This document shows positions 1 through 64,000 of a stretch of DNA of 64,000 nt, piece after piece (within the stretch, counting starts at the first letter, position 1; each line of letters opens with the position of its first letter). Location of the stretch: positions 310,001 to 374,000 of the forward strand of contig NZ_CP042906.1 in assembly GCF_008728855.1 (NCBI RefSeq), read 5' to 3'. A program made the position numbers and the translations under genes. This DNA is from Hypericibacter terrae. GTDB taxonomy: Bacteria > Pseudomonadota > Alphaproteobacteria > Dongiales > Dongiaceae. The notes below the pieces were generated by a model. That model was not told the origin of the DNA and ran no database searches. It worked only from the letters and a program-made list of their open reading frames with translations.

Positions 1-1129
1 CCGCGAGCCGGGTCGCCAGATAGCAGGTGAAATCGTGGATCTCGCGCTCGAGCCAGCTGAGCCGCCCCGGCTTGGCGAGCGGCGCCTGCACGCCCTGGTA
101 GAGACCCTCGACCACGAAGCGGTCCTCGGCGTTCACCTTGTCGAAGAACGCCAGCAGCTCGGCTTTCTCCTTCTCGAGGTCGGGCAGGTTGGCGACGACC
201 TCGGGCGCCAGCGCCACGCCGAAGCGGACATGGACCTCGCCCAACGATTTGGGCCGGAGCGACAGGTACCAGAGATGATCGGGCGCCAGCACATACATAT
301 GCGCCGGAAATACCGAGGGCATGACGGTGGTGTAGCGGTGATGGCCTTCGAGACGCGTGTTCGAGGGATGCGCGCGGCCATAGCGCGCGGTCTCGTCCTT
401 GGTGAAGGTCTGGACCGTGAAATGGTCGTTGGGCTCGGTCGGGAAGCGCGTGTCCTCGATCGGCATCCAGGCGCCGACCGTCGCCCGATGGGCCACCGGG
501 AGGTGATAGCCCTCCATGAAGTTCTCGGTCAGCAGCTTCCAGTTGGTGTTCCAGACATGGTCCTGGAGCGCGACCGAGACATAGTTCTGCATCTGATAGG
601 GCGCGACCAGGGGCGCCAGCGACGCCAGCAGCTCGCCGACCGGCGGGGCCTGCTCGTTGAGCGTGACATAGACCCAGCCTTCCCAGACCTCGGTGCGGAT
701 CGCGGGCAGATGATGGCTGCGCGGCTCGAAGCCGGGAGTCTGCTTCATATGCGGCGCGCCCAGCAGCCTGCCGTCGAAATCGTAGGTCCAGGCATGATAG
801 GGGCAGACCAGCCGCTGGCAGCTGCCCTGGCCCTCGACCAGCCGCATCATCCGGTGCAGGCAGACATTGGAGAAGCCGCGGATGAGGCCGTCGCGCCCGC
901 GCATCACGAAGACCGGCTGGTCGTTGATCGAGAAGCTCAGATAATGGCCGGCGGCCGGCACATCGGCCGCGAGGCCGACGCAGAGCCATTCGCGGGCGAA
1001 GATTTCCTTCTTCTCGAGTTCATGGAACTCGGCGCTGCGATAGATCGCCGGCGGCATGGCTGTCGCCTGCTCGAGGCCACCTTCGGCCAATGTCCGGAGC
1101 CGCTCCAGCGTGGCGTCGAGCTCGGCCAT
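1..1129 (-). CDS. Rieske-type aromatic-ring-hydroxylating oxygenase, large subunit (3' part beyond window)
   Basis: The reading frame runs off the left edge, so only the first ~376 residues are present. The start ATG is preceded by a strong AGGGGAGAG ribosome-binding site. The Rieske [2Fe-2S] motif is complete: C90-x-H92, then 16 residues, then C109-x2-H112. The mononuclear iron site follows in the usual form, NWK followed by ENFMEGYH and LPVAH, giving the two histidines of the 2-His-1-carboxylate triad. In this family electrons from a separate reductase pass through the Rieske cluster to the iron, which hydroxylates or demethylates a small substrate. Neither reductase nor small subunit is visible here, and substrate cannot be predicted; choline, carnitine and aromatic-acid enzymes share this layout. 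Confidence 0.9.
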   Translation of the reverse strand, partial: MAELDATLERLRTLAEGGLEQATAMPPAIYRSAEFHELEKKEIFAREWLCVGLAADVPAAGHYLSFSINDQPVFVMRGRDGLIRGFSNVCLHRMMRLVEGQGSCQRLVCPYHAWTYDFDGRLLGAPHMKQTPGFEPRSHHLPAIRTEVWEGWVYVTLNEQAPPVGELLASLAPLVAPYQMQNYVSVALQDHVWNTNWKLLTENFMEGYHLPVAHRATVGAWMPIEDTRFPTEPNDHFTVQTFTKDETARYGRAHPSNTRLEGHHRYTTVMPSVFPAHMYVLAPDHLWYLSLRPKSLGEVHVRFGVALAPEVVANLPDLEKEKAELLAFFDKVNAEDRFVVEGLYQGVQAPLAKPGRLSWLEREIHDFTCYLATRLA

Positions 1130-1245
1130 GTCTCTCCCCTGTCCCGCCGATTGTCCGCTTCCCGGGCCGGGACTGCGCCATGATTCGGACTTGCGCCGTC
1201 CGGCGTCAAGCCCGGCTCGGGCGCAGACGGGGGCGGGCGCGCCTC

Positions 1246-1827
1246 CTAGCGCTTCCCGCCATCCTGCAGGTGATGTTTGCCGATCGGCGTCACCAGGCTC
1301 GCCTGCGGGCCTTTCTCGCCTTCCTTGTCCTGGACAATGACGCGCACCTCGTCGCCGACGGCGAGCTTATCGAAGCTGTTGCCCGCGGCGTTCTTGTGGA
1401 AATAGACCTCCTGGCCGTCGGACATCTGCACGAAGCCATAGCCTTCCTGAAGCATCAGCTTGGCGACACGGCCATGATCGGGCACGGCGTGGGTCTTGAC
1501 CCGGTCGCTGCGCCGCCGCGCATGGTCTTCGACCCGCCGGGTCAAGGCGTCGAAGGCGTCGCGGATCGCGACATAGACGTCCTCATGCGCGTGATCCTGC
1601 TTGTGCTCGTGATTGACCATGATGTCCTGGCCGGGAACCGCGAGATGAAGGCGCACATTATAGAGCTTACCCTTGTGTTGGTGGCGATGGCGCGCCTCGA
1701 CCACGGCCTTCAGGGAGATCGCGCGATCGAAGAAATGCTCGAGCGTCGCCGCTTTTTCGCGAATGCGCGCCTCGATGGCCGGGGAGGGGTCGATGTCGCG
1801 AAAGCTGATATCGATCGGAATGGACAT
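1246..1827 (-). CDS. Ribosome hibernation promoting factor (HPF/RaiA) fused to a cold-shock domain
   Basis: A 193-residue protein with two domains. Residues ~1-105 match the HPF/sigma-54 modulation fold, which binds the 30S decoding centre and silences ribosomes in stationary phase. Residues ~128-190 are a cold-shock (OB-fold) domain with RNP-like motifs GYGFV and VYFH. The frame is open further upstream, but the ATG chosen has a GAGG ribosome-binding site seven bases ahead and starts exactly where the HPF fold begins (MSIPIDISF). It diverges from the acyl-ACP synthetase gene across 136 bp. The fusion probably couples ribosome inactivation to RNA binding; that role is inferred from the domains. 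Confidence 0.88.
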   Translation of the reverse strand: MSIPIDISFRDIDPSPAIEARIREKAATLEHFFDRAISLKAVVEARHRHQHKGKLYNVRLHLAVPGQDIMVNHEHKQDHAHEDVYVAIRDAFDALTRRVEDHARRRSDRVKTHAVPDHGRVAKLMLQEGYGFVQMSDGQEVYFHKNAAGNSFDKLAVGDEVRVIVQDKEGEKGPQASLVTPIGKHHLQDGGKR

Positions 1828-1913
1828 TGGGAACCTCTTCTGAAGGCTCCAGACTGGCCCGATCCCTCGGGTTTGGCCTTGATTCAGATCATACGCTTCG
1901 GAAACGATCATGC

Positions 1914-1923
1914 CGTCATGACG
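1914..1923. promoter_or_regulatory. Perfect 10-bp palindrome in divergent promoter region
   Basis: CGTCATGACG is fully self-complementary and lies between the divergent hibernation-factor and acyl-ACP synthetase genes. It could be an operator half-site pair; a palindrome this short also arises by chance. Confidence 0.25.
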
Positions 1924-1963
1924 ATCCGGGGGCGGGCGGCGCTCCCCAAGAAGGATTGGCGCC

Positions 1964-4609
1964 ATGGGCGAACTGAGGACGCTGCCGGACCTGTTCGACC
2001 GATGGGATCGGCTGGGCGACCGTCCGGCGGTCAGTGTCGACCGCGAGACCGGCGCCGAGACCTGGTCCTACAAGACGCTCGCGGACCACGCCCGGCGGCT
2101 GGCCCACGGATTGATCGCCGAGAGGGTCCAGCCCGAAGAGCCGGTCGCGATCCTGGCCCCGAACCGGGCCGAATGGATCGTGGCCTATTTCGGCATCGTG
2201 GCCGCCGGCGCCACGGCCTTGCCGCTCGATGTCCTGTCGAAAGACGCCGAGGTCGGCGCGATGCTCGGGAGGGCCGGCTGCCACAGGCTCTTCACGACCC
2301 GCGAAAGACTGTCGCGACTGTCATTGGCTGAAGCGGAGAGCGCCGTCTATCTCTTCGACAGCGAAGAGCCCGAGGCGGTTGGCGAGCGTGCGAAGGCGCG
2401 GAACTGGCGCTCGCTCCTGACCGAACCCAAGGGCACACTACCGACGATCCCACCCGATCGGCGCGCCTCTCTCCTCTTTACCTCAGGCACCACCGGCACA
2501 CCCAAGGCTGTGCCGCTGACCCACGCCAATTTCATCGCCAATCTGGAGAGCCTGCTGGCGGCGCGGATCGTCGCTGCCGGCGATCCCGTCCTGCTGCCCC
2601 TGCCGCTGCACCATGCCTATCCCTTCACCGTCGGCATGCTGGGAGCGCTGGCGAGCGGGGCGATGCTCATCTTCCCAGCCGGGTTGACCGGACCCCAGAT
2701 CCTCCATGCCGTTCGCGTTGGGCATGCCGCGGTCATCATCGGCGTTCCAGGGCTGTATGCGGCGCTCTTGAGCGGTATTGAAGCCCGTGTCGCGCGCCAG
2801 GGGGGGCCGACGGCGTGGCTGTTTTGGCGCCTCTTGCGGCTTTCCATCTGGCTCCGTCGGCATTTTCATCTGCGCCTCGGGCGGGTTTTGTTTCACCGTC
2901 TTCATGCCGAGTTTGGCGGCGCATTGCGGGCATTGAGCTCCGGCGGCGCGAAACTCGATCTGAAAGTCGCGTGGCGGTTGGAAGGGCTGGGCTGGCAGGT
3001 TCTGACCGGCTACGGCCTGACCGAGACCTCGCCGATCCTGACCTTCAATCCGCCGGGCAAGGCGCGGCTCGAGACGGAGGGCCTGCCCGTTCTGGGCGTC
3101 GAGCTGCGTGCCGACGGGGGATCGGAGCTCGCCCCCGCCCCCATTCTGGCGCGTGGCGCCAGCATCTTCTCCGGCTATCTCGGAGACCCCGCGGCGAACG
3201 CCGCCGCCTTTGCCGAACCGGGATGGTTTCGAACGGGGGATCTCGGATTTGTCGACATCGCCGGTTATCTGCATGTCGTGGGCCGGGCCAACGAGACCCT
3301 CACGCTGCCGAGCGGCAAGAAGGTGTTTCCCGACGATATCGAGGCCGCCTACGCCGCGATGCCGTTCGTCAAGGAAATGGCGGTGCTGCTCGCCGACAAC
3401 GCGCTGGTCGCGTTGGTGGTGCCGGAGCCCGACGCCATCCGTGAGCGGGGAGCGGCAAGGGTCGAAGGGTTGTTGCGCGAGGAGATCGAACGGCGGGCCG
3501 CGTTGCTGAAGCCGCAGGAGCGGGTCGTGGGCTATGCCTTCACGCTGGAAGCTTTGCCTCGCACCCATCTGGGAAAGCTCAAGCGCCATCAATTGGTGGC
3601 CCACTACGCGCATGCCAAGGCGGGCGTGACGGAGGGCGAGCCCGAGCCGCTCTCGCTCGAAGACCGCCAGCTTCTCGAAAGCGCTTCGTCGCGTCCGGTG
3701 TGGGACTGGCTCCTGGCGCGCTATCCTGGCTATCGCCTGACGCCGGGTACCAGCCCGCAACTCGATCTCGGCATCGATTCCCTGCAATGGATCGAGCTCA
3801 CGGCGGAGATCGAGGGCCGCTTCCGGGTGCGGCTCGACGAAGCGGCGATCGCGCGCGCACTGACATTGCGCGACCTCTTGCGGGAGATTGCGCGGGCGCC
3901 CGCGTCATCCGGTGGCGATTCCGCGGTTGCGGGTGCCGCCGATGCCCCAGCGGAGCTCGCCGCCGAACCGACATTCTTCTGGCGCTGCCTCGGCTTCGCC
4001 CTCTATGTCGGGCTGAGCCTCCTGATCCGGACCCTGTTCCGCCTCGATGTGCAGGGTCGCGACAACGTCCCCGCCGACGGGCCGGTCCTTCTGACTCCAA
4101 ATCATGCCAGCTATCTCGATCCGCTGGTGCTCGCGGCGGCCTTCGGCTTTGCGGATCTGCGCCGAACCTACTGGGCCGGGTGGGCCGCCTTGCTCTTCTC
4201 CACCCCGATGATGCGGGCGATCAGCCGCGCCGGGAATGTGCTGCCCGTCGATCCGGATCGTGAGCCGGCGCGCGCCCTGGCGATGGGCGTGGCCGTGCTG
4301 AACCGGGGCCGCCGCTTGGTCTGGTTCCCGGAAGGACGTCTCTCTCCCACTGGGGAGATCAGTCCCTTCCTGCACGGTGTCGGCCTGTTGCTGCAGAAGA
4401 CCGGCGCGCGCGCGGTGCCCGTCCGGCTGGTCGGGACGTTCGAGGCGCTGCCGCGAAACCGACGCTGGCCCAGGCCTGGCCGATTGCGCGTGATCTTCGG
4501 CGCCGCGACGACGGCCGAGGCGCTGGCTGCCCGCGGCGAAGGCAAGGACGAGATCGCAAGGATCGCCCAGGCCTTGCATGATTCGGTCGCGGCGTTGCCG
4601 GCGGATTGA
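1964..4609 (+). CDS. Three-domain acyl-activating enzyme: AMP-dependent synthetase + acyl carrier domain + PlsC acyltransferase
   Basis: An 881-residue fusion. Residues ~1-560 are an adenylate-forming synthetase with the P-loop FTSGTTGTPK near 170, the GYGLTETSP motif and the hinge region GWFRTGDLG. Residues ~565-640 look like an acyl carrier protein, with the phosphopantetheine serine in LGIDSLQ near 605. Residues ~670-880 are a PlsC/LPLAT acyltransferase with the NHASYLD (H-x4-D) motif near 712 and FPEGRLSPTG. By analogy with bacterial Aas, the protein would activate a fatty acid with ATP, hold it on its own carrier domain and transfer it to a lysophospholipid at the inner membrane. Aas itself lacks an ACP domain, so the internal carrier is notable. 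A short hydrophobic stretch precedes PlsC. Confidence 0.85.
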   Translation: MGELRTLPDLFDRWDRLGDRPAVSVDRETGAETWSYKTLADHARRLAHGLIAERVQPEEPVAILAPNRAEWIVAYFGIVAAGATALPLDVLSKDAEVGAMLGRAGCHRLFTTRERLSRLSLAEAESAVYLFDSEEPEAVGERAKARNWRSLLTEPKGTLPTIPPDRRASLLFTSGTTGTPKAVPLTHANFIANLESLLAARIVAAGDPVLLPLPLHHAYPFTVGMLGALASGAMLIFPAGLTGPQILHAVRVGHAAVIIGVPGLYAALLSGIEARVARQGGPTAWLFWRLLRLSIWLRRHFHLRLGRVLFHRLHAEFGGALRALSSGGAKLDLKVAWRLEGLGWQVLTGYGLTETSPILTFNPPGKARLETEGLPVLGVELRADGGSELAPAPILARGASIFSGYLGDPAANAAAFAEPGWFRTGDLGFVDIAGYLHVVGRANETLTLPSGKKVFPDDIEAAYAAMPFVKEMAVLLADNALVALVVPEPDAIRERGAARVEGLLREEIERRAALLKPQERVVGYAFTLEALPRTHLGKLKRHQLVAHYAHAKAGVTEGEPEPLSLEDRQLLESASSRPVWDWLLARYPGYRLTPGTSPQLDLGIDSLQWIELTAEIEGRFRVRLDEAAIARALTLRDLLREIARAPASSGGDSAVAGAADAPAELAAEPTFFWRCLGFALYVGLSLLIRTLFRLDVQGRDNVPADGPVLLTPNHASYLDPLVLAAAFGFADLRRTYWAGWAALLFSTPMMRAISRAGNVLPVDPDREPARALAMGVAVLNRGRRLVWFPEGRLSPTGEISPFLHGVGLLLQKTGARAVPVRLVGTFEALPRNRRWPRPGRLRVIFGAATTAEALAARGEGKDEIARIAQALHDSVAALPAD

Positions 4610-4672
4610 TCCGTACCGCAGGTCGTGCTGCAACGAACGTCTGGGCTCGAGGCCAGAGCAGGCTCGCGGATG

Positions 4673-5311
4673 TTAGCCCGTGCCGACGGCCCGCAGGAAT
4701 CTGTCGATGTTCTCCTGGCGGGGCTCTTGCCCGGTGAAACTCTTCAGGTAGGGAGCCAGATAGGTGTGCCGCTGCCGCAACGACTCCTCGACCCCCAGCG
4801 CGTAATAGCCGATCTGCGTAAAATAGAGCACGCGGGCGCGAATGAAGGCTTCAGAACCCTCATAGCCGTGCCGAAGGAAGAGCCCGGTGACGGCCTCGAC
4901 CCGTTTCTCATCGGCCTTCTGAACGACTTTGCGGACTGGCTTCGAGCGGCGGGCCCAGTCGCGGATCGCCGAATCGAGCCGCGGGTCGAAGAGCTTGTCA
5001 TTGGCCCAGCATTCGAAAATATTCAGGACGCCCTGATCGATCGATTGGGATGGCCTATGCGTCCGTTCGATGATCGATCGCGTGTTCTTCTCCTGCCAAT
5101 GCCGCAGAAGCTCGTTCAACAGATCTTCCCGGCGCTTGAAGTACCAATAGAAACTCGAACGCGACACCGAAAGCTTCTTCGCCAGCGGCAGAATCCTGAC
5201 CTGCTCCACACCATCGGCAATCAGGCTGCGGAGTGCCGCCTGGATCCAATCCTCGCGGCTCGCCTTGGTCTGCGGATAATGGCTCGTCGCGGCTGATGGC
5301 GCAGGCTTCAC
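4673..5311 (-). CDS. TetR/AcrR-family transcriptional regulator
   Basis: A 212-residue regulator. The N-terminal helix-turn-helix is in the segment VRILPLAKKLSVSRSSFYWYF, a standard TetR recognition helix; the C-terminal two thirds is helical and would be the ligand-binding/dimer domain. The frame is open upstream to a TTG, but I place the start at a GTG with a GGGAGGAG ribosome-binding site ten bases ahead. It converges with the acyl-ACP synthetase gene (63-bp gap), so control of that lipid gene is possible but unproven. The inducer is unknown. Confidence 0.85.
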   Translation of the reverse strand: MKPAPSAATSHYPQTKASREDWIQAALRSLIADGVEQVRILPLAKKLSVSRSSFYWYFKRREDLLNELLRHWQEKNTRSIIERTHRPSQSIDQGVLNIFECWANDKLFDPRLDSAIRDWARRSKPVRKVVQKADEKRVEAVTGLFLRHGYEGSEAFIRARVLYFTQIGYYALGVEESLRQRHTYLAPYLKSFTGQEPRQENIDRFLRAVGTG

Positions 5312-5474
5312 CGAATGCGCTCCTCCCACCGGTCGACAGGTCGGGTCGAAAGCCGCGTCGACGGCTTCCCCCAGGCATGCGCCGGCGATTCTCGCACCGC
5401 TATACAAGGGTGTCTAGATATTCAACGGGACCTGCGGGACCGGAGGGGTCGGCGATGCTCGCCGCCTGTCACGA

Positions 5475-6647
5475 TCAGCGCACGCAGCCGCGGCCCTCGA
5501 CCGGCCAGTACTCGACGCCGCCGGCTTCGTCGATCGCGACAAAACGGTCTGTCAGATTGGCGACCGGGCAGGAGTGGTTCGGGACGATCCGCAAGCGGGA
5601 TCCGATCTTGAGATCGCGGCCCTCATGCTCGACGAAGCCATGCTCCTCGGAAAGCCGCGCCAGCGTCATCGCCGGCGCATCGGGTTCCTCCAGCGTGAAC
5701 ACGGCACCGAAGCCGCGCACGCTGTCGGAACCGTGAGGACCTCGATCCGAGCTCATCACCTTCGAGCCCGCATCGACGATCGCGTAGCGGTCGTTGCGGC
5801 TGACGACGGTGACGATCACGCTCAGGGAAACCTGCGCGGGACGCGCCACGCCAAGCCCGACCTGGGTCATGTCCATGAACACGTAATTGCCGGGCCGCGC
5901 CTCGCTCAGGCCCTCGAATCCGTCATTGAGGAGCACGGTGGGCGTGCTGCCGACCGAGATCGCCGGCACCTCGAGTCCGGCCTGGCGGAGGCTCTCGGCA
6001 AAACCGACCATCAGATCGCGTTCCTGACGCGCGACCAGGCGCACGCCCTCGGGCGTACCCGCGGCATAGGCATGGCCGGCATGGGAGAGGAGGCCGGCAA
6101 ACCGCAGCCCCGCGGTGCGGCCCACCGACAAGGCGAGATCGCGCGAGGCCGGGAGCGCCGGGTCGACGCCGCAGCGATGCAGCCCGACATCCACCTTGAG
6201 GAAGACCGGCAGACGGTGCGACTGCGCCCGGGCCTCGGCCGACAGGGCCGCGATGCCATCGGCGCTGTCGGCGACGACCCGAAGATCGGTCCCTTTGATC
6301 TTCGCGGCGCGGATCAGGCGGCTGATCTTGGCGCGATCGACCAGCGGGTAGGCGACCGTGACCGAGGGGATGCCGGCCTCGATGAAGACGAGGGCCTCGT
6401 CGGTCTTGGACGCAGTGATGCCGGCGGCGCCGGCCTCCATCTGCAGCTTGGCGATGGCGGGCGACTTGTGCGTCTTGATGTGCGGGCGCAACGCCACCTT
6501 GTGCTGGCGGGCGATCGCGGCCCCCAGGGCGATGTTGGCCTCGAGGATCGTCCGGTCGATCACGACCGCCGGCGTTTCCAACGCGGCGAGCGCGGTTTCG
6601 CGGTGTCCCCGGGGCGTGGCGCACAGGATGTTCTGGCTCGTGCTCAT
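5475..6647 (-). CDS. D-serine dehydratase / D-threonine aldolase-like PLP and metal enzyme
   Basis: A 390-residue protein of the alanine-racemase-like fold III class. The PLP lysine is K58 in RPHIKTHKSP, the signature of D-threonine aldolase and eukaryotic-type D-serine dehydratase. The C-terminal metal site reads NHSC (H358, C360); the H-x-C form is that of zinc-dependent D-serine dehydratases, whereas D-threonine aldolases usually have H-x-D. The expected reaction is cleavage or deamination of a beta-hydroxy-D-amino acid. The gene diverges from the peptide-type ABC importer, suggesting it degrades something that importer brings in. An upstream extension is open, but it is basic and low-complexity and I reject it. 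Confidence 0.87.
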   Translation of the reverse strand: MSTSQNILCATPRGHRETALAALETPAVVIDRTILEANIALGAAIARQHKVALRPHIKTHKSPAIAKLQMEAGAAGITASKTDEALVFIEAGIPSVTVAYPLVDRAKISRLIRAAKIKGTDLRVVADSADGIAALSAEARAQSHRLPVFLKVDVGLHRCGVDPALPASRDLALSVGRTAGLRFAGLLSHAGHAYAAGTPEGVRLVARQERDLMVGFAESLRQAGLEVPAISVGSTPTVLLNDGFEGLSEARPGNYVFMDMTQVGLGVARPAQVSLSVIVTVVSRNDRYAIVDAGSKVMSSDRGPHGSDSVRGFGAVFTLEEPDAPAMTLARLSEEHGFVEHEGRDLKIGSRLRIVPNHSCPVANLTDRFVAIDEAGGVEYWPVEGRGCVR

Positions 6648-6686
6648 GGTTCGGGTTTTATAGCGCACCGCTGCTTTTTTCTCATA

Positions 6687-6700
6687 GGAAATGTTTTTCC
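6687..6700. promoter_or_regulatory. Inverted repeat GGAAA-N4-TTTCC in divergent promoter
   Basis: A short dyad lies immediately ahead of a candidate -35 box in the 145-bp region between the lyase and importer genes. It is placed where a repressor or activator would act on both. The HTH/cupin regulator at the end of the importer operon is one candidate ligand. Confidence 0.3.
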
Positions 6701-6701
6701 A

Positions 6702-6730
6702 TTGACAGAACAGGCGCCAATGCCTGGGAT
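6702..6730 (+). promoter_or_regulatory. Candidate sigma-70 promoter for the ABC importer operon
   Basis: A consensus TTGACA (6702-6707) is followed, after 17 bases, by TGGGAT (6725-6730), a weak -10 that matches TATAAT at three positions. It lies 63 bp ahead of the binding-protein start codon. Confidence 0.4.
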
Positions 6731-6792
6731 GAAAGATCAGCCGGCCCGGGATGGAATGGGCGGTTGCAACGAAAAAGCCTAGGGAGGACAGC

Positions 6793-8346
6793 ATGCTGAA
6801 ACTCGGAAAACGATCGACGGGCGTGGCCTTGGCCACGCTGGCTCTCGCCGCGCTGATCGGTGCGGCCTCGGCCTCGGCCGATGACGTCAAGCGCGGCGGC
6901 ACCTTGACCGTGGCGCGTCCGGACGAGCCCCTGACGCTCGATCCGTTCATTCCTTCGGACAATGGCTCGATCTATGCGATCGCACAGATCTGCGAGCCGC
7001 TGGTGGCGGCGGACAAGACCGGGCAAGGGCTCGAGCCGGGCCTCGCGGAATCCTGGACCGTATCGGCCGACGGGCTCTCCTATGTCTTCAAGCTGCGTCC
7101 GGGCCTCAAATTCAACGACGGCACACTGGTCACGGTCGAGGACGCGGTGTTCTCCCTGAAGCGGGTGGCCGATCCGGCCGCCGCCTATGGGTTCGCCTTC
7201 GAGACCGTCTCATCGATCGAGAAGACGGACGACAGCCATCTGACCGTCACGCTCAAATCGCCTAATGCGGCCCTGCTCTCGGCGATGTCGCTGTTCTCCG
7301 CCTCGGTCGTCTCCAAGGCGGCTTACGAGAAGGATGCGACGGCCTTCGGCCTGGCGCCGGTCTGCGCCGGGCCCTTCAAGGTGAAGAGCTATGAGCGCGG
7401 CAGCCAGATCGTGCTGGTGCCCAACGAGTATTACTGGCGCCAGGGGACGGACGGAAAGCCGATGCCTTATCTGGACCAGGTCGTGCTGAAATATGTGCCG
7501 GAAAGCAATTCGCGCGTGCTGGGCCTGCGCAACGGCGATTTCGACGCGATTCTCGCCGTGCCCCTGAACCAGGCCGCCTCGGTCAAGGCGGTCGATGGCG
7601 TGACCCTCGAGGTGGCACCCTCCTACCGGCTCGACTATGTCTATCTCAATCACGCCCAGAAGCCGATCGACGACAAGCGAATCCGCCTCGCCCTGAACTA
7701 CGCGGCCAACCGCGACGCGATCATGAAGGCGGTCTATTTCGGCTATGGCGAGATCGCCAATTCCTTCATGCCGAAGGTCAATTACTGGTCGGACAAGGTC
7801 CAGCTCATTCCCTACGATCTGGAGAAGGCCAAGGCACTGGTGAAAGAGGCCGGCTATGACGGGACCCCGATCCATCTGATGGTCGATACCGGCAATGCGC
7901 CCTCGCGCCAGATCGCGACGATCCTGCAGCAGGGCTGGACCCAGGCGGGGCTCAAGGTGGACATCGTCGAATATGACGTCGGCACCGCCTTCAGCATGAC
8001 GCAGAAGGGCGACTACCAGGCCTATGTGAGCTACATCACCAGCGACATCAACGACAGCGACGAGCTGGCCACGCTCGAGGCGGACGGCACCGGTTCGACC
8101 GAGGCCTTCTTCTCGCGCTACAAGAACGACGAGGTGGTGAAGCTCCTGTCCGATGCCCGCCATACCAACGACAGCGCCAAGCGGGCCGAGCTCTATGCCA
8201 AGATCCAGGACATCGTCTATCACGACGGCTATAGCGTGCCGCTGAACTTCCTGCCCTATGTCAATGCCTATCAGAACAAGGTGCAGAATTGGGCCAATAT
8301 CGCGGTCGGCTGGTGGTGGCTGCGGGAAGTCTGGCTGAAGTCGTAA
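6793..8346 (+). CDS. ABC transporter substrate-binding protein, peptide/nickel/opine family (SBP_bac_5)
   Basis: A 517-residue protein. The start ATG has an AGGGAGGA ribosome-binding site six bases upstream. Residues 1-25 are a Sec signal peptide ending in ASAD; no lipobox cysteine is seen, so it should be free in the periplasm. The mature protein begins with the family hallmark RGGTLTVARPDEP...LDPF and has the conserved LAESWTVSADGLSYVFKLR block. It would capture a di/oligopeptide or similar solute and deliver it to the two permeases just downstream. It is the first gene of a seven-gene plus-strand run. Confidence 0.92.
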   Translation: MLKLGKRSTGVALATLALAALIGAASASADDVKRGGTLTVARPDEPLTLDPFIPSDNGSIYAIAQICEPLVAADKTGQGLEPGLAESWTVSADGLSYVFKLRPGLKFNDGTLVTVEDAVFSLKRVADPAAAYGFAFETVSSIEKTDDSHLTVTLKSPNAALLSAMSLFSASVVSKAAYEKDATAFGLAPVCAGPFKVKSYERGSQIVLVPNEYYWRQGTDGKPMPYLDQVVLKYVPESNSRVLGLRNGDFDAILAVPLNQAASVKAVDGVTLEVAPSYRLDYVYLNHAQKPIDDKRIRLALNYAANRDAIMKAVYFGYGEIANSFMPKVNYWSDKVQLIPYDLEKAKALVKEAGYDGTPIHLMVDTGNAPSRQIATILQQGWTQAGLKVDIVEYDVGTAFSMTQKGDYQAYVSYITSDINDSDELATLEADGTGSTEAFFSRYKNDEVVKLLSDARHTNDSAKRAELYAKIQDIVYHDGYSVPLNFLPYVNAYQNKVQNWANIAVGWWWLREVWLKS

Positions 8347-8367
8347 CCGGCGCTTCGGACGACGCTG

Positions 8368-8391
8368 CTCCCGGGCCCGGTGGTCCGGGGG
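8368..8391 (+). other. GC-rich stem-loop between binding-protein and permease genes
   Basis: CTCCCGG pairs with CCGGGGG (one G-U pair) around a 10-base loop in the 61-bp gap after the binding-protein gene. There is no T-run, so it is not a classic terminator. In many importer operons a stem here stabilises the upstream message or attenuates readthrough, giving excess binding protein. Confidence 0.35.
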
Positions 8392-8407
8392 CGGCCGTTT
8401 CATTGCG

Positions 8408-9349
8408 ATGATCTTTCTGCGCTACACGCTCGAGCGAATCCTGCACGCCCTGCCGGTGATCCTGGGCGTGACGGTCTTCGTTTTCTTCGCGATCCAGCTC
8501 GTTCCGGGCGATCCGATCCGGATCATGATGCATGGCAGGATCAGCGACGAGGAAGTGGCGGCGATCTATGCCCGCCTCGGGATGGATCGTCCGCTCCTGA
8601 TCCAGTATGTCCATTTCGTCGGCAAGGCCGCGATCGGCGATCTCGGCATCAGCATCGTCCAGAATGCGCCGGTCACGGCCCTGGTGGCCGAGAAGATCTG
8701 GCCCTCGATGTGGCTTCTGATCAACAGCACCCTGCTCTCGGTCCTGCTAGCCCTGCCGCTGGCCTTGCTCTCGGCCTTCTACCGCAATCGCTGGGCCGAC
8801 CATGTCATCCGGGTCGGCAGCATGATCGGCTTCGCCATGCCACCCTTCTGGATCGGCCTCCTGGTGATGCTCTTTTTCGGCTTGTGGCTGGGCTGGTTCC
8901 CGATTTCCGGCTTCGGCGAGGGATTGGTCGGTCATGCCCACCATATGTTCCTGCCAAGCCTGACCATTGCCCTCTTCCTGGCGCCGATCCTGGTGCAGTC
9001 GCTGCGCTCTTCGATGCTCGATATCCTCGCCACCGACTATGTCGAGGTGGCGCGCGCCAAGGGCCTCTCGGAATGGCGCATTCTCCTCAAGCATGTGCTG
9101 CGCAACGCGCTGATCCCGGCCATCACCGTGCTGGCCGTCAATATCAGCTGGCTGGTGAGCGGGGCGGTCATCGTCGAATATGTCTTCTCCCTGCCGGGAC
9201 TGGGCTCACTGCTGGTGCGCTCGGTCGGATTCCGCGACTATCCCGTGATCCAGGGTCTCTCCCTGATTTTTGCGGTCATCGTCGTGGTGGTGAATCTCCT
9301 GGCCGATCTCAGCTACATGCTGGTCGATCGCCGTGTGCTGAAGGGTTGA
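8408..9349 (+). CDS. ABC transporter permease, DppB-type
   Basis: A 313-residue inner-membrane protein with about six membrane spans. The N-terminus (FLRYTLERILHALPVILGV) and the LVPGDP motif are typical of DppB/OppB subunits. The EAA-like cytoplasmic loop (DYVEVARAKGLSEWRILLKH) is intact for docking with the ATPases. It forms a heterodimeric channel with the next gene product, whose start lies three bases after this stop. Confidence 0.93.
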   Translation: MIFLRYTLERILHALPVILGVTVFVFFAIQLVPGDPIRIMMHGRISDEEVAAIYARLGMDRPLLIQYVHFVGKAAIGDLGISIVQNAPVTALVAEKIWPSMWLLINSTLLSVLLALPLALLSAFYRNRWADHVIRVGSMIGFAMPPFWIGLLVMLFFGLWLGWFPISGFGEGLVGHAHHMFLPSLTIALFLAPILVQSLRSSMLDILATDYVEVARAKGLSEWRILLKHVLRNALIPAITVLAVNISWLVSGAVIVEYVFSLPGLGSLLVRSVGFRDYPVIQGLSLIFAVIVVVVNLLADLSYMLVDRRVLKG

Positions 9350-9352
9350 GCG

Positions 9353-10228
9353 ATGGCATCGATCGGCAGCACCTCCCGCCCTCAGCCCCTCGCTGGGATC
9401 GCGAGCGAGATCGGCTCCTGGAGCCTGTCGCTCAAGATCGGCACGGCCATGATGCTGCTGATCGCCCTGTCGGCGATCTTCGCGCCCTGGGTCGCGCCCT
9501 ACGATCCCAATTTCCAGGACTTCGGGTCCGTGCTGCTGCCGCCGGGCTTCGCGCATCTCTTCGGTACCGACAGCCTGGGCCGCGACGTGTTCTCCCGCGT
9601 GATCCATGGCGCCCGGATCGATCTGCAGATCGGCGTCATCACGACCTATGTCCCGATGATCTATGGCGTGATGCTGGGGGCCTATTCGGGTTATCTCGGC
9701 GGGCGCTTCGACGCGGTCCTGATGCGCGTCCTCGATGTCGCCATGGCCTTCCCCTTCCTGGTGCTGATCATCGTGATCCTGGCGATCCTGGGACCCGGCG
9801 TGCAGAACATCTATATCTCGGTGTTCCTGGTGGCCTGGACCATGTATGCGCGCCTCGCCCGCGCCGAGATGATGGTCGAGCGCGGCAAGGACTACATCAC
9901 GGCCGCCAGGGTGCTGGGCTTCCCCACCAACCGCATCATCCTGCGGCACGGCCTGCCCAACGTGATCAACTCCTCGATCGTGTTCTCGATGTCGGATTTC
10001 GTGCTCAACATCCTGCTGGTGTCGGGCTTGAGCTTCCTCGGCCTCGGCATCCAGCCTCCAATCCCGGAATGGGGCGCCATGATCGCGGAGGGGCGCGATT
10101 TCATCCTGCAGGCCTGGTGGATCTGCACGCTGCCCGGGCTTGCCATCGTCTTCACCGGTACCACCCTGAGCCTCATCGGCGACGGTCTCGCCCGCCGGCT
10201 CGGCGAACGCCACCACACCTTCGTATGA
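9353..10228 (+). CDS. ABC transporter permease, DppC-type
   Basis: A 291-residue permease with the DppC/OppC N-terminal extension, a first membrane helix around residues 30-50, the periplasmic FGTDSLGRDVFSR motif and the EAA loop GKDYITAARVLGFPTNRII. It pairs with the DppB-type permease. Its stop codon overlaps the start of the first ATPase (ATGA), so the two are translationally coupled. Confidence 0.93.
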   Translation: MASIGSTSRPQPLAGIASEIGSWSLSLKIGTAMMLLIALSAIFAPWVAPYDPNFQDFGSVLLPPGFAHLFGTDSLGRDVFSRVIHGARIDLQIGVITTYVPMIYGVMLGAYSGYLGGRFDAVLMRVLDVAMAFPFLVLIIVILAILGPGVQNIYISVFLVAWTMYARLARAEMMVERGKDYITAARVLGFPTNRIILRHGLPNVINSSIVFSMSDFVLNILLVSGLSFLGLGIQPPIPEWGAMIAEGRDFILQAWWICTLPGLAIVFTGTTLSLIGDGLARRLGERHHTFV

Positions 10229-11244
10229 GCGCGCCGATGACCCCTTCGCCCGGCGCGCTTCTGGAAATTCGCAATCTCACGGTCGAGTTTCGCGGGTCCC
10301 GCGGGCCGGTCGTCGCCAACGACCGGATCTCGCTCTCGATCCGGCCCGGCGAGACCCTGGGAATCGTCGGCGAGTCCGGCAGCGGCAAATCGGTGTTCTG
10401 CCGCGCCCTGCTGCGGCTGCTGCCCTCGCCGCCCGCGACGCAGCGGGCCGACGCGATCCTGTTCGAGGGCCGCGATCTGATGCAGCTCAGGGATGCCGAG
10501 ATGCGCCGTGTGCGCGGCCAATCCATCGCCATGATCTTCCAGAACCCGATGAGCTGCCTCAATCCGGTCTGGCCGATCGGCGATCAGGTCTCGGAGTCCT
10601 TGCGCGTGCATAAGGGCATCGGCCAGCGCGAGGCGCGCAAGGCGGCGGTCGAGCTGCTACGGCGGGTCGGGATTCCCTCGCCCCAGACCCGGGTCGACGA
10701 GTTTCCCTTCCAATGGTCGGGCGGCATGATGCAGCGTGCCGTCATCGCCATGGCCATGGCAGGCAATCCCAAGCTGATGCTGGCGGACGAGCCCACCACC
10801 GCGCTCGACGTCACCATCCAGGATCAGATCCTGTCGCTGCTGCTCGAGCTGCAGCGCGAGACCGGCATGGCGCTGGTGCTGGTCTCGCATGACATGGGAG
10901 TGATCGCCGAGACCTGCGACCGCGTGGCGGTGATGTATGCGGGCCGCATTGTCGAGCTCGCGGAGACCAAGGCCATCTTCGAGGCGCCGGCGCACCCCTA
11001 TACCCAGGCCCTGCTGCGCTCGATCCCGCGCATCGAGGGGCGCGAAGCGAGGCTGGCCTCGATCCCGGGCCAGCCGCCCGATCTGGCACGGCTCGGCGCG
11101 GGCTGCGCCTTCGCCGAACGCTGCGACCGGGCGACCGCGGAATGCCGGGCCCGGTCCATTCCTCTCGAGCCTGTCGGACGCGATCACCGGGCCGCCTGCA
11201 TCCATGCCGACCGGGTGGCGCCGGCGATGGCGGGCGCAACATGA
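10225..11244 (+). CDS. ABC transporter ATP-binding protein, DppD/OppD-type
   Basis: A 339-residue ATPase. Walker A is GESGSGKS, the signature is WSGGMMQRA, Walker B is LMLADEPTTALD and the switch histidine is in VSHDMG. The C-terminal oligopeptide/dipeptide domain (AHPYTQALL; cysteines in GCAFAERC) is present. The start ATG overlaps the preceding stop. An open frame continues upstream through the permease genes, but that stretch is only an out-of-frame shadow. Confidence 0.92.
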   Translation: MSAPMTPSPGALLEIRNLTVEFRGSRGPVVANDRISLSIRPGETLGIVGESGSGKSVFCRALLRLLPSPPATQRADAILFEGRDLMQLRDAEMRRVRGQSIAMIFQNPMSCLNPVWPIGDQVSESLRVHKGIGQREARKAAVELLRRVGIPSPQTRVDEFPFQWSGGMMQRAVIAMAMAGNPKLMLADEPTTALDVTIQDQILSLLLELQRETGMALVLVSHDMGVIAETCDRVAVMYAGRIVELAETKAIFEAPAHPYTQALLRSIPRIEGREARLASIPGQPPDLARLGAGCAFAERCDRATAECRARSIPLEPVGRDHRAACIHADRVAPAMAGAT

Positions 11245-12278
11245 CCAGCATGACGAGGCCCGCGCCCGTGCCCGCCCCGAGTCGCCTTCCGGCACGCGGC
11301 GGCGCGGCCAAGGACGTGCTGCGGATCGAGGATCTGGTCATCGCTTTCAAGAGCCCCCGCTCGGTGGTCGATGCGGCGCTCGGCCGTGCAGCCGCCGCCG
11401 TGCGCGCGGTCGACGGTGTCAGCCTCTCGGTGGGTGCCGGCGAAACGGTCGGGCTGGTGGGCGAAAGCGGCAGCGGCAAGACCACGGTCGGGCGCGCCAT
11501 CCTGGGGCTGATCAAGCCGGGTGCCGGCCAAATCCTCTATGACGACCAGGATGTCTCGTCGCTCAAGGGCGCGGCGCTGGCCCGGTTCCGCCGGCAGGCC
11601 CAGATCGTTTTCCAGGACCCCTATTCATCGCTCAATCCGCGCCTGCCGGTGGGCAAGGCGATCGCCGAGGTGCTGCGCTTCCACCAGATCGTGCCCGAGG
11701 GGGAAATCGCGGGCGAGGTGCGCCGTCTCCTCGATCGGGTAGGGTTGCTGCCGGATATGGCGGAGCGCCTCCCGCGCGGGCTTTCCGGCGGGCAGCGCCA
11801 GCGCGTCGGCTTGGCGCGGGCCCTGGCCGTGCGGCCGCGGTTTCTCGTGCTGGACGAGCCGGTGGCGGCCCTCGATGTCTCGATCCAGGCGCAGATCCTC
11901 AATCTCCTGAAGGATCTGCGCGACGAACTGGGGCTCACCATGCTGTTCATCGCCCATGAGCTGGGCGTGGTGCGGCACATGTCCGATCGAATCGCCGTGA
12001 TGTATCTGGGCAAGATCGTCGAGACCGGCACGGCGGCTGAGATCTTCACGACTCCCCGCCATCCCTATACGCAAGGGCTGCTCAAGGCCGTGCCGCGGCT
12101 GGAACCGGTCAAGCGGACCCGCGCCGCCGTGCTGCAAGGCGAGGTCCCTAGCCCCTTCGCGATCCCTTCCGGCTGCCGCTTCCGGACCCGGTGCCCGCGC
12201 GCCGAGCCCCTCTGTACCAACGAGCCCGAGGCGGCGAAACTGTCCGAAACCCACGAGGCCCGCTGTCATTTCGCCTGA
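11241..12278 (+). CDS. ABC transporter ATP-binding protein, DppF/OppF-type
   Basis: A 345-residue ATPase, second of the importer pair. It has Walker A GESGSGKTT, Q-loop QDPYSSLNPR, signature LSGGQRQRV, Walker B FLVLDEPVAALD and the C-terminal oligopeptide domain with RHPYTQGLL and CRFRTRCP. The ATGA overlap with the preceding stop fixes the start. An insertion near residue 50 before Walker A (RSVVDAALGRAAAAVRAVDG) is slightly longer than usual. Confidence 0.92.
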   Translation: MTSMTRPAPVPAPSRLPARGGAAKDVLRIEDLVIAFKSPRSVVDAALGRAAAAVRAVDGVSLSVGAGETVGLVGESGSGKTTVGRAILGLIKPGAGQILYDDQDVSSLKGAALARFRRQAQIVFQDPYSSLNPRLPVGKAIAEVLRFHQIVPEGEIAGEVRRLLDRVGLLPDMAERLPRGLSGGQRQRVGLARALAVRPRFLVLDEPVAALDVSIQAQILNLLKDLRDELGLTMLFIAHELGVVRHMSDRIAVMYLGKIVETGTAAEIFTTPRHPYTQGLLKAVPRLEPVKRTRAAVLQGEVPSPFAIPSGCRFRTRCPRAEPLCTNEPEAAKLSETHEARCHFA

Positions 12279-12299
12279 TGTCCCAGAACGGAGAGACCC

Positions 12300-13589
12300 A
12301 TGTGCGATACCTTCGTCGCCCTGCCTGACGCCACCGCGAACCGCTCGGTGCTGCTGGCCAAGAGCGCGGATACCGAGATCAACGAAGCGCAGCATCTGCT
12401 GAAGCTGCCGCGCCGCGATTATCCGGAGGGCGCCCAGGTGCGGATCAGCCACCGCGTCATTCCCCAGGCGCGGCACACCTATGAGGCGATTATAGACAAG
12501 TCGTTCTGGCTCTATGGCGGCGAGATCGGCGTCAACGAGCGGGGCGTTGCGGTCGGCAACGAAGCCGTCTTCAGCAAGCTCTCGTCGCAAGGCGACGGCG
12601 TCGTGCTGATCGATCTGCTGCGCCTCATCCTCGAGCGCGCCGCGACCCGTCACGAAGCCGTCGATGTCGTGGCCGACATGCTCAAAACGTTCGGTCAGGG
12701 CGGTAATTGCGAGCTGCGCGGCAACAGCCATTTCGACGGTTCCTTCATCGTGTCGGACAAGGAGGGCGCGATCGTGCTGGAGACGGCCGCCGGCGAGTGG
12801 GCGGCGCGCGAGGTCAAGGGCTTCGGCTCGATTTCCAACGGCTACACCATCGGCAGCGACTGGGACCGCTGCTCCCTCGAGGCCGACAATGGCCGGAAGC
12901 CCGATTTCGGGGCGCTGTTCGACGATGTCGAGCGGACGCGCTGCGTGGCGGCTGCGGAGCGGCAGAAGGCGTCTTACGGCTTCCTCAAGGCCCGTGCCGG
13001 CAAGATCACCGTCCGCACCATGGCGGATCTGCTGCGTTACACCGGCGAAGGCGACTACGAGCCGATGATGGGCGAACGCCCGACCCGCATCTGCATGCAT
13101 GCGGCCCCCTACGAGTACCGGTTCTGGCAGGCGACGGGCGCCCTCATCGCCGACACGCGGGGCGACGACGTCATGGCCTGGGTGACAGCGACCTCCGGCA
13201 CCGACGTCTCGATCTTCAAGCCGGCCTTCTTCGGCGTCGATCTGCCCGACCTGGGGCCGATGCCGCGCGAGTCCTATACGCCTGAGGCCTATTGGTGGAA
13301 GCACGAGTTCCTGCATCGCCGCGCCATGGCCGACTATAAGAGCCTGATGCCGCAGATCCGCGGCGAGTTCGAGGCGATCGAAGACCGGTTCTTCCGGGAC
13401 TCCGAGACCGTGCGCCGCGGCGATGCCCAGGAGAAGGCGGCGTTCGTGACGGCGTGCTGGCGGGAGGCGGACGAGGCCCGCGACCGCTGGATCGCGAAGC
13501 TCGAGGCGCGCAATTACTTCATCCAGAATCCCGCCTACCGCACGATGTGGGATCAGTTCAATCGTGCGGCCTCGCTGCCCCTGTCGTAG
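12300..13589 (+). CDS. C69-family dipeptidase / secernin-like N-terminal-nucleophile hydrolase
   Basis: A 429-residue protein opening MCDTFVALPDAT, the secernin signature. Cys2, exposed when the initiator Met is removed, is the predicted N-terminal nucleophile. The segments LAKSADTE and YGGEIGVNERGVAVGNEAVF also match the C69/secernin class. C69 enzymes hydrolyse dipeptides or amide bonds. There is no signal peptide, so it acts in the cytoplasm. It lies 21 bp after the importer ATPase with its own GGAGAG ribosome-binding site. I infer that it cleaves the imported solute. Confidence 0.85.
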   Translation: MCDTFVALPDATANRSVLLAKSADTEINEAQHLLKLPRRDYPEGAQVRISHRVIPQARHTYEAIIDKSFWLYGGEIGVNERGVAVGNEAVFSKLSSQGDGVVLIDLLRLILERAATRHEAVDVVADMLKTFGQGGNCELRGNSHFDGSFIVSDKEGAIVLETAAGEWAAREVKGFGSISNGYTIGSDWDRCSLEADNGRKPDFGALFDDVERTRCVAAAERQKASYGFLKARAGKITVRTMADLLRYTGEGDYEPMMGERPTRICMHAAPYEYRFWQATGALIADTRGDDVMAWVTATSGTDVSIFKPAFFGVDLPDLGPMPRESYTPEAYWWKHEFLHRRAMADYKSLMPQIRGEFEAIEDRFFRDSETVRRGDAQEKAAFVTACWREADEARDRWIAKLEARNYFIQNPAYRTMWDQFNRAASLPLS

Positions 13590-13625
13590 ACCGCGGATCG
13601 AAGCCCAGGAACCGGATCGCCACCC

Positions 13626-14279
13626 ATGGATCTGACGCCCGCGCAGATCGGCGAGCGCATCAAGACCTTGCGCAAGGAACGGCGCTGGACCCTGCAGGAG
13701 CTGGGCAAGCGGGCCGGCGTCTCGATCTCGGCCCTGTCCAAGGTCGAGAACGCGCAGGTCGCGGCCTCGTTCGACACCCTGCTCAAGATCGCACGGGGCT
13801 TCGAGCTGGGCTTCGAGGCGATGCTGAACGGCGTGTCGCCGCTCCTGCCGGCGGGGCGCCTCACCACGACGCGCGAGGGAACCGGCGTCTTCTTCTCGAC
13901 CGACATGTACGAGTACCAGGTCCACTCGGCCGAGCTGCGCCAGAAGCACATGATCCCGCTCCATATGGAGGTGAAGGCGCGCGAGCTCGCCGACATCAGG
14001 CGGTGGAGCTCGCATGAAGGCGAGGAGTTCATCTATGTGCTGCAGGGCCGGATCGAGCTCCATACCGAGCTCTATGCGCCCATGCCCCTGAAGGCCGGCG
14101 ACAGTGCCTATATCGACAGCAAGATGCCCCATGCCTTTCTCAACCGCGGCAAGGGCAAGGCCTGGATGCTCTCGATCTGCTTCAGCAAGGACATCAAATT
14201 TCCGGGAGAGGAGAAGCCGTCCAGGCGAAAGCCCCCCGCTCGGGAGACCTTCGGGGCGCGCCGCAACAAGAGGCGATAA
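13626..14279 (+). CDS. XRE-family transcriptional regulator with C-terminal cupin domain
   Basis: A 217-residue regulator. Residues ~8-62 are a lambda-repressor-like helix-turn-helix (ERIKTLRKERRWTLQELGKR...ISALSKVE). Residues ~125-195 are a cupin_2 barrel (EGEEFIYVLQGRIELHTE; GDSAYIDSKMPHAF), expected to bind a small ligand. The tail is basic (RRKPPARETFGARRNKRR). Regulators of this type commonly control amino-acid or polyamine catabolism next to their own gene; its position at the end of the importer operon makes self-control of that operon likely. Confidence 0.88.
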   Translation: MDLTPAQIGERIKTLRKERRWTLQELGKRAGVSISALSKVENAQVAASFDTLLKIARGFELGFEAMLNGVSPLLPAGRLTTTREGTGVFFSTDMYEYQVHSAELRQKHMIPLHMEVKARELADIRRWSSHEGEEFIYVLQGRIELHTELYAPMPLKAGDSAYIDSKMPHAFLNRGKGKAWMLSICFSKDIKFPGEEKPSRRKPPARETFGARRNKRR

Positions 14280-14501
14280 CCGCGCCCCGACGCCGCCCTG
14301 CCTGAAGGTCGTTTGATTCTTCAGGAAAATTCTCCGGGTAAGGTTTCGTTTACCATAGGATCGTCTGCAGGTTCTCGATCGCGGGCGCGACCTCGATCCC
14401 GCCCCTCATCCGCCGGCATCCGTAAATCCACGGATTGCCTGAGGCGGTGATTGGCCAAGCGTTTAAGGGCCGTTTAATCGCGTTTCGCCAAACTCGGGCC
14501 C

Positions 14502-16607
14502 ATGTTCCGGGTCTATCAATGCCTGGCGCAGGACCATGACTGGCGACTGGTGGTCCTGGCGGCCATCCTGTGTGCGACCGCCTGCTTCGTGGCGGTGAAC
14601 ATGGCCGCGCGCGCGGAGCGCACCCATACGGGCGCGCGCATCGGCTGGCTGCTCGGGACCGCCATCGTCACCGGCAGCGGCATCTGGGCCACCCATTTCG
14701 TCGCGATGCTTGCCTTCAGGCCGAACTTCCCCGTCGTCTATGACGTTCTTCTCACCGTGGATTCGGTCGCGGTCGCGATCGCCCTGACCGGCCTCGGCTT
14801 TGCCGTCGCGCTATGGCCGAGCAAGCCTTCGGTCAGGCATCGCCTGGCCGGCGGCTCGATCTTCGGCATCGGTGTCTTCGCCATGCATTTCACCGGCATG
14901 GCGGCGATCGAGGTGCCGGGCAGCCTCACCTATAGCGTCAGCTATGTCATTGCGGCGCAGTGCATCGGGTTGCTTCTCGGTGCCCCCGGCTTTGTCCTGG
15001 CCTTCGATCCGCAGCGTCGCGGTCGCCGCCTGGCCGGGACGCTGCTGCTGGCCGGCGCCATCTGCGGCCTCCATTTTACCGCGATGGCCGCGGTCGGCAT
15101 CGTTCCCGACCCCGCCAAGCTGATGCGCGCCCAGGAAGTCCGCCCCGAATGGCTGGCCGCCGGCATCGTCGGCATCACCCTGATCATCCTCCTGGCGGCC
15201 ATGGCAGGCGCCATCGCCGATCGCCGGATTGCCCGCAACTCCGAGCGCGAGGCGGCCCGGCTCCGCGCCACGGTGGCCGAACTCGAAGCCACGCAGAAGC
15301 ATCTCCAGTCCACGACCGAGCGCCTGACGCACGCCCTCGAGGCGGCTGCCGCCAGCAGCCAGGCCAAGTCGCAGTTCCTGGCGATGATGAGCCACGAGAT
15401 CCGCACGCCGATGAATGGCGTGATCGGCATGGTGTCGCTCCTGAAGCGCACCGATCTCGATCGCGAGCAGGCGGGCTATGTCGACGTCATCACGGTGTCG
15501 GCCGAATCGCTGATGGCGATCATCAACGACATCCTCGACTTCTCCAAGATGGAGGCTCGCAAGCTCGATCTGGAAGCGGTTGCCTTCTCGCTGCCCGATC
15601 TGCTGCAGTCGGTCAGCATCCTCATGACGCATCGCGCCGCCGGGCGGCAGCTCCATCTCGGATTGGAAGGGCTCGACGACCTGCCGGAACGGCTGGTGGG
15701 CGATCCGATGCGGCTGCGCCAGATCCTGATCAATCTCGTCGGCAACGCGATCAAATTCACCGAGAAGGGTCAGGTAATCCTGCGCGCCCGGACCCGGGAG
15801 GAGGGCGATCGGGTCGTGATCCATGTCGAGGTCGAGGATTCCGGCATCGGTATTCCCAAGGCGGTGCAGGCCAACCTCTTCGTCCGCTTCAGCCAGGCCG
15901 ACAGCTCCACCACGCGCAAATATGGCGGCACGGGCCTGGGCCTCGCCATCTGCAAGCAGCTCGTGGACCTGATGAACGGCGACATCGGCGTCGACAGCGA
16001 GCCGGGCCGCGGCAGCCGCTTCTGGTTCGAGATCCCCCTGCGCCGCGACGATGGCAGCTTCGATCGCGCCGAGCTGATCGAGGCGGGGCCCGCCGCCGGG
16101 CTGCGCGCGGGGCTCAGGGCACTGGTCGCCGAGGATAATCGCGTCAACCAGTTGGTGATCGAGGGCATCCTGGGCGCCGCCGGCATCAAGGCGAGCTTCG
16201 TCGCCAATGGCCGCGAGGCGGTCGATGCCGCCGGGATCGGCCAGTTCGACTTCATCCTGATGGACGGCCATATGCCGGAGATGGACGGCATCGAGGCGAC
16301 GCGACTGATCCGTGCATTGCCGGGGCCCGCCGGTCGCGTGCCGATCATCGCCCTCACCGCCAATGCGCTTTCCGGCGACCGCGAGACCTATCTCGGCGCC
16401 GGGATGAACGACTATGTCTCCAAGCCGATCAACACGCCCGATCTCCTGGCGGCGATCGCGCGCCAGACCGGCGCCACCATGGCCGCCTTCACGCCCGAGA
16501 TCCCCGGGTCGGCGGCCGAGGCGGCGAATCCCGAAGGGCTGGAGGATCTCTCCTCCTTCCTCGATGACATCGAGAAGCGCCCGGGCGGCAGCAAAAGCGC
16601 CGCCTGA
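14502..16607 (+). CDS. MHYT-domain hybrid sensor histidine kinase/response regulator
   Basis: A 701-residue membrane kinase. Residues ~1-240 form the seven-helix MHYT sensor with three copies of the motif: ATHFVAM (63-69), MHFTGMA (128-134) and LHFTAMA (190-196); only the motif core H-F-x-x-M is kept. MHYT domains are proposed to bind copper and sense a diatomic gas. A coiled coil (~245-285) leads to HisKA with phospho-acceptor H298 in [10 protein letters not shown], then HATPase_c (N-box [10 protein letters not shown]-box [11 protein letters not shown]). A C-terminal receiver has phospho-acceptor D588 in [11 protein letters not shown]. There is no separate output domain, so a downstream phosphotransfer partner lies elsewhere. 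Confidence 0.9.
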
Positions 16608-16620
16608 TCGCAAGGATCCC

Positions 16621-18171
16621 TTACTTGCGCGTATAGCGATGCTTGACCCCGACCGGAAACCAGTCGGGATCGCCGGACGGCTTCAGGCTGACGCGCGGCA
16701 GGCGATATTCCGGCGGCGTGTAGGCCTGAAACTCGCTGTTGAGGCGCAGGAGCTGCGTCAGGATCGACTGCGCGATGCTGTCGCGCTTGGAGTCGTCGGC
16801 TGCGATCCCGGGCGCCAGCTCGACCGCGATCGCGAGGTGCGGGGCCTGCTCCAGCCCCTCGATCGCCTGCAGCACGAACTTGCCCGTCACCCAGCCCGCG
16901 ACCTGCTCCTGCTCGAGCCCGACCGTGATGTTCTCGGGATAGATGTTCGCGCCGAAATAGGAGACGGTGAAATTGGAGCGGCCGAACACATAGACGAAGG
17001 GCAGCGGCCGGACCCCGCGCCCGCCCGCTTGCGCCCCTGCTTGTGACAGGGCGGCGACCGGATCGAAGCCGCGCGCAGCCAGGAACCTCAGCATCTCTTC
17101 ATAGGGCACGAGCCCGCCCGTGTCGGCGATGTGGTAGCGCAGGAGCGGCACGCCATTGTCGCCGGAGAAGAGCAGGGTGCCGTCGCGCGTCTCGAAGTAA
17201 CGCGCGCGCGGATCGTACTGGACCAGCGTCGGCAGCCGGGATTCGCCGAAGAGCTCGCGGGCGGCTGCGGGATTGCGGCCCAGGAAGCGGCGGATGACGA
17301 TGCTGAGCGGCGTCTCGTTGCCGAGCACCCCGGCGTCGGCGGTGCCGTAGAGAGCGACCGAGCCGTAGGCGGGATCGGCGATCCCCGCACGGGCGCCGAC
17401 CAGGTCGCGCCATTCCTCGCTGAAGACCTCGCCCGCCATCACCAGCTTGAGCTGGAAGGGCCGCCAGTCGAGGCCCTCGGCGATGCCGCCATCGATCACG
17501 TCCTTGAGGAAGGGCGGATAACCCAGGAGCACGGTCTGGTCGAACTGCGGCGCCAGCTCGCGGACCACCCGCCAGATCTCCGCCTTGTTGTTGCCGGGGG
17601 CGACCACCATCAGCGGATAGCCCTTGGCGGCGAGATGGCGGCAGCATGCGGTCGTGAAGAGACCGCCGACCCAGGTTCCCAGCGCGAAGCAGACGACGGC
17701 GAGGGTGCGGCGCCGGTCGGCCGCGAAACTGTCATGGAAGGCCTGCTCGAAGCGGACGGCGGTGACCAGCTCGTCGCTCAGGAAGCGCGGCCAGAAGGTC
17801 GGCTTGCCGGTCGAGCCCGAGGAGACTGCCATGATGTCGCAGCTGTCGAGTCGACCGTCGCGGCAGAGCTCATCCAGCTTGTGCTGCTGGAGATAGTTCG
17901 CCTTGTCGGTGAGCGGCAGCGTCGAGAAGTCGCCGGCGCTACGGATCGACGCCGGATCGATGCCGCGCTCATCGAGGAACTGCCGATAGGCGGGGACGCG
18001 CGCGGCCACATCGCGAAAGAGTGCAAGGACGGATGCCTCGCTGTCCGCCATGCCGACGTTCTCGAGCAACCGGTTCAACGGCGTTTCGAGAAAATGCTGC
18101 AGCGCCTGGAGCGCGCGTTGCGGCTTTCCCTCATTCATTAACACGCGATCTTTCATCAACGATCTCTTCAT
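16621..18171 (-). CDS. Phenylacetate-CoA ligase (PaaK)-family adenylate-forming enzyme
   Basis: A 516-residue protein of the PaaK/CapK class. The adenylation P-loop is SSGSTGKPTFWPR near residue 125. GTADAGVLGNET and YHIADTGGLVP match the middle and hinge motifs, and a PaaK-type C-terminal domain follows with YFGANIYPENI. Substrate is not predictable; CapK-like relatives act in capsule loci. It sits at the border of the exopolysaccharide locus and diverges from the initiating glycosyltransferase. Several start codons are possible in the first 12 residues. Confidence 0.75.
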   Translation of the reverse strand: MKRSLMKDRVLMNEGKPQRALQALQHFLETPLNRLLENVGMADSEASVLALFRDVAARVPAYRQFLDERGIDPASIRSAGDFSTLPLTDKANYLQQHKLDELCRDGRLDSCDIMAVSSGSTGKPTFWPRFLSDELVTAVRFEQAFHDSFAADRRRTLAVVCFALGTWVGGLFTTACCRHLAAKGYPLMVVAPGNNKAEIWRVVRELAPQFDQTVLLGYPPFLKDVIDGGIAEGLDWRPFQLKLVMAGEVFSEEWRDLVGARAGIADPAYGSVALYGTADAGVLGNETPLSIVIRRFLGRNPAAARELFGESRLPTLVQYDPRARYFETRDGTLLFSGDNGVPLLRYHIADTGGLVPYEEMLRFLAARGFDPVAALSQAGAQAGGRGVRPLPFVYVFGRSNFTVSYFGANIYPENITVGLEQEQVAGWVTGKFVLQAIEGLEQAPHLAIAVELAPGIAADDSKRDSIAQSILTQLLRLNSEFQAYTPPEYRLPRVSLKPSGDPDWFPVGVKHRYTRK

Positions 18172-18523
18172 CTAGGTAAATTTCACCACTTCATTGGCGC
18201 CCAAATCAACGACGGGTCGATGCGAGTTCGACGATCGCATCGCCGACTATGCGCGCGTCGCGAGAGAAGGAATCACGCGCTCCGATTCTTGTGCCACAAG
18301 GATGCCACGGCTTGCGCGAAACGCGATATGCGCAAGCGCGCGCTGCGAGCGGCTTATTGCTGAGCCGCTATTCAATGGCGGTGACGCTGCCACAACTTTG
18401 CTTCCCAAGGCTCTGGCCCTCGCTGTTAGCGTGACGTTGCCGCTCCCCCGAACGCCAAGGCGTGGCGTCAACCGCGGCAGTCGTGCCCGCGATCTCAGAA
18501 AAAGAAATCGATAGGTGACTTCG
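18172..18523. promoter_or_regulatory. 352-bp divergent regulatory region ahead of the exopolysaccharide locus, with three inverted repeats
   Basis: No convincing gene lies here. Three perfect dyads occur within 82 bp: CTTGTG-C-CACAAG (18288-18300), GCTTGCGC-N12-GCGCAAGC (18310-18337) and AGCGGCT-N8-AGCCGCT (18348-18369). This density is much above the rest of the window. The region separates the PaaK-family gene from the first exopolysaccharide gene, so these are candidate operators or leader hairpins for locus control. Confidence 0.5.
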
Positions 18524-19945
18524 ATGATATCGGAGAGACGAACCGTGTCGCTGCCAATCGTCTCCGGGTGTCTTCGGCTTGCGGACCTGGTTGCGGTGCT
18601 CGGCGCCGGCCTGATCGCCTATCGGGTCTATCCCCCGGCCCAGCAGGCGCTGGCGGCCGATCTGTCCCTGGTCTTCGTGGCCATCATCGGTCTGCTCTGC
18701 GCCAATGGCTTCCAGCTGGCTCATCTCTACACCCACCCGACCCTGCGTTCCCCCTTGCGCCGCTTCGGCCGCGCGGTGCTGGCCTGGTCGCTGGTGCTGC
18801 TGGTGTTCGCCGCCGCCCTGTTCTTCACCAAGACCGGGGAGAATTTCTCCCGCGGCTGGGTGGTCTCCTGGTTCCTGATCGGGCTGTCGGGGCTGGCGGT
18901 CAATCGCGTGGCGTTGAGCGCCCTGGTCCGCCACTGGACCCGGCAGGGGCGCCTCTCCCGGAATCTCGTGGTGGTGGGTGCCGGTCTCGAAGCCGAGCGT
19001 TTCATCGCCATGGTCGAGGCCAGCCACAGTGCCGAGGTGGAGATCGTCGGCGTGTTCGACGAGCGTTTCAGCGACCGTCGGCCGGTCGTCGCGGGGCGCG
19101 GCCTGGCGGGCAATATCGACGACCTGACCGAGTTCTGCCGCCGGGTCCATGTGGACCAGGTGGTGGTGGCCATGCCGGCCCAGGCCGAGACCGAGCTCGC
19201 GGAGATCTTCCGCCGGCTGCGCCAGCTCCCCGTCGCCGTCAGCCTCTGCCCCGACCTCAAGGGCCTGCCGCTCGAGAACTGCTCGATCGGCCGCGTCGCC
19301 GATCAGCCCGTGCTCAATCTGGTGGAGCGCCCGCTCAGCGACTGGAAATGGGTCCGCAAGGAGATCGAGGACCGGTTCCTCGCGGCCGCGATCCTGGTGC
19401 TCATCTCCCCGCTGCTGGCGCTGGTGGCCCTGGCCGTCAAGCTCGACAGCCCGGGGCCCGTCTTCTTCCGCCAGCGCCGCTATGGCTACAACAACCAGAT
19501 GATCGAGGTCTTCAAGTTCCGGACCATGTACACCGATCAATGCGACGCGGCGGGCGAGAACGTCGTCAAGCGCGGCGATTCGCGCGTCACGCGGCTCGGC
19601 GGCTTCCTGCGCAAGACCAGCCTCGACGAGCTGCCGCAGATCATCAATGTCCTGCGCGGCGAGATGTCGATCGTGGGGCCGCGCCCCCACCAGGCCGCGC
19701 TCAAGATCAACAACCGCTATTACGACGAGATTGTGGCCGAGTATGCGGCGCGTCACCGCGTTCGCCCGGGCATCACCGGCTGGGCCCAGGTCAATGGCTG
19801 GCGCGGCGAGATCGACACGGTCGAGAAGGCGGTTAAGCGGGTCGAGCATGACCTCTATTACATCGAGAACTGGTCGGTCCTGCTCGACATCAAGATCCTG
19901 CTGCTGACGATCGTGGCCGTTTTGAAACGCGAAAACGCCTATTGA
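18524..19945 (+). CDS. Undecaprenyl-phosphate sugar phosphotransferase (polyprenyl glycosylphosphotransferase, WcaJ-like)
   Basis: A 473-residue membrane enzyme that starts repeat-unit assembly by moving a sugar-1-phosphate from an NDP-sugar to undecaprenyl phosphate. It has four predicted N-terminal helices, a CoA-binding-like middle domain ([14 protein letters not shown]), a fifth hydrophobic segment ([18 protein letters not shown]), then the catalytic domain with the family motifs [31 protein letters not shown] and GPRP. ATG 18524 is chosen because AGGTGA stands five bases upstream; a GTG nine bases earlier is in frame. Glucose-1-P is the usual substrate for this long form, but galactose-1-P is possible. 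Confidence 0.9.
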
Positions 19946-20015
19946 CCGCCCGCTGGACGGTCGCGGTCGGGGCGGCCCCGATCGGGCGGCACCCGGGGAC
20001 CCGAGACGGAGCAGG

Positions 20016-22091
20016 ATGCCCGCGATGAATCTGGCCTGGTATGCCGCGAGGCTGCGGCGGATGTCGGCGCTCGAAATCGTCCTGCGCGCCAGCGATGCGG
20101 CACGGAAGGCATCGTGGCGCTCGCGCCGCAAGGCGGGCTCCCGCCTCTCATTGTTCCCGCGGATCCTCGGGCCCGTCATCTTCGCCACGCCGCTCTCGCG
20201 CCTGCCCGCCATCGCCGCGGATGATCCTTCGACGCTGGCCCTGGTCGCCGCCGCCGACCGGATCATGGACGGCCATTGGGACGTGTTCGGCCGGGCCCGT
20301 TCCGACATGGCGCCGGTGCCGGACTGGTTCGGCGACGGCAGCAGCGATTTCTCCGCCAGCCGGAACGAGTACGGGTTCGACGTCGATTGGCGCCAGGGCG
20401 CGCCCGACCGCGACGTCAAGCGTATCTGGGAGCTGTCGCGCCACCACCACCTGACCCTGCTCGCGGCGGCCTATACGCTCACCGGCGAGACCCGCTATGC
20501 CGAGAGGGTCGGCATGCAGCTGCAATCCTGGTGGGACGCCAATCCGGTTCTCTCCGGCATCCACTGGACCATGGGCATCGAGGTCGGCATGCGGCTGATC
20601 GCCTGGGTCTGGATCCGCCGGCTGCTGCAGAGCTGGAGCGAGGCGCCGGCCCTGTTCGAGCGCAACCCGATCTTCCTGCGCCAGCTCTATAGCCATCAGC
20701 TCTATCTGGCCCGCTTCCGCAGCCATGGCTCCTCGGCCAACAACCATCTCCTGGCCGAGACGGTGGGGCTGTTCGCGGCCTCCTGCGCGTTTCGCGGTTT
20801 CGCCCAGACCGACCGCTGGCGCGCGAAGGCGCTGGCGCGGCTCCGCCGGGAGATTCCCCGCCAGACCTTCGCCGACGGCAGCAACCGCGAGCTCGCGACC
20901 GACTACCACCTCTTCGTGCTCGAATTGACCGTAACCGCCATGCTGGAAGGCTATGCGGCCGGCTTCCCGCTCGGCCGCGATGTCTGGGTCGCCGCCCAGT
21001 CCATGACGGATGCGCTGGCAGGCTGGGTCGACCGCGAGGGCAGGCCGCCCCGCCAGGGCGACAGCGACGATTGCACGGCACTGCTGCTGGATGCGCCGGA
21101 GCAGCCCCGCGCGGATTCCCTGCTCGCCAGCGGCGCCGCCCTCTTCACCGCCGCGCCCTGGTGGCCGACGCCACGCCGCGCCGGCCTGCGGGCGGCCTTT
21201 TGGGCGGCCCTGGCGCCCGATGCCCTGCCGCTCTCGCCACGCCCGACAACGCGGCCGGCCCTGTTTCCCCAGTCCGGGATCGCCATCCTGCGCGGCGAGA
21301 CCCGCTTGGGCGACGAGATCTGGTGCCGCTGCGATCACGGCCCTCACGGGCTGGAGCCGCTCGCGGCCCATGCCCACGCCGACGCGCTTTCGATCGAGCT
21401 GCGGGTCGGCGGCGTCGAGATCCTGGCCGATCCCGGCACCGGCTGCTACCAGTCGGAGCCTGCCTGGCGGAACTATTTCCGCTCGACGCTCGCGCACAAC
21501 GCGCTCGAGCTCGACGGTCAGGACCAGTCGGTCGCCGGCGGCATGTTCTTCTGGCAGAAGCCTGCCCGGTCGCGGCTGATCGCGGCGACCGGCCTTGATT
21601 CCGGCCCGGTCGCCGAATTGCGCGCGACCCATGACGGCTATCGCCGCCTGCCCTCGCGCGCATCCCATGAGCGCAGCGTCACCCTCGACCGCGCCGAACC
21701 CGGCCTCGCGGTCACCGACCGGCTGGATCTGGCTCGGCGCGGCCGTTGCCGTCTCGCCTTTCATTTCGGCCCCGCCGTCGAGATCAGCCTCGAAGGAACC
21801 GTCGCGCGGCTCCGATGGCCGGCCGGCGCCATCGCGCGCTCAGCCTCGATGTCGCTGCCCGAGGGCCTCGCCTGGTCCCTGGCGCGCGGCTCGGTCGAGC
21901 CGCCGCTCGGCTGGTACTCGGCCGGTTTCGGCCGCCGCGAGCCGGCCTGGACGCTGCTGGGCGAGGGGAACGTCGAGGGCCATGTCGAATTCGAGACCCG
22001 GATCGCGTTCGACCGCGATCCCACGGCCGGAACCGCCGCCATCGCCAGCGCGATGACGGGGCGCCTGGCGTCTTCCTCCAGTCACAGGTGA
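20016..22091 (+). CDS. Heparinase II/III family protein (polysaccharide lyase-like)
   Basis: A 691-residue protein. The first half (~60-340) is an alpha/alpha-toroid lyase domain (conserved SSANNHLLAE; ELATDYHLFVLELT). The second half (~360-600) is the heparinase II/III beta-sandwich, with HAHADALSIEL and DPGTGCYQSEPAWRNYFRSTLAHN. Relatives cleave uronic-acid-containing polysaccharides by beta-elimination; such proteins recur inside exopolysaccharide clusters, where they may trim or edit the polymer. No signal peptide is evident; the N-terminus is basic and amphipathic, so location is uncertain. It overlaps the AlgD gene's upstream GTG, so the two are probably co-translated. Confidence 0.88.
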   Translation: MPAMNLAWYAARLRRMSALEIVLRASDAARKASWRSRRKAGSRLSLFPRILGPVIFATPLSRLPAIAADDPSTLALVAAADRIMDGHWDVFGRARSDMAPVPDWFGDGSSDFSASRNEYGFDVDWRQGAPDRDVKRIWELSRHHHLTLLAAAYTLTGETRYAERVGMQLQSWWDANPVLSGIHWTMGIEVGMRLIAWVWIRRLLQSWSEAPALFERNPIFLRQLYSHQLYLARFRSHGSSANNHLLAETVGLFAASCAFRGFAQTDRWRAKALARLRREIPRQTFADGSNRELATDYHLFVLELTVTAMLEGYAAGFPLGRDVWVAAQSMTDALAGWVDREGRPPRQGDSDDCTALLLDAPEQPRADSLLASGAALFTAAPWWPTPRRAGLRAAFWAALAPDALPLSPRPTTRPALFPQSGIAILRGETRLGDEIWCRCDHGPHGLEPLAAHAHADALSIELRVGGVEILADPGTGCYQSEPAWRNYFRSTLAHNALELDGQDQSVAGGMFFWQKPARSRLIAATGLDSGPVAELRATHDGYRRLPSRASHERSVTLDRAEPGLAVTDRLDLARRGRCRLAFHFGPAVEISLEGTVARLRWPAGAIARSASMSLPEGLAWSLARGSVEPPLGWYSAGFGRREPAWTLLGEGNVEGHVEFETRIAFDRDPTAGTAAIASAMTGRLASSSSHR

Positions 22092-22096
22092 ACAGC

Positions 22097-23410
22097 GTGA
22101 AGATCAGCATTTTCGGACTCGGTTATGTTGGCGCGGTCTCGGTGGGTTGCCTGGCCGCGCGCGGCCATCAGATCGTCGGCGTCGATGTCAATCCGACCAA
22201 GACGGCCTTCATCGCGCGCGGCGAATCCCCGGTGATCGAGGCCAAGATCGGCGATCTGATCGCCAAGGCCGTGCGCGAGGGCCGGCTCACCGGCACGACC
22301 GACGGGCCCGCCGCGGTCGCCGTCACCGACCTCGCCTTCGTCTGCGTCGGCACCCCCAGCCAGCAGAACGGCAATCTCGACCTGACCTATGTCCGCGCGG
22401 TGTGCGAGGAGATCGGCAGCGCCCTCAAGGCGCGCAAGGATTTCTTCGTGGTGGTGATGCGCAGCACCGTGCTGCCGGGCACGACCCGCGACGTGGTGAT
22501 TCCGCTGCTGGAGCGCGCCTCGGGCAAGAAGGCCGGCGTCGATTTCGGCGTCTGCTTCAATCCGGAGTTCCTGCGCGAAGGCACGGCGGTCGACGACTTC
22601 TTCAATCCGCCCAAGACCGTCATCGGCGCCACCGACGAGCGCAGTCGCAAGACCCTCGCCGGTCTCTATGACGGCATCGACGCGCCGATGATCCATACCG
22701 ACATCGAGATCGCCGAGATGGTGAAATATGCCGACAACGCCTGGCATGCGCTCAAGGTCGGCTTCGGCAACGAGATGGGCGCCATCGCCAAGGCGCTCGG
22801 CATCGATGGCCACAAGGTCATGGACATCTTCTGCCAGGATACCAAGCTCAACATCTCGCCCAAATATCTGAAGCCAGGCTTCTCCTTCGGCGGGTCCTGC
22901 CTGCCGAAGGACCTGCGTGCGCTCAACTACCGCGCCCGCCGGCTCGATCTCGAACTGCCGATCCTGACCTCCGTCATCCCCAGCAACGAGCGCCATACCA
23001 GCAGCGGCTTGCGCATGATCGCCGAGCAGGGCCATCGGCGCATCGGGGTGCTGGGCCTGAGCTTCAAGGCTGGCACCGACGATCTGCGCGAGAGTCCGAT
23101 GGTGAACGTGGTCGAGAACCTGATCGGCAAGGGCTACGACGTGCGCATCTTCGATCGCAACGTCAAGCTGGCCGGGCTGATGGGCTCGAACAAGAGCTAT
23201 CTGCTCAACCACATCCCGCATATCTACAACCTGGTGGTGGACAGCATCGACGCCGTCATGGATCACGCCGAGACCGTGGTCATCGGCAACAACGATCCCA
23301 GCCACGACGAGGTCTTCGAGAAGGTCAAGAACGGACAAGTGATCGTCGATTTCGCCCGCATCGGCAATCGCACGTCGGATGGCGGGCAATATCACGGCAT
23401 CTGCTGGTGA
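22097..23410 (+). CDS. algD: GDP-mannose 6-dehydrogenase (AlgD-type)
   Basis: A 437-residue NAD-dependent dehydrogenase oxidising GDP-mannose to GDP-mannuronate in two steps. It has the Rossmann motif GLGYVG (8-12), GTPSQQNG, NPEFLREGTA, catalytic C268 in FGGSCLPKDLRAL, and SFKAGTDDLRESP. Both the length and the C-terminal GICW match Pseudomonas AlgD (436 residues) as I recall it, favouring GDP-mannose over UDP-glucose. The second of two in-frame GTGs is preferred because AGGTGA lies five bases ahead. The product would supply mannuronate or a derived uronic acid for the polymer. Confidence 0.88.
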   Translation: MKISIFGLGYVGAVSVGCLAARGHQIVGVDVNPTKTAFIARGESPVIEAKIGDLIAKAVREGRLTGTTDGPAAVAVTDLAFVCVGTPSQQNGNLDLTYVRAVCEEIGSALKARKDFFVVVMRSTVLPGTTRDVVIPLLERASGKKAGVDFGVCFNPEFLREGTAVDDFFNPPKTVIGATDERSRKTLAGLYDGIDAPMIHTDIEIAEMVKYADNAWHALKVGFGNEMGAIAKALGIDGHKVMDIFCQDTKLNISPKYLKPGFSFGGSCLPKDLRALNYRARRLDLELPILTSVIPSNERHTSSGLRMIAEQGHRRIGVLGLSFKAGTDDLRESPMVNVVENLIGKGYDVRIFDRNVKLAGLMGSNKSYLLNHIPHIYNLVVDSIDAVMDHAETVVIGNNDPSHDEVFEKVKNGQVIVDFARIGNRTSDGGQYHGICW

Positions 23411-23411
23411 G

Positions 23412-24677
23412 ATGATGGCCCGATCCGAATCCTCGCGTCGCGTCCTCATCGTCGTCCAGAACCTGCCGGTTCCCTTCGACCGGAGGGTCTGGCTCGAAGC
23501 CACCAGCCTGACCAAGGCGGGCTACGGCGTCAGCGTGATCTGCCCCAAGGCCAAGGGCTTCAACCGCAGCTTCGAGCGGCTCGAGGGCGTCGATATCTAT
23601 CGCTACGGCCTGCCGATCGACGCCAAGGGCGCCTTGGGATTCGTGGCCGAGTTCCTCTGGTGCTTCATCCGGACCTGGATGAAGAGCCTGCGGGTCGCGT
23701 TCCGGGGCCGCGGCTTCGACGTCATCCATGCCTGCAACCCGCCCGAGACCTATTGGGCGCTGGCCTGGTTCTGGCGTCCCTTCGGCAAACGCTTCCTGTT
23801 CGATCATCACGATCTCTCGCCCGAGATGTATGCGGCGAAGTTCGATCGCAGCGACGGCGCCATGTATCGGGGCCTGCTGTTCCTCGAGCGGATGACCTTC
23901 CGCACCGCCGACCAGATCATCACCACCAACGAAAGCCACAAGCGCATCGCGGTCGAGCGCGGCGGGATGCGGCCGGACCAGGTCCATATCGTGCGGTCGG
24001 GCCCCGATCTGGCGCGCTTCAAGCGCTATCCGGCCGATCCCTCCTGGCGCAACGGCAAGCGCCATCTCGTGGTCTATCTGGGCGAGATCTGCAAGCAGGA
24101 CGGGGTCGACTACATGCTGCGCGCGCTCAAGGAGCTGCGCGAGCGCGGCCGCGACGACATCCAGGCGGTCTTCGTCGGCGGCGGCCCGCATCAGCCGGAG
24201 ATCAAGGCCTATGCGCAGACGCTGGGCCTCGCCGACATGACGACCTTCACCGGCCGGGTCAGCGACGAGGATCTCTGCCGCATCCTGTCCTCGGCCGATA
24301 TCGGCGTCGATCCCGACCCGAAGAACGACTGGTCGGACAAGAGCACCATGAACAAGATCATGGAGTACATGTATTTCGGCCTGCCGATCGTCGCCTTCGA
24401 CCTGCGCGAGACCCGCTTCTCGGCGCAGGAGGCGGCCCTCTATGCGCCCGCCAATGCCGAGACGGCGATGGCGTCGCTGATCGCGCAGCTGCTCGACGAC
24501 GAGCCGCGTCGCAAGCTGATGGCCGATTTCGGCCAGCGCCGCCTGCGCGAGAGCCTCGCCTGGGAACATTCGGTGCCGGTCCTGCTGGGCGCCTATGACG
24601 TGCTCTTCGCGCCTGCCGGATCGACCGAGGCTGCGGGCGCGGCGCGTCTCGACCAGCGACCGTCCGAGAGAGGCTGA
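23412..24677 (+). CDS. Glycosyltransferase family 4
   Basis: A 421-residue GT-B enzyme. The donor-binding C-terminal half carries KSTMNKIMEYMYFGLPIVAF, the GT4 E-x7-E-type segment, and VVYLGEICKQDGVDYML. The acceptor-side half has PVPFDRRVWLEATSLTKAGY, typical of exopolysaccharide GT4s. It would add a sugar to the lipid-linked repeat unit on the cytoplasmic face. Two adjacent ATGs (23412, 23415) are possible. Its stop overlaps the next start (TGATGA). Confidence 0.88.
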   Translation: MMARSESSRRVLIVVQNLPVPFDRRVWLEATSLTKAGYGVSVICPKAKGFNRSFERLEGVDIYRYGLPIDAKGALGFVAEFLWCFIRTWMKSLRVAFRGRGFDVIHACNPPETYWALAWFWRPFGKRFLFDHHDLSPEMYAAKFDRSDGAMYRGLLFLERMTFRTADQIITTNESHKRIAVERGGMRPDQVHIVRSGPDLARFKRYPADPSWRNGKRHLVVYLGEICKQDGVDYMLRALKELRERGRDDIQAVFVGGGPHQPEIKAYAQTLGLADMTTFTGRVSDEDLCRILSSADIGVDPDPKNDWSDKSTMNKIMEYMYFGLPIVAFDLRETRFSAQEAALYAPANAETAMASLIAQLLDDEPRRKLMADFGQRRLRESLAWEHSVPVLLGAYDVLFAPAGSTEAAGAARLDQRPSERG

Positions 24678-25858
24678 TGAGCGGCCGGGGGTCAATCGTG
24701 ATGGGCGGCCGTTCGGGCTTGATCGGACGTCGGCGCCTGATTGCGGCCGGCGCCGCCGCGACGGCGCTGGGCGTGCTGCGGCCCTTGCGCGGGCTGCAGG
24801 CTGCGCCGCCGGCGAGCTTCTCGGGCCGCAATCTGGAATCGCTGCCGCCGTTGCGCGAGCTGGTGCAGAACAGAGGGGTCAAATTCGGCTCGCACAACCA
24901 GTTCCGTTTCACCAACAAGGATCCCGATTTTGCGGCCGCCTATGCGCGCGAATGCGGGGTGCTGCATAACGGCTGGGATTTCATGTGGCGTGCCTGCCAC
25001 AAGACCCCCGACAGCTACACCTTCTCCGATGCCGACTGGATGATGGACTATGCGGCCAAGAACAACATGAAGGCCGGCGGCCACTGCCTGGTCTGGTATC
25101 AGGACATCCCAGACTGGCTGCGCAACTTGTCGACCGTCGACGGCGCCAAGCGCGCGATGGTCGATCACATCAACGCCGTGGTCGGACGTTATCGCGGCAA
25201 GATCTATCACTGGGTCGTGGTCAACGAGATCTTCGCGCCCGTGCCGAATGCGATCTACCGTTCATCCTATTGGCTGGACGTGCTGGGGCCGGGCTATATC
25301 GATCTGGCGTTCCGCACCGCGGCGGCCGCCGACCCCGACGCGATCCTGATCCTGAACGACACCCACCTGACCGCCGACAGCTCTTTCAACGACGCGCAGC
25401 GCAAGAAGGTGCTGGATCAGTTGCGGGCCTTCAAGGCAGCGGGAACCCCGATCCATGCCCTGGGCATCCAGGCGCATATCAAGACGACCGAGGGGCTCGA
25501 TTCCGAGAAGATCCGCGCCTTCGTCCAGGCGGTCGGCCAGCTCGGGCTCAAGGTGATGTTCACCGAGCTCGACGTGCTCGACAACATGCTGCCCTACGAT
25601 TTCGCGCAGCGCGACGAGCAGGTGGCCCAGCTCTACTACAAGACGATCGGCCCGGCGCTGACCGAGAAGGCCGTCGACGCGGTCTTCACCTGGGGCCTGG
25701 TCGACAAGCAGAGCTGGTACAACGCGCCCAACGCCGGTGCCAATTTCCGCCGCAACGACGGACAGCCTAACCGTCCCCTGCCGCTGGACGATCAGCTCAA
25801 GCGCAAGCCCTGCTGGGCGGCGCTCGCGGAGGCCTTCAAACCGGGGGCGATCGGGTGA
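24677..25858 (+). CDS. Tat-exported GH10 endo-1,4-beta-glycanase (xylanase family)
   Basis: A 393-residue single-domain GH10 enzyme. A twin-arginine signal (GRRRLIAAG, 17-25) precedes a hydrophobic stretch ending near AQA/AAP, so export is via Tat. Both catalytic glutamates are present: acid/base E184 in WVVVNEIF and nucleophile E297 in FTELDV. Conserved substrate-binding segments GSHNQFRF, HCLVWYQDIPDWL and TWGLVDK are intact. No carbohydrate-binding module is attached. GH10 usually cleaves beta-1,4-xylan; its place between a glycosyltransferase and a sulfotransferase suggests it trims this organism's own polymer. Overlapping start and stop codons couple it to the GT4. Confidence 0.9.
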   Translation: MSGRGSIVMGGRSGLIGRRRLIAAGAAATALGVLRPLRGLQAAPPASFSGRNLESLPPLRELVQNRGVKFGSHNQFRFTNKDPDFAAAYARECGVLHNGWDFMWRACHKTPDSYTFSDADWMMDYAAKNNMKAGGHCLVWYQDIPDWLRNLSTVDGAKRAMVDHINAVVGRYRGKIYHWVVVNEIFAPVPNAIYRSSYWLDVLGPGYIDLAFRTAAAADPDAILILNDTHLTADSSFNDAQRKKVLDQLRAFKAAGTPIHALGIQAHIKTTEGLDSEKIRAFVQAVGQLGLKVMFTELDVLDNMLPYDFAQRDEQVAQLYYKTIGPALTEKAVDAVFTWGLVDKQSWYNAPNAGANFRRNDGQPNRPLPLDDQLKRKPCWAALAEAFKPGAIG

Positions 25859-25861
25859 GAC

Positions 25862-26752
25862 ATGTCGACCTCGCCATCGCCCGAGTCTCCCCCCGCTTTG
25901 CCGCCCTTGCTGCGGCATGGGCTCAATCCCGATCCCGAAGCGCGGCCGCTGGCGCGGCAGACCTACGAGCGGATGCGCCTCTATGCGGCCCGCGCGCTGC
26001 GTTCGCTGCGCCGGCCGCTCGCCTACAACTGCCTCTATATGCATGTGCCCAAATGCGCCGGGACCTCGGTCACGGACGCCATGCGCAGCCTCTGCCCCCT
26101 GCAGAAGCGGATCGGGATGATCCTGGCGCGCCCCTCGCGCCGGGCGACCGCGCTGCAATCGGGGCGGCCGGAATGGAACATCCACGAGGACGGACCCGAA
26201 TCGCAGGTGATCTTCGCCTATCGCGAACATCTCATGCTCTATTACATGGCCGACGACGCGCCCCTGGTCTGCGGCCATTTCCTCTTCAGCGAGCTGGCGC
26301 ATACCGCCTTCGGCGACCGTTATCGCTTCGTGTCGGTGCTGCGCAATCCCCTCGACCGGCTGGTGTCGAACTATGCCGACGCACGGCTCGGGAACTACAT
26401 CGACATGCCGTTTGCGGCCTATCTCGATTCCGAGGTGGGCTGGCGTCATGCCACCGTGATGCTGCGCTATTTCAGCGGGCGGGCGATCATCCCGCCCGCG
26501 GGCATAGGCGAGGCGATGACGGCCGCGCGCACCAATCTGGAGAAATTCGCCCTGGTCGGCTTCACCGACAGGCTGCCCGACTTCGCGGCCGGCTTCGCCG
26601 GCGTCTTCGGCGCGCCGCTACGGTTGCATCATATGCGCTCCGGCCGTTTCCAGAAGCCGGAGATCGACCGCAGTGCGCGCGCCCGGATGGAGCAGCTCTG
26701 CGCGGGAGACCTGGAGTTCTATGAGCATGCACGTCGCCGCTTCATCGCCTGA
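25862..26752 (+). CDS. Sulfotransferase family 2 protein (carbohydrate sulfotransferase-like)
   Basis: A 296-residue protein. The 5'-phosphosulfate loop is HVPKCAGTS (61-69) and the 3'-phosphate site is RFVSVLRNPLDRLVSNY (~154-170). Both PAPS-binding elements are therefore present. No signal peptide or membrane span is seen, so sulfation would take place on the cytoplasmic lipid-linked unit. It starts three bases after the GH10 stop and overlaps the flippase gene by 32 bp. PAPS-making genes are not in the window. Confidence 0.82.
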   Translation: MSTSPSPESPPALPPLLRHGLNPDPEARPLARQTYERMRLYAARALRSLRRPLAYNCLYMHVPKCAGTSVTDAMRSLCPLQKRIGMILARPSRRATALQSGRPEWNIHEDGPESQVIFAYREHLMLYYMADDAPLVCGHFLFSELAHTAFGDRYRFVSVLRNPLDRLVSNYADARLGNYIDMPFAAYLDSEVGWRHATVMLRYFSGRAIIPPAGIGEAMTAARTNLEKFALVGFTDRLPDFAAGFAGVFGAPLRLHHMRSGRFQKPEIDRSARARMEQLCAGDLEFYEHARRRFIA

Positions 26753-28145
26753 CCGGCCGGGTCCCGCCGCCATCGCCGCGCCCGCCGAGCCGGCCGACCC
26801 CGCGCTGAGCAAGGTCGCGACCTTCAAGTCGTTCGTGCGCTGGTCGGCGGTCGTGTTCCTGCTGCGCGTCGGCGGCACGGCCCTGACCTACGTCACCTAT
26901 ATCCTGCTGGCCCGCTGGATGGGGGCGGCCGAGCTGGGTAATTATGTCTTCGCCTTCTCGGCCTGCATGGTGGTGTCGTCGTTGACGACGCTGGGCTATC
27001 CCGCCTCGGCGGTCCGCTTCGTCCGCCAGGCGGCGGCGCGCGACCAGCGCGACGAGGTGGCGGGCTTCCTCAAGCGCGGCAACCAGCTTTCCTTCATCGC
27101 CAGCATCGTCGCCATGCTGGGTGGCCTGGCCTTCCTCTGGTGGCGGCAGGGAACCGGCGGCATGGACGGCGCGCTGGCGCTCGCCTTCGTCGGCGTGCCC
27201 CTCTTCGCGATCCTCCAGCTCCATAGCAGCTACGCCCAGTCGATCTCGAATTTCACCGCGGCCTTCCTGCCCTCGAACTTCCTGCGTCAGCTCTTCCTTC
27301 TGCTGATCGTGGTGGCCTGGCAATTGCTCTGGGGCGGCCTCTCGGCTAGCCTGGTGATGCTCTTCACCGTCGCGATGCTGCCCTTCCTGCTGCTGGGCCA
27401 GCATGTCTATATCGACCGCGGCCTGAAACCGCTGCGCAAAGGCGCGTCCCCGACCTACCGCACCTGGTTCTGGACCCGAACCAGCCTCGAGCTGCAGCTC
27501 CTGGTGCTGTTCACGACCTATTTCCAGGAAATGAGCCTCACCATCGCCGGCTTCTTCCTGCCATCGGAGGATATGGCGGTCTATAGCGCCTGCTTCCGCA
27601 CCGCCAACCTGATCAGCTTCGGGCTCTATGCCATCAACGCGATCCTGTCCCCGCAGGCCTCGCATCTGATCGCCAACAAGAACGCAGCCGGACTGCAGTC
27701 GTTGGTGGCGCGCGCCACCCAGCTGCGCTTCTGGCCGTCGCTGGCGGCGGTGGCGGTGCTGGTCGTGGCGGGGCAGCAGATCCTGCATGTCTTCGGACCC
27801 GACTTCGCGCGCGGCCAGCTGACGCTGGTCATCCTGGGCGTGAGCCAGCTCGTGATTGCGGCCGCGGGGCCGGTGACGCAGATCCTGACTCTCTCGGGCC
27901 ACCAGACCCAGAGCCTGCTGGCCTTCGCGATCTCGCTGGTCGCGACCCTGGCCCTGAACGCGCTGCTGCTGCCGCTCTTCGGGATGCTTGGCGGAGCAGT
28001 GGCGTCGCTGCTGGTCACGCTGATCTGGAATCTCTGGCTGCACCGGATCGTGGTCCGCCATGTGGGGATCACGCCCTCGGTCTTGAGCCTGCGCCATTGC
28101 TTTTCAGGCGGCGGCAAGACCGCCATGCCCGGCTCGGCGCCCTGA
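26721..28145 (+). CDS. Wzx-type polysaccharide flippase (MATE/MOP superfamily)
   Basis: A 474-residue integral membrane protein with about twelve to fourteen predicted helices after a short cytoplasmic N-terminus. The LSKVATFKSFVRWSAVVFLLRVGG start and LLARWMGAAELGNYVFAFS are typical of O-antigen/exopolysaccharide translocases. It would flip the undecaprenyl-linked repeat unit to the periplasm for Wzy polymerisation. The start overlaps the sulfotransferase gene; MSM gives two candidate ATGs. It ends the first plus-strand block and converges with a minus-strand gene 23 bp on. Confidence 0.88.
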   Translation: MSMHVAASSPDRPGPAAIAAPAEPADPALSKVATFKSFVRWSAVVFLLRVGGTALTYVTYILLARWMGAAELGNYVFAFSACMVVSSLTTLGYPASAVRFVRQAAARDQRDEVAGFLKRGNQLSFIASIVAMLGGLAFLWWRQGTGGMDGALALAFVGVPLFAILQLHSSYAQSISNFTAAFLPSNFLRQLFLLLIVVAWQLLWGGLSASLVMLFTVAMLPFLLLGQHVYIDRGLKPLRKGASPTYRTWFWTRTSLELQLLVLFTTYFQEMSLTIAGFFLPSEDMAVYSACFRTANLISFGLYAINAILSPQASHLIANKNAAGLQSLVARATQLRFWPSLAAVAVLVVAGQQILHVFGPDFARGQLTLVILGVSQLVIAAAGPVTQILTLSGHQTQSLLAFAISLVATLALNALLLPLFGMLGGAVASLLVTLIWNLWLHRIVVRHVGITPSVLSLRHCFSGGGKTAMPGSAP

Positions 28146-28168
28146 TGGCGCGCGATTCCGTCCGGTCG

Positions 28169-29098
28169 TCAGCTATGCTTGTCGGCGGCGCGTGCCCAGA
28201 GCAGCTTGCCGGCGCCGGCATTCATCTTGATCCAGGCGCGCGAAGCGTCGCCGCGGCGGGCCAGGCGTCCGAGGACGGCCAGGAGACTCCAGAGCCCCAG
28301 CTGGACGGCACCCCGGGCCATCAGATTGGCTGTCACCAGCAATGGCCGCGCGCTGTTCTTCTTGCGCAGCCGCACATAGCTCTGGTTCTGCCGGAAGGTC
28401 CGGCGCGCCATGTAGTCGAGCCGGCTGCGCGCCGCCGGCACGAACTCGCTCACGGGTGCGCTGGCGCACCAGACGAAGCGGCGGCCGGCACGGGACAGCC
28501 CCATGAAGAAGTCGGTGTCTTCTCCACCGGTGACGCCGAAGCCGGGATCGAAGGGCTCGCCCGAGCCGATGCAGGTCGCGCGCCGCAGCATGCAATTGCC
28601 CGTGCCGCCGCCGCGCGAGGCCCCGGTCGCGTGCAAGGGGGCCGGCGTGCCGTCCGGCAGTCCCATATCGCGCTTGAAGAGAAGCGCCTCCGGATCCCAT
28701 GCCGGCGGCTGGCCGGCCTCGAACTGCGGCAGCACCGGGGCGAAAGCGACGTCGGCACCGGTGCGCTCGATCGTCGCCAGCAGCCCGGCGATCCAGCGCG
28801 GGCTGGCCTCCTCGTCATCGTCGAGGAAGGCGATGAAGGGCGCGTCGCTGGCGGCGATGCCGGCATTGCGCGCGCGCGCGATATTGGAGCGCCGCTCGCC
28901 GACATAGGTGATCGGAACCGGGCTGGACGTGGCCAGCGCCTGAACCTGCGCGGCTGCATTGCCGTCGGCGCTGTTGTCGACGACGTGGATGGCGATCGTG
29001 TTCGCGGGCAGGCCTTCCTGCGCCACGCAGGAGCGAACCGCCTTCGCCATCAGGGCAGGCCGGTTGAAGGTGCAGATCACGATGCTGACTTGGCTCAT
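28169..29098 (-). CDS. Glycosyltransferase family 2
   Basis: A 309-residue GT-A enzyme with the family 2 opening VSIVICTFNRPALM, the metal-binding DXD region FLDDDEE and the acceptor-side GGEDTDFF motif. C-terminal residues ~240-295 are basic and amphipathic (RKKNSARPLL; LGLWSLLAVLGRLARRG), suggesting membrane association. It is downstream of a methyltransferase gene in a two-gene minus-strand unit within the exopolysaccharide locus. Confidence 0.88.
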   Translation of the reverse strand: MSQVSIVICTFNRPALMAKAVRSCVAQEGLPANTIAIHVVDNSADGNAAAQVQALATSSPVPITYVGERRSNIARARNAGIAASDAPFIAFLDDDEEASPRWIAGLLATIERTGADVAFAPVLPQFEAGQPPAWDPEALLFKRDMGLPDGTPAPLHATGASRGGGTGNCMLRRATCIGSGEPFDPGFGVTGGEDTDFFMGLSRAGRRFVWCASAPVSEFVPAARSRLDYMARRTFRQNQSYVRLRKKNSARPLLVTANLMARGAVQLGLWSLLAVLGRLARRGDASRAWIKMNAGAGKLLWARAADKHS

Positions 29099-29113
29099 GA
29101 AAGCGTTCCGGCC

Positions 29114-29968
29114 TCAGGCTGTTTCCCGACGGACCCACACGGAGGCGAGGTTGGGTGCCAGCCAATAGGAGCGCGTGCTGAGCAGAGTGGCAATGACCGT
29201 CTGATAGCGCCAGAGCAGCGGATTGGGGCGCTGCCGCAATCGATGGGCCGGATCGGGTCCATAGGGCAGGTAGTGCGGATAGAAGCGCTTGAGCTCGTCG
29301 AGGGTGCGGAAGGTGGCGATCCGGCTGTCGGGCTCGAACTTCCGCGTCAGGGGCTGCAGATCCCAGGGCGCCAGGAAGCGGTTGCCATTCTCCTGCGACA
29401 GGCGTCCGAACGGCCGCGCATAGAGGCGGCGCAGCGGGCGCGGCAGCCAATGGGCGAAGGGCAGCCCCGTGTCATGCGCCACCACCGGGAACAATCGGTT
29501 CGGCGTTGTCAGAACGACCAGGCCCGTCGTAATGCGCGCAATCTCGGACAGGCAGTTGCGGACATTGGGCCGGCCGACATGCTCGAGCGTCTCGATCGAG
29601 GCGAAGATATCGACGCTGTCGTTCTCCAGGCCCGTATCCTGCAGCGTCCGATTGACGAAGCGGCAGCGATTGGCGACGCCCAGGATGTGGCAGATCTCTT
29701 CCGCGTTCTCCAGGCGCTGGGCATCCGGATCGATCAGGATCGCATCGCGCCCGCCGCGCAGGAGGAACGCGATCGAGAGCCAGCCATAGCCCGCCGCGCC
29801 GTCCGCCAACGTCACCTCGCTCAGGTCGTAGCGCTGCGCCATCGGCGTCACATAGCGGCGCGTCATGAAATCGATCGTGCCGTCGATATCGAGATTGCGG
29901 TAGGTGCCGTCGGCCAGATGCGGCAGGGCCCGGATCTGCCGGGCGTGCGGTGGACTGATCAGGCGCAT
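29114..29968 (-). CDS. Class I SAM-dependent methyltransferase
   Basis: A 284-residue protein with a Rossmann-type SAM site: motif I is reduced to LADGAAGYGWLSIAFL, the acidic residue follows in ILIDPDAQRL, and DIFASIETLEHVGRP is the motif IV/post region common in sugar and lipid methyltransferases. It is 15 bp upstream of the GT2 gene in the same operon. The likely role is O-methylation of a repeat-unit sugar; the acceptor cannot be told. Confidence 0.78.
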   Translation of the reverse strand: MRLISPPHARQIRALPHLADGTYRNLDIDGTIDFMTRRYVTPMAQRYDLSEVTLADGAAGYGWLSIAFLLRGGRDAILIDPDAQRLENAEEICHILGVANRCRFVNRTLQDTGLENDSVDIFASIETLEHVGRPNVRNCLSEIARITTGLVVLTTPNRLFPVVAHDTGLPFAHWLPRPLRRLYARPFGRLSQENGNRFLAPWDLQPLTRKFEPDSRIATFRTLDELKRFYPHYLPYGPDPAHRLRQRPNPLLWRYQTVIATLLSTRSYWLAPNLASVWVRRETA

Positions 29969-30234
29969 GGCTCGGCCTCGTTCAAAGGCGTCGCCCGCCG
30001 GTCCGTTCGGCTAAATCGTCTCCGATATATGCGCTCCGTAATGCAAGCCACGCCGTGCCTGAATGCCATGAGGAGGTCACACGCCGCCGACCTTGTGTCG
30101 TGCAGTATGCGGCTCAATCGTGGCGGTCCCGCCCCGGGTCAAGCAAGTGGCAACATCGTGTCCCAACCTCGGCGTCGGCATGGCCGGCGGATTCTCCCGA
30201 GGCCGAGACAAATTAGCGAGGAGGCCCCGACGCC

Positions 30235-31440
30235 ATGAGCTATCGAATCGCCGTTCTGCATCAAGGTTTCGTGCCGACCTATCGCGCGCGATTCTTCGAG
30301 CAGTTGAATGCGCGCGGCGGCGCGGAATATGTCGTCTTTCACGGCAATCCGCCGACCGGCAGCGGCTGGCAGGCGGCGCCCGAGCCGCTCCAGTTCCCCA
30401 ATGTGCGCGTGGACAATCGTGAAATCCCGCTCGGGCGCTGGCGTGCGATCTATCAACCCGTCGTGCAGCGGATCCTGACCGATCGGTTCGATGCCGTGGT
30501 GATGGGCCACGAGCTTAAATTCCTCTCCAACCTGCTGCTGGCCTTGCGTGCGCGTCAGCGTCGCTTGCCTGTGATCTTTTGGGGATTTGGCTATCACGCC
30601 AAGGTCGGCATGGGCTTCACGGCAAAGTCCTCGGGCCTCGCCTTCGGCATGGTTTCGCAGGTGAAGGATCTGCTGGCACGCCAGGCCGACGGCTATCTGG
30701 CCTATACCGAGGGCGGGGCCGAGAATCTCCGGCGTATCGGCATGCCCGACGACAGGGTCTGGGTGGTGCGCAACACCATCGACGTCGAAGCGCAGACACG
30801 GCTTCACGCGAAATATCTGCAGACCGACCGGGCCGAATTGCGTCAGCAACTCGGACTGAAACCGGATTCGGTGGTGCTGCTCTATATCGGACGGCTGTTG
30901 CCGGCCAAGCAGGTCGATCTCCTGATCCAGGCCGTCCGCCGCATCAATTCCATGCAGCTCAGCCGCCAGCCGGTCGAGGTGCTCATCATCGGCGACGGTC
31001 CTGCGGCCGAGAGCCTGCAGGGCCGCGCCGTCAACCTGCCCTCGGTCCGCTTCCTGGGCGCGCTCTACGACCAGGACCAGGTGGCGCGCTATATGCGCGT
31101 CGCGGCGGCGATGGTGATTCCGGGTTTCGTCGGCCTCGCGGTCAATCACGCCTTCGCGCAAGGTGTTCCCGTGATCACCCGCGACCATGCGCTGCACAGC
31201 CCGGAGATCGAGTATCTGCGCAACGGCGAGAATGGACTGATCGTGCCCGGCGACATGGAGGATTTCGCCCATGTGCTGGCGCGCTTCGTCGATTCGCCCG
31301 AGATCCAGCAGCGCCTGGCGGCGGGCGCGCTCAGATCCCGCGAGGAGCTGCATCTCGATCACATGGTCGAGCGCTTCGATCAGGCCGTGCTCGCGACGGT
31401 GCGCCGCGCGCAGGGCGCGGATTTGCGCAGCGCCGCCTGA
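30235..31440 (+). CDS. Glycosyltransferase family 4
   Basis: A 401-residue GT-B protein. The C-terminal half has LLYIGRLLPAKQVDLLIQAV and IIGDGPAAESLQ, standard GT4 donor-site elements. The usual E-x7-E stretch reads GFVGLAVNHAFAQGVPV, with G and H where the two glutamates would be; this VGLAVxHAFA form recurs in a recognised GT4 subgroup, so activity is still expected. The upstream GAGGAGGCC is a clear ribosome-binding site. Followed 36 bp later by the asparagine synthetase. Confidence 0.85.
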   Translation: MSYRIAVLHQGFVPTYRARFFEQLNARGGAEYVVFHGNPPTGSGWQAAPEPLQFPNVRVDNREIPLGRWRAIYQPVVQRILTDRFDAVVMGHELKFLSNLLLALRARQRRLPVIFWGFGYHAKVGMGFTAKSSGLAFGMVSQVKDLLARQADGYLAYTEGGAENLRRIGMPDDRVWVVRNTIDVEAQTRLHAKYLQTDRAELRQQLGLKPDSVVLLYIGRLLPAKQVDLLIQAVRRINSMQLSRQPVEVLIIGDGPAAESLQGRAVNLPSVRFLGALYDQDQVARYMRVAAAMVIPGFVGLAVNHAFAQGVPVITRDHALHSPEIEYLRNGENGLIVPGDMEDFAHVLARFVDSPEIQQRLAAGALRSREELHLDHMVERFDQAVLATVRRAQGADLRSAA

Positions 31441-31476
31441 AATTGCCGTCTCAAAATCACTTCGGAGGCCCAATCC

Positions 31477-33372
31477 ATGTGCGGAATCTTCGGTGCGGTC
31501 ACTTCGCCCTCGGTCGCGGTCCATGTGGAAGCGGGCTTGGCGGCCTTGCGTCATCGCGGTCCCGACAGCGAAGGCGTCGCCCGCGAGGATCTGCGTGGCA
31601 AGCAGGTGGTGTTGGGTCATACCCGGCTCGCGATCCTCGACCTCAGCCCCGCCGGCCATCAGCCGATGGCCAGCCGCGACGGGCGCTGGTTGCTCTCCTA
31701 TAATGGTGAGGCCTATAACCATCAGGCGCTGCGCCGGGATCTGGCCGGGAATTTCCGCGGCCATTCGGACACGGAGACCCTGGTCGAGTTCCTCGCGGCC
31801 CGAGGCCTCGAGGCGACCTTGACGCGTCTGGACGGCATGTTCGCCTTCGCGGCGCTCGATCGCGCCAAGGGCAAGCTGCATCTGGTCCGCGACGCCTTCG
31901 GCATCAAGCCGGTCTATTACACGATGCTGCCCCAAGGCGGGATCGCCTTCGCCTCGGAGGCGAGGGCGCTGATGGTGCTGACAGGCACGGCGCCCGAGGC
32001 CGATGAAGATGCGCTGCAATGCTTCCTGACGCTGCGCTTCGTGCCCTCGCCGCGCACGCTCTGGCGCGGGATCCAGCGTCTGCCCGCCGGCCACCGCCTC
32101 AGCTTCGATCTGGCGACGGGCGAGACCGAGCTCGCGCGCTATATCGAGCCGGTGGCGGAGCGCTATGCGGGCAATCGCGCCGATGCGGTCGAGCGCTATC
32201 ACGAGGTGCTGGGCGAGGCCGTGGACCGCCAGCTCCTGTCGGACGTGCCGGTCGGGATTCTGCTGTCGGGCGGGATCGATTCGGCGCTGGTTGCGGCCCT
32301 GGCCAAGGAGAAGGGGCGCGTGCTGCCTTGCTACACGGTGGGCTTCGGCGCCGGGCATAAGGAATGCGAGATCGAGGATGCGCGCGGGACCGCGGCGGCG
32401 CTGGATCTGCCCTTCGTCGCCGTCAATGTCGCGCCGGAGGATCTGATGGCGACGCTCGACCAGGTGATCGACAGCCTGGAGGAGCCGATCGTCTCCACCT
32501 CGGCGCTGGCGATCTGGCATCTGATTGGCCGCATGCGCCAGGACGTGACCGTGGCCTTGAGCGGCCAGGGCAGCGACGAACCCTGGGGCGGCTATACCCG
32601 CTATCAGAACGAGGTGCTGCGCCGCCTGCTGCCGGCGCCCGCGATGGCCGGCTGGGTCGGGCGCGCGATGGGCGGCTACGGCAAACTGCCGGAAGCGGTG
32701 CAGCGCGCATTGCGCAGCCTGCCGATCGAATCGCCGGCCGAACGCTTCCGCGAGGCCTATGCGCTCTTCACCGCGGGCCAGCGCCAGGCTCTCACGGGTC
32801 GCGCCGACGACGGCAAGGCGCTGGGTGATATCGGCTATTGGCTCGACTGGAGCCGGGGCACCGGCCGCGAGCCGGTCGAGACCATGATGAGCGTCGATGC
32901 GCGGACCTGCCTGCCGGACGATTGGCTGCTCTATACCGACAAGATCTCCATGGCCTACGCGCTGGAGGTCCGGGTGCCGATCCTCGATCTCGAGGTGGTG
33001 CGCTTCGTCGAATCCCTGCCGCGTGCTTTCCGGCTGGCGCCGGGCCGGCGCAAGATCGTCCATAAGATGATGGCGCGCCGCTTTCTGCCGGCCGAAATCG
33101 TCAATCGCAAGAAGAAGGGTTTCCCGATCCCCTTCGGCGCCTGGTCGCGCGACGCTTTGCGCTCTCGCGTCGAATCCACCCTGCTCGAGATCCTGCCGCG
33201 GACGGGGTTGTTCGATCGGGCCGCCATCGAAGCGCTCTGGCGCCAGCATCTGTCCCAGTCGCAGCCGCTCGACCGGCAGATCTACGCGCTCTTCATCCTG
33301 GGCTGCTGGTTCGAGCGCTTCCAGGCGGGCCGGCATCGCGGATCGGCGGCGAGCCTGGCATCGGCAGCCTAA
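31477..33372 (+). CDS. asnB: Glutamine-hydrolysing asparagine synthase (AsnB-like)
   Basis: A 631-residue two-domain enzyme. The N-terminal glutaminase begins MCGIFGAV with Cys2 as nucleophile and carries RHRGPDSEG and YNGEAYNH. The synthetase domain has the pyrophosphate loop LSGGIDSALVAAL near residue 263 and the conserved TDKISMAYALEVRVPILD. The textbook reaction is ATP-dependent amidation of aspartate. Copies inside polysaccharide loci often amidate a uronic acid instead; with AlgD nearby, making a uronamide is a reasonable inference. It ends by overlapping the convergent Wzy gene by 4 bp. Confidence 0.87.
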   Translation: MCGIFGAVTSPSVAVHVEAGLAALRHRGPDSEGVAREDLRGKQVVLGHTRLAILDLSPAGHQPMASRDGRWLLSYNGEAYNHQALRRDLAGNFRGHSDTETLVEFLAARGLEATLTRLDGMFAFAALDRAKGKLHLVRDAFGIKPVYYTMLPQGGIAFASEARALMVLTGTAPEADEDALQCFLTLRFVPSPRTLWRGIQRLPAGHRLSFDLATGETELARYIEPVAERYAGNRADAVERYHEVLGEAVDRQLLSDVPVGILLSGGIDSALVAALAKEKGRVLPCYTVGFGAGHKECEIEDARGTAAALDLPFVAVNVAPEDLMATLDQVIDSLEEPIVSTSALAIWHLIGRMRQDVTVALSGQGSDEPWGGYTRYQNEVLRRLLPAPAMAGWVGRAMGGYGKLPEAVQRALRSLPIESPAERFREAYALFTAGQRQALTGRADDGKALGDIGYWLDWSRGTGREPVETMMSVDARTCLPDDWLLYTDKISMAYALEVRVPILDLEVVRFVESLPRAFRLAPGRRKIVHKMMARRFLPAEIVNRKKKGFPIPFGAWSRDALRSRVESTLLEILPRTGLFDRAAIEALWRQHLSQSQPLDRQIYALFILGCWFERFQAGRHRGSAASLASAA

Positions 33373-34808
33373 GCCTTCAGGAAGGGCTCCCGCGGCGTCC
33401 CCATCAGCGATTGACCGTGAACCGGCTCGCTCCTCCGGCGCCGGAGCAACGCCCTCTGGCGGACGATACGCCCCTCCAGCAACTCACGCTGCATGAGCGC
33501 CACCAGCATGAACAGCCAGACCGCCTGCATGTGATGCGGCCGCAGATAGGAGCTTTCGAGAAGATTGTAGAGGGCGATGGAGAGAATCATCGCGTAGGCG
33601 AAGGCGCGCGCCGGCATGTCGAAGGGGCGGCGCGGTGGTTGCCCGAGCAGTCGCGCGCCCAGGCGGAACATCCAGCCCAGGGAGAGCAGCGCCAATCCCA
33701 AGCCGACGAGGCCCGTCTGCAGGAAGAGGTCGAGATAGCCGTTATGGGCCTGGCCGACGACGCCCAGCCAGCCGACCGACTTGGAGAAGCCGAAGGAGTT
33801 GTCTGAACCGGCCACGTCCCAGAACGCGCCGAAGCCATAGCCGGTCCAGAAATGCTTCGTGATCTGATCCCAGATCGCTTCCCAGAGCGGCAACCGGCCC
33901 GTGAAGGTGAGATCGCCGAAGACCGCTGTGCCGACTTCGGTTGCACTGACTCCGGCGAGCATCAGCACCACCACAATGGCCAGCACCAGAAAACCGAGCC
34001 CGCTGCCGAAGAGTGCGACCGCGCTGGGTCCCTTGCGACAGAGCATGGCGGCCAGGGCGGTCCAGATCACGACCAGCATGGCAAGCGCGCTGCCGGTCTT
34101 CGACCCGGTGGCGAAGATCACGAGATAGAAGACGGCGGCAGCGCCCAGCATCAGGATCCGCGTGGCGCCCCACGACAAGCGCCCGGCATAGAAATACCAG
34201 CAGAGGCTCGCCATCACGGCGACCTGGCCGGCGGAGTTCTTATGCCCGTGCATGCCGATCACGCGCCCTTCATTGTCGAGGCCGCGGCTGGGCATGCCGA
34301 TGGCGGCCATGATGTCGAGCGCCATCACGACCCCGGCGATGAGGAATGCCATGCGATGGAAGTCGCGCAGCGAAATGCCGGAGACGGCCACGCCGAGAGC
34401 AGCCGCATACATGAGCCACAGGACCGCGACGCGGCGCAGCGTGACATCGGGCAAAGGCGACCAGACGGCCGTCGCCGTGTCCCACGCGATCACCAGGAGG
34501 AGCGGCCAGGCTTGTATTGCCAGGGTCACGGCAAGGCGAAAGCGGCTGAAGATCAGCGGCAGGGCCAACGCGACGCCGCCCAGCCAGATCGCCTGATTGA
34601 GGAATCCGTCGGACGCGGTACTGGCGCTGTCGATGTCGGCGCCGGAGAAGGGCCGGGCGCCGACCATGCCGAAGGCCAGCAGCAGGAAGAGCAGGGTATG
34701 GCCAAGGGCGAGGTTAAGCCATCCGTTCTGCCGTGGTGCGACGGACTCCGCCGGCTGCCAGGACGGCGGCGCCAAGCGCTCCGTGCCCGCCTCGAGTGTC
34801 ACGGCCAT
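33369..34808 (-). CDS. O-antigen ligase/Wzy-family polysaccharide polymerase
   Basis: A 479-residue inner-membrane protein with roughly eleven helices and the large periplasmic loop of the Wzy_C (O-antigen ligase) domain: GFGAFWDVAG and GVVGQAHNGYLDLFLQTGLVG, where the H-N-x-x-L-x segment is the family hallmark. Within a Wzx/Wzc/Wza locus it is the best candidate polymerase. ATG 34808 is preferred; GTG and TTG codons immediately before it are also in frame. It lies 33 bp after the Wzc gene in a four-gene minus-strand operon. Confidence 0.87.
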   Translation of the reverse strand: MAVTLEAGTERLAPPSWQPAESVAPRQNGWLNLALGHTLLFLLLAFGMVGARPFSGADIDSASTASDGFLNQAIWLGGVALALPLIFSRFRLAVTLAIQAWPLLLVIAWDTATAVWSPLPDVTLRRVAVLWLMYAAALGVAVSGISLRDFHRMAFLIAGVVMALDIMAAIGMPSRGLDNEGRVIGMHGHKNSAGQVAVMASLCWYFYAGRLSWGATRILMLGAAAVFYLVIFATGSKTGSALAMLVVIWTALAAMLCRKGPSAVALFGSGLGFLVLAIVVVLMLAGVSATEVGTAVFGDLTFTGRLPLWEAIWDQITKHFWTGYGFGAFWDVAGSDNSFGFSKSVGWLGVVGQAHNGYLDLFLQTGLVGLGLALLSLGWMFRLGARLLGQPPRRPFDMPARAFAYAMILSIALYNLLESSYLRPHHMQAVWLFMLVALMQRELLEGRIVRQRALLRRRRSEPVHGQSLMGTPREPFLKA

Positions 34809-34841
34809 CACCAAGCGCCGGTATCGATCGGTAAGACGGCC

Positions 34842-37106
34842 TCAACCCACATAATAGCGGCGCAGCTCCGCGTAATAGGACCCGGCGTCGCCATAGCCGT
34901 AACGGGCATGGCGCTTGAGGTTCACCATCGAAAGCACCACGCCCGCGATGTCGGCGCCGGCGTCATGCAGCGCACGCACCGCGAGGGCGGCCGTCTCGGC
35001 CCGGGTCTTTTCCCAGCGCACGACGAAGACGGTCTTGTCCACGAGCCGGCTCAACAGCTGCGTGTCGGAAACTGCCAGCACCGGCGGCGTATCGATCACC
35101 ACCATGTCGTAATGCTCGGCCAGCGCCCGCAGGAAAGCCGCGAGACGCTCGGAAGCGAGGATGTCGGTGGCGCTGGTGGCCGGCGCCGTACCGGCCGGCA
35201 CGATCAGGGCGGTCGAGCGCGGATCGGGATGGATGATGTCGTCGAGCTCGGCGGTGCCCCGGATATAGTCGGAAAGTCCGGCTTTGCGCCGCAAGCCCAG
35301 CCGGCGGCAGAGCGCCGAACGGCGCAGATCGCAATCGACCACCACGACCTTCTTGCCGGCATGGGCCAGCACGCGCGCATAGGAGAGCGCCAGCGAGGTC
35401 TTGCCTTCCTTGGGCAGCGAGGATGCGAACATCACCGTGCGCGCGACTTCCGAGCGTGCCGAGAGGGCGATGCCGGTATGGAGACTGCGCAAGGCCTCGG
35501 ACAAGGCCGAAGCCGGCTTCTCCACGACATAGTCCTCGGGCTTGCGCAACCGGCCCAGCCAGGTCTGCACGGTCGGGATCAGCCCCAGGCCGCGCACGCC
35601 CAGCACACGCTCGACCTGTCCCAGGCTGCGCAAGCCCCGGTCGAATTCCTCGATCAGCAGCGCGATCAGCACGCCCAGCATGCCGAAGGCGCCCAGGGCC
35701 AGCACCAGCAGGATCCGTTTCTTCGGGAAGGACGGCTTCTCCGGCTCGCTGGCATGCGAGATGATGATCGCGTCCGGCTGCTTGAAGCTCTGCTGGCTGC
35801 CGGTCTGCTGATACTGCGCGAGGAAATTCTCCAGGAGGGTCCGGCTCGCATCGGCCTCGCGTTCCAGCGAGCGCAGATGCACGTCGGACTGATTCTGGCT
35901 CGCGACCTGGCTGCGGGTCTGCTCCAGGCTCGAGGAAATCGAGACTTCCCGGGCGCGGGCGACGGCCACCTCGTTGGTGTAGTCCTTGACGATCCGGCCG
36001 ATCTCTTGCCGGATCTTCCCCTGCAAATCGGCCAGCTGCGCTTTCGCACCCAGGATCTTCGGGTGGCGTTCGCCATAGGTCTGCGACAGATCGGCAATGG
36101 TCTGCTCGACCTGCGCTTCCTGCGCGCGCAGGCCCTGGATCAGCGGCGATTGCAGCACGGCGCCGGCGGATTCGGTCCCTTGCGGGGAATTGAGGAGCGA
36201 CTGCACCTGCTGCAGCTTGGCTTCGGCGGCGGCGCGGTCGGTGCGGGCCATGACCAGCTGCGTGCCGAGCTCGGCCGACTCCTGTGTGGCCAGCGTGTCG
36301 CCGCGGCTTTCGATCAGGCCGTTCTTGGTGCGATAATCCTCGACCGCCTGATCGGCCGCGACCACCTGCTCGCGCAAGGTATCGAGCTGCTGCGTCAGCC
36401 AGACATTGACTTCCTTGCTCGACGCGGTGCGCTGCTCGACGCCGCTGCTGATATATTCCTCGACGATCGCATTCGCGATCTTGGCGGCCGTGCGAGGGTT
36501 TTCCGCCTGGAAGCTCACGCTGACGACGCGCGACTCGCCGGCCGCACCGGCGTCGAGCCGCTTGAGGAAAGCCTCGACCACGCGATTATGGTTGCGACGC
36601 ACCTCGTCGGGCGGACTGCCCGCATCGTTCGACAGCAGCTTGGCGATGCTATCGGCCCAATCCGCCGGGAGATAGGTATGCGGATCGAGCAGGCTCGAGA
36701 ACCAGGTCGGCGGCTCGAGCGCGGTGTTGAAATCGGGGTCGCGCATCAGCTCGAGCTTGTCGATCACCCGATCGGCCAGGTCGCGCGACTGCACCACGGC
36801 GATCGCGCTGTTGACCGCCTCGGTATCGGGCGACAGGCCTGCCAGCGCCTGGTTGGCATCGAGCAGCTTCGATTGCGAGGGGTCCAGCATCACCTGCGCG
36901 GTCGCGGTATAGCGCGGCGCAATCGCGAACAGCGCGGCCGCGGTCAGCAGGGTGCAGCCGACCGCGATGGTCGCGATCATGAGCTTGCGGCGCCAGATCC
37001 GTCGGAACAGCTCCTGAAGATCGGGCCCGCTGGACTGGGCCCAGTCCGGGGCCAAGAGTTGCGGCGGCTCTATGGGCCGGGGGACAAGCAGTCTCGTGTC
37101 CGCCAT
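34842..37106 (-). CDS. wzc: Polysaccharide co-polymerase / BY-kinase (Wzc-type tyrosine autokinase)
   Basis: A 754-residue protein. A Wzz domain with two membrane helices (around residues 45-65 and 450-475) brackets a long periplasmic coiled coil. The cytoplasmic BY-kinase follows with Walker A PKEGKTSLA near residue 567, Walker A' VVVVDCDLRR and Walker B YDMVVIDTPP. The C-terminus carries six tyrosines in its last ~20 residues (RYGYGDAGSYY and RRYYVG), the autophosphorylation cluster that controls chain length and export. Start ATG is set by AAAGGAAA; an open frame of 19 residues precedes it. Confidence 0.92.
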   Translation of the reverse strand: MADTRLLVPRPIEPPQLLAPDWAQSSGPDLQELFRRIWRRKLMIATIAVGCTLLTAAALFAIAPRYTATAQVMLDPSQSKLLDANQALAGLSPDTEAVNSAIAVVQSRDLADRVIDKLELMRDPDFNTALEPPTWFSSLLDPHTYLPADWADSIAKLLSNDAGSPPDEVRRNHNRVVEAFLKRLDAGAAGESRVVSVSFQAENPRTAAKIANAIVEEYISSGVEQRTASSKEVNVWLTQQLDTLREQVVAADQAVEDYRTKNGLIESRGDTLATQESAELGTQLVMARTDRAAAEAKLQQVQSLLNSPQGTESAGAVLQSPLIQGLRAQEAQVEQTIADLSQTYGERHPKILGAKAQLADLQGKIRQEIGRIVKDYTNEVAVARAREVSISSSLEQTRSQVASQNQSDVHLRSLEREADASRTLLENFLAQYQQTGSQQSFKQPDAIIISHASEPEKPSFPKKRILLVLALGAFGMLGVLIALLIEEFDRGLRSLGQVERVLGVRGLGLIPTVQTWLGRLRKPEDYVVEKPASALSEALRSLHTGIALSARSEVARTVMFASSLPKEGKTSLALSYARVLAHAGKKVVVVDCDLRRSALCRRLGLRRKAGLSDYIRGTAELDDIIHPDPRSTALIVPAGTAPATSATDILASERLAAFLRALAEHYDMVVIDTPPVLAVSDTQLLSRLVDKTVFVVRWEKTRAETAALAVRALHDAGADIAGVVLSMVNLKRHARYGYGDAGSYYAELRRYYVG

Positions 37107-37173
37107 GATAGATTTCCTTTCGCGTCTGGCGATCCAGCTTCCCGCCTGGCCGCGTTGAAACAACCGATCCCGA

Positions 37174-37725
37174 TCAGAAGAAGCGTTCGGGGACCTCGAT
37201 CACGTCGCCCGGGAGGACGACCGTGGTCTGATCCGCCTCGAGCTCCTGCACCTGGCCGTCGATATCGCGATTGATCTTCATATGCCCCTCGCGGGCGCGG
37301 TAGGTGAACCCGCCGGCCAAGGCGATCGCGTTCATCACCCGCATGCCGTTCACGAAGGGATAGCTGCCGGGATTGCGAACTTCGCCCAGGATGTAGAAGG
37401 GGCGATAGTCGATCACCTCGACGCTGACCTTGGGATCCTTCAGGTAATCCTTCGAAAGCTTCTCGGCGACGGCGGCGGCCAGCTCGGACGTCGTATGTCC
37501 ATGCGCATCGACTTCGCCGATCAGCGGCATCGCGATCGCGCCGTTGGCGTCCACCTGGAACTCGCCGCTCAGCTGGTCGTCGCCGAAGACGGTCACCCGG
37601 ACCTTGTCGCCGGGCCCGAGGTGATACTGATCGTTCGCGGCCTCGACGTGGCCCGACAGCATCATCGCCAGGCCCAGGACGGCAAGTGCGGAAAGGCGGA
37701 TATGCAGACGGTTCAGCACGGTCAT
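37174..37725 (-). CDS. wza: Polysaccharide export protein (short Wza/OPX type)
   Basis: A 183-residue periplasmic protein. A Sec signal peptide (1-29, ending VEA) has no lipobox cysteine, so it is not a lipoprotein. The Poly_export domain (YHLGPGDKVRVTVFGDDQLSGEF) is followed by one SLBB domain (FYILGEVRNPGSYPFVNGM). It is far shorter than E. coli Wza (about 380 residues) and lacks the C-terminal amphipathic helix that spans the outer membrane. It must therefore rely on another protein for the outer-membrane pore; the adjacent beta-barrel gene is the obvious candidate. Confidence 0.9.
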   Translation of the reverse strand: MTVLNRLHIRLSALAVLGLAMMLSGHVEAANDQYHLGPGDKVRVTVFGDDQLSGEFQVDANGAIAMPLIGEVDAHGHTTSELAAAVAEKLSKDYLKDPKVSVEVIDYRPFYILGEVRNPGSYPFVNGMRVMNAIALAGGFTYRAREGHMKINRDIDGQVQELEADQTTVVLPGDVIEVPERFF

Positions 37726-37787
37726 CTCCCGGCAGGGGCGGCGGGGCGGTCCGTCGCGATGTCGACGGACCGTCCCCGATCCGTCGG

Positions 37788-39284
37788 TTAGAGTTTCAGG
37801 TCGAGGCTCAGCAGAATCAGATTGCGCTCGTAGTTCTCGTCGCTCTCGCTCGAATCGCGGGTGTCGTAGCGGTATTTGAGGTCGATCGACGCATAGTGGT
37901 TCATCAGATATTCGGCACCGACGCCGCCGGTCCAGATATCGTCGTTGCGGCTGATGCCTTCATAGTTGTTGTTGATGAAGCCGCCGAAGGCGTTGAGGAG
38001 GAGATTGCGCAGCAGCTCGTGGTCGATATTGATGAGGGCATCGGTGGAGAAATAACCGGCCGCTCCCGCCTGCGTGGTTTCCTGCAGGGTCCGCGACACC
38101 GTGGCGGTCACGGTGGTGAGGCCGGTCGGATTCCAGATCAGGGAGCCGCCGAAGCTGGGTCCCGAGACGGTGTCGAATTCGGAGTCCTGATAGAACTGCG
38201 TCAGATAGCCCGCGAAGATGTCGGCGCGGGTCACGCCGCCCAGATCGATGGCGAGTCCGACCACCGTTTCGAAGCCCTGCGAGCTGCGGTCGAAACCCTG
38301 GTTGTCCTGCTGGCTGTCGTAATCCTGCCGGTTGTAGGACGCCCGCACATAGGCATCGTAGTCGGGCACGATCTCGTAGCTGAGCGTGACGCTGTGCAGC
38401 GAGGAGATGCGATCGCGATCGTTGTTGTCGATCGTGGTTCCGTTTTCGGCCTCGTCATCGAAATATTTGTAGCGGTTGAGCTGGCTGTCCAGTTTCAGCG
38501 TGAAGCGGCCGAAGCGATTCTGGTCGCCGATTTCGCCGTGGTAGAGGTCATATTCCGTCGGGGTCTTGCCTTGGACGTCGTCGGGCGAAGACCGGTCTTC
38601 ATGCGCGTGGCGATAGGTGAAGGCGGCGGAGAGCTGGTCGTCGCGCGTCAAATCGAGACGCCCGTCGGCCCCGAAATGGTAGTCGACATAGTCCTCGCCG
38701 GTATGGCTCGCATAGTAGCCGGCCGCGGCGCCGGCGTCGAAATTGAGCGCGTGGTTGTTCCAGTTCGATTCGAGCGACAGTTCCGGCGCGATCTCGGTGA
38801 TGAAATCGCCGCGCTTGTCGGATGGGGTGACGAAGATGTTGTCGTCGTAGATCTCGGAGGTGCGGACCGACGGATAGGCGTAGAACCCGCCGAGATGAAC
38901 TCCCAGCGCATCCACTTCCGGGCGCGGCCGCTCGCGCACCGTCTGGTCGCGCGGCACTTCCTCGTAGGCCGTCGAGAAGGTCGGCTGCTGATAGTCGCTG
39001 GAAACCACCGGGCCCGAAGCGTCGGAGGCGGCATCGGCGATCTGCACCGGAGCGACGTCGGAGGGAGTGGCGGTGCTGCTATCGACGCTCAGCATGCTCT
39101 TCTGGGGCCTTGTGTCGTCCTGGGCCGAGTTTTCCTCGGTGGTCGGTCCGGCATCGCTCGACTTTGCCGGGGTGGTCGTCTTTGTCGGCTCGCTCGACAT
39201 CAGATCGTTCGACGCGGCGATCGCCTGGAGCGAAATCCCGACACCGATGGTCAACGCCATCACCAAGGCCAAGCTGCGTACCAA
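37788..39284 (-). CDS. Outer-membrane beta-barrel protein of the exopolysaccharide locus (BBP2-like)
   Basis: A 498-residue protein. Residues 1-24 are a signal peptide (LALVMALTIGVGISLQAIAA). Residues ~25-110 are a Ser/Thr/Asp-rich low-complexity linker. From ~115 to the end, alternating aromatic/polar strands (AGAAAGYYASH, AYVRASYNRQDYDS, IDLKYRYDTR) predict a 16- to 18-stranded barrel ending in LSLDLKL. It is the first gene of the minus-strand Wza-Wzc-Wzy operon. Homologous barrels (PF10082-like) sit beside short OPX proteins and are thought to form the export pore with them. Confidence 0.85.
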   Translation of the reverse strand: MVRSLALVMALTIGVGISLQAIAASNDLMSSEPTKTTTPAKSSDAGPTTEENSAQDDTRPQKSMLSVDSSTATPSDVAPVQIADAASDASGPVVSSDYQQPTFSTAYEEVPRDQTVRERPRPEVDALGVHLGGFYAYPSVRTSEIYDDNIFVTPSDKRGDFITEIAPELSLESNWNNHALNFDAGAAAGYYASHTGEDYVDYHFGADGRLDLTRDDQLSAAFTYRHAHEDRSSPDDVQGKTPTEYDLYHGEIGDQNRFGRFTLKLDSQLNRYKYFDDEAENGTTIDNNDRDRISSLHSVTLSYEIVPDYDAYVRASYNRQDYDSQQDNQGFDRSSQGFETVVGLAIDLGGVTRADIFAGYLTQFYQDSEFDTVSGPSFGGSLIWNPTGLTTVTATVSRTLQETTQAGAAGYFSTDALINIDHELLRNLLLNAFGGFINNNYEGISRNDDIWTGGVGAEYLMNHYASIDLKYRYDTRDSSESDENYERNLILLSLDLKL

Positions 39285-39724
39285 AGCTCCCCCTCTTCAG
39301 CGGCGCCTCATGACCGAAAAGCGCGACGGCAAATCGGGCCTTGGAAGCGCCAAGACCGGCGTCGGCCGTCGCCTGCACCGACGCGTTAGCAGAGCCCCCT
39401 TGTCCAGCTCTCTGCCAACGCCGGGGGCAACCAAGAAATACTTGTTACGTCAGTAGGATAGCGATGCATCGTAAGGGTCGCCGCGCAGCCTCAGCGAGGG
39501 GCAAAGTTGTGGCTCCTGCGCGCCTCGGAAAGATGAAGAATCCCCTGCGCTTAGTCTGATTGGACGACCGGTGAATGACGTCTCGCCAACGGCGTTCCAT
39601 CGCCATGCGACGGACGCCGGAAAGTTCCATCACCTTTCCGTGACGAGACCTCCTTCGGGGGAATAGAACGCACGTCGCCGCGGTCCTCATGGGGTCCCTT
39701 CCGCTCGAAAGGAGAAACGATCCC
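39285..39724. promoter_or_regulatory. 440-bp divergent region between exopolysaccharide export operon and phosphoesterase/sigma module
   Basis: No gene is supported. The centre (about 39430-39470) is locally AT-richer and contains a perfect palindrome CGATGCATCG (39462-39471). Nearer the phosphoesterase gene is a 7-bp dyad, CGGAAAG-N9-CTTTCCG (39618-39640), and two direct copies of GTTCCATC about 30 bp apart. Promoters for both directions must lie here. Confidence 0.45.
39618..39640. promoter_or_regulatory. Inverted repeat ahead of the phosphoesterase/cupredoxin/sigma operon
   Basis: CGGAAAG and CTTTCCG are perfectly complementary across nine bases, 85 bp upstream of the first start codon of the module. 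It could be an operator or overlap the promoter used by the module's own ECF sigma factor. Confidence 0.3.
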
Positions 39725-40711
39725 ATGCGCAAATCTCAGGACACGTCGTTCGCGTCGCAGACTGTCGCGGAAAATTCATCGCCTGACCTGACGCGCCGCC
39801 GAATGCTCGGCTGCATGGCCTGGACCGGTACCGGGCTGCTCTGGACCCTGGCCGGTGGCGTTCCCCGCAGCCTCGGCCTCATCGGCGAAGCACGCGCCGA
39901 CCAGCTGCCGGCCGGCGCCTTCACCTTCGTCCAGATTTCCGACACCCATATCGGCTTCAACAAGGAGGCCAATCCGGATGTCGCCGGCACCTTGCGGCGC
40001 GCCATCGGCGAGGTGAACCGCCTCGATCCGCGGCCTGCTTTCGCGATCCATACCGGTGACGTCTCTCATCTCTCCAAGCCCGATGAGTTCGGACAGGCGC
40101 GCGAGCTGCTTCAGGAGATGAAGGTCGACCGCATCCATTTCGTGCCGGGCGAGCATGATGCGCTCGACGACGGCCTGACCGGATTCCTCAAGGCTTTCGG
40201 CCAGGAGAGCGCCCAGACCGGCTGGTACAGCTTCGACCAGAACGGCGTGCATTTCGTGGGCCTGGTGAATGTCACCGATTTCCAGCCGAAAGCCATGACC
40301 AAGCTCGGGGCGGAGCAACTCGCCTGGCTGGAGAAGGATCTTGCCGGCCAGTCGGCCAGCACGCCCATCGTGGTCTTCGCCCACATTCCGCTCTGGACCG
40401 TCTATGAGCCCTGGGGCTGGGGCACCGCCGACGCGCCGCAGGCCCTTGCATCGCTGAAGCGCTTCGGGTCGGTCACGGTCCTCAACGGCCATATCCATCA
40501 GGTGATCCAGAAGGTCGAAGGCAATGTGACGTTCCACACGGCCATGTCCACCGCCTATCCGCAGCCCAAGCCGGGCGAGGCTCCGGCACCGGGACCGCTC
40601 AAGGTCGATGCCGCCGAACTCGGCAAGCTCCTCGGCACGCGCAGCATCAATGTCGTTCCGGGGACGAAGACACTGGCGACGATCGACACGCCCCTCGACG
40701 GCACGGTCTGA
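39725..40711 (+). CDS. Tat-exported calcineurin-like metallophosphoesterase
   Basis: A 328-residue protein. A twin-arginine signal (TRRRMLGC, 23-30) leads to a hydrophobic stretch, so it is periplasmic. The dimetal motifs appear in order: QISDTHIGF (D-x-H), HTGDVSH (GD), PGEHD (GNHD variant with E for N), FAHIPLW and NGHIHQ. The substrate is not known. ATG 39725 has AAAGGAGAA upstream. It is the first gene of a four-gene unit with a cupredoxin, an ECF sigma factor and an anti-sigma factor; this company suggests a periplasmic stress role. Confidence 0.88.
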   Translation: MRKSQDTSFASQTVAENSSPDLTRRRMLGCMAWTGTGLLWTLAGGVPRSLGLIGEARADQLPAGAFTFVQISDTHIGFNKEANPDVAGTLRRAIGEVNRLDPRPAFAIHTGDVSHLSKPDEFGQARELLQEMKVDRIHFVPGEHDALDDGLTGFLKAFGQESAQTGWYSFDQNGVHFVGLVNVTDFQPKAMTKLGAEQLAWLEKDLAGQSASTPIVVFAHIPLWTVYEPWGWGTADAPQALASLKRFGSVTVLNGHIHQVIQKVEGNVTFHTAMSTAYPQPKPGEAPAPGPLKVDAAELGKLLGTRSINVVPGTKTLATIDTPLDGTV

Positions 40712-40719
40712 GCTCGGCC

Positions 40720-41109
40720 ATGGAACGCGAGACAACGCGCATTTCGATCGCAGACAGAATGATGATGGGGATGGCGGGGGCGCGGATAGCGGGTCTCCTG
40801 TTGATTCTCGGCCTCGGTTCCTCGGCCGTCCTGCCGGTCGCCGCATCGGCCGCCGACACCGTGACGATCGAGATCGGCAACTACAGCTTCGTTCCCGCCG
40901 AGGTGACCGTGGCGCCGGGGACCAGGGTCGTCTGGGTCAATCACGACGAGATGGTGCATAGCGTGGTCTCGGCCGACCATCTGTTCGGCTCGACCGGCAT
41001 GGACACCGAAGACGAATACAGCTTCGTGTTCGAGAAGGAGGGCGACTACGCCTATCTCTGCAGCCTGCATCCCTACATGACCGGTATCGTCAAGGTGCGC
41101 CGGCCATGA
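40720..41109 (+). CDS. Cupredoxin (plastocyanin/amicyanin-like blue copper protein)
   Basis: A 129-residue protein with an N-terminal hydrophobic signal (~20-45, cleaving near ASA-AD). The type-1 copper ligands are all present: H80 in DEMVHSV, then C114, H117 and M120 in CSLHPYM. The beta-sandwich core (IEIGNYSFVPAEVTVAPGT) is typical of amicyanin-like periplasmic carriers. It follows the phosphoesterase by 8 bp. It may shuttle electrons or sense copper/redox state for the sigma module; the partner is unknown. Confidence 0.9.
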   Translation: MERETTRISIADRMMMGMAGARIAGLLLILGLGSSAVLPVAASAADTVTIEIGNYSFVPAEVTVAPGTRVVWVNHDEMVHSVVSADHLFGSTGMDTEDEYSFVFEKEGDYAYLCSLHPYMTGIVKVRRP

Positions 41110-41223
41110 GGGCGGACGGTGGGTTGGGCAGCCGGAACATTGCAAGGTCTTAAGGTGGGCGCAGGCGGTTCGATGCGCGGTTCATATGGCCCCCCGTGGG
41201 CGCGTGACATAGAGTCGCCGCCC

Positions 41224-41790
41224 ATGAACCCGCCCTTCAGGGACGAAAGTCAGGCGCCTTCCTCGGACAAGGCCGGCCGCATCGAGCGGCTGATCCTGCC
41301 GCATCTGGATGCTGCCTATAACCTGGCGCGCTGGCTCGCGCGCAGCGATCAGGACGCGGCCGACATCGTCCATGAGGCGTTCCTGCGCGCGGTCCGCTAT
41401 GCCGACAGCTTCGAGGGCGGCAACGCGCGCGCCTGGTGGCTCGCGATCGTGCGCACGACCTATCTGACCTGGGTCGCCAAGACGAGCGGCGCCCGTTCGC
41501 CCCTGTCGCTCGAAGAAGTGATGACGTCGGGCGACGGCGATCTCCCGGCCGATGGCGGCCGCAGCCCCGAGGAACTGGCGCACTGGTCGCAATGCGCTTC
41601 CATGCTGACCGAGCTGGTGGAAGCGTTGCCGGCGGGCTTCCGGGAGATCATCCTGCTGCGCGAGATGGAAGAGCTTTCCTACCGCGAGATCGCGGATCTG
41701 CTCGAGGTGCCCGTGGGAACCGTCATGTCCCGGCTGGCGCGGGCGCGCGAGATGCTGAAGCGCGCCTGGGCCGCGCGGCAGGGAAGGTAG
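41224..41790 (+). CDS. ECF-type RNA polymerase sigma factor
   Basis: A 188-residue sigma-70 family regulator. Region 2 is in AYNLARWLARSDQDAADIVHEAFLRAVRY, and region 4 in LPAGFREIILLREMEELSYREIADLLEVPVGTVMSRLARAREML. The frame is open ~35 residues upstream, but that stretch is not sigma-like, so I choose the ATG at MNPPFRD, although its ribosome-binding site is weak. The anti-sigma gene begins 7 bp after the stop, the standard pairing. It probably transcribes its own operon. Confidence 0.9.
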   Translation: MNPPFRDESQAPSSDKAGRIERLILPHLDAAYNLARWLARSDQDAADIVHEAFLRAVRYADSFEGGNARAWWLAIVRTTYLTWVAKTSGARSPLSLEEVMTSGDGDLPADGGRSPEELAHWSQCASMLTELVEALPAGFREIILLREMEELSYREIADLLEVPVGTVMSRLARAREMLKRAWAARQGR

Positions 41791-41797
41791 GGCGCTC

Positions 41798-42595
41798 ATG
41801 GATTGCAGAACCGCTGCCACGCTGCTTCAGCCCTGCTTCGACGGCGAGCTCGACGAGGGCACCGCCGCCACGGTCAGGGCCCATGTCGCGGGCTGCGCCG
41901 ACTGCAGCCGGGAGATGGCGGCCCTCCAGGCCTTGCGCGAGGGCATGAAACGTGCGCTGCCGCGCTACGCCGCACCGCAAAGCCTGCGCGATCGGATCCA
42001 CGCCTCGGCAGCCGAGCCCGCGGCCGCGCCGGCAGTTCCGGCGCCAGCGAAACGCCGGTCCCTGCCGCGATGGGTGGCGATGGCGGCCTCCTTGCTGCTG
42101 GTGGCGAGTCTCAGCGTCGGGGTGACGCGCAGCCTGATGGGGCCGAACGTCGGCGCGACCTCGACCGAGCTCCTGCTGCACGACCTGGTGTCCAGTCACT
42201 TGCGGGCCTTGGCGGCGACCAACAGCGTGGATGTGCCCTCGTCCGATCGCCATACGGTGCGGCCCTGGTTCGCGGGACGCGTCGAGGTGTCGCCGCCGGC
42301 GCTCGATCTGTCGTCACAGGGTTTCGAGCTGCTGGGCGGACGCGTCGATTATGTCGGCGGCCGCCGGGTGGCCGTGCTGGTCTATAAGCATGGCCAGCAT
42401 GTCGTCGATCTCTATGTGCTGCCGGATGACGCAACGGGGGCGGCGACGAATGCCGGCGAGGCAAGTGCGCCGCTGATGCGCCAAGGCCTCAACCTGATTC
42501 GTCGGCGCGTCGGCGGCCTGCAGGTCTGGGCGGTTTCGGATCTCGATCCGCAGGAGATGGCTGCGCTCGGCGAGGTCCTGGCACGGGCCCCGTGA
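41798..42595 (+). CDS. Anti-sigma factor with zinc-finger (zf-HC2) and one membrane helix
   Basis: A 265-residue protein. The N-terminal anti-sigma zinc motif is AHVAGCADC (H-x3-C-x2-C). A single membrane helix (WVAMAASLLLVASLSVGV, ~88-105) leads to a ~160-residue periplasmic domain (HTVRPWFAGRVEVSPPALDL; GRRVAVLVYKHGQHVVDLYV) of the kind found in ChrR/RsbW-unrelated transmembrane anti-sigmas. It would hold the adjacent sigma factor at the membrane until an envelope or redox signal releases it. Confidence 0.88.
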   Translation: MDCRTAATLLQPCFDGELDEGTAATVRAHVAGCADCSREMAALQALREGMKRALPRYAAPQSLRDRIHASAAEPAAAPAVPAPAKRRSLPRWVAMAASLLLVASLSVGVTRSLMGPNVGATSTELLLHDLVSSHLRALAATNSVDVPSSDRHTVRPWFAGRVEVSPPALDLSSQGFELLGGRVDYVGGRRVAVLVYKHGQHVVDLYVLPDDATGAATNAGEASAPLMRQGLNLIRRRVGGLQVWAVSDLDPQEMAALGEVLARAP

Positions 42596-42605
42596 GGCCG
42601 CGGCC

Positions 42606-43457
42606 TCAGCCCGACGTCGGCCGGAAGATCGCGTTGTAGGCATAGGCCTCGGGGTCCCCGCCGGCCGCGATCTTTCTCAGCCCCGAACGCGTGTAATGAC
42701 GGTCCACCAGCGCATAGCCATGGGTCGACAGAAAATCGAAGATCTCGGCCTTGCCCCGGAGATTGACCTCGATCTGGATCGAGCGCGGCCGGTTCGGACT
42801 TTTCAAGGTCCGGGTCATGCCGCGCAACACCAGCAACTCGTTGCCGTCGACATCCAGCTTCAGATGGTGGGGCGGACGGAAATCGTGACTGGCGATCAGA
42901 TCGTCGAGCGCCATGGCGGCCTTGGGTTCGGACAGCGCCGGGCGGAACTCCTTCTCTTCGCCATCGCGGAGAGAGCCGAGCTGGCTGTTGGAAGAACCGA
43001 TCGTCAGCGAGATGTAGTTGAAGGGGATGAGCCCGCTGCGGTCGTTCAGGGCGAAACTGCAGGGGCTGACGGAACCGGCCAGATCGTTGGCGTCGATATT
43101 GTCCACCAGGCGCGCAAAATTGGCGCCGTGCGGCTCGAAAGCGTACACCCGCCCGGACGGTCCGACCTGCTGGGCCGCCATGACGGTGTAGAGCCCGATA
43201 TTCGCGCCGATATCGTAGAACACCTCGCCCGGCTTCACTTCCGAGACGATCCAGGCGCAGGTTCCCGGTTCCTTGACGAGGGCGCTCAGGCAGCGACGCA
43301 GGTCGCGATCGCCGTCGCAGCGAAAGCGATAGACCTTCCCACCGGCCCGGATCTCGACCTCCGGACGCAAGGCACGCCGCAGCCAACGCGCAACCCCGAA
43401 TTGAATCTTCCGCCACAGGCTGGGCGGCCATTGCCGCCCGTCGGTTAAGATCTTCAC
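42606..43457 (-). CDS. FkbM-family methyltransferase
   Basis: A 283-residue SAM-dependent methyltransferase. The FkbM core is clear: GEVFYDIGANIGLYTVMAA (motif I), VYAFEPHGANFARL, and HHLKLDVDGNELLVLRGM. FkbM enzymes O-methylate sugars or other small hydroxyl groups. It converges with the anti-sigma gene (10 bp) and diverges from the oxygenase gene. Its most likely target is a surface glycan. Confidence 0.87.
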   Translation of the reverse strand: MKILTDGRQWPPSLWRKIQFGVARWLRRALRPEVEIRAGGKVYRFRCDGDRDLRRCLSALVKEPGTCAWIVSEVKPGEVFYDIGANIGLYTVMAAQQVGPSGRVYAFEPHGANFARLVDNIDANDLAGSVSPCSFALNDRSGLIPFNYISLTIGSSNSQLGSLRDGEEKEFRPALSEPKAAMALDDLIASHDFRPPHHLKLDVDGNELLVLRGMTRTLKSPNRPRSIQIEVNLRGKAEIFDFLSTHGYALVDRHYTRSGLRKIAAGGDPEAYAYNAIFRPTSG

Positions 43458-43779
43458 GCCGACTCACGCTCCCCCACCCATTGAGCGGTTGGGAGAGTAC
43501 TCGGTCGAGTCTGTGGGCGCCAGGGGCGGGCGAGGGCTCGCAGGCGCAGACTGGCGCGGGGGTGACGCCTCGCGCCGGGCGCGGGAAGAACGCCGTGACG
43601 GAACGCCGCGGCGGCGGGGACTTAAATCCGGAAATGCCGCGCCAGAGCGGCGCAGCGGGCGTCTTCCGACGGATGGTGGCGCCGGCCCGGCGGAGCGGAT
43701 GGCTGTGGAACGGGTCTGACCGATGCGATAATCTCAGCGCCCTCTTCCTCCGACACGTCGTTGTTCCGCCGCAGGCCCT
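43458..43779. other. 322-bp divergent intergenic region
   Basis: It lies between the FkbM and oxygenase genes. Open frames crossing it lack a recognisable domain and are GC-shadow frames. GAACGCCG occurs twice (direct repeat, near 43590-43606). I see no clear promoter. Confidence 0.4.
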
Positions 43780-44529
43780 ATGTTCTTCAACCTCGACAGC
43801 TTGCAGATGCGCTACGAGCCCTTTCCGATCGGGCTCGCCCAGCCGCTCATGGAGCAGGGTACCTACGACCACCTCGTCGCCAGTTTCCCGCCGAAGGAGC
43901 TGTTCCTGCATATGCCGAAGTTCGGCAACAAATACGTGTTGTCGGAGAAGTTCAACCCGAAGAACTATCATGACTATGTCCGCGCCCAGCCGACCTGGCG
44001 CGAGTTCCATAGCTGGGTGAAGGGCGACGGCTTCATCCCGAGCGTGCTCGAAGCGCTGCAGAAGCGCTACATCGATCTGGGATTGGACGGCAAGCCGCTG
44101 CGGGGCCTGCGCCGGCTGCGGCGCCTCTTTCCGGGCAACCGGAAGGACATCCCGCTCAACGCGCGCTTTGAATTCTCGATGCTGTCCGCGGCCGGCGGGT
44201 TCCTGCTGCCGCACACCGACAATGCGAACAAGATCATCACGCTCGTCATTTCGATGGCGCGGCCGGGCGAATGGAACGAGGCGATCGGCGGCGGCACGGA
44301 TGTGCTGCGTCCGAAGGACAACCGGCACGCCTTCAACTATCTGAACGAGCAGGCGCAGTTTTCGGATTTCGAGCGGCTCGACAGCTACGCCTTCCGTCCA
44401 AACCAGGCGGTCCTCTTCGTGAAGACCTACAACTCCTGGCATTCGGTCAGCCCGATCACCGGCACCGACCCGGAGATCCTGCGGCGCACCCTGACGATCA
44501 ATATCGAAAAGCCGAAATGGGCCTCGTGA
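43780..44529 (+). CDS. 2-oxoglutarate/Fe(II)-dependent oxygenase (prolyl-hydroxylase fold)
   Basis: A 249-residue protein. The iron facial triad reads H145-x-D147 in LLPHTDNANK and H221 in NSWHSV, with the 2-oxoglutarate arginine at R235/R236 (RRTLTINIE). Spacing fits the 2OG-FeII_Oxy class. Related proteins hydroxylate amino acids or sugars in surface-glycan loci. The substrate is unknown. It stands alone between two minus-strand genes. Confidence 0.78.
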   Translation: MFFNLDSLQMRYEPFPIGLAQPLMEQGTYDHLVASFPPKELFLHMPKFGNKYVLSEKFNPKNYHDYVRAQPTWREFHSWVKGDGFIPSVLEALQKRYIDLGLDGKPLRGLRRLRRLFPGNRKDIPLNARFEFSMLSAAGGFLLPHTDNANKIITLVISMARPGEWNEAIGGGTDVLRPKDNRHAFNYLNEQAQFSDFERLDSYAFRPNQAVLFVKTYNSWHSVSPITGTDPEILRRTLTINIEKPKWAS

Positions 44530-44557
44530 GCCGCCGAGCTCGCTAGCGCCGCGCGGA

Positions 44558-46330
44558 TCAGCGCGAGGCCACCTTGGGCAGCGACGAGGGCGTCTCCCCG
44601 GTGACGACGCCGTCCTGAATCCGCAGGATCTTGTCGGCGACCGTCATCCAGGCCGGCTGATGCGAGATCGACAGGACGGTGATGCCGCTCTGATCGGAGA
44701 GCTCGCGCACATTGCGCACGATCTCCGCTTCGGTCTTGGGATCGAGCGCGCTCGTGGCTTCGTCCAGGATCAGCAGCTGCGGCTGATGAATGAGGGCCCG
44801 GGCCATGGCGATGCGCTGGCGCTGCCCGCCGGACAACAGCCCGCCGCGCTCGCCCACGATGTGATCCACGCCGTCGCTGAGCGCCGACACGAAGTCCCAG
44901 GCGCCGGCCTGTCTCAGGGCGCGCTCGACATCGGCCCGCGAGAAGCTGGGTTCGCCCAGCGTGATATTGGCCATGATGGAATCGTGATACAGCAGCAGTT
45001 CCTGCGGCACATAACCCACCATCATCCGCCACTTCTGAACGTCGATGGCGGACAGCGGCTCGCCGTCGATCAGGATCTGGCCCGAGGTCGGCTGGTGCAG
45101 CCCCAGAATCAGATCGACCATGGTGGTCTTGCCGGCGCCCGACGAACCGATGACCGCGGTCACTTCGCCCGCCGCAATCGTCAAGGAGGCATGATCGATG
45201 ACGCGCTTGGGGCCGAACGCCATCGACACGTCGCGAAGCTCGATGCCCTTCTTCAGGGTGGGCACCCGGCCGACCGAGGTTTCCTCGCGCGCGGCCTTGG
45301 CGTCCTCGATGGCATCGTAGATGGACCAGTAGCCGCTCTCGGCGACGCTGACCGCCTGCAGGTCCTCCTGGACCTTGCCGATCACCATCACGGTCTTCAC
45401 CAGCAGCACGGCCATCACCAGCAGCTCGGCCAGCGGAATGGTGGACAAGGTCGCGGCGAAGTAGGTGCCGACGCCGATGCAGATGAGGATGACCGGTTCC
45501 TGCAGCACCTTGCTGGCATGGCGGGCGGAGAGCTGGCGGCGCATCGACAGATGGATGGCGGCGATGTCCTTGGCGAACAGCGCCGCGAACCGCGCCTGGC
45601 GGCCCATCGCCTTCATCGGCTTCAGCCCGACCAGCACGTCGGCCAGCCGTCCGATCATGGTGGTGGTCCGCTTCGTCTGCTTGCGCGCATTGCGGCGCGA
45701 AATGACGATGAAGCGGCTCAAGGACAGCATCATGACGACGCCGATCGCGAGCGCGAAGCCCGCCAGCTTCCAGGAAAACGCCGCGGCGATGCCGAGATAG
45801 ATCGCGGCCTGGATGACATGCGCCATGAAATTGGCGACGGCGCTGTAAGCCTCGCTGGCGCGCATGGCGTCGAAGCCGATGGCATTGGCGAACCGGCCCA
45901 GCGGCTCGCGCACGAAAAAGCTCCAGCGGGCGTCGAGCAGGGCCGTGATCAGGCCCATCCTCATATTGGTGCCGACGCGCGCCACCGCATGGCTCACCTG
46001 GCGCATCGCGGCCATATGCAGGAGCGCCTTGCCGATCATGGCGACGATCAGGATGACGAGCAGGATCAGCAGATTGTGGGGCAGGCCGACCTTGTCGAGG
46101 GCGGTCATCACATACTTGCCGAGCCCGCTCTGGTTGGCGCCGGCGGGGTCGCCGGCAGCGGCGAGGAGCGGGATCAGGCTGGCGATGCCGATGCCCTCGG
46201 CGACGCCGCTCAGGAGCAGGCAGAGCAGGACGACCAGGTTGCTCAGCGGCGGCGCAGCCGCGGCAATGCGCAGGAGCTGCGGCACCCGGGACTTCTTACG
46301 CTTCAGGGCATGGTTGCGCTTTTTGGACAT
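44558..46330 (-). CDS. ABC exporter, fused membrane and ATPase domains (MsbA-like)
   Basis: A 590-residue half-transporter. Residues ~30-330 hold six predicted helices (LVVLLCLLLSGVAEGIGIASLIPLL and following). The ATPase has Walker A GSSGAGKTT, Q-loop YVPQELLLYHDS, signature LSGGQRQRI and Walker B LLILDEATSALD, with the switch histidine in SISHQPAWM. The very basic N-terminus (KKRNHALKRKKSR) is unusual. It would act as a homodimer, likely exporting a lipid or lipid-linked glycan given the neighbours. Confidence 0.9.
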   Translation of the reverse strand: MSKKRNHALKRKKSRVPQLLRIAAAAPPLSNLVVLLCLLLSGVAEGIGIASLIPLLAAAGDPAGANQSGLGKYVMTALDKVGLPHNLLILLVILIVAMIGKALLHMAAMRQVSHAVARVGTNMRMGLITALLDARWSFFVREPLGRFANAIGFDAMRASEAYSAVANFMAHVIQAAIYLGIAAAFSWKLAGFALAIGVVMMLSLSRFIVISRRNARKQTKRTTTMIGRLADVLVGLKPMKAMGRQARFAALFAKDIAAIHLSMRRQLSARHASKVLQEPVILICIGVGTYFAATLSTIPLAELLVMAVLLVKTVMVIGKVQEDLQAVSVAESGYWSIYDAIEDAKAAREETSVGRVPTLKKGIELRDVSMAFGPKRVIDHASLTIAAGEVTAVIGSSGAGKTTMVDLILGLHQPTSGQILIDGEPLSAIDVQKWRMMVGYVPQELLLYHDSIMANITLGEPSFSRADVERALRQAGAWDFVSALSDGVDHIVGERGGLLSGGQRQRIAMARALIHQPQLLILDEATSALDPKTEAEIVRNVRELSDQSGITVLSISHQPAWMTVADKILRIQDGVVTGETPSSLPKVASR

Positions 46331-46760
46331 GTCATCCTGTCGATTAGGACCGGTGATGGGGGCCCTGGGGACCCCTCGGGGGGCATCGCCGGAAGCGCCG
46401 TCGATCGGACGGCTTTCTCAACCCCTCGCCAAGGCCCGTCGGCACCGGGTCGGCGCGGCTGAAATCTGGGCGATAGTGTTACCTGAAGGCGCCCCTGACC
46501 GGCAACATTCGGGTCCCGGCCGGCATTCCGGAATTGGCCCTAAAATTAAGGAATTTCAGACCCCTGCGGCCGCCGGCCGCAGGCTTTGGGATCCGTGATG
46601 CCGAGGCGGGCGGCGGGCTTGCCGTGGGCGGGCGGGCCGAGTAAGTCTGGCGCCCGGTCCGGCCTCCCCGCCGGATTCGCCTCGCGCCCGCCGGCGACGA
46701 CGACCTTGGGCGCGCGGCCGCGACAAGTCTCGATGAATCGTCACGGAAAGGGCGTTCCTG
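46331..46760. promoter_or_regulatory. 430-bp divergent region with a strong hairpin and AT-rich island
   Basis: No gene is supported between the MsbA-like and PAP2 genes. It contains a palindrome ATTCCGGAAT (46525-46534), an AT-rich run (46541-46556, unusual for this DNA), and a 9-bp perfect stem with a 3-base loop (46563-46583). These probably form the control region for one or both divergent genes. Confidence 0.45.
46563..46583. other. Perfect 9-bp GC-rich hairpin
   Basis: CCTGCGGCC and GGCCGCAGG flank a GCC loop. It is followed by neither a T-run nor a gene end, so it is not a normal terminator. A leader structure or protein-binding site is more likely. Confidence 0.45.
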
Positions 46761-47837
46761 GTGAATTGGGAGAAGGCCGACGGCACCGCAGCCCTGGCGT
46801 CGCCGGTCGTGACGGGCAAGGCCTCCTGGCGGCGGCTGCTTCCGCCCGACATGCTGGTCGTCACCCTGGTCGTGCTCGGCTTCTTTGCCATCGCGCTCGC
46901 CATCGCCCACCGTTACGGGATCAGCTTCACCGAACCCCGCCCGGGCAAGATTCCCGGCCTCGACGCCAATTACTGGGCGCCGCCGATCTTCGCCGCGATC
47001 GCCTATCTGGTGATTCAGTTGATCGGCCGGCAGGTCGCCCGATCGAATCGCCCGTCCTGGGCCGCCTTCGGGCGGCGCATCTTCGACGACTACTACCTGC
47101 TGGCGCTCTTCATCTTCGTCATCTACGTCCATTTCAACATCAAGATGTGGATCCCGGTCGTCAATCCGGCGCTCTATGACGAGACCTATTTCGCCATCGA
47201 CCAGGCGCTGCGGCCGGTGATCGACCTGTTCGCCTGGCTGCGGGGCCTCGGCGCCCGCGTCATCCCGGCGGTCGACATCTGGTATCAGGCAGGCTTCTTC
47301 GCCGTCTTCGTGCTGTCCTACCTGACCCATTCGATCGGCAACCGGCGCTGGCATTATCACAACATGATCGGCTTGCTGCTGATCGAGATGATCGGGCCGC
47401 TGAGCTATCTGTTCGCGCCGGCTGTCGGCCCCTTCATCTACGAGCAGGGACCGAACGCGATGGCGACCAATGCGGAGCTGACGATGTACGAGGTCTATAA
47501 ACAGGTCCTCGCCGGCGGCGCCGCCTGGGTGTCGGAGCATGGCGGGCAGTATTTCGCGCAGCCGCTGGCGGCGATGCCCTCGCTCCATGTCGGCGCCACC
47601 TTCGTCATCGTCTATTATGCGGTCAAGGCGCGGCAGTGGGTGTCGCCGCTGGCGGTCCTGGCTTTCGCCTGGATCGTCATCGAATCGGTCGTCGCCCGCT
47701 GGCATTACGTGATCGACCTGCCGGTCGGCCTCCTGCTGGCGGCGATCGCCATCCTCCTCACCAATCGCCTCTGCCGGGGCCGGCAGATCGAGATCGATCG
47801 GGCCGCGGGCCTGGCCCATGCTGCCCGCGGTGGCTGA
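46761..47837 (+). CDS. PAP2-superfamily membrane enzyme, IPC-synthase/Aur1-like
   Basis: A 358-residue protein with about six to seven membrane helices. The catalytic motifs are the Aur1/PAP2_3 type: AAMPSLHVG (C2-like, S-x-H) and RWHYVIDLPVG (C3-like, H-x3-D). In this class the enzyme moves a head group such as inositol phosphate, or hydrolyses a lipid phosphate, at the periplasmic face. The start is a GTG with GGAAAGGG upstream. It overlaps the following ELM1 gene, implying a shared role in lipid or surface-glycan assembly. Confidence 0.82.
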   Translation: MNWEKADGTAALASPVVTGKASWRRLLPPDMLVVTLVVLGFFAIALAIAHRYGISFTEPRPGKIPGLDANYWAPPIFAAIAYLVIQLIGRQVARSNRPSWAAFGRRIFDDYYLLALFIFVIYVHFNIKMWIPVVNPALYDETYFAIDQALRPVIDLFAWLRGLGARVIPAVDIWYQAGFFAVFVLSYLTHSIGNRRWHYHNMIGLLLIEMIGPLSYLFAPAVGPFIYEQGPNAMATNAELTMYEVYKQVLAGGAAWVSEHGGQYFAQPLAAMPSLHVGATFVIVYYAVKARQWVSPLAVLAFAWIVIESVVARWHYVIDLPVGLLLAAIAILLTNRLCRGRQIEIDRAAGLAHAARGG

Positions 47838-49095
47838 ACGGCCGAACGACATGGATTCCAGGGTCGCCGTCACCGCAGGCGAATCGGGAACGGCCCTCGA
47901 TCGGCCGCCGAGCGTGTGGGTCTTCAAATGCCATCGCGCCGGCGATCACGCGCAGAGCATCGCCCTGGCCGACGCGCTGGGCTGGCCCTATGTCGTGAAG
48001 GAAATGAAGTTCCTGCCGCATGAGCTCTATTACGCGCTGCGGGGCAAAGGAACCTTGGCCGGAATCGACCGGCGCCGCTCGAGCCCGCTGCAGCCGCCCT
48101 GGCCCGACCTCATCATCATGGCCGGCCGCCAGAACGAGACGCCGGCCAAATGGGTGCGCGACCAGTCGGGGGGCCACACCCGCATCGTCGTGATCGGGCG
48201 CTATTGGACGCCCGCGGCGGAGCTCGATCTGGTCGTGACGCCGCCGCAATTCCGGCTGCGCGAGCATCCGCATGTGCTGGTCAACGATTTCCCGCTGCAC
48301 CAGGTGACGCGCGACAAGCTCGACGAGGCCGCCCGTGTCTGGCGGCCGCGGCTGGCGGACCTGCCGCATCCCTGGATCGCGCTGGTGGTGGGCGGTTCCA
48401 GCGGCCCCTATGTGTTCAGCCGCGAAACCGCGCGGCGCCTGGGACGGGAGGCGAGCGCCTTCGCGCGGACCCATGGCGGCTCGCTGCTGGTGACCACCAG
48501 CCCGCGCACCAGCCGCGGCGCCATGGAGGCGCTCGATCGCGCGATCGAGGTTCCGCACAAGTTCTATCGCTGGCGCCCGTCCGATCCGGAGAATCCCTAT
48601 CTGGGCTATCTGGCCCTGGCCGACCGCTTCATCGTCACCGCCGACAGCCTGTCGATGCTGGCCGAAGCCTGCGCCTCCGGCCGGCCCGTCTTCATGTTCG
48701 AGTTCGGCGGCGGCCCCGCCGCCATGCACGGGCCCCGCGCCCGCGATCCGCGCATCCGTCAATGGTGGCGCTGGTCGCAGCTCAAGGATCAGGGTCTGCT
48801 CGGGCTTCACTATGCCTTGGCTATCGGCCTGCCGCCCTGGCGGATCAACCGCAGCCGCGATATCCGGCTGGCCCAGGACCGTTTCGTCTCGCTGGATCGG
48901 GCGCGTTGGCTGGGGCAGGACGATCCGCGCCCCTGGCATCCGGCCCCCTTGCAGGATCTCGACCGTGCCGTGGCACGGGTCTATGCGCTCCTCGGTCGCT
49001 CCGGGTCGGGTGCGGATCCTGTTCACAAGGCCCGCTCGGGCCCGCATGATGCGGTCGGTCCAGCGGCCGCACCGATGCTTCCCGGCGCGCCTTAG
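47818..49095 (+). CDS. ELM1-family protein (DUF1022), first of two tandem copies
   Basis: A 425-residue cytoplasmic protein. Family markers are KCHRAGDHAQSIALADALGWPY near the start, LIIMAGRQN, VVGGSSGPYVF and the C-terminal DRFIVTADSLSMLAEACASGRPVF, which resembles a GT-B nucleotide-sugar site. Bacterial relatives are frequent near lipopolysaccharide genes; the plant ELM1 acts in mitochondrial fission. The first ATG overlaps the PAP2 gene; ATG 47851 (MDSRVAVTAG) is an equally good start. The molecular function is not established. Confidence 0.82.
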   Translation: MLPAVAERPNDMDSRVAVTAGESGTALDRPPSVWVFKCHRAGDHAQSIALADALGWPYVVKEMKFLPHELYYALRGKGTLAGIDRRRSSPLQPPWPDLIIMAGRQNETPAKWVRDQSGGHTRIVVIGRYWTPAAELDLVVTPPQFRLREHPHVLVNDFPLHQVTRDKLDEAARVWRPRLADLPHPWIALVVGGSSGPYVFSRETARRLGREASAFARTHGGSLLVTTSPRTSRGAMEALDRAIEVPHKFYRWRPSDPENPYLGYLALADRFIVTADSLSMLAEACASGRPVFMFEFGGGPAAMHGPRARDPRIRQWWRWSQLKDQGLLGLHYALAIGLPPWRINRSRDIRLAQDRFVSLDRARWLGQDDPRPWHPAPLQDLDRAVARVYALLGRSGSGADPVHKARSGPHDAVGPAAAPMLPGAP

Positions 49096-49119
49096 CCCGC
49101 CAGCCATCCGGACTCGATC

Positions 49120-50271
49120 GTGCCAGGCCCTTTATCGCCCATGCCATCGCCAGACCCCAGGACCAGCGCGTCGATGCCGGCCGGCGCTCGTCCGTCGCCC
49201 CTCGTCTGGCTGCTGATGTCCGACAAGACCGGCGACAATGCGCAGTTGCAGGTGGTCGCCGACGCGCTGCCCTGGCCGAGCCAGCCCAAGCAGATTCGGG
49301 TGCGCCCGGAGTTCGCCGACGCCAAGCCCCGGGTCGCCGCCTCGATCCATCATGTCGATCCGGCGAAGTCCGATCCGCTCGAAGCCCCCTGGCCCGATCT
49401 CGTCATCACCATCGGCCGGCGGATGTCGATGGTGGCGCTCTGGATCAAGGAACAGTCGGGAGGGCGGACCCGGATCGCCCTGATCGGGCCGCCCAAGCGC
49501 ATGCTCGACCGCTTCGACCTGGCGGTCGCCTCGGTCCAGTACCGATTGCCGCCGCAGCCCAACCTGCTGCGGATCAATTTCCCGCTGCAGCGCATCGACA
49601 TGGCCGCCATTGCCGCCGAGGCCGAGGGTTGGCGGCGTGAACTCGAACCGCTGCCGCGGCCCTTGATCGCGGTCATGGTGGGCGGACGCACCAAGGCGGT
49701 GCGCTTCGACGAGACGGTCGCGCGGCAGCTCGCCGCCGGCATCGCCGACCTCGCCGCCCGTGAAGGGGGCACGCTCGTCGTCACCACCAGCCGGCGGACG
49801 CCCGACGCGGTCATCGCCGTGCTGGAGCGCATGCTGCCGCCGGGCTCGCTGCTGCATCGCTGGAGCCCGGGCGGGGAACGCAATCCCTACCGCGCCCTCC
49901 TGGGCCTCGCCGATCGCTTCATCGTCACCAGCGACAGCATCTCGATGCTGATGGAGATCGGCCGCCTCGGCCGGCCGCTCGCGATCTATCCGCTGCCGCT
50001 TTCCGCCGGCTTCGGATCGGGATTTCTCGGCAGGCTGGCGGAGCTGTTGCCGCGGCCGATCGCGCGCCGGCTGCGCCGGGCGATCGCCGGGCTGGCCGAT
50101 CGCCTGGGGGCGATCGGGCATGACCGCGACCTGACGGCGATCCATCGCCTGATGATCAGGGAGGGGCATGCCGTCTGGTTCGGCGACCCGTTCAGGCGCG
50201 ACAACCGGCCCTTGCCCGACGAATTGGGGGCCGTGGTGGCGCGGGTCCGGGCCCTGATGGAGCGGGTCTGA
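49120..50271 (+). CDS. ELM1-family protein (DUF1022), second tandem copy
   Basis: A 383-residue paralogue of the preceding protein sharing the order of motifs: SDKTGDNAQLQVVADALPWP, WPDLVITIGRRMS, IAVMVGGRTKAVRF, VTTSRRTPDA and DRFIVTSDSISMLMEIGRLGRPL. The two copies are clearly diverged rather than a recent duplication. The GTG start at 49120 is the longest choice; ATG 49141 is as likely. A role in lipid A or exopolysaccharide biosynthesis is inferred from position only. Confidence 0.82.
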   Translation: MPGPLSPMPSPDPRTSASMPAGARPSPLVWLLMSDKTGDNAQLQVVADALPWPSQPKQIRVRPEFADAKPRVAASIHHVDPAKSDPLEAPWPDLVITIGRRMSMVALWIKEQSGGRTRIALIGPPKRMLDRFDLAVASVQYRLPPQPNLLRINFPLQRIDMAAIAAEAEGWRRELEPLPRPLIAVMVGGRTKAVRFDETVARQLAAGIADLAAREGGTLVVTTSRRTPDAVIAVLERMLPPGSLLHRWSPGGERNPYRALLGLADRFIVTSDSISMLMEIGRLGRPLAIYPLPLSAGFGSGFLGRLAELLPRPIARRLRRAIAGLADRLGAIGHDRDLTAIHRLMIREGHAVWFGDPFRRDNRPLPDELGAVVARVRALMERV

Positions 50272-50304
50272 TCCGCGCGGGGTCAGCCGCTCGCTTCAGC
50301 CAGG

Positions 50305-51852
50305 TCAGGCCAGGTTGGCGACCCGCTCGAGTTCCTTGATGCGCTGATGGACGGAGTCCGGCGTCACCGGCTCGTTGCCCTCGCGGCTGCATTCCACGGC
50401 GGCCGCGATATTGCCGAGGATCGCCGCCAGGACGTCGTTTCCGGTCGCGAAATAGGCCAGCGTCGCATAGGCCAGGAGCGCGTCGCCGGCGCCGACCGGA
50501 TCGACGATCTTGTTCGCGAAGCTGTCGAGCGCCGCCACGGTGCGCAGGTCCTCCGGCGGCCGGGTGCGATAGGTGAGAACGCCGCGGTCGCCGAGCTTGA
50601 GGATCAGCGTCTTGCAATGGGCCTGCTCGAACAGCGCCGTCGCCAGCGGACGGATCGCCGAATCCTGATCGCCCAGCGCGAAACGCGCCTCGCGCTCGTT
50701 CGGCGTGATCAGATCGAAGCCCTTGAATTCGAGGATGTTGCCCCAGCGGCTGGCGACCTGGCTGTCGGCGACGCGCATGCGCCCGGCAGGAATCGCCTCG
50801 GTGAGGCGCGGCACCGTCATGCGGTTGAAGATGCCATGGCGGAAGTCGCTGAAGCAGGTGATGTCCGCCGCGGTCTCGGCGATGTCGCGCCGGAACTCGG
50901 TCAGCACCTTGTCGGAGATCGAGCGATTGTCGACGGTGTCGATCTTCAGCAGGCGGTAATCGTGGGCGACGATGGCGTTCTTGTTGGTCGTCGGGCGCGT
51001 CGAATCGATGATGGCGCGCGTCTTGACGCCCGCCTTCTCCAGATCCTGCAGGACGAAATCCTTCAGCGCGTCGTTGCCGAGAACGGTCGAGAAGGTCACG
51101 TCCGCGCCGGCCGCGCGCAGATGCTTGGCGACGATGCCGGCGCCGCCGACATAGTCCACCTTGTTCTCATAGAGCACGCTCATGGTCGGCGTCTTGGTCA
51201 TCCCGCCGATCATGCTGCAATGGGTCAGGCTGTCGACGATGGTGTCGCCCACCACATGGACCCGGATGCCCTTGAGATTGTCCAGGGCGCTATAGAGCTC
51301 CGAGAAGCCGAAGCCTTCGCCTTCCATCATCATCATCAGCTTCTCGATGCCGATATCTGGCGGTCCGGACTCGATCAGGCGCGAGGATGAATAGACGATA
51401 TCGCCCGGCGTGAAGAGCACCTCGCCGCCGAAGCTCTCGAGCGTGCGCATCTCTTCCTGGGTCTTCGGATTGTGGCCGCCGGCATATTCGTAGCCCTTGG
51501 CATAGAAATCCGGCTGGATCAGCTTCAGATTCTCGACCGGCGTCGGGTTGGGATCGACGACGACATAGTCGACGGCCTCGAGCGCCGCCAGGTTGATCGC
51601 CCGCAGATCCTGGGGCACGAAGGGCCGATGGGCCGCCTTCAGGATGTGGGCGTCGGCGGTGATGCTGGCGACGAGGATGTCCGATTTGCTCTTGGCGTAG
51701 AGCAGATGGCGGACATGGCCCGGATGCACGACATCGAAGGTGCCGTGGCACATGATGACCCGTTTCTTGCGCGGGCGGGGGCCGATGATGGCCGCAACTT
51801 CCTGCGCCGTCTTGATCTTGTGGCTCACCAGCTTGCGGCTTTGTGGATCCAT
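50305..51852 (-). CDS. Nucleotidyltransferase-PfkB kinase fusion (HldE-like, reversed domain order)
   Basis: A 515-residue bifunctional protein. Residues ~30-165 are a cytidylyltransferase-fold domain with GTFDVVHPGHVRHL (HxGH at 43-46) and the late VYSSSRL motif. Residues ~190-505 are a PfkB sugar kinase with GGAGIVAKHL, TPNEREARF and DPVGAGD (catalytic Asp 457). E. coli HldE has the same two activities but with the kinase first. Together they would phosphorylate C1 of a heptose-7-phosphate and, after GmhB action, attach a nucleotide. It is the last gene of the six-gene operon, starting 3 bp after the epimerase stop. Confidence 0.85.
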   Translation of the reverse strand: MDPQSRKLVSHKIKTAQEVAAIIGPRPRKKRVIMCHGTFDVVHPGHVRHLLYAKSKSDILVASITADAHILKAAHRPFVPQDLRAINLAALEAVDYVVVDPNPTPVENLKLIQPDFYAKGYEYAGGHNPKTQEEMRTLESFGGEVLFTPGDIVYSSSRLIESGPPDIGIEKLMMMMEGEGFGFSELYSALDNLKGIRVHVVGDTIVDSLTHCSMIGGMTKTPTMSVLYENKVDYVGGAGIVAKHLRAAGADVTFSTVLGNDALKDFVLQDLEKAGVKTRAIIDSTRPTTNKNAIVAHDYRLLKIDTVDNRSISDKVLTEFRRDIAETAADITCFSDFRHGIFNRMTVPRLTEAIPAGRMRVADSQVASRWGNILEFKGFDLITPNEREARFALGDQDSAIRPLATALFEQAHCKTLILKLGDRGVLTYRTRPPEDLRTVAALDSFANKIVDPVGAGDALLAYATLAYFATGNDVLAAILGNIAAAVECSREGNEPVTPDSVHQRIKELERVANLA

Positions 51853-51855
51853 GGC

Positions 51856-52869
51856 TTATGCGTTCTCCCGGCCGGCCTGCTTCATGAATTTGAACCAGGT
51901 TTCCGTGGCGCTGGCGATCGACTGGGGGTCCCAGAGCGGCGCTTCGCGCCAATAGTCGATGGTGGCCACGATCCTGGCCACGCCTTCCTCGAAACTGACC
52001 GCCGGCGCCCAGCTCAGCTCGCGCTGGATCTTGCCGATGTCGGCCCAGGTCACGTCCGGCTCGCCCGGGCGCTTCGGGATGTAGGTCTTTTCCCCGCCCA
52101 GGAGCTCGATCAGGCGGTTGACCGATTGCGGATTGCCGCCGCCCAGATTCCAGAAGGTCCCCACACGGTCGGTCTCCGCCGCGGCGAGAAAGGCGCGGGC
52201 GACGTCCGTGACATAGAGGAAGTCGCGGCGCTGCGTGCCGTCGCCGACGACGGTGAAGGGCTTGCCGGCCAGCTTCTGGCGTAGGAACACGCCGAACACC
52301 GCGCCATAGGCACCCGAGGTGCGCGAACGCGTGCCATAGGCATTGAAGATGCGGACCGAATTCACCGGCAGGCCATAGACCTTGTGCCAATGGAAGCCGG
52401 CCTGTTCGCCCTGATATTTCGACAGGGCATAGGGATAGAGCGGGTTGATCGGATGATCCTCGCGCGTCGGCGTCGCTGCCAGGCCGTAGCAGGAGGAGGA
52501 CGCCGCATAGACGAACTTGGTCACGCCCGCCTGGCGGGCCGCCTCGAGCACCGCGACCGTGCCCTGGACGTTCGCCGACATGTATTCCGCCGGCCGTTCG
52601 ATCGACGGGACGATGTCGCCGATGCCGGCGAAATGGAAGACGAAGCGCGCGCCGCGGAAGGACGGATCCTCCGGCTTGATGTCGCGGATGTCGCGGGTCT
52701 CCAGCACCACGTCGCCGGAACCGGCATGCTGGGCCAGATTGGCGGCGCGGCCACCGACCATATTGTCGATCGCGTGAACGCGGAAGCCGCGCTCGACCAG
52801 CAGATCCACCATATGGCTGCCGATGAAGCCCGCCCCGCCGGTGACGACGGCCAGAGGCTTCCTGGTCAT
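51856..52869 (-). CDS. NAD-dependent sugar-nucleotide epimerase/dehydratase (extended SDR)
   Basis: A 337-residue extended SDR. NAD motif TGGAGFIGSHMVD (9-21), catalytic serine region YAASSSCYG and Y-x3-K in YPYALSKYQGE are all intact. The PRTRTSGAYGAVFGVFLRQ-like substrate loop resembles UDP-sugar 4-epimerases. Its ATG overlaps the preceding gene's stop by 4 bp (ATGA). In this operon it may epimerise the activated heptose or make another NDP-sugar. Confidence 0.85.
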   Translation of the reverse strand: MTRKPLAVVTGGAGFIGSHMVDLLVERGFRVHAIDNMVGGRAANLAQHAGSGDVVLETRDIRDIKPEDPSFRGARFVFHFAGIGDIVPSIERPAEYMSANVQGTVAVLEAARQAGVTKFVYAASSSCYGLAATPTREDHPINPLYPYALSKYQGEQAGFHWHKVYGLPVNSVRIFNAYGTRSRTSGAYGAVFGVFLRQKLAGKPFTVVGDGTQRRDFLYVTDVARAFLAAAETDRVGTFWNLGGGNPQSVNRLIELLGGEKTYIPKRPGEPDVTWADIGKIQRELSWAPAVSFEEGVARIVATIDYWREAPLWDPQSIASATETWFKFMKQAGRENA

Positions 52870-53873
52870 GCGGCGCGCAGGGACTTCAGCTGACGGACGT
52901 TGAAGTACCGATCGTCGGTCATGCTGTTGGGCAGCTTGTTCGCCTTGAAGGCCTTGCACAGGTCGCGAACCGCGTCCTCCACGGTGTGGCGCGGCGAGAA
53001 GCCCAGCAGGCGGCGGATCTTGTCCGAGTTGATGTGATAGCTGCGGATGTCGTCGGTGGGCGTGGTGACGATGTCGATGGCGCCCCGGTCCGGGAATTCC
53101 TTCATGACCACGTCGCGGACGGTGCGCGCGATGTCCATGATGCTCATGTTCTGATAGCCGGCATTGAAGGTCTCGCCGGCGATCTTCTCGTCGGGCAGCT
53201 CCAGCAGCAGCTCATAGAGGTCGCACATGTCCTGCACATGCAGGTTGGGCCGGAGCTGCGTGCCGCCGAACACGGTGATCTTGCCGTTGTTGATGGCGTG
53301 GTTCGTCAGGATGTTGACGCTGAGATCCAGGCGCTGGCGCGGCGCGTAGCCGCAGACGGTCGCGGGCCGGATCGTGACGCAGACGAAGTCGGGCGACTGA
53401 TGCTTGAACAGCAGCGGCTCGCACATGCCCTTGTACTTGTTGTAGAGCGTCAGCGGCAGCAGAGGATGGTCCTCGGTGACGTTCGGCTTGTCGGAGACGC
53501 CATAGACCGAGCTCGAGCTGGCATAGATGAAGCGCTTCACGCCCGCGCGCTTGGCCGCGATCACCATGGGCTCGAAGGCGTCCAGGTTGACCGAGGTCGA
53601 AAGCCGTTCGTCCAGCTCGAAGCTCGCATCGTTGGAGATGCAGGCGAGCGAAATCACGACATCCTGGCCCTGGCAGGCCTTGGCCAGCTTCGCCGTGTCG
53701 CGGATATCGCCCTCGATGATGCGCAGGGCCGGATCCTGCTTCGGCAGGAAGTCGTCGCCGAAATACATGATGTCGTAGACGGTGACGTGATAGCCGAGAT
53801 CCAGCAGCTGCGGGACGAGCAGCGATCCGACATAGCCGGCGCCGCCGGTCACCAGGACATTCTTGAACTTCAC
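52866..53873 (-). CDS. NAD-dependent sugar-nucleotide epimerase/dehydratase (extended SDR)
   Basis: A 335-residue extended SDR with NAD motif TGGAGYVGSLL, serine region YASSSSVYG and Y-x3-K in YNKYKG. The C-terminal half (NLHVQDMCDLYELLLE; FNAGYQNMSI) is typical of NDP-sugar epimerases. It begins at a GTG that overlaps the transaldolase stop (GTGA), so a much longer upstream open frame is a shadow. Substrate unknown; it differs strongly from the next epimerase. Confidence 0.85.
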   Translation of the reverse strand: MKFKNVLVTGGAGYVGSLLVPQLLDLGYHVTVYDIMYFGDDFLPKQDPALRIIEGDIRDTAKLAKACQGQDVVISLACISNDASFELDERLSTSVNLDAFEPMVIAAKRAGVKRFIYASSSSVYGVSDKPNVTEDHPLLPLTLYNKYKGMCEPLLFKHQSPDFVCVTIRPATVCGYAPRQRLDLSVNILTNHAINNGKITVFGGTQLRPNLHVQDMCDLYELLLELPDEKIAGETFNAGYQNMSIMDIARTVRDVVMKEFPDRGAIDIVTTPTDDIRSYHINSDKIRRLLGFSPRHTVEDAVRDLCKAFKANKLPNSMTDDRYFNVRQLKSLRAA

Positions 53874-54661
53874 GAACGAGCTCCATTCGCCAGGACCGGC
53901 GCGGCGTCCCGCGTCGGGATGTTGTAGCCGGCGGCATCGGCGTCCCGCCAGAACATCTCCACGGTCTCGAGCGAGAAGCGCTCGAGATCCTTGCCCACCG
54001 AGCCCAGCTTGTTCAGCAGGTCGTTGGTGACGGTGATGATGTGGCAGCCGCAGGCGTCGGCATGAAACAGGTTGAGCACCTCGCGCGGGCTCGCCCACAG
54101 CACTTCCGCCTTGGGATGGGCCTTCGCCGCGAGCCGGACCGCTTCGGTCATGATCGGCATCGGGTCGCGCCCGCTGTCGGCGACGCGGCCGGCGAAGATC
54201 GAGAGGATCGCCGGCGTGTCAGCCGACAGGACATCCAGCGTGGCGCGCACCTGGTCCAGCGTGAACATCGCCGTCACGTTGACGGCGACGCCGCGCTTCG
54301 ACAGGCGGCCGACCAGCGGCACCGAGGACTGGCGCTTGGTGTTGGTGATGGGGATCTTCACATTGACGTTGGCGCCCCAGGAAGCGATCTCCATGGCCTG
54401 CGCTTCCATCGTCGCGTGATCGTCGGCGAAGACCTCGAAGGAGATCGGCCGGTCGGGCACCGCCGCGATCGCCTCGCGCGCGAAGGCGCGATAGTCCTTC
54501 ACGCCGGCCTTGCGCATCAGCGTGGGATTCGTGGTGAACCCCTTGATGAAGGGCTTGGCGTACATTTCGCGAATGCCGTTGAGGTCGGCGCCGTCGGCGA
54601 AAATCTTGATCCGCAGATCGGAGATCGAGGGCACGGGTTCCATCGGTCGTGAGACCTTCAT
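53870..54661 (-). CDS. Transaldolase (TalC/fructose-6-phosphate aldolase-like)
   Basis: A 263-residue TIM-barrel aldolase. The Schiff-base lysine is in NVNVKIPITN, and GFTTNPTLMRKAG, NVTAMFTLDQ and SIFAGRVADSGRDP are conserved transaldolase segments. Transaldolases exchange dihydroxyacetone units and can form sedoheptulose-7-phosphate, the starting substrate of the heptose pathway. Its ATG directly abuts the GmhB stop (TAGATG). Finding it inside a heptose operon suggests a dedicated supply of precursor. Confidence 0.87.
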   Translation of the reverse strand: MKVSRPMEPVPSISDLRIKIFADGADLNGIREMYAKPFIKGFTTNPTLMRKAGVKDYRAFAREAIAAVPDRPISFEVFADDHATMEAQAMEIASWGANVNVKIPITNTKRQSSVPLVGRLSKRGVAVNVTAMFTLDQVRATLDVLSADTPAILSIFAGRVADSGRDPMPIMTEAVRLAAKAHPKAEVLWASPREVLNLFHADACGCHIITVTNDLLNKLGSVGKDLERFSLETVEMFWRDADAAGYNIPTRDAAPVLANGARS

Positions 54662-55198
54662 CTAGAATTGTTGGAGAATGACGTCCGCCGCTTCCGCGAG
54701 CGAGCACACGATTCGATCGGGTCGTTCCCGCGGGACGTCATAGTCGTTGCGCAACCATATGGTGTGGCAGCCGGCGGCTTTTCCGGCCCCGATGTCGCGC
54801 CAACGATCCCCGACCATGAAGCTCTGGTCCAATCGGATATTGTGTCGCGCGGCTGCGTCAAAGAGCATGCCGGGCAGCGGCTTATAGCACTTGCAGTCAG
54901 GCCCCTCAAGGCACCAGCAGACCTCGACATGGTCGATCGGCAGCCGGTCCGTCAGCCAGCGGTTCATCGCCTCGACCGTCGCCCGGGAGGTCAGGCCCTT
55001 GGCCGCATCCGGCTGGTTGGTCGCGATGGCCAGGAACAAGCCTGCGGCTTTCAGTCGCTGGAGCGCGTCGACCGCGCCCGGCATGAGAATCATGTCCGCC
55101 ACGCCGGCCGGCGGGTAGGGGTGTCCGTCCCGGATCACCGCCTCGTTGAGCGTGCCGTCGCGGTCGAAGAACACCGCCCGGCGCGGTGCCGCGGCCAT
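54662..55198 (-). CDS. gmhB: D-glycero-heptose-1,7-bisphosphate 7-phosphatase (GmhB-like HAD-IIIA)
   Basis: A 178-residue HAD phosphatase. The nucleophile and acid are D12 and D14 in FFDRDGTLN; ATNQ carries the motif II threonine; the lysine is in CYKPLPGM and the last acidic motif is MVGDRWRDI. The GmhB zinc loop is present but compact: C94-x-C96 and C102-x-C104, with a Cys replacing the usual His and only five residues between the pairs. It removes the C7 phosphate of heptose-1,7-bisphosphate. The ATG overlaps the SIS gene stop, ruling out a longer upstream frame. Confidence 0.87.
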   Translation of the reverse strand: MAAAPRRAVFFDRDGTLNEAVIRDGHPYPPAGVADMILMPGAVDALQRLKAAGLFLAIATNQPDAAKGLTSRATVEAMNRWLTDRLPIDHVEVCWCLEGPDCKCYKPLPGMLFDAAARHNIRLDQSFMVGDRWRDIGAGKAAGCHTIWLRNDYDVPRERPDRIVCSLAEAADVILQQF

Positions 55199-55815
55199 CA
55201 CCGAGGGGCTGCGCTCGTGGCGGTCACACTCTCCCATTTCGTCGCCCGGCGCTGCAGGACCGGGTTGGAGACGAGGCAGTGCCACACCACGGCCTGGAAG
55301 CCTTCGCTCTGCGGCGTGATGTGCGCCGCGTTCGGCGCCGGAATCACGACCACCACGTCGCCCTTCTTGGCGGTGTAGCCGGTCGCACGCCCGACGATCC
55401 CGAAGACTTTCGTGCCGCGCCGCTTGGCCAGATCGATCGCTTTGACGAGATTGGGCGAGACGTTCTTCTCGGCGTCGCCGCCGCCGACCGAGAAGATCAG
55501 GATCGCATCCTTCTCGTTGATATTGCTGACCTCGAGCCAGCCCTCGAACACCGTGTCCCAGCCTTCGTCGTTGGTGCGTGCCGTCAGCTCCGAGACATTG
55601 TCGACCGGGGTATAGGCTTCGATCCCGCAGAGCTTGCGGAAGTCGTTGACCGCATGGCTGCAATTGCCGGCGCTGCCGCCGACGCCGAGCAGGAACAGGC
55701 GGCCGCGCCGCTCGCGCACCGCCGCCAGCTCCGAAGCCAGTCGATCGATCGCGGCACGATCGATCTCGCGCGCGATCTGCGCGACTTCGTCGAAGAACAA
55801 AGCTGCGTGGCTCAT
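55198..55815 (-). CDS. SIS-domain sugar-phosphate isomerase (GmhA-like)
   Basis: A 205-residue SIS-fold protein with LLGVGGSAGNCSHAVNDF (phosphosugar site), ELTARTNDEGWDTVF and FSVGGGDAEKNVSPNL. GmhA converts sedoheptulose-7-phosphate to D-glycero-D-manno-heptose-7-phosphate. The second SIS loop is longer than in E. coli GmhA and the zinc histidines are not all recognisable, so this is a divergent member; the operon context supports the heptose role. The start at MSHAALFF is chosen for its GGAAGGCGGG ribosome-binding site. It is the promoter-proximal gene of the six-gene operon. Confidence 0.8.
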   Translation of the reverse strand: MSHAALFFDEVAQIAREIDRAAIDRLASELAAVRERRGRLFLLGVGGSAGNCSHAVNDFRKLCGIEAYTPVDNVSELTARTNDEGWDTVFEGWLEVSNINEKDAILIFSVGGGDAEKNVSPNLVKAIDLAKRRGTKVFGIVGRATGYTAKKGDVVVVIPAPNAAHITPQSEGFQAVVWHCLVSNPVLQRRATKWESVTATSAAPR

Positions 55816-56109
55816 CCGAATCCCGCCTTCCTGTCGCGGCATGGCGCGATTGCGAGGCGCCAGCGATAGCGTTGCCATAGGCGCCCCGCCTCCCGCGTCG
55901 CGGAGCCAGCCCTGTCCGAGGCCGGTGTCCCGCGAGGGTCCCGTCGATCAGCCGCTCGGCCGGAATTGCGCGTCGGCGGTCCGTTCGCCGCCTTCGAGTC
56001 GCGTCATTCCGGGGCTTTGGGGTGGGGCGCGTGATCGGCTATAAACTCTTTCAGTTTCGGCTTGTCAAGACGACGGAGCCGGCTCAAATCCGCGGAAAAC
56101 CTACCGAAA

Positions 56110-57033
56110 ATGCGTGTCGCCGTTGTCGGACTCGGTGTCCAGGGCCATAAGAGGCGAAGCGTCGCGGGGGCGGACCTGGCCGCCACCGTCGACCCGGTCA
56201 ACCCCGAGGCCGACTACCGCCGCATCGAGGAGGCGCCGATCTCGAGTTATGACGCGGCCCTGATCTGCACGCCGGACGAGCCCAAGCTCGCCATCCTCGA
56301 TTACCTGGCCTCCCACCGGAAGCATGCGCTGGTCGAGAAGCCCTTGATCGCGGACGACGATGCTGCCATTGCCGGCCTTCGGGATCGGGCGCGGGCAAAG
56401 GGGGCGGTGCTCTACACCGCCTATAACCATCGCTTCGAGCCGCATTTCATCCGGATGCGCGAGCTGCTGCAAAGCGGCCGGCTCGGCCGGATCTATCGCT
56501 TGCGCATGTTCTACGGCAACGGAACGGCGCGCCTGGTGCATGACTCGGCCTGGCGCGATGCCGGTGCCGGCGTGCTCCCCGATCTGGGATCGCATCTGCT
56601 CGACACCATCCTGTTCTGGCTGGGATCGCCCCCCGCGGCACCGTTTCGCGTCGTGTCCGCGGACCGATTCGAGAATCGGGCGTTCGATCATGTCGTGCTC
56701 GCCTCGGCCGGGCCGCCCTCGATCGAGCTGGAGATGACGCTCTGTTCCTGGCGCAACGATTTCAAATGCGACCTGCTGGCCGAGAACGGCAGCGCGCACA
56801 TCGAATCGCTGTGCAAATGGGGCCCGACCCACTTCACCGTTCGCGACCGCAAGCTCCCCAGCGGTCGGCCAGACGAGTCGTCGAAAACGCTGATCCAGCC
56901 CGATCCGACCTGGGTCGCGGAGTACGCGCATTTCAAGTCGCTCTGCGAATCGGGCGGCCCCGACAATCTCGACAACGATCTCTGGATCAACCGCAGCTTG
57001 CGGAAGCTCGCCGCCGAGGCCCTGGCGTCATGA
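56110..57033 (+). CDS. Gfo/Idh/MocA-family NAD(P)-dependent sugar oxidoreductase
   Basis: A 307-residue oxidoreductase. The Rossmann motif is VVGLGVQGHK (5-14), the catalytic EKP motif is VEKPL and the substrate-side histidine is in LPDLGSHLLDT. The family oxidises or reduces sugars or NDP-sugars at C3 or C2. The frame is open upstream, but the ATG chosen abuts the Rossmann strand. Its stop overlaps the next start (ATGA), coupling it to the dehydrogenase-like gene. Confidence 0.85.
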   Translation: MRVAVVGLGVQGHKRRSVAGADLAATVDPVNPEADYRRIEEAPISSYDAALICTPDEPKLAILDYLASHRKHALVEKPLIADDDAAIAGLRDRARAKGAVLYTAYNHRFEPHFIRMRELLQSGRLGRIYRLRMFYGNGTARLVHDSAWRDAGAGVLPDLGSHLLDTILFWLGSPPAAPFRVVSADRFENRAFDHVVLASAGPPSIELEMTLCSWRNDFKCDLLAENGSAHIESLCKWGPTHFTVRDRKLPSGRPDESSKTLIQPDPTWVAEYAHFKSLCESGGPDNLDNDLWINRSLRKLAAEALAS

Positions 57034-58277
57034 TCGGCTTTGCGGGCATGACGCATCTGGGCATCGTCTCGAGCCTCGCGGCGGCGGCCAAGGGTGTGTC
57101 GACGGTCGCCTTCGATCCGAGCGCGGAACTCGTCGCGCAGCTGAGTCAGGGACGGTTCCCGATCGACGAACCCCGGCTCGCCGAGATCTGGACGGCCCAT
57201 CGGGGGAACATCCGCTTCACCAGCCAGGCGTCCGACCTCTCCGCCTGCGACCCGATCTATGTCGCGCCGGATGTTCCCACCGGCGATAGCGGCGAGAGCG
57301 ATCTCGAGCCCGTCCATCGGCTGCTCGATATCGTCGGCAAGGCCGCGGCCGGAAGGACGCGGGTCCTGCTGAGCCAGGTGCCGCCGGGCTTCACCCGGGC
57401 GCTGCGAGACGAGAGCCTCTATTATCAGGTCGAAACCCTGGTGTTCGGCCGCGCCTTCGAGCGTGCGCTCGAGCCGGAGCGCTACATCGTCGGCTGCGCC
57501 GACCCGGCCCGCCCCCTGCCGCCGGCCTTTCGGGCCTATCTCGAGCGGTTCGGCTGTCCCATCCTGCCGATGCGCTATGAGAGCGCGGAGCTCGCGAAGA
57601 TCGCCATCAATTGCTGCCTCGCGGCGAGCGTCACGGTCGCCAACTCGCTGGCCGAGCTGGCCGAGGGCGTGGGCGCCGACTGGTCGGAGATCGTTCCCAC
57701 CCTGCGGCTCGATCGCCGCATCGGCCCGCATTCCTATCTGACGCCGGGCCTTGGCCTCTCCGGCGGCAATATCGAGCGCGACCTCTCGACCGTGACCCGG
57801 CTCGCCGACGCCGCCGGCGCCGATGCGAGTGCCATCCGCGCGATGCTCGTCAACAGCCGCCACTGCAAGGATTGGCCCTTGCGCCGGTTCGGCGAGCTGG
57901 TGGCGGACCGGGTCAAGCATCCGCGCGTCGCGCTCTGGGGCCTCGCCTACAAGGAGAACACCCATTCGACCAAGAACTCGCCGGCCCTGGCCTTCTTGAG
58001 CGGGCTCGGCCCCTCGGTCGTGCAAGCCTTCGATCCACTGGTCGCCGCCGAGGCCCGCTATCATCCCGGCATCGTCCAGGCCAAGGATCCGCTCGATGCC
58101 TGCCGCGGCGCCGACGCGCTGGCGATCCTGACGCCCTGGCCGCAGTTCAGGAGCGTCGCGCCCGGCGACGTCGCCACCGCCATGAAGGGGCGCGTCCTGT
58201 TGGACCCCTATCGCATCCTCGATCCCCAGGCCTGCCGCGCGGCCGGCCTTCAGCAAGCCGTCCTTGGAGCTCCGTGA
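57030..58277 (+). CDS. UDP-glucose/GDP-mannose dehydrogenase-family protein lacking the catalytic cysteine
   Basis: A 415-residue homologue of NDP-sugar 6-dehydrogenases. The dinucleotide motif is GFAGMTHLG, two residues longer than GLGYVG. The active-site Lys and Asn are present (ELAKIAIN: K190, N194). At the place of the thiohemiacetal-forming Cys (GGSCxPKD in AlgD upstream), it reads LSGGNIERD with N247 (codon AAT, 57768-57770). Oxidation to the acid by the usual mechanism therefore looks impossible; a one-step alcohol dehydrogenase or epimerase role is an inference. GTGA overlap with the next gene. Confidence 0.8.
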   Translation: MIGFAGMTHLGIVSSLAAAAKGVSTVAFDPSAELVAQLSQGRFPIDEPRLAEIWTAHRGNIRFTSQASDLSACDPIYVAPDVPTGDSGESDLEPVHRLLDIVGKAAAGRTRVLLSQVPPGFTRALRDESLYYQVETLVFGRAFERALEPERYIVGCADPARPLPPAFRAYLERFGCPILPMRYESAELAKIAINCCLAASVTVANSLAELAEGVGADWSEIVPTLRLDRRIGPHSYLTPGLGLSGGNIERDLSTVTRLADAAGADASAIRAMLVNSRHCKDWPLRRFGELVADRVKHPRVALWGLAYKENTHSTKNSPALAFLSGLGPSVVQAFDPLVAAEARYHPGIVQAKDPLDACRGADALAILTPWPQFRSVAPGDVATAMKGRVLLDPYRILDPQACRAAGLQQAVLGAP

Positions 58278-59170
58278 CGCCCGTGACCTTCGATCATCGA
58301 CAGACTCCTCCCGCCGAACCCGCCCGTGTCGTGGTGCTGGGCTCGCGCGGTTTCATCGGCGCGGCCCTCGTCCGCGATCTCGCGGCCGGCGGCGTCCCGA
58401 CCCTGGCGCTCTCCTCGGCCGATCTCGACCTGGCGATGCCCGATGCGGCCGCGAAACTGACCGCCCTGCTGCAGCCCGAGGATGCACTGGTGTTCCTGTC
58501 GGCCGTGACGCCGGACAAGGGCCGCGACATCGCCAGCACCATGCGCAATCTGCGGATGGGCGAGGCGGTGGCAGCGGCGCTGCAAGCGCGGCCGGTTGCC
58601 CATCTGGTCTATCTCAGCTCGGATGCGGTCTATTCCTTCGAGGCCGGCCTCGTCTCCGAAGCCACGCCGGCCGCGCCCATCGACCTCTACGGCGTCATGC
58701 ACCGCACCCGCGAGCTCATGCTGCAGCAGGCGTTCAAGGGGCCGCTGGCGATCTTGCGCTCGACCCTCGTCTATGGCGCGGCGGATACGCACAATTCCTA
58801 CGGCGCCAACCGCTTCCGGCGCCTGGCCGAGAAGGATCGCAAGATCACTCTGGGCGGCAAGGGCGAGGAGACCCGCGATCATCTGCTGATCGACGATGCC
58901 GTCGCCATGATCCGGGAGGTGCTCCGGCATCGCAGCCACGGCATCCTGAACATGGTCACCGGGCAGTCGGTCACGTTCGACGAGCTGGCGCGGCTGGTGG
59001 GAGGGCTTTTCAGTCCGGCAGCGGAGGTGATCCATACGCCGCGGCAGTCGCCGGTCACCCACCGGCATTTCGATCCGGCGCTGCGCCGGCGCGCCTTTCC
59101 CGAGTTCCGCTTCACGCCACTGATCGACGGCCTGCGCAAGGTCCATCGCGAGGCGCAGTCGGGCGCGTGA
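58274..59170 (+). CDS. Extended SDR, sugar-nucleotide reductase/epimerase-like, atypical active site
   Basis: A 298-residue SDR. The nucleotide motif LGSRGFIGAAL (22-32) and YLSSDAVYS are family-like. The catalytic pair reads Y139-G-V-M-H143 (tac at 58688, cac at 58700) where Y-x3-K is expected, so the catalytic lysine is replaced by histidine. The C-terminal part (NMVTGQSVTFDELARLVGG) resembles RmlD/GalE-type domains. The start is a GTG overlapping the preceding stop with GGAG ahead. It may use the same substrate as the unusual dehydrogenase-like protein before it. Confidence 0.78.
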   Translation: MTPVTFDHRQTPPAEPARVVVLGSRGFIGAALVRDLAAGGVPTLALSSADLDLAMPDAAAKLTALLQPEDALVFLSAVTPDKGRDIASTMRNLRMGEAVAAALQARPVAHLVYLSSDAVYSFEAGLVSEATPAAPIDLYGVMHRTRELMLQQAFKGPLAILRSTLVYGAADTHNSYGANRFRRLAEKDRKITLGGKGEETRDHLLIDDAVAMIREVLRHRSHGILNMVTGQSVTFDELARLVGGLFSPAAEVIHTPRQSPVTHRHFDPALRRRAFPEFRFTPLIDGLRKVHREAQSGA

Positions 59171-59236
59171 TCCGTCGCGGCACCGATCGACGGCTCGATC
59201 GCGTCCTCACGGCATGAAAGACCAGAGGGAACATCG

Positions 59237-59710
59237 ATGACGGAGAGCGACGCCTCACGCCCGCCGGCCGGCCCGCGCCTGCATCCGCGCGATGCGGTCG
59301 CCGCGATCATCGTCGTGCCGCCGCAGGGATATCTGCTGCAGCTCCGCGACAATCGCCCGGATATCTTCTTCCCCGATCATTGGGGCCTCTTCGGCGGCGC
59401 CATCGAGCCCGGCGAGAGCGAGGAGGCTGCGCTGCGCCGCGAACTTCTGGAGGAGATCGGGGTCGATTTCCCACCCGAGGCGGTGCGCTACGCCACGCGC
59501 ATCGACATCGACTGGAACCGGCCGGGATTCGGGATGAAGACGCGCGCGTTCTTCGAGGTCTCCCTGGCGGCGGAGAGGGTTCGCTCCGTGGTTTTGCGGG
59601 AAGGCGCGGACCTTCGCGTCTTCTCGCCCGCCGAGATCCAGAACCTCCGCGTTACGCCCTATGACGCCTTCGGCCTCTGGCTGCATATCAACCGGGAGCG
59701 CATCGGATAG
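59237..59710 (+). CDS. NUDIX hydrolase
   Basis: A 157-residue protein with a complete Nudix box: GGAIEPGESEEAALRRELLEEIGV (G-x5-E-x7-RE-x2-EE-x-G). Preceding WGLFGG and NRPGFGMKTRAFFEVSL fit GDP-mannose mannosyl hydrolase-like or ADP-sugar hydrolase-like members. It may turn over an NDP-sugar made by the adjacent enzymes. It follows the SDR by 66 bp with AGAGGGAA as ribosome-binding site. Confidence 0.87.
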   Translation: MTESDASRPPAGPRLHPRDAVAAIIVVPPQGYLLQLRDNRPDIFFPDHWGLFGGAIEPGESEEAALRRELLEEIGVDFPPEAVRYATRIDIDWNRPGFGMKTRAFFEVSLAAERVRSVVLREGADLRVFSPAEIQNLRVTPYDAFGLWLHINRERIG

Positions 59711-59725
59711 CCCGGTCCCGGTGAC

Positions 59726-59756
59726 GGCCACAAGGCCCTGTGGCGAGTTTGTGGCC
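59726..59756. promoter_or_regulatory. Nested inverted repeats downstream of the NUDIX gene
   Basis: GGCCACAA (59726-59733) pairs with TTGTGGCC (59749-59756); an alternative 6-bp stem GCCACA/TGTGGC (59727-59732 with 59739-59744) uses the same left arm. The mutually exclusive stems could form a terminator (no T-run), an attenuator, or two overlapping operator sites. Confidence 0.4.
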
Positions 59757-59834
59757 AGTCCTGCAACCTCCTTGCCCCGTTACACCGGTATTGCCCCACT
59801 ACGTCAGTCTGTTTACCCTATTAAATAGAACTTA

Positions 59835-60740
59835 ATGATGGGGGGGCCGGTGCTTCTGAAATCGCGCCAGGTTTCTGTGATTTCCGATCCAATGGCGCTG
59901 AGGCTGCGTATGGGCACATTGCTGGCCCGGTCGCGCTCGATGTTTCATTTGGCGCCGAGTCAGCCCCGCCGGATCTTCTTCATGCATATCCCCAAGACCG
60001 GCGGGATGACGGCGCAGCAATATCTGACCTGCTGTCTCGGCGGAAAACGGGGCGGGCGGCGGTGCAAGCTGGGTGAGATCTATCTTCATCAATCTCCCGA
60101 TGAGCGGAAGATCGAACGGGCGCGGGCATCGCGCTTCATTTGCGGCCATTTTTCCTGGGCCAGCGTCGAGCGCATCGGCATTCGCGACGACGACTACATC
60201 TTCACCTTTCTTCGCGAGCCGCGGAGCCGCCTGCAGTCCTTCTATCGGGTGATGACGAACTACCCCAAGGATCACCTGACCGAAGCGGTGATGAGCCGGG
60301 TGGAGCGATGCCGGGACATGTCCCAACTGGACATGTTCACCACGTCGGATCTCGATCTCCGGAACATGATCGACAACTACATGGTGCGCCAGCTCTCGGG
60401 CCGGCTGGTCGACTATCCGTTTCGGGAATCGGAATGGCCGGCCCTTCTCGAGATCGCCAAGCGCAATCTCCGGCGCCTGAATCGCGTCGGCTTGCAGGAA
60501 ACATACGAGGCCGATTTCGGACGGGTTCTGTGCGACTTGGACCTGCCGCGCCTGCCGGTCATCCCCAGAGACAATGCGACGGACGACGTCGTCAAACGGG
60601 CCTGGGTCAAGGGCAAGACCTACCAGGAAAACCCCGCCGATATCCAGGCGGCCATGGCGCCGCTGGTCCGCTGGGACGACGCGCTCTACGACTATGCCCG
60701 TGAGCTCCGCGCGAGCGGAGCGTTCGGACCCGTCGCCTAG
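59835..60740 (+). CDS. Sulfotransferase family 2 protein
   Basis: A 301-residue protein with the PAPS 5'-phosphosulfate loop HIPKTGGMT (51-59) and the 3'-phosphate motif FTFLREPRSRLQSFYRV. It is related to, but clearly distinct from, the sulfotransferase gene in the exopolysaccharide block. The immediate upstream region is AT-rich (about 59810-59835) and there is no good ribosome-binding site at the first ATG; ATG 59892 is an alternative. Base composition suggests a separate acquisition. Confidence 0.8.
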   Translation: MMGGPVLLKSRQVSVISDPMALRLRMGTLLARSRSMFHLAPSQPRRIFFMHIPKTGGMTAQQYLTCCLGGKRGGRRCKLGEIYLHQSPDERKIERARASRFICGHFSWASVERIGIRDDDYIFTFLREPRSRLQSFYRVMTNYPKDHLTEAVMSRVERCRDMSQLDMFTTSDLDLRNMIDNYMVRQLSGRLVDYPFRESEWPALLEIAKRNLRRLNRVGLQETYEADFGRVLCDLDLPRLPVIPRDNATDDVVKRAWVKGKTYQENPADIQAAMAPLVRWDDALYDYARELRASGAFGPVA

Positions 60741-60794
60741 CCGCACGAACCGCTCTCGTCCTGCGATCCCTGCTCGGGCGATCCCGCCGCCACG

Positions 60795-61451
60795 CTACTC
60801 CACGATCGTCCAGTAATAGTCGCCCGTATAGCCGGCCTCGGCGAACACCTTGCGCCAGCCATCCGGATAATCGTGGAAATTCGCGGTCAGAACCCAGTCG
60901 AGGAAGAGCTGGCGCTGTTCTTCGTCGCGATAGGAATCGACCTGCACATAGGCCCGGCCGCCGCAGAGCCGCTGCACTTCCTTGAGCGAGCGGATCACGC
61001 CTTCGCGGTTCTGGTTATGAATCGTGTTGATCGACACCACCGCGCTGAAGCTGTTGCTGGGGAAGGGCAGATGCTCGCAGCTGCCGAGATGGAGCCGACC
61101 GACCACCTCGGGCTCGCAATGCATGACCGCGTATTCCGAGATGTCGATGCCGAACACCTCGAGCCCGGGGCAGACCTTCATCAGGTCCTTGACCAGGAAT
61201 CCCTTGGCGCAGCCGACATCCAGCACCCGATCGCCGGCCTTGAGGCCGAAATGGGCAACGATGTCCTCGGCGATCGGGACCCACCGCCCGTCATAGCGAT
61301 AGCCGCCATAGCCATATTCCCGCGGGCCGTCGAAATATTCCTGGCCGAATTTCCGGGAGGTGGCGATCACCTCCGGGCTCTTGGCCTCCGCGCGGGCGTT
61401 CACATTGCGCCGCGAGCGCGGCAGGCGCGCGAGAAGATTGACCTCAGCCAT
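60795..61451 (-). CDS. Class I SAM-dependent methyltransferase
   Basis: A 218-residue protein. SAM motif I is VLDVGCAKGFLVKDL, with FGIDISEYAV as the acidic loop and FSAVVSINTIHN as motif IV. The C-terminal half (QVDSYRDEEQRQLFLDWVLTANF) resembles methyltransferases of antibiotic and sugar pathways. It diverges from the aminotransferase gene. The acceptor is not predictable. Confidence 0.83.
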   Translation of the reverse strand: MAEVNLLARLPRSRRNVNARAEAKSPEVIATSRKFGQEYFDGPREYGYGGYRYDGRWVPIAEDIVAHFGLKAGDRVLDVGCAKGFLVKDLMKVCPGLEVFGIDISEYAVMHCEPEVVGRLHLGSCEHLPFPSNSFSAVVSINTIHNQNREGVIRSLKEVQRLCGGRAYVQVDSYRDEEQRQLFLDWVLTANFHDYPDGWRKVFAEAGYTGDYYWTIVE

Positions 61452-61665
61452 AAAGATACTCCGTTGCGTGAATTTTCGAGGGGTTCGTGAACCGCAGGTC
61501 GGCCAGCCTCGCGCTCAATCGCGGCGCGGCCGACGGCACCCGTGACAATGAGCGCAATTGCCGGAAATCATTAACTTTCGCTCCTTAAGAAGATCGATGA
61601 TATCGTCAATTGGCCTCTGCCGCCAACATCCGTTGCCCGTTCGCCCCCTCCCATTCGAAGACACC

Positions 61666-62793
61666 ATGCCATCCCCATCGACGCCTCGCTCCGTCCGCTA
61701 TTCGCCGCTCGGCCAGCAATTCGCCGATCCCGAACCGATCCTTGCCGACATCCGCCGCCTGGTCGCGTCGGGAGATTTCACGCTGGGAAAGGTGGTCGGC
61801 GAGTTCGAGGCGATGTTCGCCGCCATGCTGGGAACCAGGCACGCCATTGGCGTCGGCTCCGGCACCGATGCCCTCAAGGTCTCGCTCAAGGCGGCGGGGC
61901 TGGAGCCCGGCGACGAGGTTATCACCGCCGCCAACACCTTCTGGGCGACGGTGGGCGCCATCGCGGAGCTGGGCGCCCGTCCGGTCTTCGTCGATTGCGA
62001 CGACATGTTCGGCCTCGACATCGACCGGCTCGAAGCCGCCATCGGCCCTCGCACCAGGGCCATCGTCCCGGTGCAGCTGACCGGCGATGTGGTCGACATG
62101 CCGCGGATCATGGAGATCGCGCGCGCCCACAAGCTGCCGGTCATCGAGGATGCCTGCCAGAGCCTGCTGGGCGAGTGGGAGGGTCGCAAGGCCGGGACCT
62201 TCGGGCTGGCCGGCGCCTTCTCGATGCACCCGCTCAAGATCATCAATGTCTGGGGCGATGCCGGCGTCGTCGTGACCGACGACGACGCGATCGACCGGCG
62301 CTGCCGGCTCTTGCGCAATCACGGGCTGCGCAATCGCAACGAGATGGAGATCCTGGGCTACAACACGCGCCTGGACTCGCTCCAGGCCGTGGTGGGCAAG
62401 CATATGCTGCCTCAGGTCCCGGGCTGGGTCGAAGGGCGCGCGGCCGCGGCCGCCTATTACGACCGCGCGTTCGCCGACATTCCCCAGCTCCGGATTCCAC
62501 ACCGCGATCCGCGCAGCAAGAACGTCTATCTGCTCTATGTGCTGTTCGCCGAGCACCGGGACGAGCTGCATGCGCATTGCGTGGCCGAGGGCATCGAGGC
62601 CAAGGTGCATTACCCGATCCCGGTCTATCGCCAGCAGGCCCTCCGCTATCTCGGCCATAAGGAAGGCGATTTCCCGGTGGCCGATCGCCATGCGCGGGAA
62701 GTGATCACTTTCCCGGTCGATCAGTATCTCAGCCATGCGGAGCAGGACCGGGTTGTCGATGTGGTCCGTTCGTTCTATCAAAAGCGCCGCTGA
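61666..62793 (+). CDS. DegT/DnrJ/EryC1/StrS-family sugar aminotransferase
   Basis: A 375-residue PLP enzyme. The PLP lysine is in FSMHPLKIINVWGD. GSGTDALKVSLKAAGLEPGDEV, DACQSLLGEWEGRKAG and LGYNTRLDSLQA are the family's cofactor and substrate segments. It transfers an amino group from glutamate to a keto-sugar nucleotide. The frame is open 36 residues upstream, but the ATG chosen begins the conserved fold. The downstream 4,6-dehydratase-like SDR could supply its keto-sugar. Confidence 0.88.
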   Translation: MPSPSTPRSVRYSPLGQQFADPEPILADIRRLVASGDFTLGKVVGEFEAMFAAMLGTRHAIGVGSGTDALKVSLKAAGLEPGDEVITAANTFWATVGAIAELGARPVFVDCDDMFGLDIDRLEAAIGPRTRAIVPVQLTGDVVDMPRIMEIARAHKLPVIEDACQSLLGEWEGRKAGTFGLAGAFSMHPLKIINVWGDAGVVVTDDDAIDRRCRLLRNHGLRNRNEMEILGYNTRLDSLQAVVGKHMLPQVPGWVEGRAAAAAYYDRAFADIPQLRIPHRDPRSKNVYLLYVLFAEHRDELHAHCVAEGIEAKVHYPIPVYRQQALRYLGHKEGDFPVADRHAREVITFPVDQYLSHAEQDRVVDVVRSFYQKRR

Positions 62794-62843
62794 GCCTTCC
62801 CGCGCAGGGATCGCCCAGGCGATGACGAGGAGCTGAGAGACCG

Positions 62844-63830
62844 ATGAGGACCTATATTCTCTTGGGCGGCGGTGGCGTGTTCGCGGTCCATTTCGCGAAA
62901 TATCTGCTCGAGAAGACCGACCCCCGGAAGGTGATCTGCGTCGGCCGCAATCCGCCGGCAGCCCCTCCCTTCACGCTCGAAGTCGGCAAGGGCGATGCGC
63001 GCTATCGCTACGAGCAGATCCATGTCGTGTTCGAGCAGGACCGGCTGTTCGAGCTGTTCGACCGCGAGAAGCCCGAGGTGATCGTCAATTTCGCAGCACT
63101 CGCCTACGCCACCTCCTGGGAGAAGTCGTTCCGCTATTACGAGACCAATGTCGTCGCCCTGGCGAAGATGTGCGAGGATCTCATGAAGCGCGACTATCTC
63201 GAGCGCTTCGTTCAGATCGGAACCTCGGAGCTGTACGGCCCGGTCGAGAAGCCGGCGGCCGAGGATGCGCCGCTGCACCCGACCAGCCCCTATGCCGTCT
63301 CGAAGCTGGCGGGCGACATGCATCTCGACACGCTGTGGGCGGTCCGCAAGTTCCCGATGAACATCATCCGCCCGTCCAACGCCTATGGGCCGGGCCAGCT
63401 GCTCTATCGCATCCTGCCGCGCGCGGTCTATTGCGCGCTGACCGGCCAGAAGCTGCCCCTGCAGGGCGGCGGTAACGTCAAGAAATCCTACATGCATGCC
63501 CAGGACCTGGCGCATGCGATCTGGCTGATGACGGAGAAGGCGCCGTTCGGCCGCCTCTACAATGTCGGGCCCGAGCAGCCCTCGAGCATCCGCCATCTGG
63601 TCGAGCTGGTGGCGGAAGAAACCGGCGTTCCGTTCGAGACGCTGGTCGACATCACCCCCGGCCGCGTCGGCGAGGACGCGCAATACTGGCTCGACAGCAC
63701 CCGGATCAAGACCGAGCTGGGCTATCAGGAGCGCATCAGCTTGCGCGAAGGCGTCCGCGACATGGTCGCGTGGGGCCGCCACTATCTCAAGCAGCTGCCG
63801 CCGCCCGCCGAGTTTGTCCTGCGCGCCTGA
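62844..63830 (+). CDS. NDP-sugar 4,6-dehydratase-like extended SDR
   Basis: A 328-residue extended SDR. Y-x3-K is in SPYAVSKLAGD and GTSELYG corresponds to the Ser/Thr-Asp/Glu dehydratase motif (compare STDEVYG in RmlB, STSELYG in GDP-mannose dehydratase). The nucleotide loop is LLGGGGVFAVHF, departing from GxxGxxG. RPSNAYGPGQ and KKSYMHAQDLAHAI are typical. It would make a 4-keto-6-deoxy sugar nucleotide for the preceding aminotransferase, 50 bp upstream. Confidence 0.83.
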   Translation: MRTYILLGGGGVFAVHFAKYLLEKTDPRKVICVGRNPPAAPPFTLEVGKGDARYRYEQIHVVFEQDRLFELFDREKPEVIVNFAALAYATSWEKSFRYYETNVVALAKMCEDLMKRDYLERFVQIGTSELYGPVEKPAAEDAPLHPTSPYAVSKLAGDMHLDTLWAVRKFPMNIIRPSNAYGPGQLLYRILPRAVYCALTGQKLPLQGGGNVKKSYMHAQDLAHAIWLMTEKAPFGRLYNVGPEQPSSIRHLVELVAEETGVPFETLVDITPGRVGEDAQYWLDSTRIKTELGYQERISLREGVRDMVAWGRHYLKQLPPPAEFVLRA

Positions 63831-63843
63831 TGGCGCGCCGCGT

Positions 63844-64000
63844 TCAGTCCAGCTCGCGCAGCACCATGAAGGCCTCGGCGGCGGCCATGCCGACCGAATG
63901 GCCGCGGTTATGCGCAAGGGCGATCACGCCCTCGCGCGATCGCGCATGGGGCGTGGGCCTCATCTCGGCCGCATAGCAGTCGAGTGCCCGCATCTTGCGA
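63844..64000 (-). CDS. PIG-L family deacetylase, C-terminal fragment (gene continues beyond window)
   Basis: Only the last ~51 residues are inside the window. They read KMRALDCYAAEM then ALAHNRGHSVGMAAAEAF before the stop. The final RG-x4-G-x3-AEAF signature is characteristic of PIG-L/LmbE zinc deacetylases. These remove an N-acetyl group from GlcNAc-type sugars. It faces the 4,6-dehydratase-like gene (13-bp gap). Confidence 0.75.
   Translation of the reverse strand, partial: RKMRALDCYAAEMRPTPHARSREGVIALAHNRGHSVGMAAAEAFMVLRELD

Follow-up and report, generated by a model that had tools for sequence, protein, structure and literature searches.

Do two neighboring sugar-nucleotide enzymes that lack their classical catalytic residues mark a locus in decay, or a changed reaction? 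The question is raised by a stretch of the Hypericibacter terrae genome (64,000 nucleotides, hereafter the window), in which the gene for a homologue of UDP-glucose/GDP-mannose 6-dehydrogenases (UGDHs; 57030..58277, forward strand, ATG start, TGA stop, 415 amino acids) is followed by the gene for an extended SDR (58274..59170, forward strand, GTG start, TGA stop, 298 amino acids). A gene for a Gfo/Idh/MocA oxidoreductase lies upstream (56110..57033, forward strand). The Gfo and UGDH genes overlap by four bases (ATGA), and so do the UGDH and SDR genes (GTGA). The initial annotation, which favored a changed reaction over decay, had described intact frames, start/stop overlaps and upstream coupling to the Gfo gene, and all of these are borne out.

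Two replaced active sites

Canonical UGDHs oxidize C6 twice: a cysteine traps the aldehyde as a thiohemiacetal, which becomes a thioester and is hydrolyzed, and Lys, Asn and Asp are used in hydride transfer. The UGDH-like protein of the window shares with these enzymes the fold, the three UGDH Pfam domains, Lys190, Asn194 and Asp251, and it also retains Lys308. It differs from them in having Asn247 instead of the catalytic Cys (codon at 57768, within PGLGLSGGNIERDL, where canonical proteins read PGPGFGGSCFPKD) and Gln116 instead of an active-site Thr, and in being only about 30% identical to them. Its AlphaFold model (pLDDT 93) has the UGDH fold, with a TM-score of 0.91 against 2y0e, and its TIGR03026 (NCBIfam) score of 171.6 bits falls below the cut-off of 189.8. 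In the SDR, the motif LYGVMH corresponds to Tyr139-Gly-Val-Met-His143 (His codon at 58700). Both replacements, and the Lys and Asn kept next to the first, had been read correctly at the outset. Also correct was the statement that the genome has both UGDH forms: the Cys is retained by an AlgD-type gene in the window (GGSCLPKD, near 22892) and by the genome's two other UGDH paralogues.

When 385 Alphaproteobacteria were searched with the whole protein, a close homologue turned up in 28 genomes, that of H. terrae included; outside the genus, these homologues are 41-58% identical to the protein of the window, well separated from the ordinary UGDHs at about 30%. A phylum-wide sample added three homologue-bearing genomes from outside Alphaproteobacteria. 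The best matches in plasmid records are only about 30% identical. Asn247 is present in all 31 homologues from the whole-genome searches, and His143 in each of the aligned SDRs. From a scan of a genome collection, which yielded 275 related stretches, 80 loci were retained; this set is biased towards Asn because one of the two scan patterns includes Asn, a bias from which the whole-genome searches are free. When both approaches are pooled, 113/113 homologues have Asn247 and 98/98 covered SDRs have His143; the two residues are thus conserved jointly, as the initial annotation had suspected. His9, Gln116, Glu135, Lys190, Asn194, Arg230, Arg250, Asp251 and Lys308 are likewise invariant in the Asn-type family, and Cys is kept in 53/53 other UGDHs compared. 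Homologues of the same clade with Cys and Lys at the two sites were sought and not found. In one locus (L122), a second, partial Asn-type UGDH (13424-13966; 48% identity over residues 234-415, GGNLERD) lies downstream of the first, about 2 kb away.

Comparison with the same-genus orthologues gives Ka/Ks values of 0.098/0.604 for ugd, 0.088/0.454 for sdr and 0.088/0.727 for gfo (ratios of about 0.12-0.19), and the three genes are thus under purifying selection. Decay has nothing but the replaced catalytic residues to speak for it; with the substitutions fixed in 113 and 98 homologues, open frames and low Ka/Ks, it is hardly credible, and we reject it. The conservation and the low Ka/Ks instead support a changed reaction: what look like two active-site losses probably represent a fixed, old change of function in a much-studied sugar-nucleotide enzyme fold.

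A recurrent cassette of heptose-like enzymes

The Gfo-UGDH-SDR trio is part of a larger cassette, which in the window spans about 50.3 to 61.5 kb and forms two divergent halves around 55.8-56.1 kb; a consensus promoter or terminator was sought between these halves and not found. The first half lies on the reverse strand and encodes a GmhA-like SIS sugar-phosphate isomerase (55198..55815), a GmhB-like HAD phosphatase with an intact DxD (54662..55198), an FSA-type transaldolase with its Schiff-base Lys (53870..54661; TIGR02134 above cut-off), two extended SDR epimerases/dehydratases with YxxxK, epiB (52866..53873) and epiA (51856..52869), and an HldE-like fusion of an N-terminal nucleotidyltransferase with a C-terminal PfkB kinase (50305..51852). 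Beyond the trio lies the cassette methyltransferase (60795..61451, reverse strand; Pfam Methyltransf_11). Catalytic motifs were checked in the transaldolase, kinase, phosphatase, nucleotidyltransferase and epimerases and are intact.

Over the 80 loci, the recurrent order is gmhA-gmhB-tal-epiB-epiA-hldE-gfo-ugd-sdr-methyltransferase. Recurrence of the three-gene order, which had been put forward as a check, is evident from gfo upstream of the UGDH gene in 76/80 loci and sdr in 76/80; hldE is present in 74, epiA in 69, the methyltransferase in 68, epiB in 66, tal in 56, gmhB in 49 and gmhA in 46, counts that have to be read with the many cut contigs in mind. Optional neighbors are a NUDIX protein (59237..59710, forward strand; 18/80 loci), a DegT-type aminotransferase (61666..62793, forward strand; 20/80) and an NDP-sugar 4,6-dehydratase-like SDR (62844..63830, forward strand; 23/80). 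Between the NUDIX and methyltransferase genes, an open reading frame at 59835-60740 looks sulfotransferase-like by eye; it occurs in only 1/80 related loci.

The cassette, carried for example by Azospirillum, Bradyrhizobium and Polynucleobacter, is found in at least eight phyla (Pseudomonadota, Acidobacteriota, Nitrospirota, Omnitrophota, Bacteroidota, Planctomycetota, Bipolaricaulota and Thermodesulfobacteriota), with the proviso that many hosts are metagenome bins whose individual placements may be wrong. A 1 Mb bin labeled Actinomycetota (G756; L095/L144) has a proteobacterial-looking cassette, and the bins of L100, L102 and L108 are labeled Bordetella parapertussis; misbinning or misnaming is likely in these cases.

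The first half of the cassette draws on the enzyme families of the ADP-heptose (GmhA-HldE-GmhB) pathway. It departs from that pathway in that its GmhA-, GmhB- and HldE-like enzymes all score below the equivalog cut-offs, in the domain order of the nucleotidyltransferase-kinase fusion, which is the reverse of that in the HldE of the heptose pathway, and in having a dedicated transaldolase. A separate gmhA and hldE lie at 2.39 Mb in the H. terrae genome, where the HldE kinase passes the equivalog cut-off, and the genome also has two further transaldolases; the cassette is therefore a second, dedicated set. As to a link with bradyrhizose, the published gdh primers (PMC4743980) match none of the cassettes compared, the best pair having at least 15 mismatches, a result that counts neither for nor against such a link.

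Relation to the lincosamide pathway

The lincomycin octose is made by the LmbR transaldolase, the LmbN isomerase, the LmbP kinase, the LmbK phosphatase and the LmbO nucleotidyltransferase, followed in the published inventory by the LmbM epimerase, the LmbL dehydrogenase and the LmbZ oxidoreductase (PMC4351081, PMC12945683). LmbL, like CcbL in celesticetin biosynthesis, is a UGDH homologue. A review assigns the conversion of GDP-octose to GDP-lincosamide to LmbM, LmbL, CcbZ and CcbS together. By function class, the inventory of the cassette matches these enzymes. A literature search for a natural Cys-free UGDH or for the cassette found nothing; a 2020 PNAS study, which lay outside the scope of that search, is said to describe LmbL as the 6,8-dehydratase of the lincosamide pathway.

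For comparison, 344 genomes of the genus of G885, taken to be Streptomyces, were searched. With the family profile, no Asn-type UGDH was found among the best 30 matches, all of which are ordinary Cys enzymes; LmbL-type UGDHs were reached only via transaldolase genes adjoining an aminotransferase gene, not via profile rank. An FSA-type transaldolase stands beside a DegT aminotransferase in 5/344 genomes (L202-L206), and four of the five have the lmb order (phosphatase-UGDH-epimerase-isomerase-Gfo, then aminotransferase and transaldolase), with a GHMP kinase and a nucleotidyltransferase in between in the one cluster examined by Pfam. We call these clusters lincosamide-type, and their UGDHs LmbL-type, on the basis of gene order rather than accession. 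Of the four lincosamide-type clusters in which the UGDH is in range, L203 stands clearly apart from the other three, and its product may be a different one.

The UGDHs of the four lmb-order clusters are Cys-free as well, with Thr at the Cys site where the cassette protein has Asn, and share His9, Gln116 and Arg250-Asp251 with the Asn family. Both lineages have thus lost the Cys, changed the nearby Thr to Gln and kept Lys, Asn and Asp. A tree of 58 sequences places the four LmbL-type proteins with the Asn family in a single clade (support 100/99), apart from the Cys-bearing UGDHs; after removal of the motif columns and the longest rows, this split is still supported at 92. With moderate confidence, then, the two appear to be one lineage; both branches are long, and attraction may contribute in part to their grouping.

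This kinship bears on the idea that the UGDH and the SDR are dead enzymes, kept as scaffolds or regulators of other enzymes. The classical catalytic residues are indeed absent from both proteins, but the remaining active-site residues do not vary across several phyla, and a UGDH homologue that has likewise lost its Cys reportedly acts in its own pathway, which makes the idea very improbable.

Transaldolase, GmhA-like, GmhB-like, Gfo and epimerase genes are neighbors of the UGDH gene in both systems. The lincosamide pathway differs in that its LmbO and LmbP counterparts come from families other than that of the HldE-like fusion, in having an aminotransferase (LmbS) in its core, and in lacking a His-SDR. 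There is no aminotransferase in the core of the cassette, the DegT gene near it in the window being one of the optional neighbors. In trees of Gfo and GmhA, no firm sister relation to the LmbZ and LmbN types was found, the profile scores being merely better than those of paralogues, and the transaldolase tree is not specific and does not firmly join the cassette to the lincosamide pathway.

A model for the pathway

On balance, and judging from sequence, we lean slightly towards the view that the UGDH-like protein is an active, Cys-free enzyme of UGDH fold in a dedicated NDP-octose (or NDP-heptose) pathway, where it would be a putative C6-ketone former. A dedicated long-chain-sugar pathway is suggested by the invariance of Asn247 and the hydride-transfer residues, the recurrence of the cassette, the separate canonical heptose genes and the match with the published octose inventory, as well as by the Cys loss and residues that the lmb-order UGDHs share, their common clade and the purifying selection. 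Loss of Cys with Lys, Asn and Asp kept is what one would expect of an enzyme acting on a heptose or an octose, whose C6 carries a secondary alcohol: the product is then a ketone, and a second oxidation is impossible. We infer the substrate, product, carbon number, oxidized position, order of steps and His-SDR reaction.

In the proposed scheme, the transaldolase and the GmhA-like isomerase would provide an aldose phosphate, which the kinase, the GmhB-like phosphatase and the nucleotidyltransferase would turn into an NDP-sugar. The UGDH homologue would then oxidize a secondary alcohol of the side chain, most likely the one at C6, to a ketone, with hydride passing to NAD and possibly with coupled dehydration. 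As a ketone is unable to enter the thiohemiacetal and thioester steps of a 6-dehydrogenase, Cys would not be needed. The keto sugar would subsequently undergo epimerization, reduction or elimination by Gfo, epiA, epiB and the His-SDR, and it may be capped by the methyltransferase.

The initial annotation had offered one-step oxidation to an aldehyde or a ketone. The context favors the ketone, on a long-chain NDP-sugar, over the aldehyde, and the hexose substrates named at that stage (UDP-Glc, UDP-GlcNAc and GDP-Man) are probably wrong. If an NDP-hexose were oxidized at its primary C6 alcohol to the 6-aldehyde, for the SDR or Gfo to transform, the retained fold, Lys, Asn and Asp would fit, and Cys loss alone would halt the reaction at the aldehyde. 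However, this leaves the co-traveling transaldolase, GmhA-, GmhB- and HldE-like genes unexplained, and we regard it as improbable. A stronger competitor, if still a rather unlikely one, is a pathway in which the GmhA-, GmhB- and HldE-like enzymes make an NDP-heptose, the transaldolase merely supplies sedoheptulose 7-phosphate, and the UGDH homologue oxidizes the C6 alcohol of the heptose. The nearest named families are heptose enzymes, which fits, but sedoheptulose 7-phosphate needs no dedicated transaldolase, the pathway closest in UGDH lineage yields an octose, and the cassette enzymes are far below the heptose cut-offs.

Against the slightly favored view of an NDP-octose (or NDP-heptose) pathway stand the possible attraction between the long UGDH branches, the other trees that do not firmly join the two pathways, the different families of the LmbO and LmbP counterparts and the aminotransferase-free core. 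In a bolder reading, to which we give somewhat less than an even chance, many Gram-negative and other phyla would share an NDP-octose pathway for surface glycans that has not been described so far and is akin to the lincosamide pathway. Its Cys-free UGDH would form a ketone, as an oxidoreductase or as a dehydratase, and its His-x3-His SDR would use a novel set of catalytic residues. The favored view would link a widespread, uncharacterized cassette to an antibiotic octose pathway, and if it is right, many bacteria should have a rare C8 or C7 sugar in their surface polysaccharides. Automatic annotation would otherwise label the Asn-type proteins as UDP-glucose 6-dehydrogenases and so point to uronic acids as products, which they probably are not.

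The SDR as a non-obligate partner

The SDR resembles extended SDR NDP-sugar epimerases and dehydratases (TunA, MoeE5, GalE-like) in its fold and glycine-rich NAD motif; its confident model (pLDDT 93) is an extended SDR closest to MoeE5, TunA and 4-epimerases. Those enzymes have YxxxK, whereas the pair is absent from the cassette SDR family, in which 75 sequences have His and 23 have Tyr at position 139. Met in place of the catalytic Tyr of an SDR has been reported (PMC2279256); His for Lys, and mostly for Tyr as well, is unusual. The change is not shared with the lincosamide pathway, as LmbM-type epimerases keep YxxxK. As a guess, the His may act as an acid or base on the keto sugar.

The initial annotation had suggested coordinated retention of the two enzymes. 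This holds for the joint conservation of Asn247 and His143, but the His-SDR is missing from some cassettes (L086, L089) and is thus a non-obligate partner of the Asn-type UGDH. In the divergent cassette L165 (G949, Actinomycetota), which has a 41% identical UGDH with GGNLERD kept and adjoins what appear to be the two subunits of a TPP-dependent dehydrogenase, a YxxxK SDR replaces it. In three Betaproteobacteria loci (L065, L079, L107), one His-SDR paralogue lies on each side of the UGDH gene, and all copies have His143.
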